Shown piece after piece: positions 1-64,000 of a stretch of DNA of 64,000 bases. A program made the translations under genes and the position numbers. This DNA comes from a virus. The stretch lies in the IMG/VR virus record IMGVR_UViG_3300033146_003395, positions 1-64,000 of that record, one strand, 5' to 3'. The notes beneath the pieces are model-generated. The model did no database searches. It was not told the DNA's origin and saw nothing but the letters and a program-made list of their open reading frames with translations. The first letter of the stretch is position 1; the number at the start of each line of letters is the position of its first letter.

Positions 1-192
1 TTCATTTATGTAAACAATTTTATATATGTAATCATTAGGGTTATCTTTTTGGTCTTGAATAAATAATTTATTTGTTGAAGAACTAAAATATTTATGCCCT
101 ATGTCTTCTGATGGAATACAGTTACAACTTCTTGAACCCGTATAATGATAATTTGTTTGTGTATTTGTTATACGATATGTATAGTGATACAT
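1..192 (-). CDS. Homing endonuclease, N-terminal part (runs off the window)
   Basis: Reading leftwards from an ATG at 192 the frame stays open to the window edge (64 codons). The N-terminus has the layout Y-T-Y-R-I-T-N ... Y-T-G-S-R-S, followed by C-I-P-S-E-D-I-G-H-K-Y-F-S-S-S. This is a GIY-YIG-like start typical of phage homing endonucleases. A late promoter (296-303) and a structured pseudoknot leader (215-291) precede it. The catalytic remainder lies outside the window, so the family call is likely but not certain. Confidence 0.7.
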   Translation of the reverse strand, partial: MYHYTYRITNTQTNYHYTGSRSCNCIPSEDIGHKYFSSSTNKLFIQDQKDNPNDYIYKIVYINE

Positions 193-214
193 TTATTTTC
201 CTATAAATTTAATT

Positions 215-291
215 ATAAGAGGACTTCCAACGGTCAGATTATAAATGTAGATAGACCGTTGGAGAGTATCTACATTTATAATATCTCTTAT
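215..291 (-). promoter_or_regulatory. Structured pseudoknot 5' leader RNA, copy 1
   Basis: Outer stem ATAAGAG (215-221) pairs with CTCTTAT (285-291). Inside, TCCAACGGTC (226-235) pairs with 254-263, and a 15-bp helix 238-252 pairs with 268-282. The two inner helices interleave, which makes an H-type pseudoknot. It lies between a minus-strand late promoter and the homing endonuclease at 192. Three further copies (27731, 59593, 62410) keep the pairing with different bases. Confidence 0.85.
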
Positions 292-295
292 GTTT

Positions 296-303
296 TATTT
301 ATA
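296..303 (-). promoter_or_regulatory. T4-type late promoter
   Basis: Minus-strand TATAAATA, placed so that transcription would begin at or just before the outer stem of the pseudoknot leader and run into the homing endonuclease at 192. Confidence 0.75.
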
Positions 304-319
304 TTTAATATTAAAGTGT

Positions 320-325
320 TATAAT
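320..325 (+). promoter_or_regulatory. Extended -10 promoter before uvsW
   Basis: TGT-TATAAT lies directly before the ATG at 332. The transcript would start at or very near the start codon, so it would be leaderless or nearly so. No Shine-Dalgarno is visible upstream of the ATG. Confidence 0.4.
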
Positions 326-331
326 TAAACT

Positions 332-1840
332 ATGATAGAATTAAAAGAAACTAAAGATTATTTATTAGTGTTTACTGATGATAAAAAGAATAATAAGATT
401 ATTGATGAGTTGCTTAGTGCTTTAAGACCTGGATTTGAGTTTGAACCCCGCTATCAGAGTGGAGCTTCGGATGGAAAAACTAGATTTTACGAAATGCAAA
501 AGTATAAAAGTGGATATTTATTCAAAATATCTAACGGATTTAAACAGAAACTGTTAAAATATATTAAATTTGATGAGGTCAAAGAGTTAGCTATTCCACC
601 TACTCCAGATAAAATGGAGTTCTTGAAAAAGATTATTCCGGAGTTACCATTTAAACCTTATAAGCATCAGCTAAAAGCTTTCTTGAACTTAACAAATAAT
701 AGACAGAACTTAAGTATCGTTGCAACAGGTGGAGGTAAATCTCTAATCGCTTATTTGACACTAAGATATTTCTATGACAATAATATTAAGACTATTCTAG
801 TTGTTCCTACTATTGGATTAACATCACAAATGTTTCAGGATTTTAAAGATTATAATGCACCTGAGCATTTTATTAATGATATTAAACTTATTGGTGGTGA
901 TAATACTTGTAAGAAATTAGACCAGCCGCTAGTTATTAGTACATGGCAATCATTACAAAATATTATAAATGATGTTGCTGTTTTTGATGCTATATTAGTT
1001 GATGAAGCTCACCAGGCTAAGGCTGAAATTCTTCAAGAGATTTTAAAACAACCTTGCGAGTACAAGCTGGGTATGACTGGAAGCATGCCAATTATTAAAG
1101 TTGATGCAATGGCCTTAGAACAAGCTTTAGGTTATCCAACTCGTGTAATTAATGCTAAGCAATTAATGGCTTTAAATTTATTAACAGATACAACAGTTGC
1201 AAGTTTATTTTTAACACACCCAAGAGTAGATACTAGAAGTGGTATGAAGTATCAACAAGAAGTCGCATTTATTAGAGAAAGTTATGCAAGACAACAATTT
1301 GTTAAGAAATTAATCGGCAAATTAAAGGGAGTTACAGTTGCATTATATAATACGACTGAACATGGTGAAGCAACATTTAAAACTTTAACAGGTATTAAAT
1401 TAACTACCAAATTAAAATCTGATTTTGAAATGATGAAAGAACAAAATGTTTTCTTTATGAGTGGTTCAACTAAACCAAAAGTCAGAGAACAAATTAGGTT
1501 ATATTTGAATACGGCTGAGGGTGGAGAAGCAACTGTGATAGGTCAGATGGCTGTATTGAGCACAGGGATTAATATTCCAAGATTAAAAAATCTAGTCTTT
1601 CTGAGCTCTACGAAGTCATATACACTAGTTCTGCAAGCTATGGGCCGTGTTATGAGACTTCATGATGAGAAAGGGTCAAATGTTTACGTTTATGATTTGG
1701 TAGATTGTTTCACTTATGTAAATGAAACTTATTCACTGAAGCATTTTTGGCAACGTCAGAGTTATTATGAATCTGAAGGCCACCCAATTGTAGAGAAAGA
1801 AATAACACTAGAAAATACACCAGAAGAATATAAAATTTAG
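332..1840 (+). CDS. uvsW: UvsW-like RNA/DNA helicase
   Basis: Superfamily 2 helicase of 502 aa; T4 UvsW is almost the same length. Walker A A-T-G-G-G-K-S is near residue 131 and the DEAH box V-D-E-A-H-Q near residue 222. Motif III is T-G-S, and the C-terminal helicase half has Q-A-M-G-R-V-M-R around residue 437. In T4, UvsW unwinds R-loops and branched DNA and drives the switch from origin-dependent to recombination-dependent replication. It stands alone ahead of the clamp gene with its own -10 box. Confidence 0.93.
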   Translation: MIELKETKDYLLVFTDDKKNNKIIDELLSALRPGFEFEPRYQSGASDGKTRFYEMQKYKSGYLFKISNGFKQKLLKYIKFDEVKELAIPPTPDKMEFLKKIIPELPFKPYKHQLKAFLNLTNNRQNLSIVATGGGKSLIAYLTLRYFYDNNIKTILVVPTIGLTSQMFQDFKDYNAPEHFINDIKLIGGDNTCKKLDQPLVISTWQSLQNIINDVAVFDAILVDEAHQAKAEILQEILKQPCEYKLGMTGSMPIIKVDAMALEQALGYPTRVINAKQLMALNLLTDTTVASLFLTHPRVDTRSGMKYQQEVAFIRESYARQQFVKKLIGKLKGVTVALYNTTEHGEATFKTLTGIKLTTKLKSDFEMMKEQNVFFMSGSTKPKVREQIRLYLNTAEGGEATVIGQMAVLSTGINIPRLKNLVFLSSTKSYTLVLQAMGRVMRLHDEKGSNVYVYDLVDCFTYVNETYSLKHFWQRQSYYESEGHPIVEKEITLENTPEEYKI

Positions 1841-1871
1841 TCTATTTAAGATTAAACTTATATTAACTGTG

Positions 1872-1877
1872 TATAAT
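1872..1877 (+). promoter_or_regulatory. -10 box before the clamp gene
   Basis: TATAAT 30 bases before the ATG at 1907, followed by an AAAGGAAAAAG ribosome-binding site. The upstream TTTAAGC element of the main repeated promoter family is absent here. Confidence 0.4.
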
Positions 1878-1906
1878 AAAAGATACAAGAGACACAAAGG
1901 AAAAAG

Positions 1907-2599
1907 ATGTTAAACGAAAATAGTATACAAATACTACAATCAATTGTTAATATTACGAATTCAGCAATATTATCATATCCCATTACAACTATTCAAAATC
2001 AAAACAGAAATGTCATAGCAAATATTGATTTTTCCAAGATTGATGATGAGTTTGAAGAATATGGTATATTTGATTTATCAAGTTTTTTAGGAGCTTTGAG
2101 TGTTCTTGAAGCACCTGTAATTACATTACAAAATAAAGTAATTGAAGCAAAAGATTCAGATAGTCAAATTAAATTTGTTACAAGTTCTCCAAGTTCATTG
2201 GAAGATTTCACAACAAACCCTGCAAAAATCACAAGCACTTGTGCAGCACAATCTGTAGTTGAAGTACAAATTGACACTGATTTAATAAATAGAATTAGAA
2301 AAGGTGCATCGGTATTTAAAACACTAAAAGATTTATTTATTATTAAAGAAGGCGATAAGATTATTCTTAAAACCGGAAATAAAGAATCATTTGCACGTCA
2401 AGATAATTCATACACAATTAATTTAGAACCATCATTATGCAATGGTGATGATTTCAATATAGCAATTCCAATTGATAATTTTTTATCACTTCCTGCAATG
2501 GATTTTAATCTAGCAATTAAACAAGGACCAGATGGTTCTTTCAGAGTTGTTATGGAAAATCAAATATTCCAATTTGTACTGAGCGTAATAGCAAATTAA
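1907..2599 (+). CDS. 45: Sliding clamp (gp45-like DNA polymerase processivity factor)
   Basis: 230 aa, against 228 for T4 gp45. The N-terminal half has the gp45 pattern with Y-G-I-F-D-L-S-S-F-L-G-A-L-S, which matches the I-Y-D-L-N-G-F-L-G region of T4. The C-terminal domain ends in a typical beta-strand F-Q-F-V-L-S-V. In T4 the trimeric clamp tethers the polymerase and also activates late transcription with gp33 and gp55. The many TATAAATA promoters in this window imply the same second role here. Confidence 0.85.
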   Translation: MLNENSIQILQSIVNITNSAILSYPITTIQNQNRNVIANIDFSKIDDEFEEYGIFDLSSFLGALSVLEAPVITLQNKVIEAKDSDSQIKFVTSSPSSLEDFTTNPAKITSTCAAQSVVEVQIDTDLINRIRKGASVFKTLKDLFIIKEGDKIILKTGNKESFARQDNSYTINLEPSLCNGDDFNIAIPIDNFLSLPAMDFNLAIKQGPDGSFRVVMENQIFQFVLSVIAN

Positions 2600-2604
2600 A
2601 CTTT

Positions 2605-2612
2605 TATAAATA
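2605..2612 (+). promoter_or_regulatory. T4-type late promoter abutting a start codon
   Basis: TATAAATA followed 5 bases later by ATG (2618). A transcript starting at the usual distance would have almost no leader. The same arrangement is found on the minus strand at 9153-9160. Confidence 0.6.
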
Positions 2613-2617
2613 GTTTA

Positions 2618-3514
2618 TGAAGAGTAAAAAATTTATAAGCAAAATCAATATTAGTGCATGGAGACAAATATGATTATTCTCAGATTAATTATATAAACTC
2701 TAGCACTAAAGTTAAAATAATCTGTAAAGAACATGGAAATTTTACAAAATTTCCAAATAACCATTTGGCCGGTTCAGGATGTAAAAAATGTACTATACAT
2801 AAAAAATTTACTAATGATGAAATTATTAGTAAATTTGTTACAATACATGGTGATAAATATAATTATTCATTGGTCAAATATGTCGATGCTCATATAAAAG
2901 TTAAAATAATCTGTAAAGAGCATGGAGTATTTGAACAATTGGTTCACAATCATTTAAGAAATGAAACTCCCTGTTATAAATGCGCTGTTAATAACAGAAA
3001 AATTAATTTATCTATGAATAAGAGCGATGTTATAAAAAGATTTATGGAAGTTCATAACGATTTATATGATTATTCATTGGTGGATTATAGAAATATGAGA
3101 ACCGACGTTAAAATAATCTGTAAAGAGCATGGAGTATTTGAGCAGACGCCAGCTAATCATTCACAAGGAAGAGGTTGCAGATATTGTAAACAAATATATA
3201 GATATAATGATAGAGAGACTTTCTTATATTATATTAAAGTTGAAGAACAATATAAAATAGGTATATGTTTACGTGGGAATTATAAGTCTGTGGAAGCAGC
3301 TATTAATAATAGATATTATTCTGAACTAAAAAATGGTATAATAATAGAAATACTGGAATATGATTTATTTATTAATGGAAAAGAAGCGTACATATTAGAG
3401 CAACATATAGTTAAGTATAATAGAAAGCTTCAAATATTAAAAGAAAATATGATATTGAAGACTGGTTATACTGAAACATTTACAAAAGATATTAGAAATT
3501 TAGACGATATTTAA
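2618..3514 (+). pseudogene. GIY-YIG/T5orf172-type homing endonuclease with a 1-nt frameshift near its start
   Basis: From ATG 2618 the frame reads M-K-S-K-K-F-I-S-K and soon stops. Shifting by one base at the AAAA run (2640-2643) restores the repeat consensus S-I-L-V-H-G-D-K-Y-D-Y-S. The open frame from GTG 2654 gives 286 aa with three H-G-D-K-Y-(D/N)-Y-S ... I-C-K-E-H-G repeats, each with a C-x2-C-like pair. A C-terminal nuclease follows: L-Y-Y-I-K-V ... Y-K-I-G-I with a glutamate in E-A-Y-I-L-E-Q. Translation from GTG 2654 has no visible Shine-Dalgarno. It may be a decayed gene, a sequencing indel, or an active gene with an odd start. Confidence 0.7.
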
Positions 3515-3537
3515 TATTCGTTTAAGTTTCCTGCGCT

Positions 3538-3686
3538 ATAATATGATATTGGCGACGAGAGTGTAAGGCCAATTATTAAATCTACTAGTCCTTAAGTATA
3601 AGGACTCAAAACTTAGGTCGCTATTTAGCACAACCATTAGGTTGCATGACCACTCGGGTACGAGTAAACTAAAAAAGGATACATTT
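3538..3686 (+). promoter_or_regulatory. 32: Structured leader of the gp32 mRNA
   Basis: The 172 bases between the endonuclease and gp32 hold several clean hairpins. AGTCCTTA/TAAGGACT has 8 bp with loop AGTA (about 3587-3606). CAACC/GGTTG has loop ATTA (3631-3644). ACTCG/CGAGT has loop GGTA (3652-3665). A distant pair GCGAC/GTCGC (about 3552 and 3617) could close the first domain. T4 gene 32 has a leader pseudoknot through which gp32 represses its own translation; this leader may act likewise, but it is not visibly homologous. Confidence 0.55.
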
Positions 3687-4625
3687 ATGAATTTTGACTG
3701 GAACTCAATGGCAGGAAATCTGCAAGATAACGCATACGGAGATAAAAAAACTTACGACAATGAGGTTGATACTCGTTTTTGGAAACTAGCACGTGATGAA
3801 AAAGGTGACGGTGGAGCAATAATCCGTTTTTTACCAGACCCAAGTTTAACTCCATTTATTTCTTTAACTAAGATTAATGCACAAAATGCTAAAAAAGGTT
3901 ACTTCGTTTCTGAATGGTCACCATCTTCAATTGGTCTTAAATGTCCATTTAATGAGAAATTCTCAGAACTATGGAATGCTGGTCAAAAAGATAGAGCTAA
4001 AACTCTAGGTCGTTCAAACCGTTTTATTACTAACATTAAAGTAATTAAAGACCCAGCTAACCCTCAAAATGAAGGTAAAGTTTTCCTTTATGATATGTCA
4101 AAAACAATGATTGATATGCTTAAAGAAGTTATGGTGCAAACTGAACAAATGAAAGCACTTGATGAAGACCCAGTAGCAGTTTACGACCCAGTAAATGGTG
4201 CAAACTTCCTTATCAAGGTTAAAGATGGCGAAAATAACATTCCAACTTATGCAAGCTCAAAATTTGCTGATAAAATTACTGGTATTTATCCAGATGGCGA
4301 TACTGCAATGGCAGATATTAAAGCAAATGCTTATGAGCTTAAAGAGTTCTTTGAACCAGCTAACTTCAAAACTTATGAAGAGTTAGTAGATATGAGAGAC
4401 CGTTTCCTTAAAGAAGGTAAATATGCTCCAGGTGCTGAAGGTCAATCTGCTCCAGATAAAGCTGAACAAACTGCAGTTGAACAAGTTGCAAAAGATGCTG
4501 TAATTGCTACAGGTCTTGAAAATGTAACAGCAACTCCAGAAGCTACTCCAGCAACTGAAACTCCAGCTCCAGCTGCAGATACTACAGATGATGAGCTTGA
4601 CGCTCTTCTAGGAGATATAGGTTAA
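3687..4625 (+). CDS. 32: Single-stranded DNA-binding protein gp32
   Basis: 312 aa from the ATG at 3687, chosen for its AAAAGGA ribosome-binding site; upstream frame continuation lies in the hairpin leader. The N-terminus M-N-F-D-W-N-S-M-A-G-N-L and W-K-L-A-R-D-E-K-G-D-G-G-A-I-I-R-F-L-P match the gp32 cooperativity and OB-fold region. A Pro/Ala-rich linker leads to an acidic tail ending D-D-E-L-D-A-L-L-G-D-I-G. The position of the T4 zinc-binding cysteines is reduced to one Cys (G-L-K-C-P-F, about residue 84), so the zinc site appears lost. Confidence 0.93.
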   Translation: MNFDWNSMAGNLQDNAYGDKKTYDNEVDTRFWKLARDEKGDGGAIIRFLPDPSLTPFISLTKINAQNAKKGYFVSEWSPSSIGLKCPFNEKFSELWNAGQKDRAKTLGRSNRFITNIKVIKDPANPQNEGKVFLYDMSKTMIDMLKEVMVQTEQMKALDEDPVAVYDPVNGANFLIKVKDGENNIPTYASSKFADKITGIYPDGDTAMADIKANAYELKEFFEPANFKTYEELVDMRDRFLKEGKYAPGAEGQSAPDKAEQTAVEQVAKDAVIATGLENVTATPEATPATETPAPAADTTDDELDALLGDIG

Positions 4626-4628
4626 GTC

Positions 4629-5404
4629 ATGAAAAATCACTTACTTGAGAATTTAAGAACTCTCAAGGTAAATGATGAAAAAATATTAGAAGAATATGTG
4701 AATTATTGCTTAAATAATTCTAATCCTTCTAATATTGGAACTCATAAACATCACATATTACCAAGTCGCATTTTTGTAACTACAAAAATATAGATAAATA
4801 TACTTGGAATTGTTCTCATCTTACACCTTCTCAACATTTAGTGGCTCATTATATATTATTTAATGCAATAAATGAACTACAAGGTGGTTTTACACGGTTA
4901 TATAGTAAATTTGGGTATTTAATAATTGAAAACGTGTTGGAAGATGATTTTAATACAGCAGTAAAAAATGCTTATAAAATTGGCACGATGAAAATGTTAG
5001 AAACTAAGAAAAATGATATTGATGAGAACGGTAAGAATTGTTTTGAACGAGCAACGGCTAAAAGATTGACAACAATGAAAAATACTGTCCAGGAAAATGG
5101 ACTAACTATTTTTGATAATATGAAAAATAAGATTGCAAATACACTTAAAGGGAAAACAAAAGGTATTAAGTTTAGTAATACCCATAAATTAAGTTTAAGT
5201 TTATCCGCAAAAAATAGGGATAAAATAAAGTGTGATTATTGTGATAAAGTTTCAGACCCTGGAAATATTACACAACATCACAATGATTATTGTAAATTTA
5301 ATCCCAATAGAAAATTCAAATATATTTGTAAATATTGTAAATATAAAAGTAATAATATTGGGAGTTTTTCTGTATATCATAATGAAAATTGCAAAAGGAA
5401 ATAA
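4629..5404 (+). pseudogene. HNH homing endonuclease split by a frameshift in a T run
   Basis: From ATG 4629 the frame encodes the HNH start T-H-K-H-H-I-L-P-S-R-I-F and stops at 4793. Adding one T to the T5 run at 4771-4775 joins it to C-N-Y-K-N-I-D-K-Y-T-W-N-C-S-H-L-T-P-S-Q-H (as two pieces) and the open frame to 5404. The C-terminus carries two zinc fingers (C-D-Y-C ... H-x4-C and C-K-Y-C ... H-x4-C). The second half alone (187 aa from GTG 4841) lacks the first HNH histidines, so catalysis is probably lost unless the indel is an error. It lies between gp32 and rnh. Confidence 0.75.
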
Positions 5405-6460
5405 ATGAAGACATTAATAGTTGATTTTAGCCCAATAGTATATAGATTCGCATTTTCTTCAACAACTTACGCTTCAGCCAAATTAAAGCTTAAAAAAAAT
5501 GAAATTGGTGTATATAATTTTAATGAATATAAAGATATTTTTATATTCAAATTGTTAGATTATATTTCACAATTTAAGACAAGATTTAATGTTGATGAAG
5601 TAGTGCTGGCTTTAGATAGTTCTCCATATTGGAGAAAAGCATTTTGGTCAGGCTATAAACATGGTCGATTAAAAAATGATAAATCTGGTATAGATTGGTT
5701 AGAATTAAAAAAGTGTGCTAAAGAAATAACTAATTTGTTAAAAGAAAATTCAACTTACAAGGTTATTGATTTACTTGGTGCTGAAGGGGATGATACGGGT
5801 TTTGTATTATCTAAAGAACTTTCCGCACGAGGGCATCAAGTTATAGTTAAGTCATTAGACCATGACTGGTACTATAACCTTGAATACAATAATGTTAAAT
5901 ATTGGCAGACTAAACATAATCACAAAACAAAGCAATGTGGTTTTGTTGAATTCCATCAAGATGAATTAGATGTGCTCAAATGGGAACATTGCTTTTTCGG
6001 AGATAAAGGTGATTATTTGTTAGGAGTAAATGCTTATACACAATTTAGCCCAGAATTTAAATCTCTATATCCAAAAATGACTGAGTTAAAAGCATGGCCA
6101 AAACGTCATGAAATAGACCAAGCATTTATAGCGAAGCATAAAGTACAGTACCCAGAATTATTTGAGAAAAATAAACTAAGTGCCTACAAACAGCCTCCAT
6201 TTGGAGCTAAGTCGTATAATAAGAAAAAGTTGAAAGAAGGTTTTACCGATCAAGAATTCCTTGACCTTAATCCAATTCATCAACTGAATTATGACTTAAA
6301 TACAATGTTAGCATTACCCGCTGGAATTCCAGATGATGTTAGACAATTAATTATTACTGAATATGATAATACAGGAAAAGTTCTAGACACTGGAGCATTA
6401 ACAAAGTATTTCATGGACAATAATATTTTTGACCTTATAGGGAAGCTAGGAATGTTTTAA
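5405..6460 (+). CDS. rnh: RNase H / 5'-3' flap exonuclease (T4 Rnh family)
   Basis: 351 aa; T4 RNase H is about 305. The acidic metal site appears as L-A-L-D-S-S (about residue 70) and G-A-E-G-D-D-T-G (about residues 126-133). The helix-hairpin-helix region F-G-D-K-G-D-Y-L-L-G is near residue 199. In T4 this FEN-1-like enzyme removes RNA primers from Okazaki fragments together with gp32. The start overlaps the previous stop (TAAATG) with AGGAAA upstream. Confidence 0.88.
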   Translation: MKTLIVDFSPIVYRFAFSSTTYASAKLKLKKNEIGVYNFNEYKDIFIFKLLDYISQFKTRFNVDEVVLALDSSPYWRKAFWSGYKHGRLKNDKSGIDWLELKKCAKEITNLLKENSTYKVIDLLGAEGDDTGFVLSKELSARGHQVIVKSLDHDWYYNLEYNNVKYWQTKHNHKTKQCGFVEFHQDELDVLKWEHCFFGDKGDYLLGVNAYTQFSPEFKSLYPKMTELKAWPKRHEIDQAFIAKHKVQYPELFEKNKLSAYKQPPFGAKSYNKKKLKEGFTDQEFLDLNPIHQLNYDLNTMLALPAGIPDDVRQLIITEYDNTGKVLDTGALTKYFMDNNIFDLIGKLGMF

Positions 6461-6510
6461 CATTCTCTTCTCTACCCTAAATTCCCCAATTCTTTTCAAA
6501 TCTACCCAAA

Positions 6511-6552
6511 CTTAAGCTAGAACTAATGTTAAACATGGTATAATATAGTATA
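6511..6552 (+). promoter_or_regulatory. Phage early-type promoter, family copy 1
   Basis: CTTAAGC, then TAATGTTAAACATGG-TATAAT (6539-6544), then ATAGTATATAAA. This block is repeated 12 times in the window ahead of plus-strand operons. It drives 6569-6775. Confidence 0.8.
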
Positions 6553-6568
6553 TAAAGAAGGATATTAA

Positions 6569-6775
6569 ATGACTGAGACATCGACAAAGATAGTAAAATG
6601 TTTTACAACAGCAAAGCAGATTACAAATTTTATTGCAAAATATGTTCCTGGAAGTGATAGAGGAATTGATTTAGCTGAAGAGATTTATACAATTGCATTA
6701 ACTGATTGTAACTTATCTGAAGAAGAAGCAGAAAAGATTGTTGTATTAAATATGAAACTTGTAGGAAGATGCTAA
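6569..6775 (+). CDS. Small protein of unknown function
   Basis: 68 aa, mostly helical by composition, with L-S-E-E-E-A-E-K-I near the end. AGAAGGATATTAA precedes the ATG and the early-type promoter lies 25 bases upstream. It is monocistronic because the next promoter follows at once. No family recognised. Confidence 0.6.
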   Translation: MTETSTKIVKCFTTAKQITNFIAKYVPGSDRGIDLAEEIYTIALTDCNLSEEEAEKIVVLNMKLVGRC

Positions 6776-6787
6776 ATTCAGACGGAA

Positions 6788-6829
6788 TTTAAGCTAGAAC
6801 TAATGTTAAGTATGGTATAATATAATATA
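6788..6829 (+). promoter_or_regulatory. Phage early-type promoter, family copy 2
   Basis: TTTAAGC plus TATGG-TATAAT (6816-6821). The leader carries a small hairpin GTGAGA/TCTCAC (6836-6856) before the ribosome-binding site of the gene at 6877. Confidence 0.8.
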
Positions 6830-6876
6830 TAAAGAGTGAGAGTGTTTGAATCTCACCTTGAAAAGAAGGATATAAA

Positions 6877-7602
6877 ATGGCAAAGACAAAATTCGCAACA
6901 TTCAATACAATTGAAGAGTTAAAAGCATTCGAGACAGTAACTGGAAACGTATCAAAGAAATATGTTCCTATCTATACAAGCGAAATCATAGAGATTTTAG
7001 CACCTGAGTTTCATTTCGTAAGTGGTGAAAAATACTACAACTTTAATTCTGCTCATACAGTTTTCTTAGAGTCTGAAAATGGAATTAAGATTGCTATCTC
7101 AAATTCATTTGATAGAACAAGAGCATTCTCTGCATTTTTAATTGCTGATGAAGTTCGTATTCCATTGAACCTAGATAGACAAATTCACTTAGGTCAAGAA
7201 GCTGCAGCATTAACAGAAAATTTTAAAGCGAATAAACCTGAATTTTTTGTAGCAATTGAACATGCAACTGCAATTGTTCGTAAACTTAAAACTACAAATA
7301 TTCCTCAATACGTTAAAGATGAAGTACAAGAGATTGTATTTGCTGCTACTAAAAAACGTAAAGGTTTCTTAGAACTTGACCTTAACATTGCTGATAATTA
7401 TGACAACTGTTATACTTATATCAATACTTGTATTTCTCGCTATGTAAAAGGTGAATACAATGTTGTAATTGAATCAAAATCTCATAAAGATGGCGAGGTT
7501 ATTCGTAAAGGTGTTAAACTTGGTTCACGTTTCGTTAAACTACAAGTTACAAATGAAGTTTATACTTATCTATCTGCAGAAATGCCAGAACTATTTATTT
7601 AA
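6877..7602 (+). CDS. Unknown protein with the shared C-terminal motif (P-E-L-F-I)
   Basis: 241 aa, soluble, no recognised family. It starts M-A-K-T-K-F-A-T-F-N-T after AGAAGGATATAAA. Its codon choice differs from its neighbours (many GTT, CGT, CTT), suggesting high expression. The last residues S-A-E-M-P-E-L-F-I are a variant of the (Y/F)-P-E-Y-F-V ending found on about 40 small proteins here. It heads a five-gene run to 8465. Confidence 0.7.
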   Translation: MAKTKFATFNTIEELKAFETVTGNVSKKYVPIYTSEIIEILAPEFHFVSGEKYYNFNSAHTVFLESENGIKIAISNSFDRTRAFSAFLIADEVRIPLNLDRQIHLGQEAAALTENFKANKPEFFVAIEHATAIVRKLKTTNIPQYVKDEVQEIVFAATKKRKGFLELDLNIADNYDNCYTYINTCISRYVKGEYNVVIESKSHKDGEVIRKGVKLGSRFVKLQVTNEVYTYLSAEMPELFI

Positions 7603-7611
7603 GGAAATATT

Positions 7612-7800
7612 ATGAAAAGAGTAACAGATAATATGAGTTTTGAAAAAATTTATACAGATGGTGATGAGATGTTTATGATTAAATCTTTTACAGCAAATGA
7701 AAAGTTCTTAAATGGAACAACGACTTTAGAAAATATAATTACTAAATCAACTATTGAAACTGAAACAGAATTCTTTTTCAAAAAATTTAAGGAAATATAA
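7612..7800 (+). CDS. Small protein of unknown function
   Basis: 62 aa after an AAGGAAATATT ribosome-binding site. Its stop overlaps the next ATG by one base (TAATG), so translation is probably coupled to the sigma-like gene downstream. No recognisable domain. Confidence 0.55.
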   Translation: MKRVTDNMSFEKIYTDGDEMFMIKSFTANEKFLNGTTTLENIITKSTIETETEFFFKKFKEI

Positions 7801-8051
7801 TGGCTAAGAAACAAAGAAAATGGAATCATAAAGCTCAAGATGCTACACAAGAAGAAGGTCAAGAATCTGATACAATGTCGTTTGAAGAAATTGCTGAACG
7901 ATTAGATATGTCCGTACTTGAAGTTAAAAGAGTTTTTAGTACAGCCATGAGAAAATTAAAAGTGCCTAACCCGCAAAATAAAATATTCTGGGAATATGCA
8001 AATATTTCAGATAATGATACACTCTCAGATATGAGCGGCCGAACACTGTAA
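7800..8051 (+). CDS. Sigma-70 region-4-like helix-turn-helix protein
   Basis: 83 aa. The centre, M-S-F-E-E-I-A-E-R-L-D-M-S-V-L-E-V-K-R (about residues 26-44) followed by A-M-R-K-L, matches the sigma region 4 pattern (L-x-E-I-A-x-x-L-x-x-S-x-x-x-V-x-x-x-x-x-x-A-x-x-K-L). There are no regions 2 or 3. In T4, late transcription uses gp55 plus gp33, a co-activator that occupies the sigma-region-4 site on RNA polymerase. This protein could be a functional analogue; that is inference. Confidence 0.65.
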   Translation: MAKKQRKWNHKAQDATQEEGQESDTMSFEEIAERLDMSVLEVKRVFSTAMRKLKVPNPQNKIFWEYANISDNDTLSDMSGRTL

Positions 8052-8060
8052 GGAGACCGA

Positions 8061-8465
8061 ATGTTAGAAGGATTTTTTAGTGTACCAACACTAGCAGAAG
8101 CAGAAGCTATCCGTGCTACTGGAACAGTTTTACATGCTAATGGAATAATTTTATGGGCAACTATAAAACTATTTATATTAATTTATTTATTCATTGGTAT
8201 TTTATTTTTTATTGGATATGTTATATATTATTTTAGAGATGCTTGGAAAGTGTCTTACGGTTCTAAAACTTCTTCAAATAAAAAAGAAGATTTTGAAAGA
8301 GCATTAGTTAATAATTTTAATGATTTTTGGCTAGGCTTTTTTATGCACATATTATTATGGCCAATGGCATTATGGTTTTGGGCTGGTGAAATAAAACTTT
8401 CTGGAGTATTTGGATATATAGCAGATAGATACGATAGAAGCAAAAACCCAGAACGATATATCTAA
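8061..8465 (+). CDS. Membrane protein of unknown function, C-terminal P-E-R-Y-I
   Basis: 134 aa with one long hydrophobic stretch (about residues 30-56, L-F-I-L-I-Y-L-F-I-G-I-L) and a second aromatic one (about 92-110, F-F-M-H-I-L-L-W-P-M-A-L-W-F-W). It ends S-K-N-P-E-R-Y-I, a variant of the common C-terminal motif. AAGGAGACCGA is a strong ribosome-binding site. It may be an inner-membrane protein of the early phase; function unknown. Confidence 0.65.
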   Translation: MLEGFFSVPTLAEAEAIRATGTVLHANGIILWATIKLFILIYLFIGILFFIGYVIYYFRDAWKVSYGSKTSSNKKEDFERALVNNFNDFWLGFFMHILLWPMALWFWAGEIKLSGVFGYIADRYDRSKNPERYI

Positions 8466-8467
8466 TA

Positions 8468-9148
8468 TTAAACTATGATAGCTTTATAACCATTAAATTT
8501 TAGATTAGGACCTTTGGAGACATTTAATGGTTTATTATAACTAACTCTTAATTGTTCATAAGGTAAATTATTTTCTTTACAAATAGTTTTAAAATTACCA
8601 TTACAAGTAAATAATAAATTATTTTCAGCATCATAAATTTCTATAATTTTAGCTGATGGATTATTAGAGCCTGATTGTTTCAATATTTGTTCTTCGGTTT
8701 TTGGAAATTTTTTATTAAAATTAGGATGATTTTCACCTTTATTCCAGACGTTTTTATTGTCTTTCATATAGTGATTATCTCTAATCCTTTGTTTAGTTTC
8801 TTCATTAAACATAGGATTATTAATTTTCATCCTTTGAGATAAATTTAATTTATCCTTATCCGACTTATAATATGAAGCAGGATAAGTATTATAACCATTG
8901 GTTATAGAATCAAAAAGTTCCATCCAGTAATTTTCAGATTCATTTAATAAATGTTTCTGAACATTTGACACCAATATAGTAGGGATAAAATCTTCACTAC
9001 CATATTTACGTATAGCCGAATAGAATTTACTCTCTACTCCGGTTTTGGCACTATGTTTATGTTCCGACCATCTTTTACTAATAGTTCTAGTAGTCTGTCC
9101 AATATAACATTTTCCAGTAGTTTGTGATGTAAATTTATATATTATCAT
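8468..9148 (-). CDS. GIY-YIG homing endonuclease (Seg/I-TevI-like)
   Basis: 226 aa beginning M-I-I-Y-K-F-T-S-Q-T-T-G-K-C-Y-I-G-Q-T, a clear GIY-YIG core, with R-W-S-E-H and the E-x4-W acid position in N-E-S-E-N-Y-W. A middle stretch N-N-P-M-F ... N-P-N-F-N-K-K resembles NUMOD3 DNA-binding segments. It is inserted between a small-gene operon and primase, on the opposite strand. A late promoter lies only 5 bases before its ATG, so its mRNA would be almost leaderless. Confidence 0.9.
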   Translation of the reverse strand: MIIYKFTSQTTGKCYIGQTTRTISKRWSEHKHSAKTGVESKFYSAIRKYGSEDFIPTILVSNVQKHLLNESENYWMELFDSITNGYNTYPASYYKSDKDKLNLSQRMKINNPMFNEETKQRIRDNHYMKDNKNVWNKGENHPNFNKKFPKTEEQILKQSGSNNPSAKIIEIYDAENNLLFTCNGNFKTICKENNLPYEQLRVSYNKPLNVSKGPNLKFNGYKAIIV

Positions 9149-9152
9149 AAAT

Positions 9153-9160
9153 TATTTATA
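9153..9160 (-). promoter_or_regulatory. T4-type late promoter abutting a start codon
   Basis: Minus-strand TATAAATA-ATTT-ATG; drives the GIY-YIG gene ending at 8468. Same geometry as 2605-2612. Confidence 0.65.
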
Positions 9161-9196
9161 ATATTAATATTAAATTAATATTAAATTAATATTTTT
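9161..9196. repeat. Tandem AT repeat (about 3 x 11 bp)
   Basis: TTAATATTAAA repeats about three times between the divergent endonuclease and primase genes. It is AT-only and itself palindromic (AATATT). Could be an easily melted site or a protein-binding array; no function is shown. Confidence 0.5.
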
Positions 9197-9200
9197 ATAG

Positions 9201-9206
9201 TATAAT
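9201..9206 (+). promoter_or_regulatory. -10 box before primase
   Basis: TATAAT 18 bases before the primase ATG at 9224, preceded by AT-rich repeats; AAGGGATAGA serves as ribosome-binding site. Confidence 0.45.
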
Positions 9207-9223
9207 AAAGTATAAGGGATAGA

Positions 9224-10264
9224 ATGAATTTAAGTCAACTTTCAAAAAAATATTTTAAACTTGCTGTTGGTACTATAAAGAGAGAAGGTACTAATAGATT
9301 AACTTGCGATTGTCCTCTATGTGGAGATACAAAAGCCAGATTAAGTATTACAGCCGTACAAGATGAAGATGGTGTTTGTGGATGTTTTAATGCTGGATGC
9401 GAATTAAGTGACCAACAATTACCACTAATGAAAGCATTAGACTTATTAGCACCAAATTTAGTACCACAATATAAACGTGAAAAATTTAAAGATATTATCC
9501 AAGATTTAAAAGACAAAGATAAACCTTCTTTAAATGATATTCTTAGTGGTGTTAAGAAAAAATCAGAGCCTATTCCAGAACCAGAAGAACCTGTTACTGT
9601 AACGCCCGTTACTGTACCCAAAGTAAAGAAAGAATTAATAGTTCCTGAAATTTTCAAGGAAACTTTAGTAACTTTTAATGAGTCACCAGAAGCAGTCGCT
9701 TATATGAAATCTCGTGGTATAGAGCCAGAAGAAGATTGGCTATTCTCTTATAATAAATTTGTTAATTTTTTCGAGAAACCATATTTTGTAGAGAACTATT
9801 TCTTTATTCCATTATGGCAGAATAATAAACTTAGTGGGTTTTATACTCGTAGTATTACAGAAAAAAGATTCAGTACAATTATTTTTCCTAAGAGAGAAAA
9901 ATATTATGCAGTGAAAGACTTAGATTATGACAAGCCTTGCTATATTTTTGAAGGAATTATTGATGGAATTAGTTCTGGTCTTCAGAATTTTGCGGCAATG
10001 TTGTCGGCGGATTTACCTGATGAGTTCTTAGAAGAATTGAAAGAGCCTATCTTCTGTTTCGATAATGATGAGACAGGCGTTCATAAAGCCTTAAAATATA
10101 ATAAAATGGGCCACAAAACATTTGTATGGCCTGATGTTCCATTTAAAGATATGAATGAAATCTTACAAAAAGGAGGCAAGAAGGAAGAGAATAAGTTGAT
10201 GATTACTGAGAATATTTTCAGTGGGATTCCTGGGCAGATTAGATTAAATTTAAGCAAGGCTTAG
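9224..10264 (+). CDS. 61: DNA primase (T4 gp61-like)
   Basis: 346 aa; T4 gp61 is 342. The N-terminal zinc ribbon is C-D-C-P-L-C-G-D (about residues 28-35) and C-G-C-F-N-A-G-C (about 51-58). The Toprim core has E-G-I-I-D-G (about 242) and F-D-N-D-E-T-G (about 279). A Pro/Glu-rich linker near residue 120 separates the domains. It makes RNA primers for lagging-strand synthesis with the gp41 helicase. Confidence 0.92.
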   Translation: MNLSQLSKKYFKLAVGTIKREGTNRLTCDCPLCGDTKARLSITAVQDEDGVCGCFNAGCELSDQQLPLMKALDLLAPNLVPQYKREKFKDIIQDLKDKDKPSLNDILSGVKKKSEPIPEPEEPVTVTPVTVPKVKKELIVPEIFKETLVTFNESPEAVAYMKSRGIEPEEDWLFSYNKFVNFFEKPYFVENYFFIPLWQNNKLSGFYTRSITEKRFSTIIFPKREKYYAVKDLDYDKPCYIFEGIIDGISSGLQNFAAMLSADLPDEFLEELKEPIFCFDNDETGVHKALKYNKMGHKTFVWPDVPFKDMNEILQKGGKKEENKLMITENIFSGIPGQIRLNLSKA

Positions 10265-10297
10265 GCAAGGCTTAAGACAGATTTAATAATAAGATGT

Positions 10298-10303
10298 TAT
10301 AAT
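10298..10303 (+). promoter_or_regulatory. -10 box before the 10332 operon
   Basis: TGT-TATAAT (extended -10) with CTTAAG 25-30 bases upstream, a divergent member of the early-type promoter family. The operon 10332-12480 follows after GAAGGAAAACAA. Confidence 0.5.
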
Positions 10304-10331
10304 AGAATATAAAATAAATGAAGGAAAACAA

Positions 10332-10793
10332 ATGTTTTTAGAAAGTGGCGATAAAGTAGTTAACACGGATAGTGTTACAAATATAGTGATAGAAGGTAAC
10401 AAGGTAATTTTTAACCTTGATTATGGTGTGAGTTTACAGGAGAATATTGATAAAATAATCCCTGATTATGTTTATATGATTATCAAAAATGATGAAGAGT
10501 TAGCTGATATGAAAGCTCAAATTGATACACTAGGGTGGTTAACATCAACGTTTGGAAACTATGATAGAAATAACAATTACAGAGCGAACAACAGAATTGT
10601 TAATCCATCTGCAATTAGTTTCATTAAATATGAAGGTAGAAAAAATAGAATTATCTTTAACCTAAGAAATTCGATTTCATTCAACCGCGAAGTATATAAA
10701 AAGACTTCAGATTTTGTATATTTTGATCATGTAGAAACATCAGATTTTGAAAATGAATGTACAAGAATTTCAGCAATACTAGGAGCTAAATAA
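10332..10793 (+). CDS. Unknown protein with two repeated halves
   Basis: 153 aa. Two similar segments are visible: N-K-V-I-F-N-L-D-Y-G-V-S-L (about residue 21) and N-R-I-I-F-N-L-R-N-S-I-S-F (about 113), each followed by a Y-V/F-V-Y stretch. This suggests an internal duplication of a small beta-rich domain. Its stop overlaps the next ATG (TAATG). First gene of an operon ending in the Cas4-like nuclease. No named family. Confidence 0.6.
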   Translation: MFLESGDKVVNTDSVTNIVIEGNKVIFNLDYGVSLQENIDKIIPDYVYMIIKNDEELADMKAQIDTLGWLTSTFGNYDRNNNYRANNRIVNPSAISFIKYEGRKNRIIFNLRNSISFNREVYKKTSDFVYFDHVETSDFENECTRISAILGAK

Positions 10794-11266
10794 TGGAAGA
10801 TTTAGATTTAGATAATTTACTAGAAGAAATTGGTGAGACTCAAGAAGTTACATTAGATTCTCCAGCAAAAGTTGAACTTGAACTTGAACCTGAACCTGAA
10901 CCTGAAGTTGAAGATTCTGGTGTAATGGCAGCAAGTCCTAGAATGTTACAAGCTATTGGCGAACCTGACCCAGATGAAGTACAATACTCTGATGAATTCG
11001 TGGATATTATGCATGAGACTAAAGAGTACATGGAAAAAGCATTTGAGATTGAAGCAGAAATTAGAGCTTATAAATCACAATTACAAGACCTTAAAAGTGA
11101 AGCAAAAGAAATTGGTGTACCAGTTACAGCAGTGAATAAAGCTATCAAAGAAATTGTAAAAGAGATTAAAGAGACTTCTGATGAAGCACATAATATTGAA
11201 CAAATGAAAAGATTCATTACAGAAGATGAAAATCTTTATTCGGAAGTTTCTGCACAAGCACTATAG
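10793..11266 (+). CDS. Acidic, coiled-coil protein of unknown function
   Basis: 157 aa. The N-terminus is acidic with a run of E-L/E-P dipeptides (about residues 26-40). The C-terminal half is charged and helical (E-A-E-I-R-A-Y-K-S-Q-L-Q-D-L-K-S-E), probably a coiled coil. Overlaps the preceding gene by one base and precedes a zinc-finger protein. Function unknown. Confidence 0.6.
   Translation: MEDLDLDNLLEEIGETQEVTLDSPAKVELELEPEPEPEVEDSGVMAASPRMLQAIGEPDPDEVQYSDEFVDIMHETKEYMEKAFEIEAEIRAYKSQLQDLKSEAKEIGVPVTAVNKAIKEIVKEIKETSDEAHNIEQMKRFITEDENLYSEVSAQAL
10871..10912 (+). repeat. Hexamer repeat inside a gene
   Basis: Seven near-identical 6-base units (GTTGAA, CTTGAA x2, CCTGAA x3, GTTGAA) encode the V-E/L-E/P-E run. 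In-frame length variation by slippage is likely. Confidence 0.7.
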
Positions 11267-11275
11267 GGAGAAGAT

Positions 11276-11695
11276 ATGAAGGATTTAGTAATTGATGAGA
11301 GTTTAATCTTATCTGAAGGAACTATAGATGGTAAAAGAGTTATATCATTTAATAATATAGCCAAGCAGTGTAAACAATGTTCGGCTATTAAAAATAAAAG
11401 AGCATTTTATAAACATTATCAATTTCCAGATGGATTACATGCTATCTGCGGAACTTGTTTAAAAGAAAATACTTTAGAGAAAAAACTCGAGAAACTTCGT
11501 AAAGAAGTATTACAAACTATTGATAAAATTAGACCTGGTGTCAATGAGACACTATCTAAGATTAGAAAAGTTGCAGAACATTATAATAATATTGATGTTC
11601 TAATTAAGCTTAAAAAAGAAGTAGAGTCAATCTACTTCAAACAAACAGTTAATGATGAGATGTTAGATAACATCATTGATAAAGGAAATATATGA
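11276..11695 (+). CDS. Small zinc-finger protein of unknown function
   Basis: 139 aa with C-K-Q-C (about residues 32-35) and C-G-T-C (about 58-61), spaced as a four-cysteine zinc site, then a long charged helix. The motif K-N-K-R-A-F-Y-K-H-Y-Q-F-P-D-G-L-H resembles the small zinc domains of phage recombination endonucleases, but the catalytic part is missing. The end overlaps the next gene by 4 bases (ATGA). Confidence 0.55.
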   Translation: MKDLVIDESLILSEGTIDGKRVISFNNIAKQCKQCSAIKNKRAFYKHYQFPDGLHAICGTCLKENTLEKKLEKLRKEVLQTIDKIRPGVNETLSKIRKVAEHYNNIDVLIKLKKEVESIYFKQTVNDEMLDNIIDKGNI

Positions 11696-12480
11696 AATAC
11701 GCTCCATATTCAGCATCGCGTTTAGGGTGCTTTAAACAATGTCCAAGAAAGTTTAAGTACCAGTACATAGACAAACTACCGTACGAATTTAAACCATCTA
11801 TTGCTTTAACAAAAGGGAATATTGTTCATAGCTTCTTAGAAAATCATGAACTAGATTTACCTGGTAAAATTGCAGCACTTAAAAAAGAAAAACAGGTTAT
11901 GAATTCACCGTTCTACACTAAAGAATTAGTTAAAGAATGTTTAGGGATTTATAATACTTATATTCAGTCTAAGTTAGGCCAAGATAATTTTAACAATTTA
12001 ACACTCGGAAATGAGATGCAAATTGCGTTAGATAAGAAACTTCAACCGTGTGGATACTTATCAGAAGATGTATTATTCAGAGGTTATATTGACCGCATTT
12101 CTGTAGACCAGAAAACTGATATTGTAACTATCTTAGATTACAAAACAGGTAAACTAAAAAATGAAGGTCCTTACAAACAACCATTTGACCAGCCATTATA
12201 TTATGCCTCTTGGTACTTTGAAAAATTTCCAGTTGATACTATTATTCTACAGTTCGATTTTGTAGAACATAATCATGAGCCAATGCAAAAAGTTTTAACA
12301 AGAGAGAACTTAATAAAATATAAAAAATTCTTGTTGACTAATATTATGACCGCTGAAAAATGTACTGATTTCGTAAAAAATGAAGGTCCACTTTGCGATT
12401 ATTGTGACTTCCAAGAAATCTGCATGAAAGATAACGATGTGCATACAATAGATATTTCCGAAGATGACATTCCTTTCTGA
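11692..12480 (+). CDS. Cas4/RecB-like PD-(D/E)xK nuclease with Fe-S cysteines
   Basis: 262 aa. It has N-terminal C-F-K-Q-C-P-R-K-F-K-Y (about residue 13) and C-terminal C-D-Y-C-D-F-Q-E-I-C (about 236-245), the cysteine arrangement of Cas4/AddB-type Fe-S nucleases. The active site includes G-Y-I-D-R-I (about 132) and L-D-Y-K-T-G-K (about 148). Cas4-like genes are known from T4-like Campylobacter phages and other T4-like phages. In a phage it is more likely a recombination/end-processing exonuclease than a CRISPR component; no array is present here. Confidence 0.85.
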   Translation: MKYAPYSASRLGCFKQCPRKFKYQYIDKLPYEFKPSIALTKGNIVHSFLENHELDLPGKIAALKKEKQVMNSPFYTKELVKECLGIYNTYIQSKLGQDNFNNLTLGNEMQIALDKKLQPCGYLSEDVLFRGYIDRISVDQKTDIVTILDYKTGKLKNEGPYKQPFDQPLYYASWYFEKFPVDTIILQFDFVEHNHEPMQKVLTRENLIKYKKFLLTNIMTAEKCTDFVKNEGPLCDYCDFQEICMKDNDVHTIDISEDDIPF

Positions 12481-12519
12481 TTATTAAACTAATCTTAAGG
12501 AATTAAACTAACTCCAATA

Positions 12520-12561
12520 GCTTATCACGGATTAATGTTAAATATGTTATAATATAATATA
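12520..12561 (+). promoter_or_regulatory. Phage early-type promoter, family copy 3
   Basis: AATGTTAAATATGT-TATAAT (12548-12553) then ATAATATAGA. It starts the operon at 12586. The TTTAAGC part is degenerate here. Confidence 0.7.
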
Positions 12562-12585
12562 GAGACTATTTAAGAAGGATAAGTC

Positions 12586-12858
12586 ATGAAAACTGAAACT
12601 ACAACAATCTCCCTAGAGATTAACAGAGAAGCAATTAAAGAATTAACATTCGATTTTAGTGAATTACCAGAGTCATTAGATATTATATTTAATGAGTATA
12701 ATAAAATTATCGTAACAAATGTACCTAACGAAGTTGAGTATGAACTGTCAAAATTAATTTTTAACAGAGCTCATATCGAAGAATTGTTAGAAGATAATAT
12801 TGCTCTTGTAATCCAGGTAACAAATCATATCCCATATCATGTACCGAAAGGTCTATAA
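12586..12858 (+). CDS. Small acidic protein of unknown function
   Basis: 90 aa after AGAAGGATAAGTC. Stop and next start overlap by one base (TAATG). Beta-strand-rich N-terminus (E-T-T-T-I-S-L-E-I), acidic centre. No recognised family and no P-E-Y-F-V ending. Confidence 0.6.
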   Translation: MKTETTTISLEINREAIKELTFDFSELPESLDIIFNEYNKIIVTNVPNEVEYELSKLIFNRAHIEELLEDNIALVIQVTNHIPYHVPKGL

Positions 12859-13133
12859 TGAAAGATTTACAAGGTACTGCGATTTTACTTAATGAACATA
12901 AAAAAATAACTGCAACTATTAACAAAGATTTACTTGGTGAAGCTTCTATACATGTTGAATTTATTAATTTAAAAGACCGCAATGAACATACAGAAATATT
13001 AGATTATGTTTTAGATAACTTCCCGGAAATTTTTATTAGTCATGCTTACAATGGATTTTCGGGCAATTCATTTGAATATAAAACTAGATGCGCTTGTAAA
13101 TTAGACGAGACGACATCAGATAAAGTTTCTTAG
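12858..13133 (+). CDS. Small protein of unknown function
   Basis: 91 aa, coupled to its neighbours by one-base overlaps on both sides. Contains E-I-L-D-Y-V-L-D-N-F-P-E-I-F-I in the middle, which resembles the common C-terminal motif followed by an extra 30 residues. No other domain visible. Confidence 0.55.
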   Translation: MKDLQGTAILLNEHKKITATINKDLLGEASIHVEFINLKDRNEHTEILDYVLDNFPEIFISHAYNGFSGNSFEYKTRCACKLDETTSDKVS

Positions 13134-13642
13134 TGAAATGGCTTTATAAAAAATTAGCTAATGGTATTGTAGATTTAATTGACTCAAGTATTGAAGCTAA
13201 AGTTAATCATATCATCAAGCACCGTTTTGCTATCCTCACTAAAGAAGAAAAAATCGCTTTTACCCACTCATTAAATAGTGATAGTAAAGCATTCTTTAAA
13301 TTCATTGATGAAATAAATGTTACTGAATTAGAACCTAAATTTGCATTTCGTTCAAATATTGATACTTATGAATATAGCGATGTAAAACTGGAAGGTAATT
13401 CAGCATTTAAAGATTTACAAAATGTATGTAATAATTTCAGAGATGACTTAGAATTTGATGAAGCCGGTATTAAATATTGTGTAAGTTTAGATATTGCTGT
13501 ACGTGGTGAATATTTAGGTAAAAGAGTTTATAAGTCATTTGATATTATTAAAAATGGTAAATATTCAATCCAAAATATGGACAAATATACTAAAAAATTC
13601 GCATTTCAGATGGATGAAATATGCCCAGAACGATTAATATAA
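13133..13642 (+). CDS. Unknown protein, C-terminal P-E-R-L-I
   Basis: 169 aa from a GTG that overlaps the preceding TAG (TAGTG). Ends M-D-E-I-C-P-E-R-L-I, a variant of the shared ending. Its stop codon forms part of a TATAAATA late promoter for the next operon. Function unknown. Confidence 0.6.
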   Translation: MKWLYKKLANGIVDLIDSSIEAKVNHIIKHRFAILTKEEKIAFTHSLNSDSKAFFKFIDEINVTELEPKFAFRSNIDTYEYSDVKLEGNSAFKDLQNVCNNFRDDLEFDEAGIKYCVSLDIAVRGEYLGKRVYKSFDIIKNGKYSIQNMDKYTKKFAFQMDEICPERLI

Positions 13643-13645
13643 ATA
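13638..13645 (+). promoter_or_regulatory. T4-type late promoter
   Basis: TATAAATA overlapping the stop of the gene ending at 13642 and 16 bases before the ATG at 13661. It would put 13661-14741, including a candidate internal head protein, under late control. Confidence 0.6.
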
Positions 13646-13660
13646 AAGAAAAGGATTATC

Positions 13661-13864
13661 ATGGAATTTAAGCAAGTATTTATCTCTGAAGGTTTAACTT
13701 ATCTATTTAAAAAAGGTAACTATTACTTTACTACTAATTCATCAAAAGCATCAGAATTTATTAAAGATGGCGGAGAAGAAATTGGTAGAAAAGAATGGAA
13801 TGAAGCTAAATCAGATTATAAAGCAATGCACGGAAATGTAAAAGATTTCTCAACTGAGTTATAA
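13661..13864 (+). CDS. Small protein of unknown function
   Basis: 67 aa after AAAAGGATTATC; first gene behind a late promoter. Likely co-transcribed with the three following genes, each 1-2 bases apart or overlapping. No known family. Confidence 0.55.
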   Translation: MEFKQVFISEGLTYLFKKGNYYFTTNSSKASEFIKDGGEEIGRKEWNEAKSDYKAMHGNVKDFSTEL

Positions 13865-13865
13865 T

Positions 13866-14105
13866 ATGTTTAAAGAATTTTTCAAACCAAAGAAAATTAC
13901 AGAAGATGTAATAGAAAAAGTTACTGTTACTGAAGCTGAGGATAATATTCAGAAGATACGTGATGCTGGACTTAAAATTAAAACAGTAATTCCAACTCGT
14001 TTCGGAAATGAAGTTGTATTTTTTAAAGAACGTGATGCTGAAGAAGCACAAAAATTAATTAAAGATTCACAAATTGATGGCAAGTCAATTTTTATAGGAA
14101 AATAA
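13866..14105 (+). CDS. Small protein of unknown function
   Basis: 79 aa, starting one base after the previous stop. It has an alpha/beta pattern (A-E-D-N-I-Q-K-I-R-D-A-G-L-K-I-K-T-V) typical of small ferredoxin-like folds. Probable late gene. No specific match. Confidence 0.55.
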   Translation: MFKEFFKPKKITEDVIEKVTVTEAEDNIQKIRDAGLKIKTVIPTRFGNEVVFFKERDAEEAQKLIKDSQIDGKSIFIGK

Positions 14106-14106
14106 T

Positions 14107-14340
14107 ATGGTTTTCAAAAATGAATTTATAAAAGGAAGTAATTATTTCGATTACTTAACTAGAGATTATATGGCAATTGCTAAGGTTAAAAAATCTGGTC
14201 AAGGCCATTTGACTCTTACTTTTAAGGGTGACAAGGGTGCTAAAAATGCTTATGCTCAAATTAGTAAAGAAATTGAACATGATGAATATACAGTAACAAT
14301 AAATAATAATATAGTAGAAATTTTAAAAGGGAAAATATAA
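14107..14340 (+). CDS. Small protein of unknown function
   Basis: 77 aa, basic, beta-rich (L-T-L-T-F-K-G-D-K-G), overlapping the next ATG by one base. Probable late gene in the 13661-14741 group. Confidence 0.55.
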   Translation: MVFKNEFIKGSNYFDYLTRDYMAIAKVKKSGQGHLTLTFKGDKGAKNAYAQISKEIEHDEYTVTINNNIVEILKGKI

Positions 14341-14741
14341 TGTACGGTAAATTATTCGAAAGTGAACTAACAAGAGCACTTAAAAAATCAGAACAAAAGA
14401 AAAAAGTAGATGATGTAGATAGAAAAGAAGGGGATGAAGAGAAAATTGATAAAGACCTTAAAGCTAAAGAATTAGCTAAAACAGCTGAGCCTAATTCTCC
14501 TAAGAAAACAGCTCCTACAGAAATAGAACTTATGGCTATGGAACTTGGTGCTGATGCTGAACTTGCAAATGCTGAAAATGATACCGGTGAAAAAACCACT
14601 AAAGATCAACCTGCAGAAGGTCAACCTAAAGATGCTGGCGAAGAAGAATGTGAAGACGACGATGAGGAATGCGAAAAAAAGAAAAAAGATGCTGCAACTA
14701 ATGAAGCATATAAAAATATCTTCAGAAGTGCACTAAAATAA
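14340..14741 (+). CDS. Candidate internal head/prohead core protein
   Basis: 133 aa, highly charged, Glu/Lys/Asp/Ala-rich, with an acidic patch (E-C-E-D-D-D-E-E-C-E). Its start M-Y-G-K-L-F-E-S-E-L carries L-F-E-S, the motif also found at the N-termini of the scaffold and gp68-like proteins; in T4 the gp21 protease cuts after L-x-E. With a late promoter upstream and gp4/gp2 genes adjacent, it may be packaged in the prohead. T4 gp67 is similarly acidic but smaller. Confidence 0.55.
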   Translation: MYGKLFESELTRALKKSEQKKKVDDVDRKEGDEEKIDKDLKAKELAKTAEPNSPKKTAPTEIELMAMELGADAELANAENDTGEKTTKDQPAEGQPKDAGEEECEDDDEECEKKKKDAATNEAYKNIFRSALK

Positions 14742-14747
14742 ATTATT

Positions 14748-14775
14748 AGAGTTAGGTTATTTAATACCTAGCTCT
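14748..14775. terminator. Hairpin between convergent operons
   Basis: AGAGTTAGGT pairs with ACCTAGCTCT (10 bp with one G-U in the plus transcript), loop TATTTAAT. It lies between the plus gene ending at 14741 and the gp4-like gene, overlapping its stop. There is no long U tract, so termination is plausible rather than certain. Confidence 0.45.
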
Positions 14776-15224
14776 TTAGCTCCCATAACTCTCCAAATTA
14801 AGCCGTGTTCTGTACAGAATTTTTCGGCCATTTCCCACTTAGCTAAATTAATAGGGTCATTCCATTGACTTTGTGGTTTAATTTCAATTAACCATTTAGT
14901 ATCATCAGTAAATTTTATTAAAAAATCTGGGAAATATCTGTGTGGTTGTCCATCTGTAGGCTTTATATATTGTATTGCAAATGGCTCACATGTCCAATAT
15001 TCTACCTTAGGATTCTGGTCACACCACTTCATTAATTTAAGTTCCCAACCTGAACGATATTCTGGAATAGGTCCCTTATTCATATAATCATTTTGAGGTA
15101 GTTTATATTTATCCTCATTAATAGGTTGATAGTAACCTCTCCTGAATTTAGACCTTCCACCATTTTCATTTGTATCTTTTCTCTTACGTTTCTGAGAAAA
15201 TCTTTTAGCTCTTGAAACCGACAT
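14757..15224 (-). CDS. 4: Head completion protein (T4 gp4-like, TnsA-type nuclease fold)
   Basis: 155 aa; T4 gp4 is about 150. A basic N-terminus is followed by R-S-G-W-E-L-K-L-M-K-W-C-D-Q-N-P, H-R-Y-F-P-D-F-L-I-K-F and W-L-I-E-I-K-P-Q. These are the E ... D ... E-x-K residues of the restriction-enzyme-like core seen in gp4/TnsA. It completes DNA-filled heads before tail joining. It directly follows the gp2-like gene, the same order as in T4. Confidence 0.85.
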   Translation of the reverse strand: MSVSRAKRFSQKRKRKDTNENGGRSKFRRGYYQPINEDKYKLPQNDYMNKGPIPEYRSGWELKLMKWCDQNPKVEYWTCEPFAIQYIKPTDGQPHRYFPDFLIKFTDDTKWLIEIKPQSQWNDPINLAKWEMAEKFCTEHGLIWRVMGAKELGIK

Positions 15225-15724
15225 TATTCACTCCAATCAGAAAAATCTAAGCTAGCTGCTCTTAAAAATATCTCCGATGGCATTTGAACTACTTTAGGTG
15301 ATACACGACGTATTGCGTATCTTCTGAAAATGGGCGATTTCTCAAATTTCTTAATTAATGGTTTAACATCTTTATAATCAAGCTTGCCGCCTTTTTTCTC
15401 AAGCATTTCAGTAATTAATGAGGCTAATAATACTCTTTGATTTTCTGGCATCCAGTGAATGTTGAGCCCCACAAAGTGACGAGTATTGTCTTGAGCAAGA
15501 CCAAGTGAAATTACTAATGGTTTTTTATCAAATCTTTTATTCTTATCTATAGCATTATACTCAAATGTTATCATACTTCCAGGTAAGAAGTTCTTAGCTT
15601 GCTTCTTACCTGTATATTTCCTGCGGAACGTTTTCACTATTTCTCTCTTGGTAGATTTAATTGTTTTTTTAGTGTCTTTTATAAAATTTTTCGCTCGTTT
15701 AATTGCTTTATCTAAGATACCCAT
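15224..15724 (-). CDS. 2: Probable DNA end protector gp2-like protein
   Basis: 166 aa. The N-terminus is very basic and helical. L-P-G-S-M-I-T-F-E-Y-N-A and R-F-D-K-K-P-L-V-I-S-L resemble the F-x-Y-x-x-K ... D-x-x-P-L-V core of T4-type gp2 and related phage proteins, then G-L-N-I-H-W-M-P. The gp2-gp4 order is that of T4. T4 gp2 is longer (about 270 aa), so the name rests partly on position. gp2 caps DNA ends in the capsid against RecBCD. Confidence 0.55.
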   Translation of the reverse strand: MGILDKAIKRAKNFIKDTKKTIKSTKREIVKTFRRKYTGKKQAKNFLPGSMITFEYNAIDKNKRFDKKPLVISLGLAQDNTRHFVGLNIHWMPENQRVLLASLITEMLEKKGGKLDYKDVKPLIKKFEKSPIFRRYAIRRVSPKVVQMPSEIFLRAASLDFSDWSE

Positions 15725-15787
15725 TATTTTCCTTTATAATTAATAACCAAATTATGATTACTTATTGTTTTATATACTTTGATGAAC

Positions 15788-15877
15788 TTAAATTAAATTT
15801 TTTAATTCTGTATTTTCTAATAGATATTTATTAATTAATCTATTATAAATTTTATTAAAAATTTTATTATAATTCAT
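15788..15877 (-). CDS. Tiny basic peptide of unknown function
   Basis: 29 aa: M-N-Y-N-K-I-F-N-K-I-Y-N-R-L-I-N, then K-Y-L-L-E-N. It has a good AGGAGATATAA ribosome-binding site and lies between two late genes. Amphipathic basic helix pattern. Could be a real late peptide or chance. Confidence 0.4.
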   Translation of the reverse strand: MNYNKIFNKIYNRLINKYLLENTELKNLI

Positions 15878-15886
15878 TTATATCTC

Positions 15887-16567
15887 CTAAAATTTAAGTG
15901 GACTAATCGGTGATGGCTGTTTTAATTTCCCATTTCTAAAATGTGGTGTTCTAGCCCATTTTACTATTTTGTCTTTATTTCTTAAGACTTCATAATTAAT
16001 TGTCATTTCTAATTGACCTAGTTTATGCTTTCCCATTTCGAGTTCAACCATATTTGGACTTAAAACATTTTTTATTTTTTTATCGAAGCATATTGCAAGT
16101 CTTTTAGCACCTTTTAAATATTTACCTATGGGATATATAATACCATAACTTTTAGATAACTCAAAAAGTTGCTCTCTATTTAAATAATTAAATACAATAG
16201 TATCATCAGCTTTTAATGCTTTATTAAATACATCATTATTAATATAATTTTTAATATCTGACGTTTTATCACCCCTTCTATGCAATAAAACTTCATCATT
16301 ACCTATTAATGGTTTTACTTTAGAAACCATTTTAATCCACTCAGTTCTATTAGATTTTTCATAATTCATCATTATGGGTTTATTACCATCTAAATCTAAA
16401 TAAAAATGATAGGGATTAAGCGTAGAAATCCACTCTTGATACTCAATACCATTATTTTCTAAAGCATGTAATGCTTCATTATATTGACTGATAGAGTAAA
16501 ATGGGTCGATAGTTATAAGGTCAGAGACCTTAAGCATATCTTCATTTAATATATCATTCTGTTCCAT
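15887..16567 (-). CDS. Unknown late protein
   Basis: 226 aa, soluble, no recognised domain. First gene behind a minus-strand late promoter (16586-16593) and ahead of gp2/gp4-like genes. In T4 gene 3 (tail completion) sits at this position, but the sequence shows no gp3 resemblance I can defend. Contains N-K-P-I-M-M-N-Y-E-K and a basic C-terminus. Confidence 0.6.
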   Translation of the reverse strand: MEQNDILNEDMLKVSDLITIDPFYSISQYNEALHALENNGIEYQEWISTLNPYHFYLDLDGNKPIMMNYEKSNRTEWIKMVSKVKPLIGNDEVLLHRRGDKTSDIKNYINNDVFNKALKADDTIVFNYLNREQLFELSKSYGIIYPIGKYLKGAKRLAICFDKKIKNVLSPNMVELEMGKHKLGQLEMTINYEVLRNKDKIVKWARTPHFRNGKLKQPSPISPLKF

Positions 16568-16585
16568 ACTTTTCCTTTTATATAC

Positions 16586-16593
16586 TATTTATA
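16586..16593 (-). promoter_or_regulatory. T4-type late promoter
   Basis: Minus-strand TATAAATA 19 bases before the ATG at 16567; drives the unknown late gene plus gp2/gp4-like genes. A plus-strand early-type promoter lies back to back 30 bases away. Confidence 0.75.
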
Positions 16594-16615
16594 ATATTTT
16601 AGTATTTGAAACAAA

Positions 16616-16657
16616 GTTAAGCTCCGTTTAATGAAACTTATGGTATAATATAGTATA
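16616..16657 (+). promoter_or_regulatory. Phage early-type promoter, family copy 4
   Basis: GTTAAGC, TTATGG-TATAAT (16644-16649), ATAGTATAT; drives 16676-18107. Confidence 0.8.
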
Positions 16658-16675
16658 TTAAAGAAAAGGACTAAA

Positions 16676-16837
16676 ATGGATTTAGTACAAAAAGTAACAG
16701 ATATAGAGGCACAAAACCTTAGTTTAATAGAATTGGCAAATCGTTTATATAATTGTCAAGCAGAAACTGGTGTTGAAGATAAAGAAGATACTCAAGCATA
16801 TAAACTTGTAATGCTTAGAAAGTTAGATGAGATATAA
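16676..16837 (+). CDS. Small protein of unknown function
   Basis: 53 aa after AAAAGGACTAAA; starts M-D-L-V-Q-K-V-T-D-I. One-base overlap with the next ATG. First gene of a plus-strand early operon of five further small genes. Confidence 0.65.
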   Translation: MDLVQKVTDIEAQNLSLIELANRLYNCQAETGVEDKEDTQAYKLVMLRKLDEI

Positions 16838-17112
16838 TGCCAGATTCATTTAAAATGAAATGGGACATTAATTGGCTTTATTTCCTTGTAGTTGCTGTTG
16901 CTGTCAGTCAAGGTGTTCGTAATTATCAACTTCAAAGTGATATAGATAGACTTGAAACTATCGTTATTCATCTTAATAAAAAAGCAGAATTTCAAATGGG
17001 TGTAGCAACGGCACAAAATTATGTAAATGTTATATTAGTTAATGAAGTATTTGATAAAAATATTACAGTTCCTGATGTTAATGTTACTACTGTATTTAAA
17101 GAATATCATTAA
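16837..17112 (+). CDS. Single-pass membrane protein of unknown function
   Basis: 91 aa. One hydrophobic segment (W-L-Y-F-L-V-V-A-V-A-V, about residues 13-23) is followed by a short coiled coil (L-Q-S-D-I-D-R-L-E-T-I-V). Probably anchored in the inner membrane with its C-terminus outside. It lacks the shared C-terminal motif. Confidence 0.6.
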   Translation: MPDSFKMKWDINWLYFLVVAVAVSQGVRNYQLQSDIDRLETIVIHLNKKAEFQMGVATAQNYVNVILVNEVFDKNITVPDVNVTTVFKEYH

Positions 17113-17130
17113 TTATAATGGAATAGATAA

Positions 17131-17397
17131 ATGAATAAATTAAATCAATGGGAAAAGGAAATTATAGAAATGCAAAAAGTTAGATATAAATCTGATAGAA
17201 AAATATTTTTATATTATGAAAACCTAATTGATAAGTATAAAGATGCTTATAAAAAAATGATTGATTATAAGAAATATTTTGAACGAGGTATGAAAGATTT
17301 TACCAAAGAAGGGCTAGAAAAATACCTTAATAAAATCGAGGTATACAGAAAAGCCATGAAAAGAGTCAGAGAAAAATATCCGGAGTACGCAGTATGA
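17131..17397 (+). CDS. Small basic helical protein, C-terminal Y-P-E-Y-A-V
   Basis: 88 aa, rich in Lys/Tyr. Ends R-E-K-Y-P-E-Y-A-V; the codons CCG-GAG-TAC provide a GGAG Shine-Dalgarno 8 bases before the overlapping next ATG. Start ATG 17131 is preceded only by a weak GGAATAGATAA. Function unknown. Confidence 0.65.
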   Translation: MNKLNQWEKEIIEMQKVRYKSDRKIFLYYENLIDKYKDAYKKMIDYKKYFERGMKDFTKEGLEKYLNKIEVYRKAMKRVREKYPEYAV

Positions 17398-17624
17398 GAA
17401 AAAGATATAAAGCAGGTGATGGTATTGAAAAATATTTGGTTGGTCGTACTTATAAACAAATGAGAATTGTAGATTATAATAAAGATAAAAAATATTTTAT
17501 TTGTCAATATGATAATCTTCCGACTCAACATGTAGAAGCCAAATGGGTATTAAGAAGTATTGAAAGTACTAACCCTGTACAAATGTTAAAACTCAAAGAA
17601 AAATTCCCGGAGTATTTTGTATGA
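17394..17624 (+). CDS. Small SH3-like protein, C-terminal F-P-E-Y-F-V
   Basis: 76 aa. The pattern Y-K-Q-M-R-I-V-D-Y-N-K-D-K-K-Y-F-I-C-Q-Y-D-N looks like a small beta barrel. It ends K-E-K-F-P-E-Y-F-V with embedded GGAG for the next gene (4-base ATGA overlap). Function unknown. Confidence 0.65.
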   Translation: MRKRYKAGDGIEKYLVGRTYKQMRIVDYNKDKKYFICQYDNLPTQHVEAKWVLRSIESTNPVQMLKLKEKFPEYFV

Positions 17625-17806
17625 ATGACCTAAAAACTAAAAAGAAAAAGTTAAAAGATTTATTGAGCCGTATTGATATATTAGAATCAGCTATTAAACT
17701 CTATAAAGATAAAGGAATACCTTATGACAAAGAGGTTAAAGACCTTAGTAGCTGTCTCGAAATATTAGAAAATAATAAACAGAATTGTCCAGAGTTTTTT
17801 GTATAA
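17621..17806 (+). CDS. Small helical protein, C-terminal C-P-E-F-F-V
   Basis: 61 aa, two charged helices. Overlaps the previous stop by 4 bases. Ends N-C-P-E-F-F-V then TAA; the next gene has its own AAAGGATAATA site, so here the ending does not serve a coupled ribosome-binding site. Confidence 0.65.
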   Translation: MNDLKTKKKKLKDLLSRIDILESAIKLYKDKGIPYDKEVKDLSSCLEILENNKQNCPEFFV

Positions 17807-17825
17807 TATTTAATAAAGGATAATA

Positions 17826-18107
17826 ATGAGCAAAAAAAGTAATATACGATTTATCATTAAAATTGCTAAATATAATACAAATAATTGGCAAATTAATAAA
17901 GTTATGACAAAATATTATATACGTAAAAGATATGTTGATAAGTATTTTAGAGAAAACTGTTCATGTAAAATAAAATTAGTTGAGTTTTCTACAGGTATAG
18001 AAGACCGCGATTTTAATAATTTAATTGAGATTGCTTTTGATGAATATAATAAAGGGTCAGATTTAAGTAAGTATATCGAGGAAAATTATCCTGAGTGGTT
18101 AATTTAA
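17826..18107 (+). CDS. Small protein, C-terminal Y-P-E-W-L-I
   Basis: 93 aa, Lys/Tyr-rich. Ends I-E-E-N-Y-P-E-W-L-I, a variant of the common ending. Last gene before the convergent capsid operon; its stop is about 20 bases from the capsid terminator hairpin. Confidence 0.65.
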   Translation: MSKKSNIRFIIKIAKYNTNNWQINKVMTKYYIRKRYVDKYFRENCSCKIKLVEFSTGIEDRDFNNLIEIAFDEYNKGSDLSKYIEENYPEWLI

Positions 18108-18126
18108 CCACCCAGGAAAAAGGCAT

Positions 18127-18156
18127 AAAAAAAGCCCTTCTAATAAAAGAAGAGCT
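18127..18156 (-). terminator. Rho-independent terminator of the capsid operon
   Basis: In the minus transcript AGCTCTTCT pairs with AGAAGGGCT (one U-G pair), loop TTTATT, followed by seven U residues. It lies 31 bases past the capsid stop. The plus-strand version has an A-C mismatch and no U tract, so it works on the minus strand. Confidence 0.85.
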
Positions 18157-18186
18157 TAAGATTTAAGTTAAAACTTAATCCGAAGA

Positions 18187-19632
18187 TTAAGCTAAAACAG
18201 TGTTACTAAAGTCTACACCAATCATTGAAGCATAAGGAGATTTCTCACCCATTTGTGCAGCAGAATCCTGCCATGGGTTGGTAGTGATCCCATATCTCGT
18301 CATTGCGATTAACGCTGGTTGACCAGTAGAAACGTGAGTTACTTTTTGAATTTGAACTGGAGTATATGGAGCATAAACACCAATTGAATCTTGATTAGAA
18401 CCTTTGTAAACAACAGTCGCATATTCAGAAGTAGCGAAGTTATCAACGATTACTGAAAATTTGTTATCAAATCTACCAACAACACCACCATTAGCGATTT
18501 GAGGGTTAACTGTAGAGTCTACATTAGATGCAGTAAATCCACCAATTTGCTCTAACATTGTAACAACTTTTGGAGATACAAGTAATTTATTACCAGCACC
18601 ACGACGGTTTAATCTACCAATTTCACGACTCATGTCAGAAAGTTTAGCAGCAAACATACGATATTTTTCAATTTCCCATCTACCATCTTGAACACCAGAA
18701 CCATCATTGATTTTGAATTCAGAAGCTTCAACAGATGCGTTAGTGTTAACAAAGTCAACTACTTCACGGTCAGTTTGTGCTTTAATTTCGTAACCCATAA
18801 GACTCATAAGTTCTTGGTCTGCAAGAACACCATGCATAGCTTTAAGATCTTGGTACATTTCAATTGTATATTCAGCACGTAATTTACGAGTTCTAGCTTC
18901 GATTTGTTTACGTTCAACAGCGATACCAACTTCATTCATTTCATTTCCAACAGTACCACGGATTTCACCATTAGCAGTTGTATAAGAACCAGAATATTGA
19001 GGTAATAGACCTAACCATGTAGCTTCGCTTGAGAAAGTTCTAACAGCAACAACACCGTCACCTGAACCAGATTGAGTAATAGCTTCACCATTTTGAATGA
19101 AAGCATCAACACCAGCTAATTCAACAAGTACACGACCTGCAAAAGTATCAGCACCAGCAATAGAAGCATTTGGAGATTGCGCTTTACCAGGTTTTTCACC
19201 TTGACGAGTAAACTCAGTAGGTTCAACATAAACAACAGTACCAACAGCACCAGAAGTTCCACCAGTTAAAGTATCACCAATTACAGGTGCAACAGTACCG
19301 TCTAAATCAACGATTTGAGCTTTAACATTTGGATTAATAGGATTAGCTTGGTTACCAACAAAACGATTAGTTAAGTTATAGATAAAACCAGTTGGTCCAG
19401 ACATTGGCTGTACACCTAGTAATTCATTAGCAATAAGTGCTGGATAAATTCTACGTAACATAGGCATTAAGAATGGAGTAAATTGAGCAACATCAGAAGC
19501 TATAGTTCCCTCTGCAATCATTTGTTCAGTTTCACGTTTTGTATTAGCCATAACAGCTGCAAGAGTACCTTTATCTAGTTCAGATAATGGTGCATATTTA
19601 GTGCTTTCTAAAAGCGCTTTAAATTCAGACAT
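18187..19632 (-). CDS. 23: Major capsid protein gp23
   Basis: 481 aa; T4 gp23 is 521. It has the gp23 signature R-R-I-Y-P-A-L-I-A-N-E-L-L-G-V-Q-P-M-S-G-P-T-G (written in parts: L-L-G-V-Q-P-M and G-P-T-G). The propeptide probably ends at M-I-A-E (residue 41) before G-T, the equivalent of the T4 cut at I-A-E. An L-L-E-S motif lies at residues 7-10. RBS AAGGAGACTTAA. Its own late promoter is at 19775 with a structured leader; terminator at 18127. Last gene of the head operon. Confidence 0.95.
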   Translation of the reverse strand: MSEFKALLESTKYAPLSELDKGTLAAVMANTKRETEQMIAEGTIASDVAQFTPFLMPMLRRIYPALIANELLGVQPMSGPTGFIYNLTNRFVGNQANPINPNVKAQIVDLDGTVAPVIGDTLTGGTSGAVGTVVYVEPTEFTRQGEKPGKAQSPNASIAGADTFAGRVLVELAGVDAFIQNGEAITQSGSGDGVVAVRTFSSEATWLGLLPQYSGSYTTANGEIRGTVGNEMNEVGIAVERKQIEARTRKLRAEYTIEMYQDLKAMHGVLADQELMSLMGYEIKAQTDREVVDFVNTNASVEASEFKINDGSGVQDGRWEIEKYRMFAAKLSDMSREIGRLNRRGAGNKLLVSPKVVTMLEQIGGFTASNVDSTVNPQIANGGVVGRFDNKFSVIVDNFATSEYATVVYKGSNQDSIGVYAPYTPVQIQKVTHVSTGQPALIAMTRYGITTNPWQDSAAQMGEKSPYASMIGVDFSNTVLA

Positions 19633-19685
19633 TTAAGTCTCCTTATTTTTTAAAAATTTTTATATACTTACCTTTTACGGCAAGC

Positions 19686-19774
19686 GTTACCAATATAAGC
19701 TGTCCCAATGACATTTCAGCTATTTCATCTCTACTTATATTAGCTAGTAATGATATTTAATATCGTTACTGTTT
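19686..19774 (-). promoter_or_regulatory. Structured leader of the capsid mRNA
   Basis: Read on minus: a hairpin right at the transcript start (AGTAACGATATT ... AATATCATTACT), then a 10-bp stem formed by 19734-19743 with 19690-19699. This stem encloses the block TAGAGATGAAATAG-CTGAAAT (19713-19733). The scaffold gene leader holds nearly the same block inside a different stem (20601-20622). A further hairpin GGTAA/TTGCC follows. Shared sequence with changed stems suggests a conserved RNA element. Confidence 0.65.
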
Positions 19775-19782
19775 TATTTATA
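19775..19782 (-). promoter_or_regulatory. T4-type late promoter of the capsid gene
   Basis: Minus-strand TATAAATA followed by AAACAGTAACG; about 140 bases of leader before the capsid ATG. Confidence 0.85.
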
Positions 19783-19802
19783 GTTTGTGTAATCCTTAGG
19801 GA

Positions 19803-20540
19803 TTACACATACTGAGAAAAATCTGTTGCAGCTTTAACGTCTACAACTTCTGATTTATATGCACCTTTTGGAAGCTCAGTTTCTTTAGATTCAATTGATT
19901 CATTGAATGTTTCAGAACGAGAATCAACGATTGATTCTTTAAGAGTTTCAAGAGCAGTAACATAACCTTCTGAACGTTCAAAAGTAATCATTTCAGATAG
20001 TTTTTCGAATTTATCAGCTTCAACGATTGAAAGGCCTTTAGCAGTTTCAGCAATGATACCAGCTTTAAGATATTTATCAGACTCTCTACGAGCTTCAGCT
20101 AAATCAGATTCTTTTTCAGCAAGACGGCTAGTTGCGCGGTCAAGTTGGTTTTCAATAGAATCAGCATCTTCTTTAATATCTCTTTCAGAACGAGCTTCTT
20201 GAATATCTGTAAGTGTAACACCACCGATAACCAGCATAGCATCAAACATTTCTAAAAGTTTTTTAGCTTTTTCGTCTAAGATTTCTGCTTCATACATAGG
20301 TGCATTTTGAGCAACAAATTCTTCAACTACAGAAGTCATATAACCATCAAGAGTGTCTTCAAGGTTTTCTACTTTTTCAGCATATTCTTCTTCAAGAAGT
20401 TCAGCTTTTTCAGCAACTTTAGTTTCAACATGTTCGTCCATCATTTCAACTGATTTAGCCATTACAGCTTTATCGAAAGACTCAGATAGTTGAGCTTTCA
20501 TTTCGTCATTAATTTCTAATGATTCAAATAATTCATTCAT
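19803..20540 (-). CDS. 22: Prohead core scaffolding protein gp22
   Basis: 245 aa (T4: 269), strongly charged and almost wholly helical, typical of the scaffold. The start M-N-E-L-F-E-S-L-E carries the L-F-E-S cleavage motif. The position between gp21 and gp23 matches T4. The scaffold nucleates capsid assembly and is degraded by gp21. RBS CAAGGAACTAAAAA; own late promoter at 20639. Confidence 0.9.
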   Translation of the reverse strand: MNELFESLEINDEMKAQLSESFDKAVMAKSVEMMDEHVETKVAEKAELLEEEYAEKVENLEDTLDGYMTSVVEEFVAQNAPMYEAEILDEKAKKLLEMFDAMLVIGGVTLTDIQEARSERDIKEDADSIENQLDRATSRLAEKESDLAEARRESDKYLKAGIIAETAKGLSIVEADKFEKLSEMITFERSEGYVTALETLKESIVDSRSETFNESIESKETELPKGAYKSEVVDVKAATDFSQYV

Positions 20541-20575
20541 TTTTTAGTTCCTTGTTTTTATCCACTTGGGATTTT

Positions 20576-20638
20576 ATTAAGTCTTGCTCGTATACCAGCA
20601 ATTTCAATCTATTTCAGCTCTAACTTAATCTTCTGTTT
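20576..20638 (-). promoter_or_regulatory. Structured leader of the scaffold mRNA
   Basis: On minus: ATTAAGT (20623-20629) pairs with ACTTAAT (20576-20582). It encloses TAGAGCTGAAATAG-ATTGAAAT (20601-20622), nearly identical to the capsid leader block, plus a hairpin TTGCT/AGCAA. A hairpin ATCC/GGAT follows before the ribosome-binding site. Confidence 0.6.
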
Positions 20639-20646
20639 TATTTATA
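20639..20646 (-). promoter_or_regulatory. T4-type late promoter of the scaffold gene
   Basis: Minus-strand TATAAATA followed by AAACAGAAG, the same downstream context as the capsid promoter (AAACAG). Confidence 0.8.
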
Positions 20647-20712
20647 GTTTAAGAAATTCTTAACTTGAAAACAAATTAAGAATCTATAAACTATATTTTA
20701 ACTATATTTAAC

Positions 20713-21264
20713 TTATACTTCCGAGATAGTCTTAACACTGAAAGATAGACCAACTTTTTTTTCAAGTTTGTCAGCAATTTCAGTAGTATTAGCACCATCG
20801 AATTTTTTAACTTCAGGCCAAATTTTATCACCAGAATTATTGTAACGATTATATAAATCATCACCTTTAATCTTCATATTAGGGTTATCTCCCGGAATAG
20901 CGTATAATAAATCACCAGATTTAGATAAGAATAACTTATCAGTTCCAGCAGGATTACCTATATATACTATATAAGAAGCTTTACCTTCGTGTAAATATGA
21001 ACCTCTTTCAAAGTCAGAAAGTTTAATACCTTCATTTACAGCAAGTGATTTAACTTCTGTAATAGCATCCATATCAATAAGATAATGAAATCTACTTTGA
21101 TCTTCCATAATGTTATTATCAGTGTCATATATAATGTTATTAAACGTATCTAATACACAAACCACTTCATTTGTTTGTGTATTAGCATAATGTTTTCTAA
21201 CACCTTTAGTTTGTACTTCACTTACTGCTTTAGTAAATGAAGCTTCAAAATCAAATATACCCAT
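20713..21264 (-). CDS. Unknown protein inserted between gp21 and gp22
   Basis: 183 aa, not part of the T4 order 21-22-23. Starts M-G-I-F-D-F-E-A-S-F, which could be a head-targeting/cleavage sequence (F-D-F-E before A). The rest is a mixed alpha/beta protein with no recognised family. Its start overlaps the stop of the protease gene, so it is translated with it and is probably a head component. Confidence 0.65.
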   Translation of the reverse strand: MGIFDFEASFTKAVSEVQTKGVRKHYANTQTNEVVCVLDTFNNIIYDTDNNIMEDQSRFHYLIDMDAITEVKSLAVNEGIKLSDFERGSYLHEGKASYIVYIGNPAGTDKLFLSKSGDLLYAIPGDNPNMKIKGDDLYNRYNNSGDKIWPEVKKFDGANTTEIADKLEKKVGLSFSVKTISEV

Positions 21265-22958
21265 TAGTAATCCTTACCGTTTTCAATTTCATCATATTTT
21301 TCATATGTATCAAACGCTTTTTTAGATTCTTTAGTAAATTTACCTAATAAAGAACTTCCATCACGTTTCATAGCTTTTTCGCAAGCCATCATAGCATCAG
21401 AAAGTTCACCTAGTAAGTCACCTGCTTGAGTAGCTTCTTTAAGTGATTCTGCATCCCATTTAGCAAGTGCTGCTAATTCTTTACCTCTAGCAACCCATTT
21501 ACCATCAGTAAAATATACAGTGTTACCATTAGAAAGTTTAGCTGATACTGCAATATCGTCTTCTTTTTTCATACTAGTTACAGATACAGATTCATCTAAT
21601 CTGTATCCTTTTAAAGTTTCAGTTTCAACATCATTATCAAATTGGTCAATACCAACGAAATAACCATCGTCAAAATCAGTAAAAGATACTAAGATTTCAT
21701 CTGGGTTAATTAACATAACCTCACCATCTTTCTTAAGACGTTTTTGAACTTCTTTAGAAATATCTTTGCCTTCAGTAACAGGTTTATTCATATATGAGTC
21801 AAATTTAGCTTTTAAATCAGCTTCTTCTTTTATATGTGCATCTGTTTCAGCTTTATTTGCGAATTTTTCGAATGCTTCTGTTAATTCTTTAGCTTTACAA
21901 CCACAAGATTTCTCGGATTTAGGTTCAGGTTCAACTACAGCAGCCACTTCATCTAAGTCAGTGTCTTGCTTGATAACATCATCAATATCATTAGCAATTT
22001 TTTCTAAGTATTTTGCAGCTTTTTTAGAAGAATCTTTTTTTAGCTCAACATATGCAGCCCAAAATGCATCCACTACTTCTTCAGCAGCTTCATTAGTTTC
22101 TTTAGTTCCATTATCCATATGATCAGCATCAATAACTTCTTTCTTTTTAACACATACAGGACATTCACAATTTTCTTCATGGTCTTCACCATCTGAATTT
22201 TCTATAATTTGTTTTTCTAGTTCATTAACTGCAGAATATGTATCACATTCATTACACTTAAGTTTTAGGTCGCCATCTTCTACAATAAATGAAACAGCAG
22301 CAGCTTTACAACTAGGGCAAGTAACATTTTTAGCTTCTAACATTGCTGTTAGTTTTTCTTTTTCTTCTTTTTTACTTTCCGCAACCATTGTACAACCAGT
22401 AGGGGTACAAACCCATTTACCTTTAGCATCCACTTCATAATCTACACTTTCAAAAAGCATACTTTCATTGAATCCTGTTAAGTTAGCATTATAATCTGAA
22501 GGGGTACTAACAATATCATAAGTAGTTAAATGAAATTCTTCAACTATTTCGCCAACCAGTTTACCAACACCACGAGAGCTAACACCAATTTTAACACCTT
22601 TGTCAATTAATGCTCTCATAACCATAGTTTCTGGGATATTTAATAGTTCAGCTTCACCATATACCATACCTTCTCTCATTTCCAGTTTACGGATTTGAGC
22701 TACAGCTTTCCAAGGGTCAACTGTATTTCTTTGAGGGTGTTCTTTTTCCATTAGAGTGTTGCTAGTTTTACCAGAAATTTCTTTTTGATAAAGATCTACT
22801 GTATCTTCCCAAAGTTTTTTCGCATATATACGACCATTTCTGTTCTTCTTATCGGGAGTTGAGAATGTACCTTTAATTACATACGTCTTCTGATTTGTTG
22901 ATTCGTTAAGTTCAATAACGTTCTCTAAATCAAAAGTTTCTTCGAGAATTAACTTCAT
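21264..22958 (-). CDS. 21: Prohead protease gp21 with a long cysteine-rich C-terminal extension
   Basis: 564 aa; T4 gp21 is 212. Residues 1-165 are the protease: K-E-H-P-Q-R (His74), G-V-S-S-R-G (Ser127/128) and Y-D-I-V-S-T-P-S-D (Asp148), fitting the His-Ser-Asp type site. A candidate self-cleavage site M-L-F-E-S follows (167-171). The remaining 390 residues hold cysteine pairs C-P-S-C, C-N-E-C, C-P-V-C and C-G-C, a helical acidic part and no known domain. The extension may be released as a separate internal protein; that is inference. Confidence 0.88.
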   Translation of the reverse strand: MKLILEETFDLENVIELNESTNQKTYVIKGTFSTPDKKNRNGRIYAKKLWEDTVDLYQKEISGKTSNTLMEKEHPQRNTVDPWKAVAQIRKLEMREGMVYGEAELLNIPETMVMRALIDKGVKIGVSSRGVGKLVGEIVEEFHLTTYDIVSTPSDYNANLTGFNESMLFESVDYEVDAKGKWVCTPTGCTMVAESKKEEKEKLTAMLEAKNVTCPSCKAAAVSFIVEDGDLKLKCNECDTYSAVNELEKQIIENSDGEDHEENCECPVCVKKKEVIDADHMDNGTKETNEAAEEVVDAFWAAYVELKKDSSKKAAKYLEKIANDIDDVIKQDTDLDEVAAVVEPEPKSEKSCGCKAKELTEAFEKFANKAETDAHIKEEADLKAKFDSYMNKPVTEGKDISKEVQKRLKKDGEVMLINPDEILVSFTDFDDGYFVGIDQFDNDVETETLKGYRLDESVSVTSMKKEDDIAVSAKLSNGNTVYFTDGKWVARGKELAALAKWDAESLKEATQAGDLLGELSDAMMACEKAMKRDGSSLLGKFTKESKKAFDTYEKYDEIENGKDY

Positions 22959-22982
22959 TTTATACCTTTTATATTAAGTTGA

Positions 22983-23462
22983 TTACAGTTTTAATTTTTT
23001 TAAAGCTGATTTAATAGAACTTATTGCTAAATCAACTGCTGGAGCTGGCTCAGTTCCATTTTTTTCATAATTTTTCTTTAAATCTGATTTTAAAGTGCTT
23101 TTAATCTCAGCACCACTATCGCCAACACTATTATCGATTGAATGAGAAACTATTGTATCTAGTCCTGAGTCATCAATAAGACCAAAAAATTCTTCATATT
23201 TTTCATCATTATCTAGTTTTTTATCTAAACTAGCTATTAAATTTGCTAACTCTTTTATATCGCCAAAATCTGTACCTTCGGTAATTGATCCACCAGCATT
23301 CATTTCAGCTAAAAGTTGACGTGCAACTGTTTTACCACCAATTTCTTTAACAATTTTTTTGAACTTAGCTCTTAGCTCAGCTCCAACGTGCGCTTTTGCA
23401 TCAGCTGCACCAGTACGACCAACCATACCAACTGCAGATTCAAACAATACTCTTAAACTCAT
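22983..23462 (-). CDS. 68: Prohead core protein, gp68-like by position
   Basis: 159 aa (T4 gp68: 141). The start M-S-L-R-V-L-F-E-S-A has the L-F-E-S cleavage motif. Charged, helical remainder. Order 20-67-68-21 as in T4; sequence similarity alone would not identify it. Stop of the 67-like gene and this start overlap by one base. Confidence 0.65.
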   Translation of the reverse strand: MSLRVLFESAVGMVGRTGAADAKAHVGAELRAKFKKIVKEIGGKTVARQLLAEMNAGGSITEGTDFGDIKELANLIASLDKKLDNDEKYEEFFGLIDDSGLDTIVSHSIDNSVGDSGAEIKSTLKSDLKKNYEKNGTEPAPAVDLAISSIKSALKKLKL

Positions 23463-23701
23463 TATTTCTCACCTTTTCCGTTTTCCCAGCCAGCAGAAAT
23501 ATCTTCAGATTCTGGATTATCTCCATCGGCTTCAACAATTGGGTTTTTGCTAACATTTTGAGCTACATCTAACCTGTCTATATAACTTTTCATTACAGGG
23601 TTTTCTTGAACTTTTGTACGTAAAGCATCTAAAGCCATATCTTCAAATTTGATATAACTTCTATCTTGTGCAGCTTTTACTAAATCTACAGTATTTGACA
23701 T
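23462..23701 (-). CDS. 67: Prohead core protein, gp67-like
   Basis: 79 aa (T4 gp67: 80). N-terminal V-D-L-V-K-A-A-Q-D-R-S-Y-I is followed by a helix and an acidic, Gly-rich tail. The first 48 residues are closely repeated in the protein at 27851-28162. It sits directly after the portal gene, as in T4, with its own late promoter (23728-23735). Confidence 0.7.
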   Translation of the reverse strand: MSNTVDLVKAAQDRSYIKFEDMALDALRTKVQENPVMKSYIDRLDVAQNVSKNPIVEADGDNPESEDISAGWENGKGEK

Positions 23702-23727
23702 TGGTGTTTCCTTTTATTTTATTAATT

Positions 23728-23735
23728 TATTTATA
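23728..23735 (-). promoter_or_regulatory. T4-type late promoter
   Basis: Minus-strand TATAAATA 27 bases before the ATG of the gp67-like gene, in the gap after the portal stop; would drive 67, 68 and 21. Confidence 0.75.
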
Positions 23736-23765
23736 AGATACGATATTATAAGTTAAAATTCTAAC

Positions 23766-25322
23766 CTAAAATCCATCATCTTGTTTCTCGTAAAAGCTTC
23801 TATATAATGGATTATTAGTTTCGGCTTTAATTCGTTCCATTTCTTCCTGAAGTTGTTCATTAGTCCAACCAAAAGTCATCTTAACAGCGGTTTCAAGTGA
23901 TACCATAACACCAATTTCTTCTTTAATCTCTTGGAAGTTGCCAACAGATTTAATGAATAAATCTTTTTCCATATTCTCAAGGAATATAGAACGACATTGA
24001 AATTCAATTGTTATTTTTTCTTTGTATTTATCCCACTCACCTTCACTCATAACACCAGTAGTGATTAATTCTCTTTTAAGAAGTTGTTTAATCATTTTTG
24101 TAACTGGAATACGAAGTCTGTCTACATGTAAATAAAATCCCATATCTTCATTTGAGATAGAGTCAGTTTCGTAACTGAAATCTCCACCATTTTCATCGGC
24201 ATAAGGATTTCTATTAGTGGGTATTTTCATAGATGTGAATAATTTTTTAGATGTATGAATAATATCTTCCATATCCATAAGACCACCAGCTTCATCCATA
24301 GTTTCAACAGTTGTACCTCTTGAACCACTTCTGTTACTCATCCAATAATCTTCAACTAAAGGTTGAGTACTTTGCATATTACGTATAGTACCTGATTCAG
24401 TATCATAAGTCTTTTTATATTTGAATTCTGAACGGATTTTGTCCATTAATTCCTTGGCTTTCTTAGGTGGTAAATCAGCTACATCTATATTAAACATTCT
24501 ACGAGAAACTGAACGAGAGTATCTCATAGGTACTAACATATTCTCTAATGTATCTAATTGATTGGCTGATTTAAAAGCATTTTCTAGGTAACCTAGATTA
24601 ACTTTACCTCTTTGATTTTCTGAAACACTAATCTTAGATGTTAAACCATAATCAACATGAATTAATTCATCTTTTGAATACTCTTCATTATATAATAATT
24701 CTTGTTGTAACTCATTTTCGTATAGGCAAGAACCAAGTTTTTGATCATCTGGTGCATATTTCCATACAGTATTTTCTTCATCAAAATATAAACCAAATGG
24801 CTCAAGTATTTGTACTTTTTTAATACCTGCTTTCATGTTAGCTTCATCAAAAGTTAAAGCTACATTAAGTTGACCATCTACATACATTTGACGACAAATT
24901 GGGTGTATATTCTCAGTCATATTTAATAGATTTAATACTTTGTCAAATACTTCGCCGATTCTTTCTTTAATTTGATTATTTTCTTCATCAATATTAATCT
25001 TGAATTCTTTTTTATCAACTGTAAAAGCCATTTCATTAATAATTAAATCTATAGCATAATTTACATCAGAATCTTTAGCAAGTTGACGATACATCTCAAT
25101 TACTTTAGACTGATATTTTAGTAATGAACTTTCGTTACCACCATATTGCCACTCGTAAGTGTCCAGGTCTCCAAAAACCATAGTTCCTTCAAAATCATCA
25201 TCTGATAAAGTTTTAACTACATGCAAATCATCTGTTGTATTAGATGGCTCTTGAATATTATCGGCTGGATTACCTTTTAGAAACGGTTTCTTTAACGCTT
25301 CGGTAATGTTGTTTAAAGTCAT
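23766..25322 (-). CDS. 20: Portal vertex protein gp20
   Basis: 518 aa (T4: 524). It has the T4 portal pattern: Y-E-W-Q-Y-G-G-N-E-S-S-L-L-K-Y and R-S-V-S-R-R-M-F-N-I-D-V in the middle, Y-W-M-S-N-R-S-G-S-R-G-T-T-V-E-T, then M-K-I-P-T-N-R. It forms the 12-mer ring through which DNA is packaged. RBS AAAAGGAAAAAT; shares a palindromic divergent late promoter with the plus-strand genes. Confidence 0.95.
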   Translation of the reverse strand: MTLNNITEALKKPFLKGNPADNIQEPSNTTDDLHVVKTLSDDDFEGTMVFGDLDTYEWQYGGNESSLLKYQSKVIEMYRQLAKDSDVNYAIDLIINEMAFTVDKKEFKINIDEENNQIKERIGEVFDKVLNLLNMTENIHPICRQMYVDGQLNVALTFDEANMKAGIKKVQILEPFGLYFDEENTVWKYAPDDQKLGSCLYENELQQELLYNEEYSKDELIHVDYGLTSKISVSENQRGKVNLGYLENAFKSANQLDTLENMLVPMRYSRSVSRRMFNIDVADLPPKKAKELMDKIRSEFKYKKTYDTESGTIRNMQSTQPLVEDYWMSNRSGSRGTTVETMDEAGGLMDMEDIIHTSKKLFTSMKIPTNRNPYADENGGDFSYETDSISNEDMGFYLHVDRLRIPVTKMIKQLLKRELITTGVMSEGEWDKYKEKITIEFQCRSIFLENMEKDLFIKSVGNFQEIKEEIGVMVSLETAVKMTFGWTNEQLQEEMERIKAETNNPLYRSFYEKQDDGF

Positions 25323-25353
25323 ATTTTTCCTTTTACTCTTTTCCTATTTAAGT

Positions 25354-25367
25354 TATTTATATAAATA
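25354..25367. promoter_or_regulatory. Divergent, overlapping pair of late promoters
   Basis: The palindrome TATTTATATAAATA gives TATAAATA on both strands, offset by six bases. Minus drives the portal gene; plus drives the endonuclease at 25397 and gp13. Confidence 0.8.
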
Positions 25368-25396
25368 TTGTAATTAGAAAAGATATAAGGGTTTAG

Positions 25397-26050
25397 ATGT
25401 TTGTTGTATATTTAACAATGTATAAAGGTAATTTATTACCTCAATGGTATGTAGGTTCATCTAATGAGACAAGAATAAATAATGGATATAATGGTTCAGT
25501 TAAATCTAAAAAATATAAATCTATATATTTAATAGAGCAAAAAGAAAATAAAATATTATTTAAGACTCGCATTTTGAGCCAACACTCAACCAGAGAAGAG
25601 GCATTAATAGAAGAATTACGTCTTCAGAAACTTCATAATGTAGTGAAAAATGATAAATATATTAATATGAGTTTTGCTTCTATAAATGGATTCTTTGGAA
25701 GAGATGTATCTGGTAAACTAAATCCTAGTTATGGCAGGAAAATGACAATAGAACAGAAAGAAAAAATTAGCAAATCTTTAATAGGTAAGTTTACTGGCGA
25801 AAAATCTGCTAATTATGATAGAGAATTTAGTAATGAATGGAAAGAAAACATTAGTAAAGCTAAAAAAGGCTGTAAAAGTCCTTTTAAAGGAAAGACTCAC
25901 TCTAAAGAGTCTATAGAATTAAATAGAATTGCAGCAAAAAATAGAGAAAAGTTAGAATGCCCATATTGTCAGAAAGTATTAGATATTTCTAATGCTAAGA
26001 GGTGGCATTTTGATAATTGTAAATTTAAAGAGGAAGTAGAAAATGGATAG
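25397..26050 (+). CDS. Homing endonuclease (GIY-YIG-like) with NUMOD and zinc finger
   Basis: 217 aa. The start V-V-Y-L-T-M-Y ... L-P-Q-W-Y-V-G-S-S is a GIY-YIG-type core of a phage-specific sort; paralogue at 58755-59570 (both have L-P-x-W-Y-(V/I)-G-S and N-G-Y-N-G). G-R-D-V-S-G-K-L-N-P-S-Y-G-R-K is a NUMOD3 motif. C-terminal C-P-Y-C ... R-W-H-F-D-N-C zinc finger. Overlaps the start of gp13 by 8 bases: a clean insertion ahead of a late gene. Confidence 0.85.
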   Translation: MFVVYLTMYKGNLLPQWYVGSSNETRINNGYNGSVKSKKYKSIYLIEQKENKILFKTRILSQHSTREEALIEELRLQKLHNVVKNDKYINMSFASINGFFGRDVSGKLNPSYGRKMTIEQKEKISKSLIGKFTGEKSANYDREFSNEWKENISKAKKGCKSPFKGKTHSKESIELNRIAAKNREKLECPYCQKVLDISNAKRWHFDNCKFKEEVENG

Positions 26051-26924
26051 AAATCAACCACAAGTAGTTAATCAAAAACAACGTTCTCGTAAAGTTGATA
26101 GTGAAGAAAAGCTAGTTGATTACATAAGAACTATGTTAGGCGAACCAATGATACAAGTAGATGTTTCAGATAACCAAATTCTATTAAATATTGATGAGAC
26201 AATCAGAAAGTTCAGTGACTTCGCTTTCGGTGGGGAAGAAACAATAGCATTTGTATATGAAGGGCAAGAAGATGTACAAGATTATAGATTAGACTCAAGA
26301 GTCCAAGCTATATTATCAGTATCATGGGCTAATAGTTTAGGTACTATTAATTATGGAAATGGTGCTGGCGGTGTAAACTTAGGTCCAGGTTGGGGAACAA
26401 TCGGAATCGGATATGTGCCACATGTTGATTCAATGGGTAATGTTTCGTCTTTAGAAGGTGGAATGGCTTCAGGTTCTTGTTCAACAGAAGTTTCTGGTGC
26501 TGCTGGTGGTGTTGGTAGAGGCTCAAGAATGGATAGTATGAGTAATGCTTACGCTTCTTTGGCTCAAAGAGATACAATGCAAGCATTATTTGGTAGAGGT
26601 GTTAATTTTGAATTCAATAGTAATACAAAAATACTTCGTGTATTTGAACCAATTGCTGGACCATTTATGATAGAAGCATCTGTGGAATATCAACCAAACC
26701 CAGAATATGATGAGATATATACCCATGATTTTATTAAAAGATATTCTGTAGCATTAACAAGAAGATTATGGTCAACCATTACTGGTAAGTATGATTCTGC
26801 TCTTGTTGGAGGAGCAACTATAAATTATGATAAGATGCAATCGGAAGCCGAAGCAGAACTTGATAAATTAGATGATGAATTATTAACTAAATGGGCACCA
26901 GCGTTAGGAATTTTCAGTGGTTGA
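26043..26924 (+). CDS. 13: Neck protein gp13-like
   Basis: 293 aa (T4 gp13: 309). N-terminal Y-I-R-T-M-L-G-E-P-M-I-Q-V-D-V and I-D-E-T-I-R-K-F. The C-terminal part Y-T-H-D-F-I-K-R-Y-S-V-A-L-T-R-R-L-W, then G-K-Y ... G-G-A-T-I-N-Y and an E-A-E-A-E-L-D-K-L helix, is characteristic of gp13-type head-tail connectors. A Gly/Ser-rich loop (about residues 105-170) is an insert. It closes the head after packaging. Its end overlaps the convergent endonuclease by 21 bases. Confidence 0.8.
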   Translation: MDRNQPQVVNQKQRSRKVDSEEKLVDYIRTMLGEPMIQVDVSDNQILLNIDETIRKFSDFAFGGEETIAFVYEGQEDVQDYRLDSRVQAILSVSWANSLGTINYGNGAGGVNLGPGWGTIGIGYVPHVDSMGNVSSLEGGMASGSCSTEVSGAAGGVGRGSRMDSMSNAYASLAQRDTMQALFGRGVNFEFNSNTKILRVFEPIAGPFMIEASVEYQPNPEYDEIYTHDFIKRYSVALTRRLWSTITGKYDSALVGGATINYDKMQSEAEAELDKLDDELLTKWAPALGIFSG

Positions 26925-27710
26925 TTTTGTAAATAATTCTTCTAAAGAAATTGATGAATTTGCTTTTTTATTATAATTTTCTTCCCAGGGTATCATTTCC
27001 AAATTATGAATATTACCAATATATATTGGTAATATTCCATTATTATATCCCTGCAATATACTAAATTTATGATCTAGATGATATTTTCCGTTTACACCAG
27101 CCATACCTCTTTTATCTATATTATTTAAGCTTGATATATTCATAGAATTTGTTATTCTATATACTTCTCGCTTATATAATTTATATAACGATAAATTTTC
27201 TAAAGTAACCCAATGATTTAATTTTTCTCTTGTCTCTCTGGTCTTTATCATTGCTTTATTTCTAACTTCTGGTATTTTACTAATATTATTTACGCCATAC
27301 TTTATTAAACAAGTATTTTTATATTTTTCGATATTATTATAATTTTCATCCCCATACCTGTTTAATTTTGTCATTTTAATTTTGTCTACATTACAATAAT
27401 TTTCATCACCATACCTGCTTAATTTTGTCATTTTAATCTGTTCGTTTGATTTTTTTATTTTATCTTTATCATTTTCCCTACATCTAGCACAACAAAATAT
27501 ATTATATCCGTTTTTGAATGATTTGAATTTGACAATATTATAATTACATTTCTTACATTTAGGAGGTGATACTAAATTATTATTGAAAGCAAAATAATAT
27601 TCTTGTTTAGAATTACACCAAGAATACTTAATAGGTACGGTTATTCTTTTGGACCTATTACTATTTATTTTTCCAGAGGGGCCTATTAACCATTTTATTA
27701 GTTTTTTCAT
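26904..27710 (-). CDS. HNH homing endonuclease with repeated R-Y-G-(D/V)-x-N motifs
   Basis: 268 aa. Cysteine pairs C-K-K-C and C-C-A-R-C are followed by three repeats of K-x-x-R-Y-G-D-E-N-Y / K-Y-G-V-N-N, a DNA-binding module of phage endonucleases. The C-terminal nuclease has Y-H-L-D-H-K-F-S-I ... N-L-E-M-I-P-W-E-E-N-Y-N-K-K (H-D-H and H/N residues of an HNH site). It is preceded on its strand by pseudoknot leader copy 2 and a late promoter. Confidence 0.85.
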   Translation of the reverse strand: MKKLIKWLIGPSGKINSNRSKRITVPIKYSWCNSKQEYYFAFNNNLVSPPKCKKCNYNIVKFKSFKNGYNIFCCARCRENDKDKIKKSNEQIKMTKLSRYGDENYCNVDKIKMTKLNRYGDENYNNIEKYKNTCLIKYGVNNISKIPEVRNKAMIKTRETREKLNHWVTLENLSLYKLYKREVYRITNSMNISSLNNIDKRGMAGVNGKYHLDHKFSILQGYNNGILPIYIGNIHNLEMIPWEENYNKKANSSISLEELFTKSTTENS

Positions 27711-27730
27711 TTTTATAATCCTTTTAGATT

Positions 27731-27807
27731 ATAAGAGGACTTCGACGGTCAAATTATAAATGTAGAAGGACCGTCGAAAGAGCTTCTACATTTATAACAT
27801 CTCTTAT
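27731..27807 (-). promoter_or_regulatory. Structured pseudoknot 5' leader RNA, copy 2
   Basis: Outer ATAAGAG/CTCTTAT (27731-27737, 27801-27807). Helix TTCGACGGTC (27741-27750) pairs with 27769-27778; 15-16-bp helix 27753-27768 pairs with 27783-27798. One terminal pair is A-C on plus but G-U on minus, which favours the minus RNA. Leads into the HNH gene at 27710. Confidence 0.85.
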
Positions 27808-27814
27808 AGTATTT

Positions 27815-27826
27815 TATTTATAAATA
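27815..27826. promoter_or_regulatory. Divergent, overlapping pair of late promoters
   Basis: TATTTATAAATA contains TATAAATA on both strands. Minus drives the pseudoknot leader and HNH gene, plus drives the gp67-paralogue at 27851. Confidence 0.75.
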
Positions 27827-27850
27827 TAATAATTAAAACAAAGGACAAAC

Positions 27851-28162
27851 ATGTCAAAAGTAGATTTAGTAAAAGCTGCTCAAAGTAGAAGCTATATAGA
27901 ATTTGAAGATTTAGCTCTTCAAGCACTTAAAGAAAAAGTTCAAGAGAACCCAATTATGACTCAATATTTAGATAAATTAAATATTGCTTCAGGTATAGTT
28001 AATGAAGAAGGTGTTTCTAAAGAAGACTTAGCAAAAGAGTACGGAGTTTCTGTAAAAGAAGTTTCTGATGCTTGGAGTAAAGCTGCTGGTATGGCTAAAG
28101 CCGCTGGAAAAGGTTCTAACTTTGGTTATATTGTTTCTATCGTTAGAGGTATGCTTAAATAA
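27851..28162 (+). CDS. Paralogue of the gp67-like prohead protein
   Basis: 103 aa. The first 48 residues repeat those of the gp67-like protein (V-D-L-V-K-A-A-Q-S-R-S-Y-I-E-F-E-D versus V-D-L-V-K-A-A-Q-D-R-S-Y-I-K-F-E-D; both have K-V-Q-E-N-P). The C-terminus differs: a helix-turn-helix-like S-K-E-D-L-A-K-E-Y-G-V-S and an Ala/Gly-rich end. Late promoter upstream. Probably another core protein created by duplication. Confidence 0.7.
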   Translation: MSKVDLVKAAQSRSYIEFEDLALQALKEKVQENPIMTQYLDKLNIASGIVNEEGVSKEDLAKEYGVSVKEVSDAWSKAAGMAKAAGKGSNFGYIVSIVRGMLK

Positions 28163-28503
28163 ATCTCTATACATACAAAATAAAAGAAATTACTAAAATC
28201 TATGATGGTGACACAGTTACTGCAATTATAGATTTAGGTATGAAAATGTATATTGAAAAATCTATTCGTTTATATGGAATAGACACACCAGAAATTCGCG
28301 GTGAAGAAATACCTGAAGGTTTAATTTCACGCGACTGGCTTAGGGAAAAATTAAATAATGCTACTGAGATTTATGTTTCAACACATAAAGATAAGAGTGG
28401 TAAATATGGTAGATTATTAGGAACTTTATTTATTGATAAAGAAATAATTTCTATTAATAATCAATTAGTTCAAGAAGGTTTAGCAGTTTTTAAAACTTAC
28501 TAA
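28159..28503 (+). CDS. Staphylococcal-nuclease-like (thermonuclease) protein with a non-ATG start
   Basis: The open frame has no ATG before 28240, but the conserved fold begins upstream: Y-T-Y-K-I-K-E-I-T-K-I-Y-D-G-D-T-V, then I-R-L-Y-G-I-D-T-P-E-I-R-G and K-Y-G-R-L-L-G. These are the Ca-binding Asp (about residues 16/18), Arg37, Asp42-Thr43, Glu45 and the second Arg. An AGAGGT Shine-Dalgarno lies 8 bases before ATA at 28159, which overlaps the previous stop. So start is probably AUA, or the start codon is mutated. Confidence 0.75.
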   Translation: MNLYTYKIKEITKIYDGDTVTAIIDLGMKMYIEKSIRLYGIDTPEIRGEEIPEGLISRDWLREKLNNATEIYVSTHKDKSGKYGRLLGTLFIDKEIISINNQLVQEGLAVFKTY

Positions 28504-28507
28504 CTTA

Positions 28508-28819
28508 CTAATCTGTTGAATTATTTTCTAAACTCTTCAATAAACTGTAATTTTCTTCAGCCCAAGTTTTATATTGTAACCAATTATTCTTTAAAATAGT
28601 TCCATCTATTCTTGGAATAGCGTAATAATCTTCTCCATTAAAATTAACCATAATAGTTGTATAAGGAACAAACTTCGGTTTGTCTTGTATTGTAGGCAAT
28701 ATACGATTTATATAAACTGTATTTGTAATAATTTCTGGTTCTATCGGCTCTGGGCAATCTGTACAACCCGTAAAACTAATTACCAATATTGCTGATAATA
28801 TTAAAAGTACTGTCTTCAT
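28508..28819 (-). CDS. Outer-membrane spanin lipoprotein (Rz1-like)
   Basis: 103 aa with a signal peptide and lipobox I-S-F-T-G-C (Cys about residue 19), then a Pro-rich start of the mature part (C-P-E-P-I-E-P-E). It overlaps the end of the gene for the i-spanin candidate by 44 bases in another frame, as Rz1 overlaps Rz. Links outer and inner membranes in the last step of lysis. Last gene of the lysis cassette. Confidence 0.75.
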   Translation of the reverse strand: MKTVLLILSAILVISFTGCTDCPEPIEPEIITNTVYINRILPTIQDKPKFVPYTTIMVNFNGEDYYAIPRIDGTILKNNWLQYKTWAEENYSLLKSLENNSTD

Positions 28820-29213
28820 CTTCTACCTTTGTTTTGATTTTTACTTTACACTCTTTATACACAATTGTTTCAGGATACTGTACAGGTTTTTTAAGCTCTT
28901 TAATATCATTTCTTAATGTTAGTATTAATTTATCTTTTAATACTAAACTCTTATTATAAAAACCTTTAAGCACTATTGAATCTCTCTTCATGTCTTTGAT
29001 AACATAGTTATTACTATTATTAACATGTTTACATGCTCTAACATTTAAATTTAATGTATTATTATTATTTCTTAATAGTAATATAATTGAATCTTTTTTA
29101 TTAATAGTAGACTCTAAACTCAAAATATTTGTAAATTGGTATAATATATATCCAATTAAAAATATAATACCTAGAACCTTAGGGTCTTTTAATAAATTTA
29201 ATATAACACTCAT
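28776..29213 (-). CDS. Inner-membrane spanin (Rz-like)
   Basis: 145 aa. One N-terminal membrane segment (L-G-I-I-F-L-I-G-Y-I-L-Y, about residues 13-25) is followed by a charged, coiled-coil-like periplasmic domain with a Cys. Located after the holin and overlapping the lipoprotein gene, the classic Rz/Rz1 order. Starts 4 bases inside the holin stop. Confidence 0.7.
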   Translation of the reverse strand: MSVILNLLKDPKVLGIIFLIGYILYQFTNILSLESTINKKDSIILLLRNNNNTLNLNVRACKHVNNSNNYVIKDMKRDSIVLKGFYNKSLVLKDKLILTLRNDIKELKKPVQYPETIVYKECKVKIKTKVEDEDSTFNIISNIGN

Positions 29214-29425
29214 TTGTCATCTGCTCCTTGTGAAGGTTTGCTAAATAAATTAGCACCTATAATACCAGCCATAGATGTAAAAAATGTTCCAGCTATCATT
29301 GCTAAATCTATTACACTTTTATCTACAGCAACTAAACCCATTAATCCAAACATTACTGCAATCATTGCAAATAATGCTAACCAAACGAGTTTTTTACGTT
29401 GCTCTTCTTTTTGAGATTTAGTCAT
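29210..29425 (-). CDS. Holin-like membrane protein
   Basis: 71 aa, two hydrophobic helices (W-L-A-L-F-A-M-I-A-V-M-F-G-L-M-G and A-M-I-A-G-T-F-F-T-S-M-A-G-I-I-G) with a short turn, charged ends K-E-E-Q-R-K-K and a hydrophilic tail. Between endolysin and spanins, so the likely pore former that times lysis. T4's own holin (gene t) is different. Confidence 0.7.
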   Translation of the reverse strand: MTKSQKEEQRKKLVWLALFAMIAVMFGLMGLVAVDKSVIDLAMIAGTFFTSMAGIIGANLFSKPSQGADDK

Positions 29426-29433
29426 CTTATTCC

Positions 29434-29841
29434 TTATGAGTAAAAACTAAGTAAAGTATCTGAGTTCCTAACATCTATATGTAACCAGCTAATTCCTAGT
29501 TCAATTCCTTTGATATATGGAAATTCTTCCGGGTTATCTAAAATATATTGTCTAACTTCTTCAACATTGTACTTACTAAAAATTGCATCTATGGCATTTC
29601 CTAATGAATGCTGAGATGTAGAAGAATAATATTGGCTAGTAGGTGTTCTTAAACCGGAATCTACTCGTGAGCCATTCCATTTCCAAGTATTAATACTCAT
29701 TGAGCCATCTGGAAATTTTTCTTTAATTGTATCTATTGTTTTAAGTAATAGTGGATTAATTAACTGCCATGCTCTCTGCCCGCGTTTATTAAAAATATCT
29801 TCGGGTACTAATTCTTCTATAATAAAATGTTTAGATTTCAT
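29434..29841 (-). CDS. Endolysin, M15/DUF882-type zinc peptidase
   Basis: 135 aa. Zinc-site residues are visible in S-G-L-R-T-P, S-Q-H-S-L-G-N-A-I-D-A-I (H-x6-D) and W-L-H-I-D-V-R (second His), the layout of VanY/M15A peptidases. It should cleave peptidoglycan cross-links. No signal peptide, so it needs the holin. Late promoter at 29855-29862; first gene of the lysis operon. Confidence 0.85.
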   Translation of the reverse strand: MKSKHFIIEELVPEDIFNKRGQRAWQLINPLLLKTIDTIKEKFPDGSMSINTWKWNGSRVDSGLRTPTSQYYSSTSQHSLGNAIDAIFSKYNVEEVRQYILDNPEEFPYIKGIELGISWLHIDVRNSDTLLSFYS

Positions 29842-29854
29842 AATTTTCCTTTAA

Positions 29855-29862
29855 TTATTTAT
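29855..29862 (-). promoter_or_regulatory. T4-type late promoter of the lysis cassette
   Basis: Minus-strand TATAAATA 14 bases before the endolysin ATG; it partly overlaps the upstream end of a plus-strand early-type promoter. Confidence 0.8.
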
Positions 29863-29864
29863 AA

Positions 29865-29906
29865 ATTTAAGCTCGGTTTAATATTAAACATGTTATAATA
29901 TAGTAT
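29865..29906 (+). promoter_or_regulatory. Phage early-type promoter, family copy 5
   Basis: TTTAAGC, the 14-bp perfect palindrome GTTTAATATTAAAC, ATGT-TATAAT (29893-29898), ATAGTATATAAA; drives 29924-30749. Confidence 0.8.
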
Positions 29907-29923
29907 ATAAAGAAGGATATTAC

Positions 29924-30337
29924 ATGGATGATTATAAAGATACTATGACTGAATTTGAATTGTTAACTGAAGTGCAAAAGAACTATAAAAGTTTTCTTGA
30001 TATTGATAAAGCCTTAGCTATTTTTGAACTTGAGAACGGCTATAGACCTGATATTATTATAGAAGACCCAAATGATTTTGAAAATGGTTTAGTTGTTCAA
30101 GAAACAATTGATAAAATTAATGAAATTAATGGTAATGATTTTTGTACAGTAGAAGCAATGGTTTATATGAAAAAACTGGAAAAACTGCAAGAAAGTGGTG
30201 AATGTAATATGATCGCTGGTGATGTGAGAGCACGTATACAAAGTTATTTATTAGTCGATTATATTGAGGCATCGGTTATTCACCATGCTTATATTGAACA
30301 TTATTCTGAACTATATCGCCCAGAGACTACAATATGA
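29924..30337 (+). CDS. Unknown acidic protein
   Basis: 137 aa after AGAAGGATATTAC. Helical, Glu/Asp-rich, ending Y-S-E-L-Y-R-P-E-T-T-I, a distant relative of the common C-terminal motif. Overlaps the next gene by 4 bases (ATGA). Function unknown. Confidence 0.6.
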   Translation: MDDYKDTMTEFELLTEVQKNYKSFLDIDKALAIFELENGYRPDIIIEDPNDFENGLVVQETIDKINEINGNDFCTVEAMVYMKKLEKLQESGECNMIAGDVRARIQSYLLVDYIEASVIHHAYIEHYSELYRPETTI

Positions 30338-30582
30338 TTTTTGAATTTACAAATTTACAAACATACAGGGTAGAAAATAATTTATATGAATTATTAATTA
30401 TTCCGCCAAATCATAATATCGTTGCTATGATGAGTAAAAATGAATTTACAATTACCGTAAGTGTTAATAATTTTAATTACTTGGGAGTTTTCCCTGATGC
30501 ACAACGAGCACAAGAAAATTTTAAAAGATTATCTATAGCTTTATGTTATAATGAAGAAGACCACCCAGAAAGATTTGTATGA
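30334..30582 (+). CDS. Small protein, C-terminal H-P-E-R-F-V
   Basis: 82 aa, beta-rich (R-V-E-N-N-L-Y-E-L-L-I-I, T-I-T-V-S-V-N-N-F-N-Y) then a helix and the ending E-E-D-H-P-E-R-F-V. Overlaps both neighbours by 4 bases. Function unknown. Confidence 0.65.
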   Translation: MIFEFTNLQTYRVENNLYELLIIPPNHNIVAMMSKNEFTITVSVNNFNYLGVFPDAQRAQENFKRLSIALCYNEEDHPERFV

Positions 30583-30749
30583 TAATTGATGAAATGAAAT
30601 TCCTTACTTTTTTACAAGGATTAACTGAACAACAATTAAAAACGGCAATTAATTTAGTTAAAAGAGATTTGTATGTATTTAATAATGTACAAAGTGACAT
30701 AGAAAAAATGGAAATAATTGCAGAATTTTTTCCGGAGTATTTGGTTTAA
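30579..30749 (+). CDS. Small helical protein, C-terminal F-P-E-Y-L-V
   Basis: 56 aa starting M-I-I-D-E-M-K-F-L-T and ending A-E-F-F-P-E-Y-L-V. Overlaps the previous stop by 4 bases. It ends a three-gene early operon in front of the topoisomerase. Confidence 0.7.
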   Translation: MIIDEMKFLTFLQGLTEQQLKTAINLVKRDLYVFNNVQSDIEKMEIIAEFFPEYLV

Positions 30750-30771
30750 TATAAATTTAATATTAAGATGA

Positions 30772-30777
30772 TATAAT
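30772..30777 (+). promoter_or_regulatory. Extended -10 promoter before topoisomerase
   Basis: TGA-TATAAT 17 bases before the ATG at 30794; a TTTAATATTAA stretch lies just upstream. Confidence 0.5.
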
Positions 30778-30793
30778 AAGTAAAAGGATAAGA

Positions 30794-32668
30794 ATGTCAT
30801 TAAAGAAATTACAACCCGAAACAATTTATGAAGAAACCCAACGTGAGGCTATTGTAAACAGACCGCACAATCTTGCTGGTTCAGTGAAGAGAATGAAAAA
30901 AGAGCGTTTTACTATTTCAAAAGACGAGATTAAATTACAAGAAACAAATACAATCCCAGCATTACTTAAACTGTTTATGGAAGCATTAGATAATCCTATC
31001 GATGTTGCTATCAAAGGTGGTTGTAATCTTATTCAAGTTAATGTAGATGCTAAATCTATTAGAATTCGTGATAATGGTTATGGTATTTCATCAGCGATAG
31101 GAGCAAATGGTGAATATGTTTTATATAAAGCAATGTGTAAATATAACACATCTGCAAATTATGCTAAAGATGTAAAAGGTCAAGGGCAAAAAGGTGTAAA
31201 TGGTATTGGTATTAAACTTTGTACGACACTAAGTTCTTACTTTAAAGTTATTTCAGATGATGGAGTAAAACAAGTAACTGTTATTGCAAAAGATAATAAC
31301 TTCGTTCACGAAGTTGATGAAGCAAAAACAACAGGTCAAACTGGAGTTGAAATTAAATTCAAACCAGATTTTAACTTATTTGATACTAATGAAATTGATG
31401 AAGAGCATTTAGATAGAATGTATGAATATACATTAATCCAAGCATTGACATATCCTGATATTACTTTTAAATTCAATAATAGAGTTATTAAATATACACC
31501 AAAGAAATTTCTAGATTTATTTAAAACTGATTATATTTCTGATAATCAAGATGACTATTTTATTAGTATCATGCCAAATGCAATGGATGATTTTAGACAA
31601 GTATCATTTATTAATGGGCTAGAGACATACAAGGGTGGTTCTCATATCGATTTTGTTATGGATAAAATCGTTGCTGGAATTAGAACTAAACTTATTAGAA
31701 AGCACAAAGGTATTAAACCAGGTGATATTAGGAATAAGTTACAGTTAGTTCTAATCGGGAAGGGTATGAAAAATATTGACTGGGAAGGTCAAACTAAATC
31801 TGAAATGTCAACACCTAATTCTATATTAGCCGATTATTTTAAGAATACAGATTTTGATAAGTTCATTGCTCGTATTTTAAAGAACCCAGATATTATCGAC
31901 CCAATTACTGAGATTTTTAAACTTAAAGAAGAAGCTAAGAAAAACTTAGAGCTTAAAAAGTTAGATAGAAAAGGTAAAAAGAAACCTAAATCAGAAAAAT
32001 TTATGCCTCCAATTGGAGCATGGAAAAATTGTTTTGTTTGTGAGGGAGACTCTGCAGCAAACTCTGTTTCTAAAATTTTAGGTAGACAAGGTAATGGATT
32101 TTATGCAATGTTTGGTGTTCCACCAAACGCTTATGATATGGCAATGAAAGATATTATTAAATCTAAAAAAATGTTAGACTTAAAAGACATTCTAGGTTTA
32201 AAATTTTCTGAAACTGTTCAAAATGAAATTAATTTTGATAATATTGTTATCACAACCGATTTCGATTTACCTGGACATTTTATTACTGGTCAACTTATTG
32301 GACTATTATATAAATTTGGTAAGAATTTATTTGAAGAAGGTAGAGTACGTAGATTTATTACTCCTCTTTTAATAGCTACAGATAAAAAGGAGAAGATTGT
32401 AGAATGGTTTTATAGTTTCGATGATTATAAAGAATTTGAAAAGAAAAATAAATCTAAAAATTATAATTATGACTATAAAAAAGGGTTAGGTAGTTTTGAC
32501 CCAGAAGAACTAGAGGTAGTTATTGCAAAAGATGGCCTAGAAAATATGATGGAAATATTCACATTGGATAATATAGCACCTAAGACAATAGATAATTGGC
32601 TAGGCGGGGATTCAACACCAAGAAAAGAATATTTGGCAGATTATAAGTTTGATATTATGAGTATGTAG
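30794..32668 (+). CDS. 39: Type II DNA topoisomerase, large subunit (gp39+gp60 in one chain)
   Basis: 624 aa. GHKL ATPase: M-E-A-L-D-N-P-I-D (Asn box, about residue 62), R-D-N-G-Y-G-I (about 94) and G-Q-G-Q-K-G-V-N-G-I-G. The Toprim part contains C-E-G-D-S-A-A-N-S-V and T-D-F-D-L-P-G. In T4 these are split into gp39 and gp60 by a mobile-element insertion; here they are a single reading frame. Works with gp52 in replication. RBS AAAAGGATAAGA. Confidence 0.93.
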   Translation: MSLKKLQPETIYEETQREAIVNRPHNLAGSVKRMKKERFTISKDEIKLQETNTIPALLKLFMEALDNPIDVAIKGGCNLIQVNVDAKSIRIRDNGYGISSAIGANGEYVLYKAMCKYNTSANYAKDVKGQGQKGVNGIGIKLCTTLSSYFKVISDDGVKQVTVIAKDNNFVHEVDEAKTTGQTGVEIKFKPDFNLFDTNEIDEEHLDRMYEYTLIQALTYPDITFKFNNRVIKYTPKKFLDLFKTDYISDNQDDYFISIMPNAMDDFRQVSFINGLETYKGGSHIDFVMDKIVAGIRTKLIRKHKGIKPGDIRNKLQLVLIGKGMKNIDWEGQTKSEMSTPNSILADYFKNTDFDKFIARILKNPDIIDPITEIFKLKEEAKKNLELKKLDRKGKKKPKSEKFMPPIGAWKNCFVCEGDSAANSVSKILGRQGNGFYAMFGVPPNAYDMAMKDIIKSKKMLDLKDILGLKFSETVQNEINFDNIVITTDFDLPGHFITGQLIGLLYKFGKNLFEEGRVRRFITPLLIATDKKEKIVEWFYSFDDYKEFEKKNKSKNYNYDYKKGLGSFDPEELEVVIAKDGLENMMEIFTLDNIAPKTIDNWLGGDSTPRKEYLADYKFDIMSM

Positions 32669-32696
32669 GTCTGGGTTGTTGGGAATTATAAATAAT

Positions 32697-32704
32697 GAAA
32701 AGGA
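32697..32704 (+). promoter_or_regulatory. T4-type late promoter before a homing endonuclease
   Basis: TATAAATA between the topoisomerase stop and the ATG at 32712, so the inserted endonuclease can be expressed late, independent of the early operon. Confidence 0.6.
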
Positions 32705-32711
32705 TAAAATA

Positions 32712-33377
32712 ATGAAATCCAATATTTATAAAGTAACATCTAAAACCTCTGGTAAATCTTATATAGGTAAAACTATCAAATCAATATTAAAAAGATTTGA
32801 TGAACATGTATGGCATAGTTTAAATGAAAATTGCTTGAAGACACATTTTCATAATGCTATAAAAAAATATGGTAAAGGTGACTTTATTATTGAATTATTA
32901 GAATGTGCAGAGAATACTTTAGCAAGTGAGAGGGAAATATATTGGATAGATTACTTTGATACATTTAATGGCGAAGGCTATAATATGACTGTAGGTGGAG
33001 AAGGGTTTGGCATAGGAGAAAATCATCCAATGTATAATTCAGCTAGATTCGGAGAATTAAATCCATTTTTTGGTAAAGAACATTCCGAAGAAGCTAAGAA
33101 AAAAATTTCAGATGAAGCTAAAGGTTTAGTAGTAGCAAGAAATAAGGTTACAGGGGAAGTTACTAAAATATTAAAAGAAGAATTTGATTTAAATAATAAT
33201 TTGGTAGGTATTACTAATGGAATTAAATTACCAAAATCTCACAGAGATAATATATCTAAAAGCACCATAGGTAAGAGTAAACCAAGAGTTATATGCGATT
33301 TATGTGGATTAAGTATAGATACTAGTAATTTAAAAAGACACAAAAACGGTAAAAATTGTAAAAAGGAAACACAATGA
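32712..33377 (+). CDS. GIY-YIG homing endonuclease between topoisomerase subunits
   Basis: 221 aa from the ATG at 32712 (AAAAGGATAAAATA). Starts N-I-Y-K-V-T-S-K-T-S-G-K-S-Y-I-G-K-T; R-F-D-E-H and S-E-R-E-I-Y-W supply further GIY-YIG residues. NUMOD3-like G-E-L-N-P-F-F-G-K-E-H-S-E-E-A-K and a C-terminal C-D-L-C ... H-x5-C finger. It overlaps gene 52 by 4 bases. T4 also has mobile DNA within its topoisomerase genes, an insertion hot spot. Confidence 0.93.
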   Translation: MKSNIYKVTSKTSGKSYIGKTIKSILKRFDEHVWHSLNENCLKTHFHNAIKKYGKGDFIIELLECAENTLASEREIYWIDYFDTFNGEGYNMTVGGEGFGIGENHPMYNSARFGELNPFFGKEHSEEAKKKISDEAKGLVVARNKVTGEVTKILKEEFDLNNNLVGITNGIKLPKSHRDNISKSTIGKSKPRVICDLCGLSIDTSNLKRHKNGKNCKKETQ

Positions 33378-34708
33378 AAAAAAGAGACGTAACACATTTT
33401 TTTGATAAAGAGTTTACTGACCAAGCAGCTTATATAAACTTTAGTAAAATCTCATCAATTATGGGATATAAAGTTACAGCTAATAAAGTATTAAATACAA
33501 TACTATCTGAGAATATTACTAAGTGGCAAAAAGTAGAAGTTATTTCGAGCCTAACAGCTCTTAAAACTTTATATCTAGGTGGTTCATCTAATATTGATGG
33601 AGTTATTGTAAATAATTCTACTACTTATGTTGGAGCTAATAATATTTCTGTTATTGATACTAAGGGTGACTTTGGTGGTAGACTGGATAATTTAGCGGCC
33701 GCATCAAGATATATTTTCGCTCGTAAAGGTGAAGATTTCGATAAATATTTTAATAAAGAAGATTTGAATGTTCTAGAACGTTACAATTTTGAAGGTCAAG
33801 ACATTGAGTATCAATTCTTAACTTTTAATATTCCAATTATTCTATGTAATGGTGGGAAAGGTTTAGGTTCTGGCCACTCATTTAATATTTTTCCTCGTAA
33901 CCCAGACGAGATTACTAAGTATCTTAAATATAATTTAGAAGGTAAAAACAAATCCAATAAACCATTTAAGAATAAACCATACTATAAAGGTTGGACTGGT
34001 GATATTTCTGCAGGTGAAGAAGAAAACCAATGGGTGATTGCTGGAAAATTTACTAGAAAAACTAAAGCATTAATTGAAATTACTGAAGTGCCTATTGGTG
34101 AAAGTTATAAATCTTATATTAAGAAACTAGATAAACTTGTAGAAGCTGGTACTATTAAAGACTACGAAGATTTATGTGATACTAAGGCTGATACATTTCT
34201 TTTTAAAGTTAGAACTGATATTGCATTTTCTAAGAGAACTGATGAAAATATTATGAAGACACTGAAGCTTATCACTACAGATAAAGAAAACTTTACACTG
34301 AATGATGAGAATAATGCTATCCGTGTTTATAAAGATGCTAATGAGGTTTTCTGGCACTATTATGAAATTAAAATGAAATATTTACAGAAACGTAAAGATT
34401 ATTTAATTAAGAAAATCACTCAAGATATTCATATTGATGCAAGTAAATATTTATTCATTAAAATGATTGTTGATGAGAAACTAGTTATTAATAAACGTAA
34501 AAAAGATGCAATTGTTAAAGACCTTGATAAAGTAGAAAAAATATTAAAGCAAGAAGACAGTTATAATTATCTTCTGAATATGAATATTTTATCTTTAACT
34601 AAAGAACGTTTAGAGAAATTAATGCAAGATATTAAAGCCAAAAAAGCTAAACTTGATTTAGTAAAATCTCAAACATTAGAAGCGATGTGGCTTGAGGATC
34701 TATCATGA
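33374..34708 (+). CDS. 52: Type II DNA topoisomerase, medium subunit gp52
   Basis: 444 aa (T4: 442). GyrA-type breakage-rejoining domain with the catalytic Tyr in A-A-S-R-Y-I-F-A (about residue 115), G-D-F-G-G-R and G-L-G-S-G-H-S-F-N-I-F-P-R-N-P. C-terminal coiled coil. Cleaves and rejoins the DNA gate for the large subunit. RBS AAAAAGGAAACACA. Confidence 0.95.
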   Translation: MKKRDVTHFFDKEFTDQAAYINFSKISSIMGYKVTANKVLNTILSENITKWQKVEVISSLTALKTLYLGGSSNIDGVIVNNSTTYVGANNISVIDTKGDFGGRLDNLAAASRYIFARKGEDFDKYFNKEDLNVLERYNFEGQDIEYQFLTFNIPIILCNGGKGLGSGHSFNIFPRNPDEITKYLKYNLEGKNKSNKPFKNKPYYKGWTGDISAGEEENQWVIAGKFTRKTKALIEITEVPIGESYKSYIKKLDKLVEAGTIKDYEDLCDTKADTFLFKVRTDIAFSKRTDENIMKTLKLITTDKENFTLNDENNAIRVYKDANEVFWHYYEIKMKYLQKRKDYLIKKITQDIHIDASKYLFIKMIVDEKLVINKRKKDAIVKDLDKVEKILKQEDSYNYLLNMNILSLTKERLEKLMQDIKAKKAKLDLVKSQTLEAMWLEDLS

Positions 34709-34908
34709 CATTAATTTTGAAAGATAAACCTATGACACTCAATGAGTTTAATAAAGTTGAGCGAAATGTAAGCCGTAAGCTTACAAATTGGCCTGAAGTA
34801 ATGTTTAATTCTTGGTATTATAAGGGCACAGTCCATTTTAAAATATCAGAAAAACATATAGAGATTTTAAGTTTAGAACTTTATATGGTAGGAGATTTAA
34901 ATGAGTAA
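34705..34908 (+). CDS. Small protein of unknown function
   Basis: 67 aa, basic N-terminal half, overlapping gene 52 by 4 bases and the next gene by 8. Ends L-Y-M-V-G-D-L-N-E; no shared motif. No family recognised. Confidence 0.6.
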   Translation: MTLILKDKPMTLNEFNKVERNVSRKLTNWPEVMFNSWYYKGTVHFKISEKHIEILSLELYMVGDLNE

Positions 34909-35323
34909 ACTTTATGCAAACCCATTTAAGTTGCAAAACCCATTTGAACCCAATAATCCATATCCAGGTTATAATCAAAGAGATAATGCAGTTGGTACTA
35001 AAAAAGTACAAGTTGAAATGAGATTTAGTGACGTTGTTATGAGTGAGTTGCCGGAAGAAATCAAAGATGAAAAAATTAGAAGACAACTGATTGATAACTT
35101 AGTTCAAGAACTTTATAAAAGTGAATTTATAGAATTTAAGAAACAGAAACGACCTCAAGATTTTGGATTAGAAACTGATTATGCAGTATCTGTAAATGTT
35201 GCTGATAAACAATTTACTAATACAATAGTATCTGAAAATTATTTTTTCTGGAAAGGCCGTGAATGGTCAGAAGCAGAAATTATTGAAGGACTTAAACAAG
35301 CCAACCCCCAATATATAGTTTAA
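34901..35323 (+). CDS. Unknown protein, C-terminal N-P-Q-Y-I-V
   Basis: 140 aa. N-terminus rich in N-P-F/N-P-Y (K-L-Q-N-P-F-E-P-N-N-P-Y-P), then an alpha/beta domain. Ends K-Q-A-N-P-Q-Y-I-V, a variant of the shared ending. RBS TAGGAGATTTAA. Function unknown. Confidence 0.65.
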   Translation: MSKLYANPFKLQNPFEPNNPYPGYNQRDNAVGTKKVQVEMRFSDVVMSELPEEIKDEKIRRQLIDNLVQELYKSEFIEFKKQKRPQDFGLETDYAVSVNVADKQFTNTIVSENYFFWKGREWSEAEIIEGLKQANPQYIV

Positions 35324-35345
35324 TATTAGTGTAATTCTTTTCAAA

Positions 35346-35387
35346 TTTAAGCTCCGTTTAATGTTAAACATGGTATAATATAGTATA
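35346..35387 (+). promoter_or_regulatory. Phage early-type promoter, family copy 6
   Basis: TTTAAGC, palindrome GTTTAATGTTAAAC, ATGG-TATAAT (35374-35379), ATAGTATATAA; drives 35403 onward. Confidence 0.85.
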
Positions 35388-35402
35388 TAAGAAGGATTGA
35401 AA

Positions 35403-35600
35403 ATGACAAAAACTAAAATTGAAGAAAAAATCGTTAAATATACAACAATGTTGAAACATAATCAAGAAATTTTTGATGGTTATGCCCCTTTCGATGATAC
35501 CAAATGTAATGAAAGAACAGCAGCATTAACAACTGTTCGCTTATGTGAAAATCTTTTAGAAGAACTAGAAGAATTACATTTAGAGCATGATTATGTTTAA
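35403..35600 (+). CDS. Small helical protein of unknown function
   Basis: 65 aa from the ATG at 35403 (AGAAGGATTGAAA). Charged helices, ends E-H-D-Y-V. Overlaps the next gene by 8 bases. No family. Confidence 0.6.
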   Translation: MTKTKIEEKIVKYTTMLKHNQEIFDGYAPFDDTKCNERTAALTTVRLCENLLEELEELHLEHDYV

Positions 35601-36213
35601 GAGTATTTGGAATAGACTTAAAGGAGATTTTAGCGAAGAGCATGATAACACTTTACCAGAAATAAAATCTAGACCTCCAATGCCTAAAAATGTAAAAGCA
35701 CCTAAGATTAAAGTTAATATTATTCCGGTTTTTAACCCAACCCAAGCTAATATTGACAAATATTCTAAGGGTGCTAGTTATTCATATACAGATGAGCATA
35801 AAGAGCAAGTAGATGGATTTATTAATATTCTGTTTGAAAATTTTGATACATTAGTTATCGACCATTATAATATTAAATTTAAAGGTACCGCTAAAAAAAG
35901 TGCCGCTCATAAATTTCAGATTGAAACTTGGATTGCAAATGGTGCTTACGCTGTTAAATTCGATTACATTATGAAAAGTGGAAAGACATTTACAACTCGT
36001 GTTAATAGAGAACAAGCTGCTAAAGTAATGTTCTTAAAAGAAAAATTGTTAGATCATAAAGCTAAGAAACTTAAAGATGAACTTAATGCTGAACTTAATA
36101 TCGAGAGTAAATCATTCACAACTATGGTGACATCATCAGGTAAAGAAATTAAAATTACCCAAAAAGATATTATTGATAGTTTAAGAATTACATCACCGGA
36201 ATATTTTGTATAA
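35593..36213 (+). CDS. Unknown protein, C-terminal S-P-E-Y-F-V
   Basis: 206 aa from the ATG at 35593 (GAG 7 bases upstream; an ATG at 35587 is too close). Alpha/beta with a Lys-rich centre. Ends L-R-I-T-S-P-E-Y-F-V; the same ATAATG supplies the start of the next gene. One of the longest proteins with this ending. Function unknown. Confidence 0.65.
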   Translation: MFKSIWNRLKGDFSEEHDNTLPEIKSRPPMPKNVKAPKIKVNIIPVFNPTQANIDKYSKGASYSYTDEHKEQVDGFINILFENFDTLVIDHYNIKFKGTAKKSAAHKFQIETWIANGAYAVKFDYIMKSGKTFTTRVNREQAAKVMFLKEKLLDHKAKKLKDELNAELNIESKSFTTMVTSSGKEIKITQKDIIDSLRITSPEYFV

Positions 36214-36443
36214 TGGAATTACTAGAAAACTTAAAGGATTTAAAAGGATTTTTAGGACCTAGATTTAAAGAGTTCATTGATGGAAAATATTATGTTCATC
36301 GTAATAATTTTTGTAATATAATTGGAGCGGAAGGTTGTGATGGTTGTGCTTTTGAACCTGTTTGTGATAGTATAGATGAGCTGGAAGAAAATAAGAAACT
36401 GGTAAATATTTTAAATCAAGAATATCCAGAATATATGGTATAG
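36213..36443 (+). CDS. Small four-cysteine protein, C-terminal Y-P-E-Y-M-V
   Basis: 76 aa. C-N-I-I-G-A-E-G-C-D-G-C-A-F-E-P-V-C (about residues 33-50) can bind zinc or an Fe-S cluster; such C-x-G-C-x-F peptides are common in phage small proteins. Ends N-Q-E-Y-P-E-Y-M-V. Confidence 0.65.
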   Translation: MELLENLKDLKGFLGPRFKEFIDGKYYVHRNNFCNIIGAEGCDGCAFEPVCDSIDELEENKKLVNILNQEYPEYMV

Positions 36444-36451
36444 GAGAAAAA

Positions 36452-36784
36452 ATGAAAAGATTTGATACATTACAAAATAATATTGTTTATATTGAAGCCT
36501 ATTGGTTTTCTCAAGGTGGAATTGTATTAGCATTTGATACACTAACAAAAGAGCATAAGTGCTATATTGAAGGTGGAAATAATGTAGGAGATTCTATGGA
36601 TAAAGATGTTTTACATATTGCTGGATATGGGAGTTCATTTCCGTTAGAAGCTGCTAAAGGTATTTTTCCAAATTTGGATTTAGATGAGGACTACACAGAA
36701 ACAAATGCAGAGTATTTTATAGTTTTTGCTTTTATAAATATTATGTTATTCAGTTTAACTGGTGTAGCAATACCAATAATATAG
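36452..36784 (+). CDS. Unknown protein with the shared motif made internal by a membrane tail
   Basis: 110 aa. The usual end N-A-E-Y-F-I appears at about residue 87 but is followed by V-F-A-F-I-N-I-M-L-F-S-L-T-G-V-A, a single membrane span. It looks like a normal motif-bearing protein whose stop was lost or replaced. The N-terminal domain is beta-rich. RBS TAGGAGAAAAA. Confidence 0.6.
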   Translation: MKRFDTLQNNIVYIEAYWFSQGGIVLAFDTLTKEHKCYIEGGNNVGDSMDKDVLHIAGYGSSFPLEAAKGIFPNLDLDEDYTETNAEYFIVFAFINIMLFSLTGVAIPII

Positions 36785-36791
36785 GATTTAT

Positions 36792-37655
36792 ATGAGAATT
36801 AAAACACATGAAGATTATTTGATAAAATTAAAATATAAAAATATAGAAGTTATACCATTAGAAATGTATACAGCTTCTAAGACTGCGATTTTACATAAAT
36901 GTATATGTGGGAATGAGTGGGATGTAAAGCCAAATATAGTATTGAATAATCATAAATGTGGATGTATTACTGGGCGAAAAAACAATACTAATGAATGGTA
37001 TCTAGAAAAGTTAAAAGAAAAAGATATAAAAGTTATACCATTAGAAATATATGAAGGTAGCAGTAATAAAATTCTTCATAAATGTATATGTGGAAATGAG
37101 TGGAGAACATCACCAGATGTAATTTTTTCTGGAAGTCTTTGTGGATGTGTATTAGGCCCAAAAAATAATACAAACATATGGTATCTAGAAAAGTTAAAAG
37201 AAAAAGATATAAAAGTTATACCATTAGAACCTTATATAGATTCTAAGTCTAAAATTTTACATAAGTGTTACTGTAATAATGAATGGTTAGGTAGACCAAT
37301 GGATGTACTAAAAGGAATGGGTTGTGGATGTAAACGTAACTATTCTTTAAGAGGAGCAGAATTTTATAGAGATAAGAAAACAATCTTATATTATATAAAG
37401 ATTAAAGGATTAAATAACGAAGATTTATATAAAATCGGTGTTACTTTATATAAAGATTCAATAGAGAAAAGTCTAAAGAAAAGATTCTATAGACAAGAAT
37501 ATGAGGTTATAGAGACTGATATATTCGAAGATGGAAGTGAAGCTTTCACACTAGAACAGTCAATATTAAAATTTAATAGAGAATACAGATACCTAGGTGA
37601 AAAAGTTTTATCATCAGGTAATACTGAATTATTTATTAAAGATATAAAGGATTAA
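36792..37655 (+). CDS. Homing endonuclease, T5orf172/GIY-YIG type with three Cys repeats
   Basis: 287 aa. Three repeats of about 60 residues, each V-I-P-L-E-x-Y ... I-L-H-K-C-(I/Y)-C-x-N-E-W ... C-G-C, likely zinc-binding DNA-recognition units. The C-terminal nuclease has I-L-Y-Y-I-K-I ... L-Y-K-I-G-V-T, K-K-R-F and E-A-F-T-L-E-Q. Close paralogues at 54776-55666 and 46496-46966. No late promoter of its own; sits in the early operon. Confidence 0.85.
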   Translation: MRIKTHEDYLIKLKYKNIEVIPLEMYTASKTAILHKCICGNEWDVKPNIVLNNHKCGCITGRKNNTNEWYLEKLKEKDIKVIPLEIYEGSSNKILHKCICGNEWRTSPDVIFSGSLCGCVLGPKNNTNIWYLEKLKEKDIKVIPLEPYIDSKSKILHKCYCNNEWLGRPMDVLKGMGCGCKRNYSLRGAEFYRDKKTILYYIKIKGLNNEDLYKIGVTLYKDSIEKSLKKRFYRQEYEVIETDIFEDGSEAFTLEQSILKFNREYRYLGEKVLSSGNTELFIKDIKD

Positions 37656-37656
37656 A

Positions 37657-38022
37657 ATGGGTTATTTAGAAATTATTGGAATCGGATATGCAGTGAACAT
37701 ATTAGCTTATGTTTTTATTATATTAATATCGATATTAAATGTGATAGTTAATATGTTATATGGTAATGCTATAGACTTAATGGCTGAGTCTACTGTATTA
37801 AAAACATTACATGCAGAATATTACGAACTTAAGAAATTAGTCCCTAAGAATATTTCAGGAACACCAGAAGATAAAGCCTTATTCTTTCCGTTTATGTTAT
37901 TAGTGCCTACATTTAAATTATTTTTCTTTTCTATGAAATATGGAATGAATAATTATCTAGCTTTAAGGATAATAAAGAAAAATACTGAAATGAAAGAGTG
38001 GATAAAAGCAAATGAGAAATAA
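37657..38022 (+). CDS. Membrane protein of unknown function
   Basis: 121 aa, N-terminal long hydrophobic stretch (I-L-A-Y-V-F-I-I-L-I-S-I-L-N-V-I) and a second one (F-P-F-M-L-L-V-P-T-F-K-L-F-F-F). One-base overlap with the next gene. No family. Confidence 0.6.
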   Translation: MGYLEIIGIGYAVNILAYVFIILISILNVIVNMLYGNAIDLMAESTVLKTLHAEYYELKKLVPKNISGTPEDKALFFPFMLLVPTFKLFFFSMKYGMNNYLALRIIKKNTEMKEWIKANEK

Positions 38023-38426
38023 TGGCTGATAGATTTGATAAATTAAGTAAACGTTATAAGATAGAAGAAGATGAAAAGTGGAGAGAACATTCACATGATA
38101 TGCCAGCTCTTAAACTAAAACCTGGATATGGAATTAGTGTAGTCCCAGCTTTTGGTGGAGCTATGTTAAGAATGAATATCGAAAAAGGTCCAATTAATTT
38201 CTCAATATATTATGATACTCAAGATGCCTTAGGTATTGTTGGCAAAGCTTATTGGGAAATATTTCCTTTTGTGAAATATGGAACTGAGCAAGATGGTACA
38301 ATTAGAGCAGAGGAGGACACAGGTAGGTATTATACAGATGAATTCAATGAAATGATTGAAGCGATGTATAAGAACACAGAGTATCAGGAAGAATTTCGCG
38401 AGAAATTCCCTGAGAATTTTATTTAA
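38022..38426 (+). CDS. Unknown protein, C-terminal F-P-E-N-F-I
   Basis: 134 aa. Starts M-A-D-R-F-D-K-L-S-K-R, similar to the start of the 41144 protein (M-A-K-D-F-D-H-L-A-K). Ends R-E-K-F-P-E-N-F-I. Function unknown. Confidence 0.65.
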   Translation: MADRFDKLSKRYKIEEDEKWREHSHDMPALKLKPGYGISVVPAFGGAMLRMNIEKGPINFSIYYDTQDALGIVGKAYWEIFPFVKYGTEQDGTIRAEEDTGRYYTDEFNEMIEAMYKNTEYQEEFREKFPENFI

Positions 38427-38435
38427 GGAGAAAGA

Positions 38436-38948
38436 ATGGAATTATTTACAGGAGTAGGTATTTTACTTGCAACAGTTTTAGGGTTAGCTTGGTATTGGTC
38501 AATTGGGATTGTGGTACTTATTTTAATAAGTATAGCATTTAGTAATGATGCAGATATTGGTAATGAAACTTGGTTATTTGTTGGAATCTTAGGATTAATT
38601 ACATGGGCACTTTGGGGTCAGATTACAATTGGAGCATCAATTTTATTTACGATTTATTACTTAGCAATTGGTTCAGTTTGGAGTGTATTAAATTATGCAA
38701 GAACTATCAAGGGTAAAATTACTCAAGCTAAGATTGACGGTTACACGACTACAGATTTACCTCTAAGTCACTTTCAAAAGATGATTAAGAAAAATAGAAT
38801 CGCTCGTTGGATTGCTTACTGGCCTTTCAGTATTGTGAACTATATAATTGGAGATTTCCTTGGAAATGTTTTCAATAAAATTATTGGTATGCTTGGTAAC
38901 ACTTACTCAAGAATTACTAAACATTATTACGACAAGCTATTTGCGTAA
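38436..38948 (+). CDS. Multi-pass membrane protein of unknown function
   Basis: 170 aa with three hydrophobic stretches (about residues 6-32, 43-75, 125-145) and a basic loop. RBS AAGGAGAAAGA. Overlaps the next gene by one base. No family. Confidence 0.6.
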   Translation: MELFTGVGILLATVLGLAWYWSIGIVVLILISIAFSNDADIGNETWLFVGILGLITWALWGQITIGASILFTIYYLAIGSVWSVLNYARTIKGKITQAKIDGYTTTDLPLSHFQKMIKKNRIARWIAYWPFSIVNYIIGDFLGNVFNKIIGMLGNTYSRITKHYYDKLFA

Positions 38949-39508
38949 TGTCTAAAGTTGGAATTTTAGATTCAGGGGATTTTAACCCCTGTACACTGAG
39001 CAAATTAGAGTTACCAAAACGGGAACAAATCTCAGAAGAGGGCGAAAAAAAATTTAGATATGATGATAAAAAACTTTCAGTTGTTATTTACGATTACGAT
39101 GAGATGGAAATTCTTTCTGATTATATCGGGATGGATATTAAAACTTACCTAGAATATTCTTCTTGGAATACGGGGAGAATTAAAAAAGATATTAAAGGTA
39201 ATTATATATATGTTAATAAAGATAATATAGTTAAATATATTAATAAATTAGAACTTAATATATATTTAGAAGATGGTTGGATAAAAGGTAATCTATGTAA
39301 ATCGACAAAAGGCAAAGTAAGGGTTTATAAAAATAATAGGAATACAACAATAGATGAAAATTTATTAGATGAATATATTACAAATGGTTGGAAAAAAGGT
39401 GCATATAAAGTACGATGTGATGATTGTAATAAAGAATTAAGTTCTTTAGGCAAACAAAACCATAAATGTTTAGGAAAAGAGCATAAATATATTTTTAATT
39501 TAAGCTAG
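38948..39508 (+). CDS. Homing-endonuclease remnant or chimera (DNA-binding part only)
   Basis: 186 aa. Residues 85-150 show the repeated L-E-D-G-W-I-K-G-N and I-T-N-G-W-K-K-G-A units and a C-D-D-C ... H-K-C finger known from C-termini of phage HNH/GIY endonucleases (compare D-G-F-S-K-G-R-L-R at 58755). No nuclease core is present. The first about 60 residues (S-G-D-F-N-P-C) look unrelated, so this may be a gene end replaced by an endonuclease tail. Its stop lies in the next promoter. Confidence 0.5.
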   Translation: MSKVGILDSGDFNPCTLSKLELPKREQISEEGEKKFRYDDKKLSVVIYDYDEMEILSDYIGMDIKTYLEYSSWNTGRIKKDIKGNYIYVNKDNIVKYINKLELNIYLEDGWIKGNLCKSTKGKVRVYKNNRNTTIDENLLDEYITNGWKKGAYKVRCDDCNKELSSLGKQNHKCLGKEHKYIFNLS

Positions 39509-39540
39509 AATTAATGTAAATTATGGTATAATATAGTATA
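39499..39540 (+). promoter_or_regulatory. Phage early-type promoter, family copy 7
   Basis: TTTAAGC, TTATGG-TATAAT (39527-39532), ATAGTATATAAA; drives DNA ligase. Confidence 0.8.
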
Positions 39541-39554
39541 TAAAGGATTAATAA

Positions 39555-40934
39555 ATGATAAAAAAGATACTAGATGAATTTAATAAAACAAATTCGACGA
39601 ATGATAAAAAAATTGTATTAGAAAAACATAAAGATAACTTACAATTAATTGAAGTGTTTCAAAAAGCATTAGATAAAGTTAAATGGACTTATGGGATAAC
39701 TTTAAAAAATATTCCAGAGTATAAATGTTCTAACAAACAGGATTTGCAATGGGCTCTGACTTCTTTAGAACTATTAGCTGATAGAACATATAGTGGACAT
39801 GCTGCCCTTGATTATATACATAATATTTTAAGTTCTATATCTGAAGATAACGCCTACATTATCGAAAGAATTTTGGATAGAGATCTAAAAATTAGATTTG
39901 GTAAAACTGAATTTAATAAGATAGTCGATAAAGGATTACAATGTACTCGTCCTCCATACACTAGATGTGAAATTGGTACTAAAGCAAATATTCTTAAAAA
40001 TATGCCAGTTGATAAAGATGGTAACTTCAAAAATAAAGTATACAGTGAAGTTAAAATGGATGGTACATTCCGTAGAGCAGTTGTTGATGGTACAGATGTT
40101 GAAATTACTTCAAGACCAGGTATTGCTGGTTCATTTCCATTAATCGAAGCACAATTAAAAACTATACCTTTTGAGGGTTATGTTTATATTGGTGAAATGA
40201 CTTTAAGAGGCGAACAAGACCGTTCAAAAGGTAATGGTCTTATTAATTCTGATGATATTCCACATGACGATGTTTTATTTACTGTTTGGGATATGATACC
40301 TATTCAAGAATATGCTATGACTAAAGATGAAATTAAGAAAGCAGAAAAAGCTGGAACATTAAGTCATTATGAAGATAGATTTAATTTATTAGAACATGCT
40401 ATCAAAAATATCCCTGGTGGATTAGCAAATGTTGAACTTATTGAATACAGAATTGTTAAAAACATGACTGAAGCTTATGAGCATTTCCAAGAAGTTACTC
40501 TAAGAGGTGACGAAGGTACAGTTATTAAAGCTCACGATATGACTCACAAAGATGGTAACAGTAAAAAACAATTAAAAGTTAAACTTGTTATTGAATTAGA
40601 TATGAGAATTACCGGATTTAATGCTGGTAATAAAGGTTCTAAAAATGAAGCATATTTCTCAGGAATTAATTTTGAGAATGATGAAGGTACTATCAAAGGT
40701 TCAGTTGGTGTTACATCATTAACAGAAAAAGATAGAGACTACTTTCATGAAAATAGAGAATTTGTTATTGGACAAGTTATGTCAATGGTTTGTAACGATA
40801 TTACACAAGCATCTGGAAATGATTTTAAAGCGTTATCACATCCAAGATATGATAAACTTAGAGGTAAAGAAAAAGAAACTGATACTCTTGAAAGAGCATT
40901 AGAACAAAAACAAATGGCAATGGAGTTAAAATAA
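39555..40934 (+). CDS. 30: ATP-dependent DNA ligase gp30
   Basis: 459 aa (T4: 487). Adenylation lysine in S-E-V-K-M-D-G-T-F-R-R (about residue 165), then E-I-T-S-R-P-G, Y-I-G-E-M-T (motif III), E-G-T-V-I-K (motif IV) and K-K-Q-L-K-V-K-L (motif V). Joins Okazaki fragments and repairs nicks. RBS AAAGGATTAATAA. Confidence 0.93.
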   Translation: MIKKILDEFNKTNSTNDKKIVLEKHKDNLQLIEVFQKALDKVKWTYGITLKNIPEYKCSNKQDLQWALTSLELLADRTYSGHAALDYIHNILSSISEDNAYIIERILDRDLKIRFGKTEFNKIVDKGLQCTRPPYTRCEIGTKANILKNMPVDKDGNFKNKVYSEVKMDGTFRRAVVDGTDVEITSRPGIAGSFPLIEAQLKTIPFEGYVYIGEMTLRGEQDRSKGNGLINSDDIPHDDVLFTVWDMIPIQEYAMTKDEIKKAEKAGTLSHYEDRFNLLEHAIKNIPGGLANVELIEYRIVKNMTEAYEHFQEVTLRGDEGTVIKAHDMTHKDGNSKKQLKVKLVIELDMRITGFNAGNKGSKNEAYFSGINFENDEGTIKGSVGVTSLTEKDRDYFHENREFVIGQVMSMVCNDITQASGNDFKALSHPRYDKLRGKEKETDTLERALEQKQMAMELK

Positions 40935-41134
40935 TGGCTAAGTGGTTAAAATATAAAAACTTTAATCAATATAATGAAAGAATATCTGAAACAATGTTAC
41001 ATAAAGCAATGAATGATAAACTTTATAAAAATATTGTTAAAGAAAATATTTTAAGAAATGTTAGAGAAGACTACAATAAAGATAGTGAACTTACTGAATA
41101 TATGTTAGATCACTATGCTATGTATTTTATATAA
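40934..41134 (+). CDS. Small basic protein, degenerate shared ending (A-M-Y-F-I)
   Basis: 66 aa, Lys/Asn-rich, one-base overlap with ligase. Ends L-D-H-Y-A-M-Y-F-I, which keeps Y-F-I but not P-E. Function unknown. Confidence 0.6.
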   Translation: MAKWLKYKNFNQYNERISETMLHKAMNDKLYKNIVKENILRNVREDYNKDSELTEYMLDHYAMYFI

Positions 41135-41143
41135 GGATAAATA

Positions 41144-41395
41144 ATGGCTAAAGATTTTGACCATCTAGCGAAAGCTAGAGCCCGTGAAGAAAAAGAACAC
41201 AATTATTATACTAGATGGAGTTATGATGATGCCTGGGGTTATTTATCAGCACAAATAAAGGGTAAAACTAAGTGGGAAAGGCAAGCTTCAAAGTTAAAAC
41301 AAGAAATTGATAATACTACTTATCCTAAGAGACTTAAAAAGCTCCAGAAAAAACTCCAGATTATTGTTGATGAATATCCTGAATATTTTGTATAA
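41144..41395 (+). CDS. Small helical protein, C-terminal Y-P-E-Y-F-V
   Basis: 83 aa, charged. Ends I-V-D-E-Y-P-E-Y-F-V using CCT-GAA-TAT-TTT-GTA-TAA: no GGAG and no overlapping gene, so the ending is conserved without a translational-coupling role. Followed by a promoter. Confidence 0.65.
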   Translation: MAKDFDHLAKARAREEKEHNYYTRWSYDDAWGYLSAQIKGKTKWERQASKLKQEIDNTTYPKRLKKLQKKLQIIVDEYPEYFV

Positions 41396-41406
41396 TTTAA
41401 TCCAAA

Positions 41407-41448
41407 TTTAACCTAGAACTAATATAAGTTATGGTATAATATAGTATA
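41407..41448 (+). promoter_or_regulatory. Phage early-type promoter, family copy 8
   Basis: TTTAACC, TTATGG-TATAAT (41435-41440), ATAGTATATAAA; starts the densest run of motif genes (41461-44228). Confidence 0.8.
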
Positions 41449-41460
41449 TAAAGGATAATA

Positions 41461-41781
41461 ATGATGATACAATATTATGAAACTAAATTAGAGAATTTTG
41501 ATTACGAAATTTCTAATCCCAAAAAAATACAAAAACCTAAAAGTATTAGATGCAGATTTAAAGTTGGTGATACTATTATTAATATTAACAGATTGCAAGT
41601 CGAAAAGAAACCGCAAAATTGGGAAGTCATAAAAATTAATAAGAATTCTATGACTGTTGCAGGATTAGTTGAAAGTCGTTGGTACAAAACACAACGTCAA
41701 ACAGATATTAACCAAGATGGTTATAAATTTTATAAAACATTAGATGAATATAATGAAATGTTTCCAGAATATTTTGTATAG
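41461..41781 (+). CDS. Small beta-rich protein, C-terminal F-P-E-Y-F-V
   Basis: 106 aa (a second ATG follows at once). R-F-K-V-G-D-T-I-I-N-I-N-R ... W-E-V-I-K-I-N-K-N-S-M-T-V suggests an SH3/KOW-like barrel. Ends N-E-M-F-P-E-Y-F-V (CCA-GAA), followed by TAGGAAAAAG for the next gene. Confidence 0.65.
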   Translation: MMIQYYETKLENFDYEISNPKKIQKPKSIRCRFKVGDTIININRLQVEKKPQNWEVIKINKNSMTVAGLVESRWYKTQRQTDINQDGYKFYKTLDEYNEMFPEYFV

Positions 41782-41788
41782 GAAAAAG

Positions 41789-42046
41789 ATGAAAAAGAAA
41801 AGAAATCCAGAATTTTTAGTCTATCGTTTTGGTGATGCACCTGAAGGGTCTATTCAAATCGTTATGAAATATACTGGAATATCAAATAATGAAGATTTTG
41901 ATTATGTCGATACAGTTTATGGTAATTATGGTAATTATAGTAATTATGGTAGCACCTATAGTTTTTGTGAAGATTATGTTTTACAAAAAACTGGTTGCAA
42001 TACTATAGAAGCATTCCATGAAAAATATCCAGAGTATTCAATATGA
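41789..42046 (+). CDS. Small protein with Tyr-Gly-Asn repeats, C-terminal Y-P-E-Y-S-I
   Basis: 85 aa from the ATG at 41789 (TAGGAAAAAG). Contains Y-G-N-Y-G-N-Y-S-N-Y-G-S, a low-complexity run. Ends E-K-Y-P-E-Y-S-I, overlapping the next ATG by 4 bases. Confidence 0.65.
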   Translation: MKKKRNPEFLVYRFGDAPEGSIQIVMKYTGISNNEDFDYVDTVYGNYGNYSNYGSTYSFCEDYVLQKTGCNTIEAFHEKYPEYSI

Positions 42047-42471
42047 TGGGTTCAAAAGGAGAAACTTTGTTAAAAGTAGAAACAACATCAACAGAAAAAA
42101 ACTTAGCTATATTATTCTTAGAACGTCCACCAGAGGGATATTCATTTAATTCCTTAGATGAAGCTTTTGCATATGCTGAGCAGTATATGAGAGAATCTAA
42201 AGAGACAAAAGAATATTATGTTTGTACAATGTTTCCGTATGATTTACGTGATATTGTAAAAGCGAGAGTTAAAACACCCGCTAAATATTTTACTAGTTAT
42301 AAACAAGCTAGAATTTTTCAACTACAGTTAGCTTTTAAAAATGATATTGAGCAAAAGAAACAAGATGATGAAGGTTATTTTACAGTAGATGGAAAATATA
42401 AATTATTATCTGAAGGTGATATGGGCGAGTATTATGAGTACCATAAAACTGAACCAGAGTATTTCGTATGA
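42043..42471 (+). CDS. Unknown protein, C-terminal E-P-E-Y-F-V
   Basis: 142 aa. Contains S-L-D-E-A-F-A-Y-A-E-Q-Y-M and V-D-G-K-Y-K-L-L-S-E-G-D. Ends K-T-E-P-E-Y-F-V; CCAGAGTATTTCGTATGA provides GAG and the overlapping next start. Function unknown. Confidence 0.65.
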   Translation: MMGSKGETLLKVETTSTEKNLAILFLERPPEGYSFNSLDEAFAYAEQYMRESKETKEYYVCTMFPYDLRDIVKARVKTPAKYFTSYKQARIFQLQLAFKNDIEQKKQDDEGYFTVDGKYKLLSEGDMGEYYEYHKTEPEYFV

Positions 42472-42674
42472 AAAAATTATCAGATTTAATAATAGGTGAT
42501 TTAGTTGAATTTAAACTTGAAGCATTTAATCAAAGAGTTTATAAAGTAACAGATTTTAGAGATAACTGGAATATTATTAAATTACTAGATTTAACATACG
42601 GTGGAGAAACTTGGTGGCAAAAAGATAAGCTTAAAGAAATAACACCTGAAGAATGGCCGGAGTATTTCGTATGA
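42468..42674 (+). CDS. Small SH3-like protein, C-terminal W-P-E-Y-F-V
   Basis: 68 aa. I-G-D-L-V-E-F-K-L ... R-V-Y-K-V-T-D-F ... G-G-E-T-W-W fits a small beta barrel. Ends P-E-E-W-P-E-Y-F-V in CCGGAGTATTTCGTATGA, which contains the Shine-Dalgarno and start of the next gene. Confidence 0.65.
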   Translation: MKKLSDLIIGDLVEFKLEAFNQRVYKVTDFRDNWNIIKLLDLTYGGETWWQKDKLKEITPEEWPEYFV

Positions 42675-42901
42675 AAAAATTAGAAGATTTTCCAATAGGA
42701 ACTGAAATAGTTTATATACCAAATCTGATTAAACATAAAGCAATCCATAAGAGTTGGATTGTACAGAATATTTCAGTAAATAACAATTTAGTTTGTGGAG
42801 TAAAAGATTCAGAAGGTTGGACTGGTATTCAAGAAAAAGATTTAGATAATTATATGGTTATTGATGATGTAAAAATAAATTACCCGGAGTATTTCGTATG
42901 A
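42671..42901 (+). CDS. Small SH3-like protein, C-terminal Y-P-E-Y-F-V
   Basis: 76 aa from the ATG at 42671. Layout resembles its upstream neighbour (M-K-K-L then I-G-T-E-I-V-Y-I ... S-W-I-V-Q-N-I-S). Ends K-I-N-Y-P-E-Y-F-V in CCGGAGTATTTCGTATGA. Confidence 0.65.
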   Translation: MKKLEDFPIGTEIVYIPNLIKHKAIHKSWIVQNISVNNNLVCGVKDSEGWTGIQEKDLDNYMVIDDVKINYPEYFV

Positions 42902-43137
42902 TAGAACAAGAATTAGAGATGTCATTTGATGCTGATATGCACATGAAAGTATTAAATGATGCTAAAGATGCTTTACTCGAAAATGCTAATATTCATGATG
43001 TTAAAAGCTTAATTCAAATCCGCCAATATTGTAATAATCCTGGAGAATTCCAGATAGTAGACTGTTACGATAAAGTCGCAATTGACTTAGACTTATATAA
43101 TAAATTAAATAAAGATTTCCCGGAGTATTTCGTATGA
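42898..43137 (+). CDS. Small helical protein, C-terminal F-P-E-Y-F-V
   Basis: 79 aa, 4-base overlaps both sides. L-N-D-A-K-D-A-L-L-E-N-A and an acidic start. Ends N-K-D-F-P-E-Y-F-V in CCGGAGTATTTCGTATGA. Function unknown. Confidence 0.65.
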   Translation: MIEQELEMSFDADMHMKVLNDAKDALLENANIHDVKSLIQIRQYCNNPGEFQIVDCYDKVAIDLDLYNKLNKDFPEYFV

Positions 43138-43352
43138 AAAATAAAGAATTAAAAGATAATTATGAAGAGCTTACAGAAGAGCTAAGATATTATAAAAACA
43201 GAGTTAATGAGCATAGTCAAATCAGACCGTCTGAACCAGGTAAAAGACTTGACCAATGGAGATTAGGTTGGAATATATTTCATAATAATGTTGCTAGACT
43301 TGAAAAAATAGTGCAAACATTCAAAGATGAACACCCGGAGTTTTTTGTATGA
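43134..43352 (+). CDS. Small coiled-coil protein, C-terminal H-P-E-F-F-V
   Basis: 72 aa, charged helix at the start (K-D-N-Y-E-E-L-T-E-E-L-R). Ends K-D-E-H-P-E-F-F-V; GGAG of the P-E codons serves the overlapping next gene. Confidence 0.65.
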   Translation: MKNKELKDNYEELTEELRYYKNRVNEHSQIRPSEPGKRLDQWRLGWNIFHNNVARLEKIVQTFKDEHPEFFV

Positions 43353-43603
43353 GACCAGAAATAAATAGTTTCAGTGTCGATGAAAAACAGTTTTGGTATG
43401 TTACAACTAACCTAGATGATAAAAACGTTAATATGTCTAACCTAGATTATCTTTGTAATGATTTTGTGATAAGAGGTTGGAAAGATACTGTTACTAATTA
43501 TGGAGCTGATGAAGCTAACAATATGATTATTCACGAAGATTTATCAGCAATTAATAATTTTTTAGAACAATTTAGAGAAGATTGTCCTGAGTATTTTGTA
43601 TAA
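43349..43603 (+). CDS. Small protein, C-terminal C-P-E-Y-F-V
   Basis: 84 aa. Ends R-E-D-C-P-E-Y-F-V with codons CCT-GAG and a TAA stop; next gene lies 8 bases on with weak AAGAGATATT. Function unknown. Confidence 0.65.
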   Translation: MRPEINSFSVDEKQFWYVTTNLDDKNVNMSNLDYLCNDFVIRGWKDTVTNYGADEANNMIIHEDLSAINNFLEQFREDCPEYFV

Positions 43604-43611
43604 GAGATATT

Positions 43612-43905
43612 ATGGGAAATGAAATTTTAGAAATGACATTTGGAGATATAATAAATGACCCCGTAAAAGTGCCTGAGTATGATTATAAGATTTACTTATA
43701 CTATAACGAAACATTAGCGAAACTTAAATCATTAGATTCAATAACAATATTAGTTAGACTTGAAAATGAAGAATCTGCTAATCACTCTGGTGTAGCACTT
43801 GGCATTATTTTAGATACCGAAAAAAGAAAAGCAATAAACCCAAAGTACCTAAAATTTCTTTGTTTAAATTCTGAACGTGATGAGTTCCCGGAGTATTTCG
43901 TATGA
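43612..43905 (+). CDS. Small protein, C-terminal F-P-E-Y-F-V
   Basis: 97 aa, alpha/beta (S-I-T-I-L-V-R-L-E-N-E). Ends R-D-E-F-P-E-Y-F-V in CCGGAGTATTTCGTATGA with the next gene overlapping. Function unknown. Confidence 0.65.
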   Translation: MGNEILEMTFGDIINDPVKVPEYDYKIYLYYNETLAKLKSLDSITILVRLENEESANHSGVALGIILDTEKRKAINPKYLKFLCLNSERDEFPEYFV

Positions 43906-44228
43906 TTAAAAATGAACATGGATTTGGTAACACACATCTGAAACTTAATAATAAAAGAGATAAAGTAAAACTGCACCCTCATGAATATTTCAAAAAGAAC
44001 TATGATTTCGATGGAGTAACTTATAATTTCTTTCCAGAGCCTTTTACAAATGCTTTAGAAGGTGTTACTCCAGCAATGACTGGTGAAATATATGAAGTAG
44101 TTGAAGAAGGCTCAAACGGTACTATAATAATAATTAAAACTGAACTTGGAAATATTACAAAACCTGTAGGCAAATGGGCTATTGAAGAATTATATACTTT
44201 AGAAGATAATCCTGAATATTATGTCTAA
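43902..44228 (+). CDS. Small beta-rich protein, C-terminal N-P-E-Y-Y-V
   Basis: 108 aa, T-G-E-I-Y-E-V-V-E-E-G-S-N-G-T-I-I-I-I-K looks like an SH3-type barrel. Ends E-D-N-P-E-Y-Y-V (CCT-GAA-TAT-TAT-GTC-TAA), last in its operon, so the ending has no coupling role here. Confidence 0.65.
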   Translation: MIKNEHGFGNTHLKLNNKRDKVKLHPHEYFKKNYDFDGVTYNFFPEPFTNALEGVTPAMTGEIYEVVEEGSNGTIIIIKTELGNITKPVGKWAIEELYTLEDNPEYYV

Positions 44229-44239
44229 TTCTTTTGGAA

Positions 44240-44281
44240 TTTAAGCTCCGTTTAATGTTAAACATGGTATAATATAGTATA
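44240..44281 (+). promoter_or_regulatory. Phage early-type promoter, family copy 9
   Basis: TTTAAGC, palindrome GTTTAATGTTAAAC, ATGG-TATAAT (44268-44273), ATAGTATATAA; drives 44302 onward. Confidence 0.85.
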
Positions 44282-44301
44282 TAAGAAAAGAAGGATATTA
44301 A

Positions 44302-44562
44302 ATGACAATTAAAGAAATAACTAAAATTGAGATAACAGAATTAAATATAGCAATCATTGATAATTGTAATAGTAGTGAAGATACTGCTAAAACTATTGAA
44401 GCAGTTGCAGAAGTAATTATTAAAAATTCTAAACTTATGTTAGAAAGAGAAACTCAATTACAAATGAGAATTGAAGCACTTGAAGAAAAACTTCGTAAAA
44501 ATCGAGAAGAAGAAGTTTATACACAAGCTGAAATTGATTCATATAATGGGATGGGTAAATAG
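44302..44562 (+). CDS. Small coiled-coil protein of unknown function
   Basis: 86 aa after AGAAGGATATTAA, helical (L-Q-M-R-I-E-A-L-E-E-K-L-R-K-N). The next gene starts directly after its stop. No shared ending, no family. Confidence 0.6.
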   Translation: MTIKEITKIEITELNIAIIDNCNSSEDTAKTIEAVAEVIIKNSKLMLERETQLQMRIEALEEKLRKNREEEVYTQAEIDSYNGMGK

Positions 44563-44988
44563 ATGGAAAGATTATTTGCGGATAACACACCTACTTTGTT
44601 AGGATTTGAAATTACTTTAGAAATAGCAAGAGAATATGATTGGTCAATGGAGCGTACGATGGCCGAACTAAGACTTACTTTGTATAACAGTTTAGATTTA
44701 GCTTCTGAAGATAAAACAATGGCTTTAGATGAACTTCAAGAGATTAAAGATACTGAAGAAAATGAATCAGTATTAGCAACTATTCACGAATTAAGCAAAA
44801 AAGAAGCTAAAATTTCTTTAGAAATGTCAGATACTTGGTATGAAATTGATACATTAAAAAGAGAATATCCGGAAATATATCAAGCACTTGAAGATGATAT
44901 TCCAGAAGGAATTAGAGGTAATGATTTTTATAAAGAAATGCACGTTCGCTTAAAAAGAGAGTTCAGAGAAATTTGGAAGGAACTATAA
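44563..44988 (+). CDS. Unknown acidic helical protein
   Basis: 141 aa. Contains R-E-Y-P-E-I-Y-Q-A-L-E-D-D-I-P near residue 103. The next protein has the like stretch N-K-Y-P-E-I-Y-E-E-L, so the two share a segment. One-base overlap downstream. Function unknown. Confidence 0.6.
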   Translation: MERLFADNTPTLLGFEITLEIAREYDWSMERTMAELRLTLYNSLDLASEDKTMALDELQEIKDTEENESVLATIHELSKKEAKISLEMSDTWYEIDTLKREYPEIYQALEDDIPEGIRGNDFYKEMHVRLKREFREIWKEL

Positions 44989-45335
44989 TGTTAGAATTTA
45001 ATGCTGAACAAAATAAATTTGTAGCAACTCAACTAATGAATAAATACCCAGAGATTTATGAAGAATTAACTGAAGATTTTGATAGACTTCCTGCTGGAGA
45101 TTTGCAAGCGATATTAGCTGTTATTAAAGAAATTAAATTGGGGAAGAAAATCCAGGCTATTAAAGAAGTTATAAGTATCTTAGGGCTAGGCTTAAAAGAA
45201 GCTAAAGACTATGTGGAAGCACTAGAAGGTCCAATGCAAGAAACTTCAGATGGTACAAGAATTCGTACAATTAAACCTGAGATATTAACTCGATTAGCAT
45301 ATTATCAGGAGAAATACCCAGAGTATTTCGTATAG
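44988..45335 (+). CDS. Protein with ribosomal bL12 C-terminal-domain-like helix, ending Y-P-E-Y-F-V
   Basis: 115 aa from the ATG at 44988. Residues about 50-80, K-K-I-Q-A-I-K-E-V-I-S-I-L then G-L-G-L-K-E-A-K-D-Y-V-E, closely follow the K-I-x-V-I-K-x-V-R-x-I-T-G-L-G-L-K-E-A-K-x-L-V-E pattern of bL12. That domain recruits translation GTPases. bL12 homologues are known from some phages. Only the helix core is similar; the flanks differ. Ends Q-E-K-Y-P-E-Y-F-V. Confidence 0.65.
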   Translation: MLEFNAEQNKFVATQLMNKYPEIYEELTEDFDRLPAGDLQAILAVIKEIKLGKKIQAIKEVISILGLGLKEAKDYVEALEGPMQETSDGTRIRTIKPEILTRLAYYQEKYPEYFV

Positions 45336-45343
45336 GAGATAAT

Positions 45344-45676
45344 ATGAAAAATAAATTAAGTGATTTAGAAGTAGATGATGTATTTCTTGTAAATTACAAA
45401 TATGAAGACCAAGATTTTGATATTATTTGTGCAGTTATGGAAACAGATAATATAGAAGTTGATGGAATGCCAGGTATTAAAATTTCAGATTTGAAAACAT
45501 TCAATGGTGAAGATTTAGATTATGAATATAATATTTCTTTAGAAGGATATGATAGTGGTTTTATGGGAGATAAGAAGCCAGAAATTACAAATCAATTTAC
45601 ATTCAAAGAGTTCTTATTCAGTCACCAAAGTGTTTTAGGGAGATTAGAAGAAGAAAGACCAGAATATTTTGTTTAA
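45344..45676 (+). CDS. Small beta-rich protein, C-terminal R-P-E-Y-F-V
   Basis: 110 aa, starts K-L-S-D-L-E-V-D-D-V-F-L-V-N-Y-K. RBS TAGGAGATAAT. Ends E-E-E-R-P-E-Y-F-V with an AAGGAG site for the next gene outside the motif. Function unknown. Confidence 0.65.
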   Translation: MKNKLSDLEVDDVFLVNYKYEDQDFDIICAVMETDNIEVDGMPGIKISDLKTFNGEDLDYEYNISLEGYDSGFMGDKKPEITNQFTFKEFLFSHQSVLGRLEEERPEYFV

Positions 45677-45684
45677 GGAGAATA

Positions 45685-45879
45685 ATGAAAACAATACTTT
45701 TAAGTATTCCTGAACATGTAAAAAGAGTAAATTCTTTTTACCTAAGAAAAAATCATTATTTAATAAATGATGAAAAAATACCTCACAATTATGAAATAGA
45801 TGATTATGAAATGTATGATTTTCATGTAATTATAAAAGCGGTGTTAGTTACTTTGTATAAAGAAGAAAATATATTATAG
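45685..45879 (+). CDS. Small protein of unknown function
   Basis: 64 aa after AAGGAGAATA. Tyr/His-rich centre. No shared ending. Followed by TAGGAGATTTA for the broken gene. Confidence 0.55.
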   Translation: MKTILLSIPEHVKRVNSFYLRKNHYLINDEKIPHNYEIDDYEMYDFHVIIKAVLVTLYKEENIL

Positions 45880-45887
45880 GAGATTTA

Positions 45888-46184
45888 ATGTCACTTTGTA
45901 TGATAGAGCCTGAATAGTTCGGAGAGAAATTTGAAGACGTAGGAAATACAGAAATTATTTCAATGAATTATGATAAGAGTTTTTTCAAAAATTGGAATGG
46001 GCATTATTTAGTTGGTATCGATTATTTGGATAATACTGATTGTACTTATTATGTATTTTCACCTAAGAGAGCAATCTCAAATTCACGATTAACTATTAAA
46101 GTTAAGCATGATACAAAATATGAATTTACACCTGAAATCGCCGAGAGAATAATCCCAGAATTATTCCCAGAGCATTTAATTTAA
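45888..46184 (+). pseudogene. Small gene interrupted by an in-frame amber codon, C-terminal F-P-E-H-L-I
   Basis: From ATG 45888 (AGGAGATTTA upstream) the frame reads M-S-L-C-M-I-E-P-E, TAG at 45915-45917, then F-G-E-K-F-E-D-V-G-N without any other stop to 46184. CAG to TAG is the simplest cause. The piece from ATG 45963 (73 aa) has no good ribosome-binding site. Ends P-E-L-F-P-E-H-L-I. Other genes here end in TAG, so recoding of amber is unlikely. Confidence 0.65.
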
Positions 46185-46199
46185 TCTTAAGGAGATGAA

Positions 46200-46496
46200 A
46201 TGAAAAACGAAATAGTAGAAAACGGAGTTGAAGTAGAAGTATTAGAGACTGATGAAGACTTTAATAACTTTCAAAAACTAGCCGAAGGTATCAATGATGG
46301 ATTAGCACAAGTTGCTATGGAAAACCAAATGACTCAAGACAATAAAGAACAACCTATTTTTTATGGTGAGTATGATGGTGAAACTATCGGTGAAATGATG
46401 GGTGAATTTTATGAAGCAACTCAATTTTTACCTGAAAATAAAGATGGATTTGTTGATGGAACATTCGTAGTTAATGTAACATTTATTAAAAGCTAA
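46200..46496 (+). CDS. Small acidic protein of unknown function
   Basis: 98 aa after TAAGGAGATGAA. Very acidic, with G-E-Y-D-G-E-T-I-G-E-M-M-G-E. The stop overlaps the start of an endonuclease-derived gene. No family. Confidence 0.6.
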   Translation: MKNEIVENGVEVEVLETDEDFNNFQKLAEGINDGLAQVAMENQMTQDNKEQPIFYGEYDGETIGEMMGEFYEATQFLPENKDGFVDGTFVVNVTFIKS

Positions 46497-46966
46497 TGAG
46501 ACGGCTACAAACTCTCAAGGGTGTCAAATACCTAAATGATAGAGTGGGCGAAACCTTCTATCATGTAAAATTACAGGGGATTACGAAATATACTTTAAAA
46601 AGTTTCTCTCTGGATTTTGCAATATTTGATGGCGGCAGGTGTAAAAGAAAAGCACCAAGAGGGAATGAATTTTATAGAGATAAGAAAACAATCCTTTATT
46701 ATATAAAGATTAAAGGATTAAATAACGAAGATTTATATAAAATCGGTGTTACTTTATATAAAGGATCTATAGAAAAAAGTCTAAAGAAAAGATTCCATAG
46801 GCAAGAATATGAATTAATTCAATCGGAGATATTTAAAGACGGAAGTGAAGCTTTTGTTTTAGAACAACAAATATTAAAATTTAATAGAGAATATAGATAC
46901 TTGGGTGAGAAAGTACTTAAAGCCGGTAACACTGAATTGTTTATTAAAAATTTAATATTAGATTAA
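46496..46966 (+). CDS. Chimeric gene: short unknown N-terminus fused to an endonuclease C-terminus
   Basis: 156 aa. Residues 1-55 (L-N-D-R-V-G-E-T-F-Y-H-V-K-L-Q-G) resemble the small beta-barrel proteins of this region. From about residue 56 (G-N-E-F-Y-R-D-K-K-T-I-L-Y-Y-I-K-I) it is nearly identical to the nuclease domain of the 36792 and 54776 proteins, but lacks the Cys repeats. An endonuclease insertion followed by deletion would explain it. Whether it still cleaves DNA is unknown. Confidence 0.7.
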   Translation: MRRLQTLKGVKYLNDRVGETFYHVKLQGITKYTLKSFSLDFAIFDGGRCKRKAPRGNEFYRDKKTILYYIKIKGLNNEDLYKIGVTLYKGSIEKSLKKRFHRQEYELIQSEIFKDGSEAFVLEQQILKFNREYRYLGEKVLKAGNTELFIKNLILD

Positions 46967-46977
46967 AGTTATTATAG

Positions 46978-46983
46978 TATAAT
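46978..46983 (+). promoter_or_regulatory. -10 box
   Basis: TATAAT 17 bases before the ATG at 47000 with CAAGGAG between them; no upstream family element. Confidence 0.35.
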
Positions 46984-46999
46984 AGTACAAGGAGTTAAT

Positions 47000-47161
47000 A
47001 TGCACTGTATAGATAAAATCGCCGATAAAATTAATGATTTAAAAATAGAGCTTGATATTAACCGGAGCGACCTCGGCGGAGATGAAGATAAGTTATATAC
47101 TAAATCTATTCTCTTAGAATTAAAAAAATTAAAAGAGGAATACCCAGAGTATTTCGTATAA
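47000..47161 (+). CDS. Small helical protein, C-terminal Y-P-E-Y-F-V
   Basis: 53 aa, starts M-H-C-I-D-K-I-A-D-K after CAAGGAGTTAAT. Ends K-E-E-Y-P-E-Y-F-V with CCA-GAG-TAT-TTC-GTA-TAA. Function unknown. Confidence 0.7.
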   Translation: MHCIDKIADKINDLKIELDINRSDLGGDEDKLYTKSILLELKKLKEEYPEYFV

Positions 47162-47170
47162 GGAAAAAGA

Positions 47171-47428
47171 ATGAATGAATGGATTAAATTAATATTTGGT
47201 GGAATGTTAGTATTATTAGGGGCTTTCTTAACTTGGGTTTCTGCAGTTTCAATAAGTTTAGCAGCATACACTTTCGTGATATTATTAATATTGAATATTA
47301 CAGGTTTAATTGCGATTGGTTGGTGGGTCTTATGGGCACCATTATTAATGTTTTTCGGTGGATTTCTTGCAATAGGAATTAATTTATTTTTAACTTTCCT
47401 TGGTGTTGCAATTGCATCGGACGTATAA
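47171..47428 (+). CDS. Two-span membrane protein of unknown function
   Basis: 85 aa, almost wholly hydrophobic (L-V-L-L-G-A-F-L-T-W-V and G-W-W-V-L-W-A-P-L-L-M-F-F-G-G). Overlaps the next ATG by one base. Could be holin-like in shape but lies among early small genes. Confidence 0.6.
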   Translation: MNEWIKLIFGGMLVLLGAFLTWVSAVSISLAAYTFVILLILNITGLIAIGWWVLWAPLLMFFGGFLAIGINLFLTFLGVAIASDV

Positions 47429-47622
47429 TGATAGTTAAAATATATGATTACACGGATGCAAGTGGAGAATTAATCTTAGAAGATTACGAATATAATAAGA
47501 ATGATGCAATGTTATTATGTAATGTAGACTTGATTACAGTTGAAGACCAAGATTATGAAGTATTTGAAACAAAAATAAGAGCGTATGCAACAGTGCTCGA
47601 AATAGCAGTAAGGAAACATTAA
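47428..47622 (+). CDS. Small acidic protein of unknown function
   Basis: 64 aa, starts M-I-V-K-I-Y-D-Y-T-D. The start resembles that of the 52303 protein (M-I-V-K-I-S-T-Y). One-base overlaps both sides. Function unknown. Confidence 0.55.
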   Translation: MIVKIYDYTDASGELILEDYEYNKNDAMLLCNVDLITVEDQDYEVFETKIRAYATVLEIAVRKH

Positions 47623-47822
47623 TGGAATTAAATATTGTTTATATTGAAGACCACGATGAAGAAGACCAAGAGGCGAAATTTGTTTGTCCTCAATGTCACG
47701 GCATCGTAGAGTATCAAACATTTGAGAGAAAATCAAGTAATCCAATTTATGATTGGAATTGCGGAAGTTGTTTCAGTGCTGTACCAGTAGAAGAATTACA
47801 CCTAAAATTGAAGGAGAAATAG
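47622..47822 (+). CDS. Small zinc-ribbon protein
   Basis: 66 aa with C-P-Q-C (about residues 22-25) and C-G-S-C (about 47-50), a four-cysteine zinc ribbon. The acidic N-terminus E-D-H-D-E-E-D-Q-E precedes it. Overlaps the next gene (TAGTG). Function unknown. Confidence 0.65.
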   Translation: MELNIVYIEDHDEEDQEAKFVCPQCHGIVEYQTFERKSSNPIYDWNCGSCFSAVPVEELHLKLKEK

Positions 47823-48064
47823 TGAAAGAACAATATCAAGAAACGTGGCAAAGAAAATGGGGATTTAGTAAACTAGAATTTCACCCACTATTACTAGCAG
47901 CAGTATTCGGATTTACTGGATTATTTCTTGGTAAAGTATATTTTGATATGGCTTTATTATTTTTATTCTACACTGTAGTGTATTTCATTATAGATGTTGT
48001 ATTAATTGGTGCCAGAATATTCTGGGCAGGTTATAAAGAAATGAAAAAAGATACTGAGATTTAA
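47822..48064 (+). CDS. Two-span membrane protein of unknown function
   Basis: 80 aa from a GTG overlapping the previous TAG, with AAGGAG 7 bases upstream. Hydrophobic stretches at about residues 23-40 and 43-65. Followed by a hairpin at 48054-48070. Confidence 0.55.
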   Translation: MKEQYQETWQRKWGFSKLEFHPLLLAAVFGFTGLFLGKVYFDMALLFLFYTVVYFIIDVVLIGARIFWAGYKEMKKDTEI

Positions 48065-48070
48065 TCTCGG
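48054..48070 (+). terminator. Hairpin after a small-gene operon
   Basis: CTGAGAT pairs with ATCTCGG (7 bp, one U-G), loop TTA, across the stop codon. No strong U tract follows; weak terminator at most. Confidence 0.3.
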
Positions 48071-48086
48071 TCTAATAATATTATAG

Positions 48087-48092
48087 TATAAT
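48087..48092 (+). promoter_or_regulatory. -10 box before the helicase gene
   Basis: TATAAT 23 bases before the ATG at 48115; a CAGGCAGGAA ribosome-binding site lies between. Confidence 0.4.
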
Positions 48093-48114
48093 AATATAAA
48101 CAGGCAGGAATGAA

Positions 48115-49518
48115 ATGGACGAAATAATCTACCTATGTATGGGATATTTTGAAGCAAAAGGTGCAAATTTTATTACAAACACTGGAAAAGCTGTTCAAGT
48201 AGAATATCAAAATGATAACTCATGGTTTTGGTACAGTGATTACCCATATAAATTGCATCACCATGATAAGTGGAAATCAATTGATGCTTTCTCTGAAATC
48301 ACGAAACTTAAAGAACATAAAAAATTATGGCAAATTAAGTGTGACCAAGATATGACAGATTTACTACAATCTGACGAGCAGGAGTTCTATCAGATTCAGG
48401 TCGATACACAAGACTTAACTGCTCATTCAAAAGATGTAAGTTGTTTCCTAGAAAATTATAATATACTAAAAGTTAAGTCTCCAATGGCTACAAGAAAATC
48501 TAACATTATTGAAGAGACAATTAAACAGTGTAACACACAAAATAAAAGTGTACTGTTTATTACAAATAGGGTTTCACTTTCTCACGATATAGCTGACAAA
48601 TATGCTCAATATGGACTTAAGCATTATCAGAAAAGAGAGTACAATAAAGGTGATAATCTTGTTGTACAATTTGACTCGTTATTTTATTATAATCCAGATG
48701 ATTTTGATGTTGTTATTTTAGATGAGGTCTCATCACTAATTTTATATATGACTGATACTTATCAAGGTAAAGAAGAAAGATTTAACGATAACCTGAATAC
48801 TTTTTCAGCCTTAAAAACTAAGCAGTTCTTAATATTAGATGCTTTCATTATTAACTTTCCTTTTCATGGGAAAACTCTAGGAATTTATAACAAGTTTAGA
48901 GAAGAGCTGCAAGTAATTGAGTACTCAGATAAACCAAATTTTGAGGCTAAGATTGTTCGTGAAACTGGTAAAGGTTTAATCTCAGTGTCAAGCAATGAGA
49001 AAAGATTCTTAACTAATTTAGAAGCTAAACTCAGAAAACGCGGTTATAAAGTTTTAATGTTAACAGGTGACACAAAAGATAAGCCCAGGGTTTATAAAAC
49101 GCTAGAAATGCGAACCATTCCTTATGATGCAATTCTGTATAGTCCAACATTAACAGTTGGTGTAAGTATTTTCGCTGAGATTAAACATCATTTTCACTAT
49201 GATAACTCAGGAACTATATCAGTGATTGACTCTATGCAAATGACCAGAAGAGTTAGGAATGCTAAAGAACTTCACTATTTTATCAGAGGTAGAGCATCAT
49301 ATAAAGCAACAGATATTAACAATATTGAACGTAATTTAAAAGAGTTCAGAATTATGAATGAGTATGGTGTAACTTTCGGGATTACTAATACTGGTAAAAT
49401 GCTAGCCGAATTTAGAAGGACTAAAAATATCCTAGCAAATTCTCACAAGTATGCTTTCCGTTCATTATTGTTATATCAATTTAAAGCAGTAACTTATAAT
49501 AATCAGAGGGTTTATTAA
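48115..49518 (+). CDS. SF2 helicase, origin-binding-protein-like
   Basis: 467 aa. Walker A-like S-P-M-A-T-R-K-S (about residue 124) keeps Lys-Ser but has A and R where S-P-M-G-T-G-K-T is usual. Then I-T-N-R-V-S-L (Ia), I-L-D-E-V-S-S-L (motif II, about 201) and Q-M-T-R-R-V-R-N (motif VI). This pattern is that of phage/viral origin-replication-binding helicases. A role in replication initiation is inference. The altered P-loop may affect ATPase activity. Confidence 0.7.
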   Translation: MDEIIYLCMGYFEAKGANFITNTGKAVQVEYQNDNSWFWYSDYPYKLHHHDKWKSIDAFSEITKLKEHKKLWQIKCDQDMTDLLQSDEQEFYQIQVDTQDLTAHSKDVSCFLENYNILKVKSPMATRKSNIIEETIKQCNTQNKSVLFITNRVSLSHDIADKYAQYGLKHYQKREYNKGDNLVVQFDSLFYYNPDDFDVVILDEVSSLILYMTDTYQGKEERFNDNLNTFSALKTKQFLILDAFIINFPFHGKTLGIYNKFREELQVIEYSDKPNFEAKIVRETGKGLISVSSNEKRFLTNLEAKLRKRGYKVLMLTGDTKDKPRVYKTLEMRTIPYDAILYSPTLTVGVSIFAEIKHHFHYDNSGTISVIDSMQMTRRVRNAKELHYFIRGRASYKATDINNIERNLKEFRIMNEYGVTFGITNTGKMLAEFRRTKNILANSHKYAFRSLLLYQFKAVTYNNQRVY

Positions 49519-49525
49519 TCCTCTG
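49504..49525 (+). terminator. Hairpin at the end of the helicase gene
   Basis: CAGAGG pairs with CCTCTG around the stop codon, with a short T run about 12 bases later. Weak terminator candidate. Confidence 0.3.
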
Positions 49526-49556
49526 AATCCTCTAATTCTTTTTAAAACTTAAGGTA

Positions 49557-49598
49557 TTTAAGCTCCGTTTAATGTAAAACATGGTATAATATAGTATA
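49557..49598 (+). promoter_or_regulatory. Phage early-type promoter, family copy 10
   Basis: TTTAAGC, CATGG-TATAAT (49585-49590), ATAGTATATAAA; drives 49620-52674. Confidence 0.85.
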
Positions 49599-49619
49599 TA
49601 AAGAAAAGAAGGATAAATT

Positions 49620-49955
49620 ATGGAAGCTAAAATATTACATTTTAACGATACAATCCGTAGAGATATAAACGGAGCTGGAAGTAGATTAGAACTTAAATCA
49701 TTAGCCTTTGAGGGTTATTTAAACTTAGGTTATAATACAGTTGCTAGAGTCCTGGTATCTGGTAATACTGATGAGATCTTAAGAAATTCATTTAAACTTA
49801 CAAATTCATTCGATACTTTCTGGGGAGATAATGCAGATGTAACTTGTTATAATCCTAAATGTCGTTCAACTTCAGTTGGTGATTTAATCCAGGTAGGAAA
49901 TGAAATTCATATTGTTGCATCAGCAGGATTTGAATATCTTTGTGAGGTAAAATAA
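49620..49955 (+). CDS. Unknown protein with C-R-S-T-S-V-G-D motif
   Basis: 111 aa. The C-terminal part C-R-S-T-S-V-G-D-L-I-Q-V-G ... V-A-S-A-G-F-E-Y-L resembles the S-x-S-V-G-D-V stretch common in phage/plasmid YodL-like small domains. The match is weak. One-base overlap downstream. Confidence 0.55.
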   Translation: MEAKILHFNDTIRRDINGAGSRLELKSLAFEGYLNLGYNTVARVLVSGNTDEILRNSFKLTNSFDTFWGDNADVTCYNPKCRSTSVGDLIQVGNEIHIVASAGFEYLCEVK

Positions 49956-50662
49956 TGCAAGAATTAGACACTTATAATAAATACGTTAAAGAGTACGCTC
50001 ATTTATTTGATAGAGATTTTGAAGGTGGTTTAAGTAACCCTGAGATTATTGAGCTTGCTAATGCTGTTAAACAAGTAAATTATATGATTAATAATAAGGC
50101 AAAAAATCTTAGAAATATTTACGATTACCAAAAGAAATGTTTAACATTTCCAGAGTATGATGAAAGACATAGCAAAACATTTAAGGGATATGGTAGAATA
50201 TATTTTGATAGATTTGTTGAAAATATTAATTCAGTAAATTTCTTTGAATTGCTTACATCAAAACGTAAGAAAAATTCTAATATCATTTTTAAAACAGATA
50301 ATCATAGAGATGAATTTAATGCTAAAACATTTAGTGATATGTTTAATCAATTCAAATTAATTTGTGATGAGTATGATGATTATTTTAATAACCAAGAATT
50401 TTATATTAAGAGATTCTTAGATACTGGTGATTCTACTAAAGATAAAGTAGTATCTTATGATAGACAATCACTTTATATTGGATATTTTGACGAGAGTGCA
50501 GCAGATATTTCTGGACTAGTTTATAATATTAACCATGATAAGGATAGTGTTTTCGATTTTCATACAGTAGAATTTTCAGTTCCTTTAGAAAAAATAGATA
50601 ACAAATATTATCAAGGTCTAAATGATTACATGAAAAACTTTTTTCCAGAGTATATAGTATGA
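49955..50662 (+). CDS. Unknown protein, C-terminal F-P-E-Y-I-V
   Basis: 235 aa, helical N-terminal half, beta-rich end. One of the largest bearers of the ending (M-K-N-F-F-P-E-Y-I-V). CCAGAG before the overlapping ATGA start of the next gene. Function unknown. Confidence 0.65.
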   Translation: MQELDTYNKYVKEYAHLFDRDFEGGLSNPEIIELANAVKQVNYMINNKAKNLRNIYDYQKKCLTFPEYDERHSKTFKGYGRIYFDRFVENINSVNFFELLTSKRKKNSNIIFKTDNHRDEFNAKTFSDMFNQFKLICDEYDDYFNNQEFYIKRFLDTGDSTKDKVVSYDRQSLYIGYFDESAADISGLVYNINHDKDSVFDFHTVEFSVPLEKIDNKYYQGLNDYMKNFFPEYIV

Positions 50663-50922
50663 TTAAAAACCCAACAGAACAACAATTGCAAGCTTTAGAT
50701 TTTAATGTTATTGTATATATTACAGTCCGTAAAGAAAAGATTAAGTGTTTCTCTGGAAATTCATTACCAGATAATCTAAGAGGTACAACTTTTAAAGCAT
50801 CTCGCACTGGCTCACATACAATACAACCTAATAAACCATTAGGTGGATATTGGCATGACATTGTAGCTGAGCAGATAGAAGAGATTTATACTAAGGATGA
50901 AGATACTGAGTATTTTGTATGA
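50659..50922 (+). CDS. Small protein, C-terminal D-T-E-Y-F-V
   Basis: 87 aa, beta-rich (F-N-V-I-V-Y-I-T-V-R-K-E-K-I-K). Ends D-E-D-T-E-Y-F-V, where Pro is replaced by Thr. 4-base overlaps on both sides. Confidence 0.65.
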   Translation: MIKNPTEQQLQALDFNVIVYITVRKEKIKCFSGNSLPDNLRGTTFKASRTGSHTIQPNKPLGGYWHDIVAEQIEEIYTKDEDTEYFV

Positions 50923-51275
50923 TTAAAGAATGGGACCAATATCACCAGTATTTTTATACCCCTACAGATATTAATAATATCAAACCTGGTGATGTAATTT
51001 ACAGAATCAAAATAAAAATGATGGACTATATTGAAGAGACTTATAGAGTCCTAGAAATTGATGAAAATGGTTTACATTCAAGAGCTATAATCTGTAATAT
51101 GTTTGATGGTCCAGTGGAGAAAGTGGCCTTAGGCATACTTCCAAGGTTTTATATAACGTACGAACAGATAGTTGAACATAATGTAAATCTAGCAAGGGAT
51201 GGGTTTCCGTGGGATAGACCATACAATTTAATAGTAAAAGGGGACCAGTTAGAATTCCCTGAATATTATATATAA
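50919..51275 (+). CDS. Small SH3-like protein, C-terminal F-P-E-Y-Y-I
   Basis: 118 aa. I-K-P-G-D-V-I-Y-R-I-K ... E-T-Y-R-V-L-E-I-D-E-N-G fits a small barrel. Ends Q-L-E-F-P-E-Y-Y-I; the next protein also ends Q-L-E-F-P-E-Y-Y-V. Confidence 0.65.
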   Translation: MIKEWDQYHQYFYTPTDINNIKPGDVIYRIKIKMMDYIEETYRVLEIDENGLHSRAIICNMFDGPVEKVALGILPRFYITYEQIVEHNVNLARDGFPWDRPYNLIVKGDQLEFPEYYI

Positions 51276-51283
51276 GGATTAAA

Positions 51284-51532
51284 ATGAAAACAGTAGATGT
51301 ATTACTAGAAGACCAAGATTTTATGGATAAGTATTGTACAGCATCAATTAGTGCACATTTTTGGAAATCAGACCATAGAATAGTAATAAACAAACACCTA
51401 GTGGGAAAAGGTTTATTAAACTGTAGAATGATAAGTGTAAGACTTTTAGAAACACTAGATGGATATCAATTTGATTGGAAATTCGTTAAGCAAGAAATTA
51501 ACCAGTTAGAATTCCCTGAATATTACGTATAA
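51284..51532 (+). CDS. Small protein, C-terminal F-P-E-Y-Y-V
   Basis: 82 aa after AAGGATTAAA. The last nine residues match those of the 50919 protein while the rest does not, an example of a shared tail on unrelated bodies. Its stop is part of a TATAAATA (51528-51535). Confidence 0.65.
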   Translation: MKTVDVLLEDQDFMDKYCTASISAHFWKSDHRIVINKHLVGKGLLNCRMISVRLLETLDGYQFDWKFVKQEINQLEFPEYYV

Positions 51533-51535
51533 ATA
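51528..51535 (+). promoter_or_regulatory. Possible late promoter
   Basis: TATAAATA formed by the Val codon, stop and following bases; 14 bases before the ATG at 51550. May be chance because V-stop endings readily create it. Confidence 0.35.
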
Positions 51536-51549
51536 ACAAAAGGATTAAA

Positions 51550-51723
51550 ATGCAAGGATTAAGTATAGATGTTAAAGACATCGAAAAGTTAAGTGATGAG
51601 GAGATGGAGAAGTTATTTGAAGTCTTAGATATAGTAGAAGAAATTACAGTTACTAATGGTGCTACACCTGTTTCTAAATTATTGAGTGTAGAGTATTACA
51701 ATATATTAATGGAGGGAATGTAA
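51550..51723 (+). CDS. Small acidic helical protein
   Basis: 57 aa: M-Q-G-L-S-I-D-V-K-D, then L-S-D-E-E-M-E-K-L-F-E-V-L. RBS AAAGGATTAAA; one-base overlap with the next ATG. Function unknown. Confidence 0.65.
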   Translation: MQGLSIDVKDIEKLSDEEMEKLFEVLDIVEEITVTNGATPVSKLLSVEYYNILMEGM

Positions 51724-51992
51724 TGAAACAATTACAACTAGATTTAAACATTGATTTAATCACAATGCAATGTAAACCAGATGATAACTTTGAGATTTAT
51801 AGTTATATAGATTTTAATCGTAAAAAATTAGAAGTCTATGTTAATGATGAGCAACCAATTAAAATTAATATTGAGAAGCTTGCAAAAAAGCGTTTAAATA
51901 TTAAGAATTTCTGGGATAAAGTTCAAGACGTAAAATTCCAAGTGGATTTTACTAAAGAGGAATTCGCAGCAATTTATTATATAAAGGATTAA
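51723..51992 (+). CDS. Small protein of unknown function
   Basis: 89 aa after GGAGGGAATGTA. Beta-rich start (L-D-L-N-I-D-L-I-T-M), basic centre. No shared ending. No family. Confidence 0.6.
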   Translation: MKQLQLDLNIDLITMQCKPDDNFEIYSYIDFNRKKLEVYVNDEQPIKINIEKLAKKRLNIKNFWDKVQDVKFQVDFTKEEFAAIYYIKD

Positions 51993-51994
51993 TA

Positions 51995-52306
51995 ATGGAA
52001 ATAAGAATACAATATAGAACAAGTACGCATGAGGGTGATGACTTTTTTGATAGCACAGCCGAAGCGATTGAGTATCTAATGGGATTAGAGGCAGAAATAG
52101 AAGAAGAAATTGCAGCAGATGAAGAAGAATATATGACAGAATCTGAAGAAGAAGAATTTGCGTGCTTACCAGATAGAGTAAGTGTTTCTAAAGTACAAAG
52201 AAGTTATAACAAAACTACTATAGAAGTTGAACTAGCAGAATATAAAGAAAACGGTTTTGAAATTACGTATGAAGGTAAAACGGGTTATACACTGGAGAGA
52301 AAATGA
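51995..52306 (+). CDS. Small very acidic protein
   Basis: 103 aa with a Glu-rich middle (E-A-E-I-E-E-E-I-A-A-D-E-E-E) flanked by beta-strands. Acidic, so possibly a DNA-mimic or a protein-binding inhibitor; no evidence beyond composition. 4-base overlap downstream. Confidence 0.6.
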   Translation: MEIRIQYRTSTHEGDDFFDSTAEAIEYLMGLEAEIEEEIAADEEEYMTESEEEEFACLPDRVSVSKVQRSYNKTTIEVELAEYKENGFEITYEGKTGYTLERK

Positions 52307-52674
52307 TTGTTAAAATCAGTACATACAAAAACCGAAAAGGCTTAGCGGAGCTTTTAATACCTGAACTTCCGTTTTATGTGCTGGATAAAGAGGAAGATGA
52401 GCCTAGTCATTATTTTAAAGCCGTTTCAATGTCTAAGAAATATTACTGGGATACACCTTATAAATTAGATAAGAATGGCCAGAATTTTCATAGCGGAAAC
52501 TCTAAAAAACTTGCAGTCATGGCTGGACAAGAAATTTACAAGACTGTAGAAGAAGTCCAGAATGCTTTAATTAAAAGAAAAGTAGAAACAGTAAAAGAAT
52601 TGTTTCCAGAAATTTTATATCTTTATAATGATTATACAAAATTCATGGAAGAATACCCAGAGCATTTTCTATAA
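52303..52674 (+). CDS. Unknown protein, C-terminal Y-P-E-H-F-L
   Basis: 123 aa, ends M-E-E-Y-P-E-H-F-L. Starts M-I-V-K-I-S-T-Y-K. Last gene before a late promoter that overlaps its stop codon region. Function unknown. Confidence 0.65.
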   Translation: MIVKISTYKNRKGLAELLIPELPFYVLDKEEDEPSHYFKAVSMSKKYYWDTPYKLDKNGQNFHSGNSKKLAVMAGQEIYKTVEEVQNALIKRKVETVKELFPEILYLYNDYTKFMEEYPEHFL

Positions 52675-52677
52675 ATA
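52670..52677 (+). promoter_or_regulatory. T4-type late promoter
   Basis: TATAAATA 17 bases before the ATG at 52694, a gene whose N-terminus carries a head-targeting-like I-F-E motif. Confidence 0.55.
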
Positions 52678-52693
52678 AACTAAAAGGAACACT

Positions 52694-52909
52694 ATGACAT
52701 TTAAATCAATTTTTGAGAACAAGAAATCTGATGTAGATACTATATACGATTTTATAGAAAAAAGCGAAGATAACGAACAAAAGGTTTGGGATTATGTATC
52801 ATACGAATTTGATATTTATTATAATGATGGAAATGATATAGAAACACTAGATGATTTAATAGAGTTTTTATCTAAGAAACAACTAAAAGAATTAGCTGCT
52901 TCTATATAA
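52694..52909 (+). CDS. Candidate internal head protein
   Basis: 71 aa starting M-T-F-K-S-I-F-E-N-K-K, similar in layout to the L-F-E-S starts of the head proteins and to short T4 capsid-targeting sequences cut after L/I-x-E. Acidic, helical remainder. Preceded by a late promoter, unlike most of its neighbours. Ends convergent with the sugar dehydrogenase gene, overlapping it by 18 bases. Confidence 0.5.
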   Translation: MTFKSIFENKKSDVDTIYDFIEKSEDNEQKVWDYVSYEFDIYYNDGNDIETLDDLIEFLSKKQLKELAASI

Positions 52910-53659
52910 GCTATCGTTATAGTCTATCATGAATTTCGTTAATTCATGACTTTTGATACTTTCAAAAGATGCTAAATCTTTTGGGAGACAAGCTCCATCA
53001 AATCCTCTAACTCCATCCATACCAACTTGAGTATTTTCACCTAGTGGAATATTCTCTAACATCTGAGCAAGCTTACGAGCATTACCCGTACGGTCTTGTA
53101 CAAATTCCCAGAATAAAACTTTATAAGCCGAGTAGATATTTCTGATGTATTTAAAATCTGATGCTAGCTCTTTAGTAGTACACTCAAATTCAATTTCTGC
53201 TGTATTTAATATAGTATCACTTTTATAAAACATTTTAGCTTTTCTGATAAAATCTATATCTCCACCTAACACAATATAATCCTGTAAAGCGAAATCATTA
53301 ACTGCTGTATTCGCATTCAAGAATTCTGGATTATATACGAAATTAAAATTTGGGGGAATTGCCTCTTTTGGTAAAGTACTTTTAATTAATACTAATCCAT
53401 TAAAATCTTTTATATCTTTATATACAGATAAGAATTGCGATATATTACAACTACCGTCTGAATTTTCTGGTGTTCCCACACAAACTATTATAGTTTTTAT
53501 TCTACTTCCACCGAATCCTTCTTTTTCTGCAATTAAATCTTGGAATCTTTCATCTTTAGTTGTAGTACCTCTTTTAGGGTCGACTATTATTACTTCATCA
53601 TGTTTAATTACACTGTGAACAGCTTGACCCACAAACCCATATCCAATTATAGCTATCAT
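52892..53659 (-). CDS. UDP-glucose/GDP-mannose dehydrogenase family protein (short)
   Basis: 255 aa. Rossmann start I-I-G-Y-G-F-V-G-Q-A-V, C-V-G-T-P, Y-N-P-E-F-L-N-A-N-T-A, and the catalytic Cys in F-D-G-A-C-L-P-K-D (about residue 226). Family members are 390-440 aa; the C-terminal UDP-binding domain is missing, so it may act on another substrate. Part of a minus-strand sugar gene pair with the deacetylase (4-base overlap). Confidence 0.8.
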   Translation of the reverse strand: MIAIIGYGFVGQAVHSVIKHDEVIIVDPKRGTTTKDERFQDLIAEKEGFGGSRIKTIIVCVGTPENSDGSCNISQFLSVYKDIKDFNGLVLIKSTLPKEAIPPNFNFVYNPEFLNANTAVNDFALQDYIVLGGDIDFIRKAKMFYKSDTILNTAEIEFECTTKELASDFKYIRNIYSAYKVLFWEFVQDRTGNARKLAQMLENIPLGENTQVGMDGVRGFDGACLPKDLASFESIKSHELTKFMIDYNDSLYRSS

Positions 53660-54207
53660 ATTAAATCCTCTATTGCTTTTCTAGAGCCATCATAAATTTT
53701 AGTGACTCCATTTTTCTTAACTATCCCTCTTTGAATCTCACACATATAATTGTATGGCTCACAAAAATCTTTAATCTTTATATTATGCTTTTTGAATTCG
53801 CTGAACATTTTTTTACAGTCTTGATTAATTAGAGTAAATCTTTCTCTGAGTCCTTTAGTTTCCCAAAGTTTCAGATGATTATGACCGTGCCCACCAATGA
53901 AGCAGAAAGGAGAATTTTGTATTTCTTTAATTTCAGTCCAACTCATATAATCACTATAGTCGCCTGTAAAAGCATTGATATGAGCATCAGAGCATTTAAT
54001 AAATTCTTCAGAAGCTTGTACTGTTTCTGGTCTGATAATTGCAGTAGAAATAAAAAATATTTTTATTGTACTGAGAGTTTTCAAGAATTCTAGGGCTCTA
54101 TACTGGCTCACTAGCCCATCATCGAAGCTGAGGATAAAATTTTCTAAGGTATCTTTCATATCGTAGAATTTATCGTCCCACTCATGTATCATTAAAACTT
54201 GTTTCAT
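53656..54207 (-). CDS. Polysaccharide deacetylase-like (NodB) protein
   Basis: 183 aa. L-S-F-D-D-G (about residue 28) and I-G-G-H-G-H-N-H-L (about 108) are the Asp and metal-binding His motifs of the NodB fold. No signal peptide, so it probably acts in the cytoplasm on a sugar precursor. First gene of a minus-strand pair with a TATAAT box just upstream. Confidence 0.75.
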   Translation of the reverse strand: MKQVLMIHEWDDKFYDMKDTLENFILSFDDGLVSQYRALEFLKTLSTIKIFFISTAIIRPETVQASEEFIKCSDAHINAFTGDYSDYMSWTEIKEIQNSPFCFIGGHGHNHLKLWETKGLRERFTLINQDCKKMFSEFKKHNIKIKDFCEPYNYMCEIQRGIVKKNGVTKIYDGSRKAIEDLI

Positions 54208-54212
54208 ATACT

Positions 54213-54218
54213 ATTATA
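54213..54218 (-). promoter_or_regulatory. -10 box of the deacetylase-dehydrogenase pair
   Basis: Minus-strand TATAAT 6 bases before the ATG at 54207; would give a leaderless transcript, like uvsW. Confidence 0.4.
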
Positions 54219-54266
54219 ACTAATTAAGATTAAACTAGTATTAAAATATATTAAATTCTTTTCAAA

Positions 54267-54308
54267 TTTAAGCTCGGTTTAATGTTAAACATGGTATAAT
54301 ATAGTATA
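54267..54308 (+). promoter_or_regulatory. Phage early-type promoter, family copy 11
   Basis: TTTAAGC, palindrome GTTTAATGTTAAAC, ATGG-TATAAT (54295-54300), ATAGTATATAAA; drives 54322 onward. Confidence 0.85.
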
Positions 54309-54321
54309 TAAAGGATAAAAC

Positions 54322-54405
54322 ATGAAATTAACAGCATTACAAATAGCAATGCAAATGCCTCGCCGTAGAGGTGATGTATCAGAATCAGGTCGTGATGGTA
54401 ACTAA
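54322..54405 (+). CDS. Tiny peptide of unknown function
   Basis: 27 aa, M-K-L-T-A-L-Q-I-A-M-Q-M, then P-R-R-R-G-D-V. AAAGGATAAAAC ribosome-binding site directly behind a strong promoter supports translation. A hydrophobic helix followed by a basic patch. Confidence 0.5.
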   Translation: MKLTALQIAMQMPRRRGDVSESGRDGN

Positions 54406-54448
54406 GTTTATCATCTTAATAAAAACTAAAATAAAAGAAGGAGTTCTT

Positions 54449-54523
54449 ATGAACTACATTTACAACAAAGCATTAACACTAGCACTATTTTTAAGTTACT
54501 TAGGTTATACTTACTTTCAGTAA
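54449..54523 (+). CDS. Tiny membrane peptide
   Basis: 24 aa, M-N-Y-I-Y-N-K-A-L-T, then L-A-L-F-L-S-Y-L-G-Y. Excellent AGAAGGAGTTCTT ribosome-binding site. One short membrane helix; could be a small inhibitor or regulator of a membrane protein. Confidence 0.55.
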   Translation: MNYIYNKALTLALFLSYLGYTYFQ

Positions 54524-54531
54524 GAGATAAA

Positions 54532-54756
54532 ATGGATATTAAAAACAACCGAGTTTATCGCTTAGAAATAGGTGATAATGAAACATTGGTATATACAGTT
54601 AAACAAGTAGCAGAAACCTTATGGGATTGTCAGATACTTGAAACTGGCAATAATATGTATCTGAATAAAGGTGAAATAGGTCGATTTGATATTGGGTGGT
54701 TCGCTGAAGAATTAGGTACTAAAGCAGAATATGAGGAGTATTTCGTATTTTTATAA
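54532..54756 (+). CDS. Small SH3-like protein with extended shared ending (E-E-Y-F-V-F-L)
   Basis: 74 aa. N-N-R-V-Y-R-L-E-I-G-D-N-E-T-L-V-Y-T-V is beta-rich. The end A-E-Y-E-E-Y-F-V-F-L has two residues past the usual stop; a late promoter and an endonuclease begin right there, so the insertion may have altered the stop. Confidence 0.6.
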   Translation: MDIKNNRVYRLEIGDNETLVYTVKQVAETLWDCQILETGNNMYLNKGEIGRFDIGWFAEELGTKAEYEEYFVFL

Positions 54757-54759
54757 ATA
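54752..54759 (+). promoter_or_regulatory. T4-type late promoter before a homing endonuclease
   Basis: TATAAATA spanning the stop of the preceding gene, 17 bases before the endonuclease ATG at 54776. Confidence 0.6.
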
Positions 54760-54775
54760 TATTATAAGGATAAAA

Positions 54776-55666
54776 ATGCCTAAGAAGAAAACGCAAGAAG
54801 ATTATTTATTAGAATTAATTAATAAGTCAATATATATAATTCCATTAGAGACATATATTAACTTTAATACAAAGATTTTACATAAATGTATATGCGGAAA
54901 TGAATGGGAAGTTATGCCTAAGTTAATATTAAGAGGTGTTTTATGTGGGTGTAAAGGTACGGCTAAACCAAATACTAATAATTGGTATTTAAATAAGCTT
55001 ATAAAAAACAAAATAACTGTTATTCCATTAGAGGCGTATATTAACTCTAATACAAAGATTTTACATAAATGTATATGTGGAAATAAGTGGTTTATTACCC
55101 CAAACGATATAATAAAAGGGGTAAAGTGTGGGTGTATTAATGGTTTATCCCAAATTAAATCAAACAAATGGTATCTAGAAAAATTAGAAGAAAAAGATAT
55201 AAAAGTAATACCATTAGAACCTTATATTAAATCAAGGACTAAAATTTTACATAAGTGTTACTGTAATAATGAATGGTTAGGTAGACCAATGGATGTGCTA
55301 AAAGGAATGGGCTGTGGATGTAAACGTAACTATTCTTTAAGAGGTGTAGAATTTTATAGAGGTAAGAAAACAATCTTATATTATATAAAAATTAAAGGAT
55401 TGAATAACGAAGATTTATATAAAATCGGTGTTACTTTATATAAAGAATCAATAGAAAAAAGTTTAAAGAAAAGATTCTATAGACAAGAATATGAGATTAT
55501 ACAGACTGATATTTTCAAAGATGGTAGCGAAGCGTTCACATTAGAACAACAGATATTAGAATTTAACAGAGAATACAGATATTTAGGCGAGAAAGTTCTT
55601 AAATCTGGAAATACTGAATTATTTATTAAGGATATAACGTATGAAAAAAGTACCCAAAAAAACTGA
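54776..55666 (+). CDS. Homing endonuclease, T5orf172/GIY-YIG type with three Cys repeats
   Basis: 296 aa from the ATG at 54776 (AAGGATAAAA). Same plan as the 36792 protein: three V-I-P-L-E-x-Y ... H-K-C-x-C-x-N-x-W ... C-G-C repeats, then I-L-Y-Y-I-K-I ... L-Y-K-I-G-V-T and E-A-F-T-L-E-Q. The last third is almost identical to that paralogue, first repeats diverge. Its 3' end overlaps the next gene by 26 bases. Confidence 0.85.
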   Translation: MPKKKTQEDYLLELINKSIYIIPLETYINFNTKILHKCICGNEWEVMPKLILRGVLCGCKGTAKPNTNNWYLNKLIKNKITVIPLEAYINSNTKILHKCICGNKWFITPNDIIKGVKCGCINGLSQIKSNKWYLEKLEEKDIKVIPLEPYIKSRTKILHKCYCNNEWLGRPMDVLKGMGCGCKRNYSLRGVEFYRGKKTILYYIKIKGLNNEDLYKIGVTLYKESIEKSLKKRFYRQEYEIIQTDIFKDGSEAFTLEQQILEFNREYRYLGEKVLKSGNTELFIKDITYEKSTQKN

Positions 55667-55877
55667 TTTTGTTCTAGCTGCCAATAAAGAAGTATATCTT
55701 TATTGGGGTGGTGTAGCAGGCGGAGAAGCAATTATCGTAAAAGATAGAAATCAGTTCACTACACAAATGGCTAATAAATATATTGTAGCTACTTGCACTG
55801 TTCAAGATGTACAAAACCACGGCTATGATTCAGCTAATGAATATTTCTCAGAACAATATCCCGAGATGTTTGTATGA
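55641..55877 (+). CDS. Small protein, C-terminal Y-P-E-M-F-V
   Basis: 78 aa, starting inside the endonuclease gene. Ends S-E-Q-Y-P-E-M-F-V; CCCGAG and overlapping ATGA lead to the next gene. Function unknown. Confidence 0.65.
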   Translation: MKKVPKKTDFVLAANKEVYLYWGGVAGGEAIIVKDRNQFTTQMANKYIVATCTVQDVQNHGYDSANEYFSEQYPEMFV

Positions 55878-56209
55878 AAATAAATTCAGAAATTAACACA
55901 GGTAAATTATTTGTCTTAAAATCTAAAGAATATTGCACCAATAATAATTATCTTTTTGATGAAGACAATGATTGTTTCCTTAACAAAGAAGAACATCTAT
56001 TTTGGTTTAATAGTACAATAGATGAAATTTGTCAAGTAGGATTTATTGATGTTAATTGTTATGGGAAAATCGTTGAGGTTTTTAACGTAGTTACCGGAGA
56101 CCAAATAAATTTGTGTTACCGTGTAAATAATGCAGCTGATTATTCAATAATTGATGATTGGATGGGAAAATATGTTGACCCAGAAAAAGAACCGGAGTAT
56201 TTTGTATGA
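55874..56209 (+). CDS. Small protein, C-terminal E-P-E-Y-F-V
   Basis: 111 aa. F-N-V-V-T-G-D-Q-I-N-L-C-Y-R-V suggests a beta barrel. Ends E-K-E-P-E-Y-F-V with GGAG for the overlapping next gene. Confidence 0.65.
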   Translation: MKINSEINTGKLFVLKSKEYCTNNNYLFDEDNDCFLNKEEHLFWFNSTIDEICQVGFIDVNCYGKIVEVFNVVTGDQINLCYRVNNAADYSIIDDWMGKYVDPEKEPEYFV

Positions 56210-56421
56210 CAAATTTTCAAAAGAAAATAATTGGTGCAATTTTTTATAAAAGACCTGCAAAAAGAGGAAACTTATTAGTAAGTTATATGGCTGAGCATGA
56301 GAAATATTATGAATGTCTCTATGCTACAGGTGCGACTTATCTTATAGAAAAAGATGACGTGATATGGGTTGGAGAATCTGAAGAACAATTTAAAGATGAG
56401 CACCCGGAGTATTTTGTATGA
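56206..56421 (+). CDS. Small tandem paralogue A, C-terminal H-P-E-Y-F-V
   Basis: 71 aa. I-G-A-I-F-Y-K-R-P, K-Y-Y-E-C-L-Y-A-T-G-A, Y-L-I-E-K-D, W-V-G-E-S-E-E-Q-F line up along their length with the next protein, so this is a tandem duplication. Ends K-D-E-H-P-E-Y-F-V. Confidence 0.7.
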   Translation: MTNFQKKIIGAIFYKRPAKRGNLLVSYMAEHEKYYECLYATGATYLIEKDDVIWVGESEEQFKDEHPEYFV

Positions 56422-56630
56422 AAACAGATTTTATGACAATAGGGTATATCTTTTATAAGAGGACAAATGATAGAGGCACAAGGTTATCAAAATATATTAA
56501 TGAATTTGAAAAACATTATGAATGTGCTTTTATAACTGGTGGAAGTTATATGATTGAAAAAGATACTGTTCTATGGGTTGGAAAATCTGTAGAACAATTC
56601 GAAGAAGAAAATGCAGAGTACCTAATATGA
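56418..56630 (+). CDS. Small tandem paralogue B, C-terminal N-A-E-Y-L-I
   Basis: 70 aa, duplicate of the 56206 protein (I-G-Y-I-F-Y-K-R-T, H-Y-E-C-A-F-I-T-G-G, Y-M-I-E-K-D, W-V-G-K-S-V-E-Q-F). Ends E-E-N-A-E-Y-L-I, so the ending drifted while the body stayed. Overlaps the next gene by 4 bases. Confidence 0.7.
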   Translation: MKTDFMTIGYIFYKRTNDRGTRLSKYINEFEKHYECAFITGGSYMIEKDTVLWVGKSVEQFEEENAEYLI

Positions 56631-56863
56631 AATTAACTAGAATGAAAAAAGTTGAAGATATTTACGAAAAAGATTATTGTCTTGTTAACGATGAGTTATT
56701 TTGTGTTACTAGTGTTTATTCAGGATTTAATAACACTATAATTATGGCTTATAATGAAGAATCTCATAAATATCAGCCATCGCTTTCTGAGGTTCAATAT
56801 AACTTTGGACCAGGAACTAGTTTTGAAGATATTAAAAGAGTATTTGCGGAGTATTTTGTATGA
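56627..56863 (+). CDS. Small protein, C-terminal F-A-E-Y-F-V
   Basis: 78 aa from the ATG at 56627. Starts K-L-T-R-M-K-K-V-E-D-I-Y. Ends K-R-V-F-A-E-Y-F-V (GCG in place of CCG keeps GGAG intact for the next gene). Confidence 0.65.
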   Translation: MKLTRMKKVEDIYEKDYCLVNDELFCVTSVYSGFNNTIIMAYNEESHKYQPSLSEVQYNFGPGTSFEDIKRVFAEYFV

Positions 56864-57105
56864 AAACAGATAAAGGTCAAAATTTCTATGCCTTAGAGTA
56901 CAATGATACTGAGTGGATGACACAAAACGGTTTGGTATTAGAAATTAAAGATATGGACAAAATGCATGTGTTTAATAGTGTAAGGTTACTGCAAAGACGT
57001 AACAAAATTTTAGAACAAAGTGGGGAAGAACTCTACAAAATTCCTAGGTTATTAATAGCTTCTTACGAAAAATTTGAAGATGAGATGCCGGAGTATTTTG
57101 TATGA
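56860..57105 (+). CDS. Small protein, C-terminal M-P-E-Y-F-V
   Basis: 81 aa, beta-rich then helical. Ends E-D-E-M-P-E-Y-F-V with embedded GGAG and ATGA overlap. Function unknown. Confidence 0.65.
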   Translation: MKTDKGQNFYALEYNDTEWMTQNGLVLEIKDMDKMHVFNSVRLLQRRNKILEQSGEELYKIPRLLIASYEKFEDEMPEYFV

Positions 57106-57365
57106 TTAAATTTGGGGTAGGTGATACTGTAATCTACAAATATAGGGATACATTAATCCTTGCGAAGATCAAAGAAGAAAAAGAATGGCAAGATTCTTTA
57201 TGTGCATACGATACAGAAGTTATTTGTGGTAATCAAGATATTTATGGGGAACATTGGGAAATAGCTAAAGTTATTGAGAGGGGTAATGTCGAAGTATTAG
57301 CTGTTGTAAACACTGAATTTGATTATCATACTTGGATTCAAGACAACCCAGAGTATTTTATATAA
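57102..57365 (+). CDS. Small SH3-like protein, C-terminal N-P-E-Y-F-I
   Basis: 87 aa. F-G-V-G-D-T-V-I-Y-K-Y-R-D and V-I-E-R-G-N-V-E-V-L-A-V-V look like a barrel. Ends Q-D-N-P-E-Y-F-I; the stop lies in a late promoter. Confidence 0.65.
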   Translation: MIKFGVGDTVIYKYRDTLILAKIKEEKEWQDSLCAYDTEVICGNQDIYGEHWEIAKVIERGNVEVLAVVNTEFDYHTWIQDNPEYFI

Positions 57366-57368
57366 ATA
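57361..57368 (+). promoter_or_regulatory. T4-type late promoter
   Basis: TATAAATA overlapping the previous stop, 29 bases before the GTG at 57397. Confidence 0.6.
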
Positions 57369-57396
57369 TACCAAATATATAATACAAAGGTATAAT

Positions 57397-57756
57397 GTGA
57401 TAAAATATAGTGATTTAAATCAAAAACAAAAAGACAGAATTACCAATGGATGTGGCACTAAAGGCGGATGGATTAAACCACCAAATTTTATTTTCAAAGC
57501 ATCTTGTAATCAACACGATTTTTATTACTGGAGAGGTGTAACCGAGCACCAAAGAGAAATAGCGGATACTTCATTTTACAAATACATGAAACTTGATATT
57601 AAAAATGCTAATTATGGGTTCTTAAAAAGAAGTTGGTACAGTACTTGGGCTTTTAGTTATTATAAAGCAGTAAGAATATTTGGTAAGAAAGCTTTCAATT
57701 TTGAAAGAGAAATGACTCAGGCAGATTTACAAATTATTACTCAAACATACTCATAA
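57397..57756 (+). CDS. Phospholipase A2-like phage protein
   Basis: 119 aa from the GTG at 57397 (AAAGGTATAAT). N-G-C-G-T-K-G-G-W-I-K-P-P precedes C-N-Q-H-D-F-Y-Y-W-R-G-V (about residues 37-48) and I-A-D-T-S-F-Y-K-Y-M. The C-x2-H-D dyad and upstream Gly loop are the active-site plan of PLA2-like enzymes. With a late promoter it could act on membranes at lysis or entry; that is inference. Overlaps the epimerase gene end by 20 bases. Confidence 0.6.
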   Translation: MIKYSDLNQKQKDRITNGCGTKGGWIKPPNFIFKASCNQHDFYYWRGVTEHQREIADTSFYKYMKLDIKNANYGFLKRSWYSTWAFSYYKAVRIFGKKAFNFEREMTQADLQIITQTYS

Positions 57757-58639
57757 TTAGTTTCTCAAGTCCATATTTAGGCTCGTAGATTGTTCGCATC
57801 TTAGAGATATCTGGAATCCTAGAAGTAATCTCAGCATTAGTTCTAGCATCTGGAATACTTACAATCCTATGAAAATCCCCTGATACTTTTCCAACTAATG
57901 AAGCCAATTCATTCATAGTAATTGTATTATTATCATTACCTATATTAAGTATTTCGCCATTCATTTCTGTTATAAGTAATTCTAATACATTTACAGCATC
58001 TCTAATATCACAGAAACTTCTTACTTGTTCCCCTGACCCATATACTTCTATATCTTCTTGTGTTTTTGCAGCCATAACAAATCTAGGTAAAACCATACCA
58101 TAATTTGGAAGTTGCCCAGGCCCAGTAACATTAAAAAATCTTACAACTGTAAAAGGGAATGTATAAGTTTTAATTAAGAATTCACTCATAAGTTTCTGAC
58201 AAGCATACCCCCATCTCATTTGGTCCGGTGCACCTATTGTAAGCATATCTGTTTCTTTCATGGGAGTATCACTTGAGCCATATACCTCACTTGTTGAAGC
58301 ATAAATTACTTTAGGCTGGTGCTTCTCAAATAATGGAAACAAGTTGTTATTAATATTGAAAGAATTTTGCAGTGTTTCATTAGGGTTTTCACCAATTAAA
58401 TCTACACCTATACTTGAAGCAAAGTGATAAACTATATCAGCTTTTGCTACTATGGTTTCAATCATAACATTATCTGTTAAGTCTCCTAAATCTATATTAT
58501 ACACATCTTTTGTATTTTCTTCGTTTGAAGTTTTAAAATTATCTATGCGATAAACGTTATGTGTTTCTTTAAGTTGATTGTACAAGTGTGTGCCAATAAA
58601 ACCCGCACCACCCGTGATAATTATATTAAGTTTTTTCAT
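57737..58639 (-). CDS. NAD-dependent sugar epimerase/dehydratase (extended SDR)
   Basis: 300 aa. T-G-G-A-G-F-I-G (residues 9-16), Y-A-S-T-S-E-V-Y-G (about 114) and the catalytic Y-A-C-Q-K (about 145) of UDP-glucose-4-epimerase/dehydratase type enzymes. R-F-F-N-V-T-G-P-G follows. Changes a nucleotide sugar. Late promoter at 58744 with a structured leader. Confidence 0.9.
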   Translation of the reverse strand: MKKLNIIITGGAGFIGTHLYNQLKETHNVYRIDNFKTSNEENTKDVYNIDLGDLTDNVMIETIVAKADIVYHFASSIGVDLIGENPNETLQNSFNINNNLFPLFEKHQPKVIYASTSEVYGSSDTPMKETDMLTIGAPDQMRWGYACQKLMSEFLIKTYTFPFTVVRFFNVTGPGQLPNYGMVLPRFVMAAKTQEDIEVYGSGEQVRSFCDIRDAVNVLELLITEMNGEILNIGNDNNTITMNELASLVGKVSGDFHRIVSIPDARTNAEITSRIPDISKMRTIYEPKYGLEKLIMSMFE

Positions 58640-58743
58640 ATTTTATTATAACGTATTATTATTAAATGAAGATTAAAGAAGTGAGCAGCCTGTCTATATA
58701 GACTTTAGGAAAAAGTAGGAGATAACGTATAAACTGCTCATGA
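58640..58743 (-). promoter_or_regulatory. Structured leader of the epimerase mRNA
   Basis: On minus the transcript would start near ATGAGCAG, whose GAGCAG pairs with CTGCTC about 50 bases on. The palindrome GTCTATATAGAC lies inside. A TATAAT (58645-58650, minus) sits just before the epimerase ATG. Another late mRNA starting with a closing stem. Confidence 0.5.
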
Positions 58744-58751
58744 TATTTATA
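58744..58751 (-). promoter_or_regulatory. T4-type late promoter of the epimerase gene
   Basis: Minus-strand TATAAATA directly upstream of the GAGCAG stem and just past the endonuclease stop at 58755. Confidence 0.65.
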
Positions 58752-58754
58752 AAA

Positions 58755-59570
58755 TTATGATTTTCTTAATCTTCCTTTAGAAAATCCATCATATAGGTAA
58801 AATTCTGTAGGGTTGATAAGTTTAGATATAATTTTGTTATTTATCCAAATTCTATCCTTTACATTTGAAGAAAGTTTTTCTCTAGTTTCTTGTGAAATTT
58901 TATATATTACACCTTGCTGCCACCCATTATTTAGATAATAATCTAATTCATATATTTTAACCTTCTTTTGTTTTTTATCTATTTTATTAAATATAAAAAC
59001 TCTTCCTTTCTGCTCATTAGATATAGCCAATTTTCTTTCTTGTGTAAGTTCCTCTCTACCAATAGTATAATTTACTAAATCTATATCATTTATATTATCT
59101 CTAATATATTCACCTGTTATATTATTTCTCGCCCAAACTGTATTATAAACAGCCGATTTATCTTTAAGTTGTGAACTAGAATTCATAATATTACTTTTTA
59201 TATTATGTAATTTACCATACATAGGATTATTTTTACCTGAAACATCTCTTCCAAAAAAGCCATTCTTTTGCGCATAACTCATATTGATATAGTTATTATT
59301 TTTGACAACTTGATGTAATTTCTGAACTTTAAGTTCATGAATTAAAGCTATTTTTCTTCTATAAAATTTCTTTAATATACGAGTCTTAAATAAATGTGGG
59401 TTATTCTTTCTCTCGTGAATCCATATAGACTTATATCTTTTTGATGTAACTGTTCCATTATATCCATTTAATATTTTTTCTATTGATGTAGATCCTATAT
59501 ACCATTCAGGAAGTTTATCACCTGTATAATGAGTTAAATATGTGCAGTATTGTTTATTTGATGTAGACAT
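58755..59570 (-). CDS. Homing endonuclease (GIY-YIG-like) with NUMOD and G-W-x-x-G units
   Basis: 271 aa. C-T-Y-L-T-H-Y ... L-P-E-W-Y-I-G-S-T and N-G-Y-N-G match the 25397 paralogue, followed by G-F-F-G-R-D-V-S-G-K-N-N-P-M-Y-G-K (NUMOD3). The C-terminus has N-N-G-W-Q-Q-G and D-G-F-S-K-G DNA-binding units. Pseudoknot leader copy 3 and a late promoter precede it. Inserted between two sugar genes. Confidence 0.85.
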   Translation of the reverse strand: MSTSNKQYCTYLTHYTGDKLPEWYIGSTSIEKILNGYNGTVTSKRYKSIWIHERKNNPHLFKTRILKKFYRRKIALIHELKVQKLHQVVKNNNYINMSYAQKNGFFGRDVSGKNNPMYGKLHNIKSNIMNSSSQLKDKSAVYNTVWARNNITGEYIRDNINDIDLVNYTIGREELTQERKLAISNEQKGRVFIFNKIDKKQKKVKIYELDYYLNNGWQQGVIYKISQETREKLSSNVKDRIWINNKIISKLINPTEFYLYDGFSKGRLRKS

Positions 59571-59592
59571 TGAAGTCTCCTATAATTAAATT

Positions 59593-59672
59593 ATAAGAGT
59601 GAATTACTAGGTTCAAATTAAATGTATATAGAGGAACCTAGTAGAGCTCTATACACATTTAATATCTCTTAT
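59593..59672 (-). promoter_or_regulatory. Structured pseudoknot 5' leader RNA, copy 3
   Basis: Outer ATAAGAG (59593-59599) with CTCTTAT (59666-59672). Helix TACTAGGTTC (59605-59614) pairs perfectly with GAACCTAGTA (59634-59643) although the bases differ from the other copies. Helix 59617-59633 pairs with 59647-59663; the one A-C pair on plus is G-U on minus. Confidence 0.85.
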
Positions 59673-60508
59673 ACTTTATTTATACTTTGTGCCCTTTTAA
59701 AATATTCTATTTTTTGATTTATCTTATCATAATTTTTATCATATAAAATATGTTCATGCCAAAAATATACATTTTCTAATTCATCATTAGTTAGTGTAGA
59801 TATATGTGCATAACCTTCGCCAATTTGATACTTCTCAATATATTCCATCTCAATTAAATTATTGGCATAGATATAATCCATTGCAAATTCTTCTATATCT
59901 TGTTGTGGCCTATCATGACAATATTCTGCCCATATAGGCCCAGGATTTTCAGTGAGTCTCTCAAGTTCATTATGAAATAGTGTATAGAAACCAGAATCTT
60001 TCTTTGAAATGGTGAAACCAGTATCGAATGTTTTCCAACCTTCAGGTAAAGGTCTCTGATCCTTAACTGAAACAGTATCATAAACACCACAAATAGGTTT
60101 ATTATAATTAACAATTGGGCTTGGTAAAGGTTTTATCAAACTCATATCACAATCTATATGAATCATAGTTTTAAAATTTAGATTTTCTTCACACCATTTA
60201 CCAACTAATGGAACTGACCAATAGCCACAAAAGAAATTCTCTGTTTCCTTCATATATTCTTCCATATATATTACATCCATCTCTTTAAGTTTCTGGGCAT
60301 CTTCAGTTTTAAGTGTATTGTTAGTAGGACAAATAGCATAGATTGGAATATCTTTATATATTCCTCCATTTTCTCGCCAGGCTTTAACAGATAAAATAAT
60401 TTCATCAGCATATAATCTTTGGTTACTATATACTCCTTGTTGATTATTTAAATTGTCTTCATTATTTTCAACAACATACATTAATATTGTTTCTTCTATA
60501 TTATTCAT
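59669..60508 (-). CDS. Glycosyltransferase-like protein
   Basis: 279 aa. GT-A-like fold with I-H-I-D-C-D-M-S (DxD, about residue 118) and F-D-T-G-F-T-I-S-K-K. It may transfer a sugar from the pathway encoded by its neighbours. The start overlaps the aminotransferase gene by 8 bases, and its 3' end contains the late promoter of the next endonuclease. Confidence 0.7.
   Translation of the reverse strand: MNNIEETILMYVVENNEDNLNNQQGVYSNQRLYADEIILSVKAWRENGGIYKDIPIYAICPTNNTLKTEDAQKLKEMDVIYMEEYMKETENFFCGYWSVPLVGKWCEENLNFKTMIHIDCDMSLIKPLPSPIVNYNKPICGVYDTVSVKDQRPLPEGWKTFDTGFTISKKDSGFYTLFHNELERLTENPGPIWAEYCHDRPQQDIEEFAMDYIYANNLIEMEYIEKYQIGEGYAHISTLTNDELENVYFWHEHILYDKNYDKINQKIEYFKRAQSINKV
59677..59684 (-). 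promoter_or_regulatory. T4-type late promoter
   Basis: Minus-strand TATAAATA inside the 3' end of the glycosyltransferase gene; drives pseudoknot leader copy 3 and the endonuclease. Confidence 0.75.
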
Positions 60509-61121
60509 TATTTTCCTTAAAATATTTTATTACCGATAAGTCTTTATAGTCTCTGTATGATCCTGCATTGTCAGGTCTTAAATCTATTTGATTCAGAATT
60601 AGTAATCCTTGCGCTGCCATCTCTGGTGACATATTCATATGAAAACCTTGTACCCAATCTTCCATTTCTATAATAGGACTACGCCCATCAAATGCCATCA
60701 TTTTAAGTCTTTCATAAGTATCTGCATCATCTGTTAAAATTGCCCCACCTTTTCCGATATTAAGTCTCTTCTTCTGATGAAAGCTTAAGCACTGAATAAA
60801 TCCAGGTCTATACATACCTCTATGAAAATCTACTGCTGAGTCTATAATATTAGTCCCTTCAATTTCATAAGAGCCTTTCCATTTCTGGTCTGTGAACTCT
60901 ACATTAAATCCAGCATTTACAATACTGTGTGGAACACCGACATAAGTACTCTTAGGTACATATAATGTGTTAGCCTCAACAGGTATATATGCTGTTTTAT
61001 TTAATAAACTTAAGCTTAAAAATATTGCATTAGTACAACTATCAGTTAAGACACAATACTTAGCTCCTGTATATCTACAAATTTCTTCTTCAAATTTGTC
61101 TATAAAAAATTGATTATTCAT
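60501..61121 (-). CDS. DegT/DnrJ/EryC1-type sugar aminotransferase, short form
   Basis: 206 aa; family members are about 370. T-D-S-C-T-N-A-I-F-L-S-L (PLP pocket) and the PLP lysine region S-F-H-Q-K-K-R-L-N-I-G-K-G-G-A-I (about residue 117) are present, with I-D-S-A-V-D upstream. The usual C-terminal domain is lacking, so activity may need a partner or differ. Directly follows the amidinotransferase, a pairing known from aminocyclitol pathways. Confidence 0.8.
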   Translation of the reverse strand: MNNQFFIDKFEEEICRYTGAKYCVLTDSCTNAIFLSLSLLNKTAYIPVEANTLYVPKSTYVGVPHSIVNAGFNVEFTDQKWKGSYEIEGTNIIDSAVDFHRGMYRPGFIQCLSFHQKKRLNIGKGGAILTDDADTYERLKMMAFDGRSPIIEMEDWVQGFHMNMSPEMAAQGLLILNQIDLRPDNAGSYRDYKDLSVIKYFKENNE

Positions 61122-61122
61122 T

Positions 61123-62388
61123 TTACTTTTCCTTTATTCTTTGAATATCTAGACTCGAACAATGTAGTGACCCAGCAAATATATGCGAATGTCTTAATTG
61201 CACTGGAATAACTTCAAATCCATTTTCTTCTAAAACTTCAATTGTTCCTAAAGCATCTTCCTGAACTATTACAGTTTTTTTATCAATGCTTAATATATTA
61301 ACTGACATTCCTTCATCACTAGCTAGTCTTAAATTTTTATTAGTTAAATATTTAATTTCTCTTTCTGGTGTATTCTTTGGATATAAGTAAATATATCCAT
61401 TATTAGGATGGAACTTACTTGGTAATTTCTTCCATACTTCTGGATAATTAGGATTAACCAAAAAAGTATTCTCATTTAAACTGACCAATACACCATCAAT
61501 GTGAGAATCACATAATTTTACTATATGAAATTCTTTATTAGGAAAGAAACTTTTTAACCATAAAAATCCAAGATATTGATTATAATTACTTATGTTAACT
61601 ATAATATCATCATTAAGCCTTAAAAAATTAGCCCCGTCAATTGCAGCTTCATAACTACTAGGAATATTATTAAAATCTCTATTCTTTTCCCAATCTTCAA
61701 TATCAACACTACTCTCGGTTAATATCGTTAAGGGGGCTTTTATCCATTGGGTTTTAAAATTATTAGTAACCTCTTTAAATATATTATACATAGCTAAATT
61801 TTCAAAAGCTCTATTTCTGACAATTACCGGGGTTTCTATTAATTTATCATCAATGACAATTGTTATATCTCTTACATTATTTGCTGGTGATAATTCAGAT
61901 TTAAAAGTGGTTGTTTTAAAAGGTATAACTTGTTTTAGAATATCAGGTCTATAAACAGTTATTCCCAATTCTTGTAATATAGTAGCTAAGTTATTTAAAT
62001 CTTCAATGCGTTCTTTTAATATTATATCATTAATTATATACTCATCACCTAAATCATTATATTCATATACAGATTGACCAAGATTTGACTTATAAAAATT
62101 TTTAAATGTAAAATCTATTACACGTTTAGATAATTCTAGTTCATTGCCAATTATAACTGCTTTTAATGTATCATAACTATTAGAACTATTAACTTCTATT
62201 TTTTTCTTTTTACAATTATCAAAATGCCATCTTTTAATTGCTCTAGGGTCTCCTTCTAAAAAACAATGTGGGCATTTAACTTTTTCTGTAAATCCTCGAG
62301 GTTTACCAATTTTACTATCTGATATTTTTTTTCTAGTTTCTTTGGTTAAGGTCTTTCCTTTATTGCCATTTGAAATCTTTTGTTTCAT
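61123..62388 (-). CDS. Amidinotransferase fused to a homing-endonuclease-derived N-terminus
   Basis: 421 aa. Residues 1-63 are the tail of a homing endonuclease: NUMOD3-like K-I-S-N-G-N-K-G-K-T-L-T and a finger C-P-H-C ... R-W-H-F-D-N-C almost as in the 25397 protein. From about residue 70 it is an amidinotransferase: N-N-V-R-D-I-T-I, the Asp region G-A-N-F-L-R-L, C-D-S-H-I-D-G-V and the catalytic Cys in A-G-S-L-H-C-S-S. Transfers an amidino group, perhaps to an aminosugar. Keeps the endonuclease-type pseudoknot leader. Confidence 0.85.
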   Translation of the reverse strand: MKQKISNGNKGKTLTKETRKKISDSKIGKPRGFTEKVKCPHCFLEGDPRAIKRWHFDNCKKKKIEVNSSNSYDTLKAVIIGNELELSKRVIDFTFKNFYKSNLGQSVYEYNDLGDEYIINDIILKERIEDLNNLATILQELGITVYRPDILKQVIPFKTTTFKSELSPANNVRDITIVIDDKLIETPVIVRNRAFENLAMYNIFKEVTNNFKTQWIKAPLTILTESSVDIEDWEKNRDFNNIPSSYEAAIDGANFLRLNDDIIVNISNYNQYLGFLWLKSFFPNKEFHIVKLCDSHIDGVLVSLNENTFLVNPNYPEVWKKLPSKFHPNNGYIYLYPKNTPEREIKYLTNKNLRLASDEGMSVNILSIDKKTVIVQEDALGTIEVLEENGFEVIPVQLRHSHIFAGSLHCSSLDIQRIKEK

Positions 62389-62409
62389 TATAATTCCTAA
62401 TTTTGAATT

Positions 62410-62486
62410 ATAAGAGGACTTTCCACGGTCAGATTAAAAGTGTAGATGGACCGTGGAAGAGCATCTACACTTTTAATATCTCTTAT
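62410..62486 (-). promoter_or_regulatory. Structured pseudoknot 5' leader RNA, copy 4
   Basis: Outer ATAAGAG (62410-62416) with CTCTTAT (62480-62486). TTCCACGGTC (62421-62430) pairs with 62449-62458. Perfect 16-bp helix 62433-62448 with 62462-62477. Leads into the endonuclease-amidinotransferase fusion. Confidence 0.85.
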
Positions 62487-62490
62487 AACT

Positions 62491-62498
62491 TATTTATA
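62491..62498 (-). promoter_or_regulatory. T4-type late promoter
   Basis: Minus-strand TATAAATA directly before pseudoknot leader copy 4; would drive the fusion gene, aminotransferase and glycosyltransferase. Confidence 0.75.
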
Positions 62499-62551
62499 TT
62501 ATAACGGATTAATATTAAAATAATCTTAAATTGCCTGAAATTTAGTCCAAA

Positions 62552-62593
62552 TTTAAGCTTGTTTTAATGTTAAACATGGTATAATATAGTATA
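62552..62593 (+). promoter_or_regulatory. Phage early-type promoter, family copy 12
   Basis: TTTAAGC, TTTAATGTTAAA, CATGG-TATAAT (62580-62585), ATAGTATATAAA; drives 62607 onward. Confidence 0.85.
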
Positions 62594-62606
62594 TAAAGGA
62601 TTTAAT

Positions 62607-63005
62607 ATGAATATTTTAGATAAAATCAGAGAATACGTAGATACAGATGTTATTATTGTTTTAGACAATGAGCAAATTACAGAAATTGATGAAGATAGCA
62701 AAGAGATTCTTTGTGTAGAAGGTGGAGTATATTCATTTGAAAGTATTGAAGACCGTTATGCTGAAGATATAATGTTTTATAAATCTTATGAATTAGAAAT
62801 GACTTATGATATTCGTGATTTTATCAAAGACCTTAAAAGATCTGAAAAAGACTTAGATAAATCTAAAGCTAAAAAAATGTTAGTATTAGAAATTAATGAA
62901 AGATATTTATTAAATCCTACTGAATTAGAAGAGTGTTATAACTTTGAATTTTTTGAAAATTTAAATGCAATTACAACACATAAATTTACACGAATGAAAG
63001 ACTAA
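62607..63005 (+). CDS. Unknown acidic protein
   Basis: 132 aa after AAAGGATTTAAT. Mixed beta start (V-I-I-V-L-D-N-E-Q-I) and charged helices. One-base overlap with the next gene. No family recognised. Confidence 0.6.
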   Translation: MNILDKIREYVDTDVIIVLDNEQITEIDEDSKEILCVEGGVYSFESIEDRYAEDIMFYKSYELEMTYDIRDFIKDLKRSEKDLDKSKAKKMLVLEINERYLLNPTELEECYNFEFFENLNAITTHKFTRMKD

Positions 63006-63319
63006 TGAAATTATTTACATACGGTACACTTACTGGAGACCATTATACAATGGGTAATGCTACTTTTCTCGGTAAGTCAACAACAGTAAAAGAATATCAT
63101 AAAGGTCAAAATAATTGGTATCCATATCTGCTAGAAAAATCACAGTTGAGCACTGCAATTATTAGTGGTAACTTGTGGGAAATACCTGAAGAAGATTTCG
63201 GTGAAATTGATAGATATGAAGGTGCACCGGATTTATTTGATAAGAAACTTATTGAAGTCAAAAATGGAGATATTGTAGTACAGGCTTATTGCTATTTTAT
63301 AGACCCAAAGGAAATTTAA
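63005..63319 (+). CDS. Gamma-glutamylcyclotransferase-like (AIG2/GGCT) protein
   Basis: 104 aa. F-T-Y-G-T-L-T (residues 4-10), G-N-L-W-E-I-P (about 60) and the catalytic glutamate region I-D-R-Y-E-G-A-P-D-L-F (about 72) are the family signature. Members open or release gamma-glutamyl amines. The role in a phage is unknown. Confidence 0.8.
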   Translation: MKLFTYGTLTGDHYTMGNATFLGKSTTVKEYHKGQNNWYPYLLEKSQLSTAIISGNLWEIPEEDFGEIDRYEGAPDLFDKKLIEVKNGDIVVQAYCYFIDPKEI

Positions 63320-63793
63320 ATGAATAATATGATAGAGTATACCGGAAGATATTTTGTATTGTATAATAATACTGGAGATATGTTCAGAAAAGAAAATCCT
63401 GTAGATTTCGGACCGGCTTTCAGTAACAATAGTAATAATCGGGAATATTCATGTTATAAACCTCACAGAGTACAGGGAGATTTTTATCACAATGATAAAG
63501 AAATTCGCTTATATGACTCAAGAAGGTTACATCGTTATATGAAAAAAGAGGAAGTACAGGAACTTTATCCTGAGATGTTTACACCTTATGATGATGACAA
63601 GATAGATGATAAGTATTATCGATTACGATTAAATGGTCATGGCATGATAGAGTATATTGTAACTGAAGTTTTTAATAAAAAGATATGTATTAAGAGACCA
63701 TTAAGAGCACAGACTATAACACTTAGCGAAAAAAGCGAAGCTTGGATGAAAGAATCTGTAGCACGTGAAAAATATCCGGAGATGTTTATATGA
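63320..63793 (+). CDS. Unknown protein with the shared motif twice (Y-P-E-M-F internal and terminal)
   Basis: 157 aa. Q-E-L-Y-P-E-M-F-T-P-Y lies near residue 90 and the protein ends R-E-K-Y-P-E-M-F-I. Each half is a small domain followed by the motif, so it looks like two motif genes fused by loss of the first stop. Overlaps the next ATG by 4 bases. Confidence 0.65.
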   Translation: MNNMIEYTGRYFVLYNNTGDMFRKENPVDFGPAFSNNSNNREYSCYKPHRVQGDFYHNDKEIRLYDSRRLHRYMKKEEVQELYPEMFTPYDDDKIDDKYYRLRLNGHGMIEYIVTEVFNKKICIKRPLRAQTITLSEKSEAWMKESVAREKYPEMFI

Positions 63794-64000
63794 GTTTAAA
63801 AATTAAAAAAAAAGTGGACCTCTTTATAATAAGTTAAGAGCATCTAAAAAACAAATTCAGAATTATCAAATAGATATAGTATATCTGAAAAAAGATTTTG
63901 ACCCTTTTTCTGGTCTGTTAGATAGGATAAAACACGAGGAACAAATTGCTGAAATTGAAGAGAAAATAGATGAAGAAAAGAAGTATTATGACAAATTAAT
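63790..64000 (+). pseudogene. Coiled-coil protein with a frameshift in an A9 run (runs off the window)
   Basis: From ATG 63790 the frame reads M-S-L-K-I-K-K-K and stops at 63835-63837. Shifting one base within the nine A residues (63805-63813) opens a frame to the window end: S-G-P-L-Y-N-K-L-R-A-S-K-K-Q-I-Q, then L-K-K-D-F-D-P-F-S-G-L-L, a charged coiled coil. Could be a sequencing indel, a broken gene or slippage on A9. Confidence 0.55.

Follow-up and report, generated by a model that had tools for sequence, protein, structure and literature searches.

What does an element of about 80 nt do when it occurs four times in one viral DNA, each time in front of a gene that resembles a homing endonuclease gene? 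A preliminary description of the 64,000-nt stretch analysed here (the window) had reported copies at 215–291, 27731–27807, 59593–59672 and 62410–62486 that share a frame, and all four were present as described. The frame ATAAGAG-N-CTCTTAT occurred exactly four times in the window against a chance expectation of 0.03, and four occurrences were reached in 0 of 100 shuffled sequences. We read the element as a bistable translational switch that forms the 5' leader on late mRNAs for free-standing homing endonucleases, a reading to which we give a probability of about 0.5 on the sequence evidence below. The leader would probably turn the downstream endonuclease genes on and off.

Leader copies, late promoters and downstream genes

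Every window copy showed the same order on the minus strand: TATAAATA, 4–7 nt, O, B, CUC, A, B', A', a spacer, O', a ribosome-binding site (RBS) and ATG. In the RNA, O is AUAAGAG and O' is CUCUUAU, B has 18–19 nt, A has 10–11 nt and the spacer 2–5 nt, with no gap between A and B' or between B' and A'. The ATG lies 20–22 nt past the element end, behind the RBS. The features are listed below, with leader scores from the covariance model R1.

296–303, minus strand: late promoter TATAAATA of copy 1
215–291, minus strand: leader copy 1 (85.0 bits); O 291–285, B 284–267, L1 (CUC) 266–264, A 263–254, B' 253–236, A' 235–226, spacer with C' 225–222, O' 221–215
199–220, minus strand: predicted hairpin of O' and the Shine-Dalgarno (SD) region of copy 1, rival to O:O'
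1–192, minus strand: copy 1 gene, GIY-YIG-like homing endonuclease, 5' part, cut at the contig end (phrog_314, E 3.5e-05)
27815–27822, minus strand: late promoter TATAAATA of copy 2
27731–27807, minus strand: leader copy 2 (82.0 bits); O 27807–27801, B 27800–27783, L1 27782–27780, A 27779–27769, B' 27768–27751, A' 27750–27740, spacer 27739–27738, O' 27737–27731
27713–27734, minus strand: predicted SD hairpin of copy 2
26904–27710, minus strand: copy 2 gene, 268 aa, probable homing endonuclease (DUF7487, phrog_5104)
59677–59684, minus strand: late promoter TATAAATA of copy 3
59593–59672, minus strand: leader copy 3 (72.5 bits); O 59672–59666, B 59665–59647, L1 59646–59644, A 59643–59634, B' 59633–59615, A' 59614–59605, spacer with C' 59604–59600, O' 59599–59593
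59577–59599, minus strand: predicted SD hairpin of copy 3, CUCUUAUAAU paired with AUUAUAGGAG
58755–59570, minus strand: copy 3 gene, 271-aa HNH/NUMOD3 homing endonuclease (phrog_10820 HNH endonuclease, E 7e-36; NUMOD3)
62491–62498, minus strand: late promoter TATAAATA of copy 4
62410–62486, minus strand: leader copy 4 (87.4 bits); O 62486–62480, B 62479–62462, L1 62461–62459, A 62458–62449, B' 62448–62431, A' 62430–62421, spacer with C' 62420–62417, O' 62416–62410
62385–62415, minus strand: predicted hairpin over the SD region and start codon of copy 4
61123–62388, minus strand: copy 4 gene, 421 aa, homing endonuclease-like (phrog_25854, function unknown, E 5.6e-67; weaker matches to the homing endonucleases phrog_655 and phrog_314, E about 1e-7)

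The complete record (81.7 kb) holds two more copies beyond the window, both on the minus strand, which brings the total to six. The copy at 64357–64436 had its 3' half deleted, and in that at 72373–72470 the RBS region was tandemly duplicated and followed by an endonuclease frame with an early stop; these are cassettes in decay.

Copies were sought by pattern scans of IMG/VR and GTDB contigs, followed by the covariance model R1. A tally over the search tables gave about 54 copies in 34 contigs, with two to four copies per contig in several of them, so the copies in other phages on which the preliminary description had staked the element do exist. A scan of all fetched loci that did not require the letters fixed in the search patterns returned 38 matches in real sequence and 0 in shuffled sequence. 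Reversed sequence was dropped as a control because inverted repeats survive reversal, and shuffles and swapped partners were used instead. The search patterns prescribed O and, in some of the copies, CUCU, whose conservation is therefore partly imposed; the scan without this requirement added only O variants and one divergent element (L024:612), besides one chance match in a coding region. Pattern matches without the helices (e.g. L022, L023, L028, L042 and L051–L053) were discarded, and a match in Clostridium puniceum (L085) proved on inspection to be due to chance.

In all 43 promoter-bearing copies, O began no more than about 2 nt from the expected +1 of the TATAAATA late promoter, which bears out the earlier view of the element as a 5' leader behind a late promoter. 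From its position, the element appears to be a leader beginning at that +1, i.e. a foldable RNA segment of about 80 nt at the start of the mRNA.

Downstream proteins were compared with the PHROGs singly, and 30 of 37 matched homing, HNH, GIY-YIG or other endonuclease families. The remaining 7 shared motifs or families by eye, such as LYIxTHNxTGxxYFGKT or DUF7487/phrog_5104. The earlier claim that the leaders precede homing endonuclease genes was thus largely borne out by family matches; for the copy 2 gene the sole matches were DUF7487 and phrog_5104, both common to homing-endonuclease relatives. The endonuclease groups behind the leader are unrelated (phrog_314, 655, 12434, 10820, 3339 and 681), and the leader is missing at relatives of two element-linked enzymes in other phages. 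The leader thus behaves like a cassette, joined to endonuclease genes that are unrelated to one another.

Some endonuclease relatives in other phage contigs (L129, L144, L147, L156 and L157) carried a short leader of another kind behind a late-type promoter. Its stem GTGGTT/AACCAC encloses an inner GATG/CATC (GGAG/CTCC in L147, GGAA/TTCC in L156) and continues with CTCTAACGC and then an SD such as GGAGCATCAGC (L144, L157). This leader had no Rfam match and looks like a second, covarying class of endonuclease leader. Another contig (L011, 1266–1610 and 1911–2004 jointly) contained a small c-type-cytochrome-like gene as the neighbour of an endonuclease gene with the leader, together with a tmRNA-like stretch that scored below threshold (21 bits).

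The element was absent from the isolated T4-like phages CP220, CP21 and NCTC12673 of Campylobacter and Va1 and SRILMA of Vibrio, and none was found near the related endonuclease genes of phages RB16 and NBG2. A search for plain DNA similarity between the window and known phages found none, and the nearest relatives of the window's major capsid protein were those of Vibrio and Campylobacter T4-like phages (40–46% identity). The carriers are uncultured T4-like viruses of bacteria.

Covarying helices that exclude each other

Both interleaved complementarities held in all four window copies with differing letters. Across 14 copies with the same layout, the share of paired cells was 96.9% compared with 71.4% after shuffling, and double changes occurred at 27 of 35 pairs (124 double-changed cells). 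The covariation score was 0.705, whereas slid structures reached at most 0.098. Over 42 copies, pairing with the own partner was 95% for B and 99% for the first 8 pairs of A, whereas partners swapped among copies gave about 50%. Apart from pairing within the helices, only O/O', the apical CUC and one G-C pair of A were conserved. The CUC (window positions 264–266, for example) was kept in 43 of 45 copies, a count partly imposed by the search pattern, and could pair with the GAG of O or of the SD.

Read as mRNA, the 42 copies contained G-U and A-C cells in a ratio of 38:3; the helix parser favours G-U at helix ends, and for interior cells alone the ratio was 12:2. Because G-U far exceeds A-C on the minus strand, the functional strand is the mRNA, as the preliminary description had concluded from two G-U pairs; these pairs are real and lie at B position 3 of copy 2 and B position 12 of copy 3. 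The same bias speaks against an account without any RNA function, in which the inverted repeats would be kept by quasi-palindrome template switching during replication or would serve as DNA targets. In one contig (L081/L087) the apical loop was inverted, as if flipped between the arms of B, so that A is a direct repeat of A' and not its complement. Template switching or inversion would fit this locus, but neither explains the constant placement between the late +1 and the RBS, and repair of the A or B palindrome cannot produce complementarity to the SD. We regard this account as very improbable. The earlier suggestion of a target or recombination site likewise gained no support, since only O and the loop CUC show sequence conservation.

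The order B-A-B'-A' is that of an H-type pseudoknot, but the loop length needed to span the stems is not there. In a complete H-type pseudoknot the second linker has to run along the whole stem. The B'-A' linker was 0 nt in 41 of 45 copies and B comprised 16–22 positions, so B:B' and A:A' cannot both be complete in one molecule. Thus, the interleaved covarying helices of the pseudoknot proposed earlier stand, and a single fold with both complete is sterically impossible; given these lengths, complete B:B' and complete A:A' are to be read as alternative states. With the lower half of B opened, about 10 + 10 bp could form a pseudoknot of the ordinary type. Rough nearest-neighbour energies were about −22 kcal/mol for this partial pseudoknot, only indicative since one fixed penalty term was used, compared with about −16 kcal/mol when the B hairpin forms by itself. 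That the lower half of B is conserved then implies a use for it in another state.

Two kinds of variant were seen. The divergent element at L024:612–700 lacks O/O', has a B of 22 bp, an A of 10 bp and a 15-nt linker, with which a complete pseudoknot is sterically feasible, and precedes a 435-aa gene of no recognised family that is polymerase-like by eye. In a long form (L068, L082, L086 and L138), an asymmetric bulge of about 5 nt in the 3' strand interrupts B, whose upper half is rich in G-U.

Shine-Dalgarno sequestration and a proposed bistable switch

Folding predicted, in each of the 42 copies, a pairing of O' and its flank with the SD region that in some cases took in the start codon. The best O':SD helix scored 8.6, compared with 4.7 when the downstream sequence was shuffled, and nearest-neighbour energies averaged about −7 kcal/mol at 37°C for the O':SD hairpin and about −4 kcal/mol for O:O'. 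The probability that the SD is unpaired was 0.24 for 41 element genes and 0.67 for 76 other TATAAATA-led genes from the same loci (p about 2e-14). In two variant contigs (L048 and L165), three bases had changed together, namely the second of O, its partner in O' and the base near the SD that pairs with the latter (ACAAGAG, CTCTTGT, and ATACAA in L048 or ATACGA in L165). O and O' are otherwise almost invariant, so that the support for O:O' and O':SD comes mostly from complementarity and from these two contigs and not from broad covariation. Furthermore, the first bases of A' paired with the spacer before O' in a small C helix that competes with the short helix A:A' (e.g. GC/GC, GTC/GAC, TGTAGA/TCTACA and GAAGT/ACTTC), with a mean of 3.45 bp for C:C' against 2.47 bp for swapped partners (maximum 2.86). 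Helices B and A of the preliminary description are retained, whereas its two-helix picture had overlooked the pairing of CUCUUAU with the SD and the C helix. Among the roles it offered, translational control is directly supported by the SD sequestration, and protection of the 5' end is possible as a side effect.

In the order O-B-CUC-A-B'-A'-C'-O'-SD-AUG, most segments have two possible partners: O and the SD region compete for O', C' and A compete for the first part of A', and B' can pair with all of B or, once A:A' has formed, with its upper half only. In conformation 1, full B:B', C:C' and O:O' would make a three-way junction with the RNA 5' end at its base and the ribosome site open. In conformation 2, A:A' and the upper half of B:B' would form a true but partial pseudoknot, and O' would lie on the SD and close the site. 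Transcription yields B and B' ahead of A', and O' ahead of the SD, so that conformation 1 would form first. It would then give way to the more stable conformation 2, and each new mRNA would yield a brief burst of endonuclease. We infer that conformation 1 is the ON state, that switching runs from open to closed, and that its trigger is folding time and not a factor. Since O':SD is more stable than O:O', the ON state would be transient or helped. We tentatively propose that the leader may be a portable, ligand-free RNA timer in which the open junction comes first and strand exchange between the two mutually exclusive long helices then yields the site-closing pseudoknot. In T4-like phages, many homing endonuclease genes that are unrelated to one another would have adopted this timer.

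The main rivals of this timed switch are a switch driven by a factor and a static stabiliser of the 5' end. A static stabiliser or insulator would use the long 5'-terminal hairpin to shield the endonuclease mRNA from 5'-end-dependent nucleases and to isolate it from its chance neighbourhood, with A:A' merely adding rigidity. The stable B helix and the paired 5' end implied by the position of O in all 43 promoter-bearing copies are consistent with this function, but it leaves unaccounted for both an SD that is sequestered in every copy and an A:A' helix that requires B:B' to be partly undone, and we consider it unlikely as the whole explanation. A triggered switch would have the same two conformations, and the same alternative pairings argue for it, but the toggle between them would be temperature, a second RNA or a protein of the phage or host; the AU-rich SD hairpin would then act like a thermometer in the temperature form. 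Its presence in 43 of 45 copies, a count partly imposed by the search pattern, would allow the CUC to serve as a protein site. However, all positions other than O/O', CUC and a single G-C pair in A vary, so that the aligned copies lack the conserved binding core of a ligand riboswitch, and there is no known candidate partner; a trigger of this kind seems rather improbable to us.

Pairing in trans deserves separate mention. The packaging RNA of phi29 (pRNA) oligomerises through a three-way junction with two complementary loops, and the A loop of one leader might similarly pair hand in hand with A' on a second molecule of the same mRNA, so that translation would respond to mRNA abundance. The complete long helix cannot carry its loop to A' in cis, and the A loop and A', which are complementary, vary among copies. 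Against this, B (16–22 bp) is too variable in length for a side-by-side dimer with 0-nt crossovers, and A helices of 12–13 bp with a 3-nt loop strand would be strained if B were complete; trans dimers are thus a doubtful explanation.

Comparison with known leaders

Rfam 15 gave no match at gathering score and none to the element at E up to 1, in keeping with the earlier remark that it is not a known RNA family, and a literature search found no description of it. For these two reasons we file the element as a new RNA family and as a variant on the hairpins that sequester the RBS of T4 homing endonuclease genes. It adds a structured family of about 54 strongly covarying copies to those in Rfam, one regulatory cassette common to selfish endonuclease genes of differing ancestry, and a clean case of two helices obliged to exist at different times.

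In architecture only, the leader resembles the phi29 packaging RNA, with a three-way junction closed by the 5' strand and two hairpins with complementary loops, but it is an mRNA leader with an RBS, no packaging role and very unequal arms. It shares the helix order B-A-B'-A' with H-type pseudoknots in mRNA leaders and differs in its second linker of 0 nt against a stem of 16–22 bp, which makes the complete form impossible. The inhibitory leaders of T4 genes e, soc and 49 (PMC3014915) likewise combine a late promoter with an RNA helix over the RBS; they use promoter-position logic without an anti-sequestor and do not belong to homing endonucleases. The seg43(25) gene of Aeromonas phage 25 has a stable leader hairpin that does not sequester the RBS (PMC2988022); like our element, it places a stable hairpin before the RBS of a free-standing phage endonuclease, but it is a single hairpin for which no competing pairings are described.

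The closest systems are the RBS-sequestering hairpins of I-TevI, I-TevII, I-TevIII, segB and Aeh1 mobE in T4-type phages (review PMC2988022). These hairpins form solely on early or middle read-through RNA (PMC2988022; PMC3014915); late RNA is open because the late promoter sits inside the 5' arm. The element has in common with them the kind of gene (30 of 37), the T4-type late promoter and the SD within an RNA stem (SD/AUG in a predicted stem in 42 of 42 copies). In contrast, its late promoter lies upstream of everything, with the arms of the SD hairpin about 70–110 nt downstream and the promoter outside the 5' arm, so that late RNA has both arms, and no additional RBS-blocking stem was found for longer upstream transcripts. 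T4 logic would have an upstream strand mask O in read-through RNA, which was rejected for lack of signal: pairing of the 60 nt upstream with O scored 4.99 (shuffled 4.91), and with O' 5.71 (shuffled 5.27), a slight excess only. The element also has an anti-sequestering strand at +1 and two interleaved helices, which the T4-type hairpins lack. Because the late promoter precedes the whole element, the promoter-position logic of T4 does not apply to it, and the common theme is restraint of translation. The element thus broadens the known rule that T4-type phages restrain the translation of their homing endonucleases.
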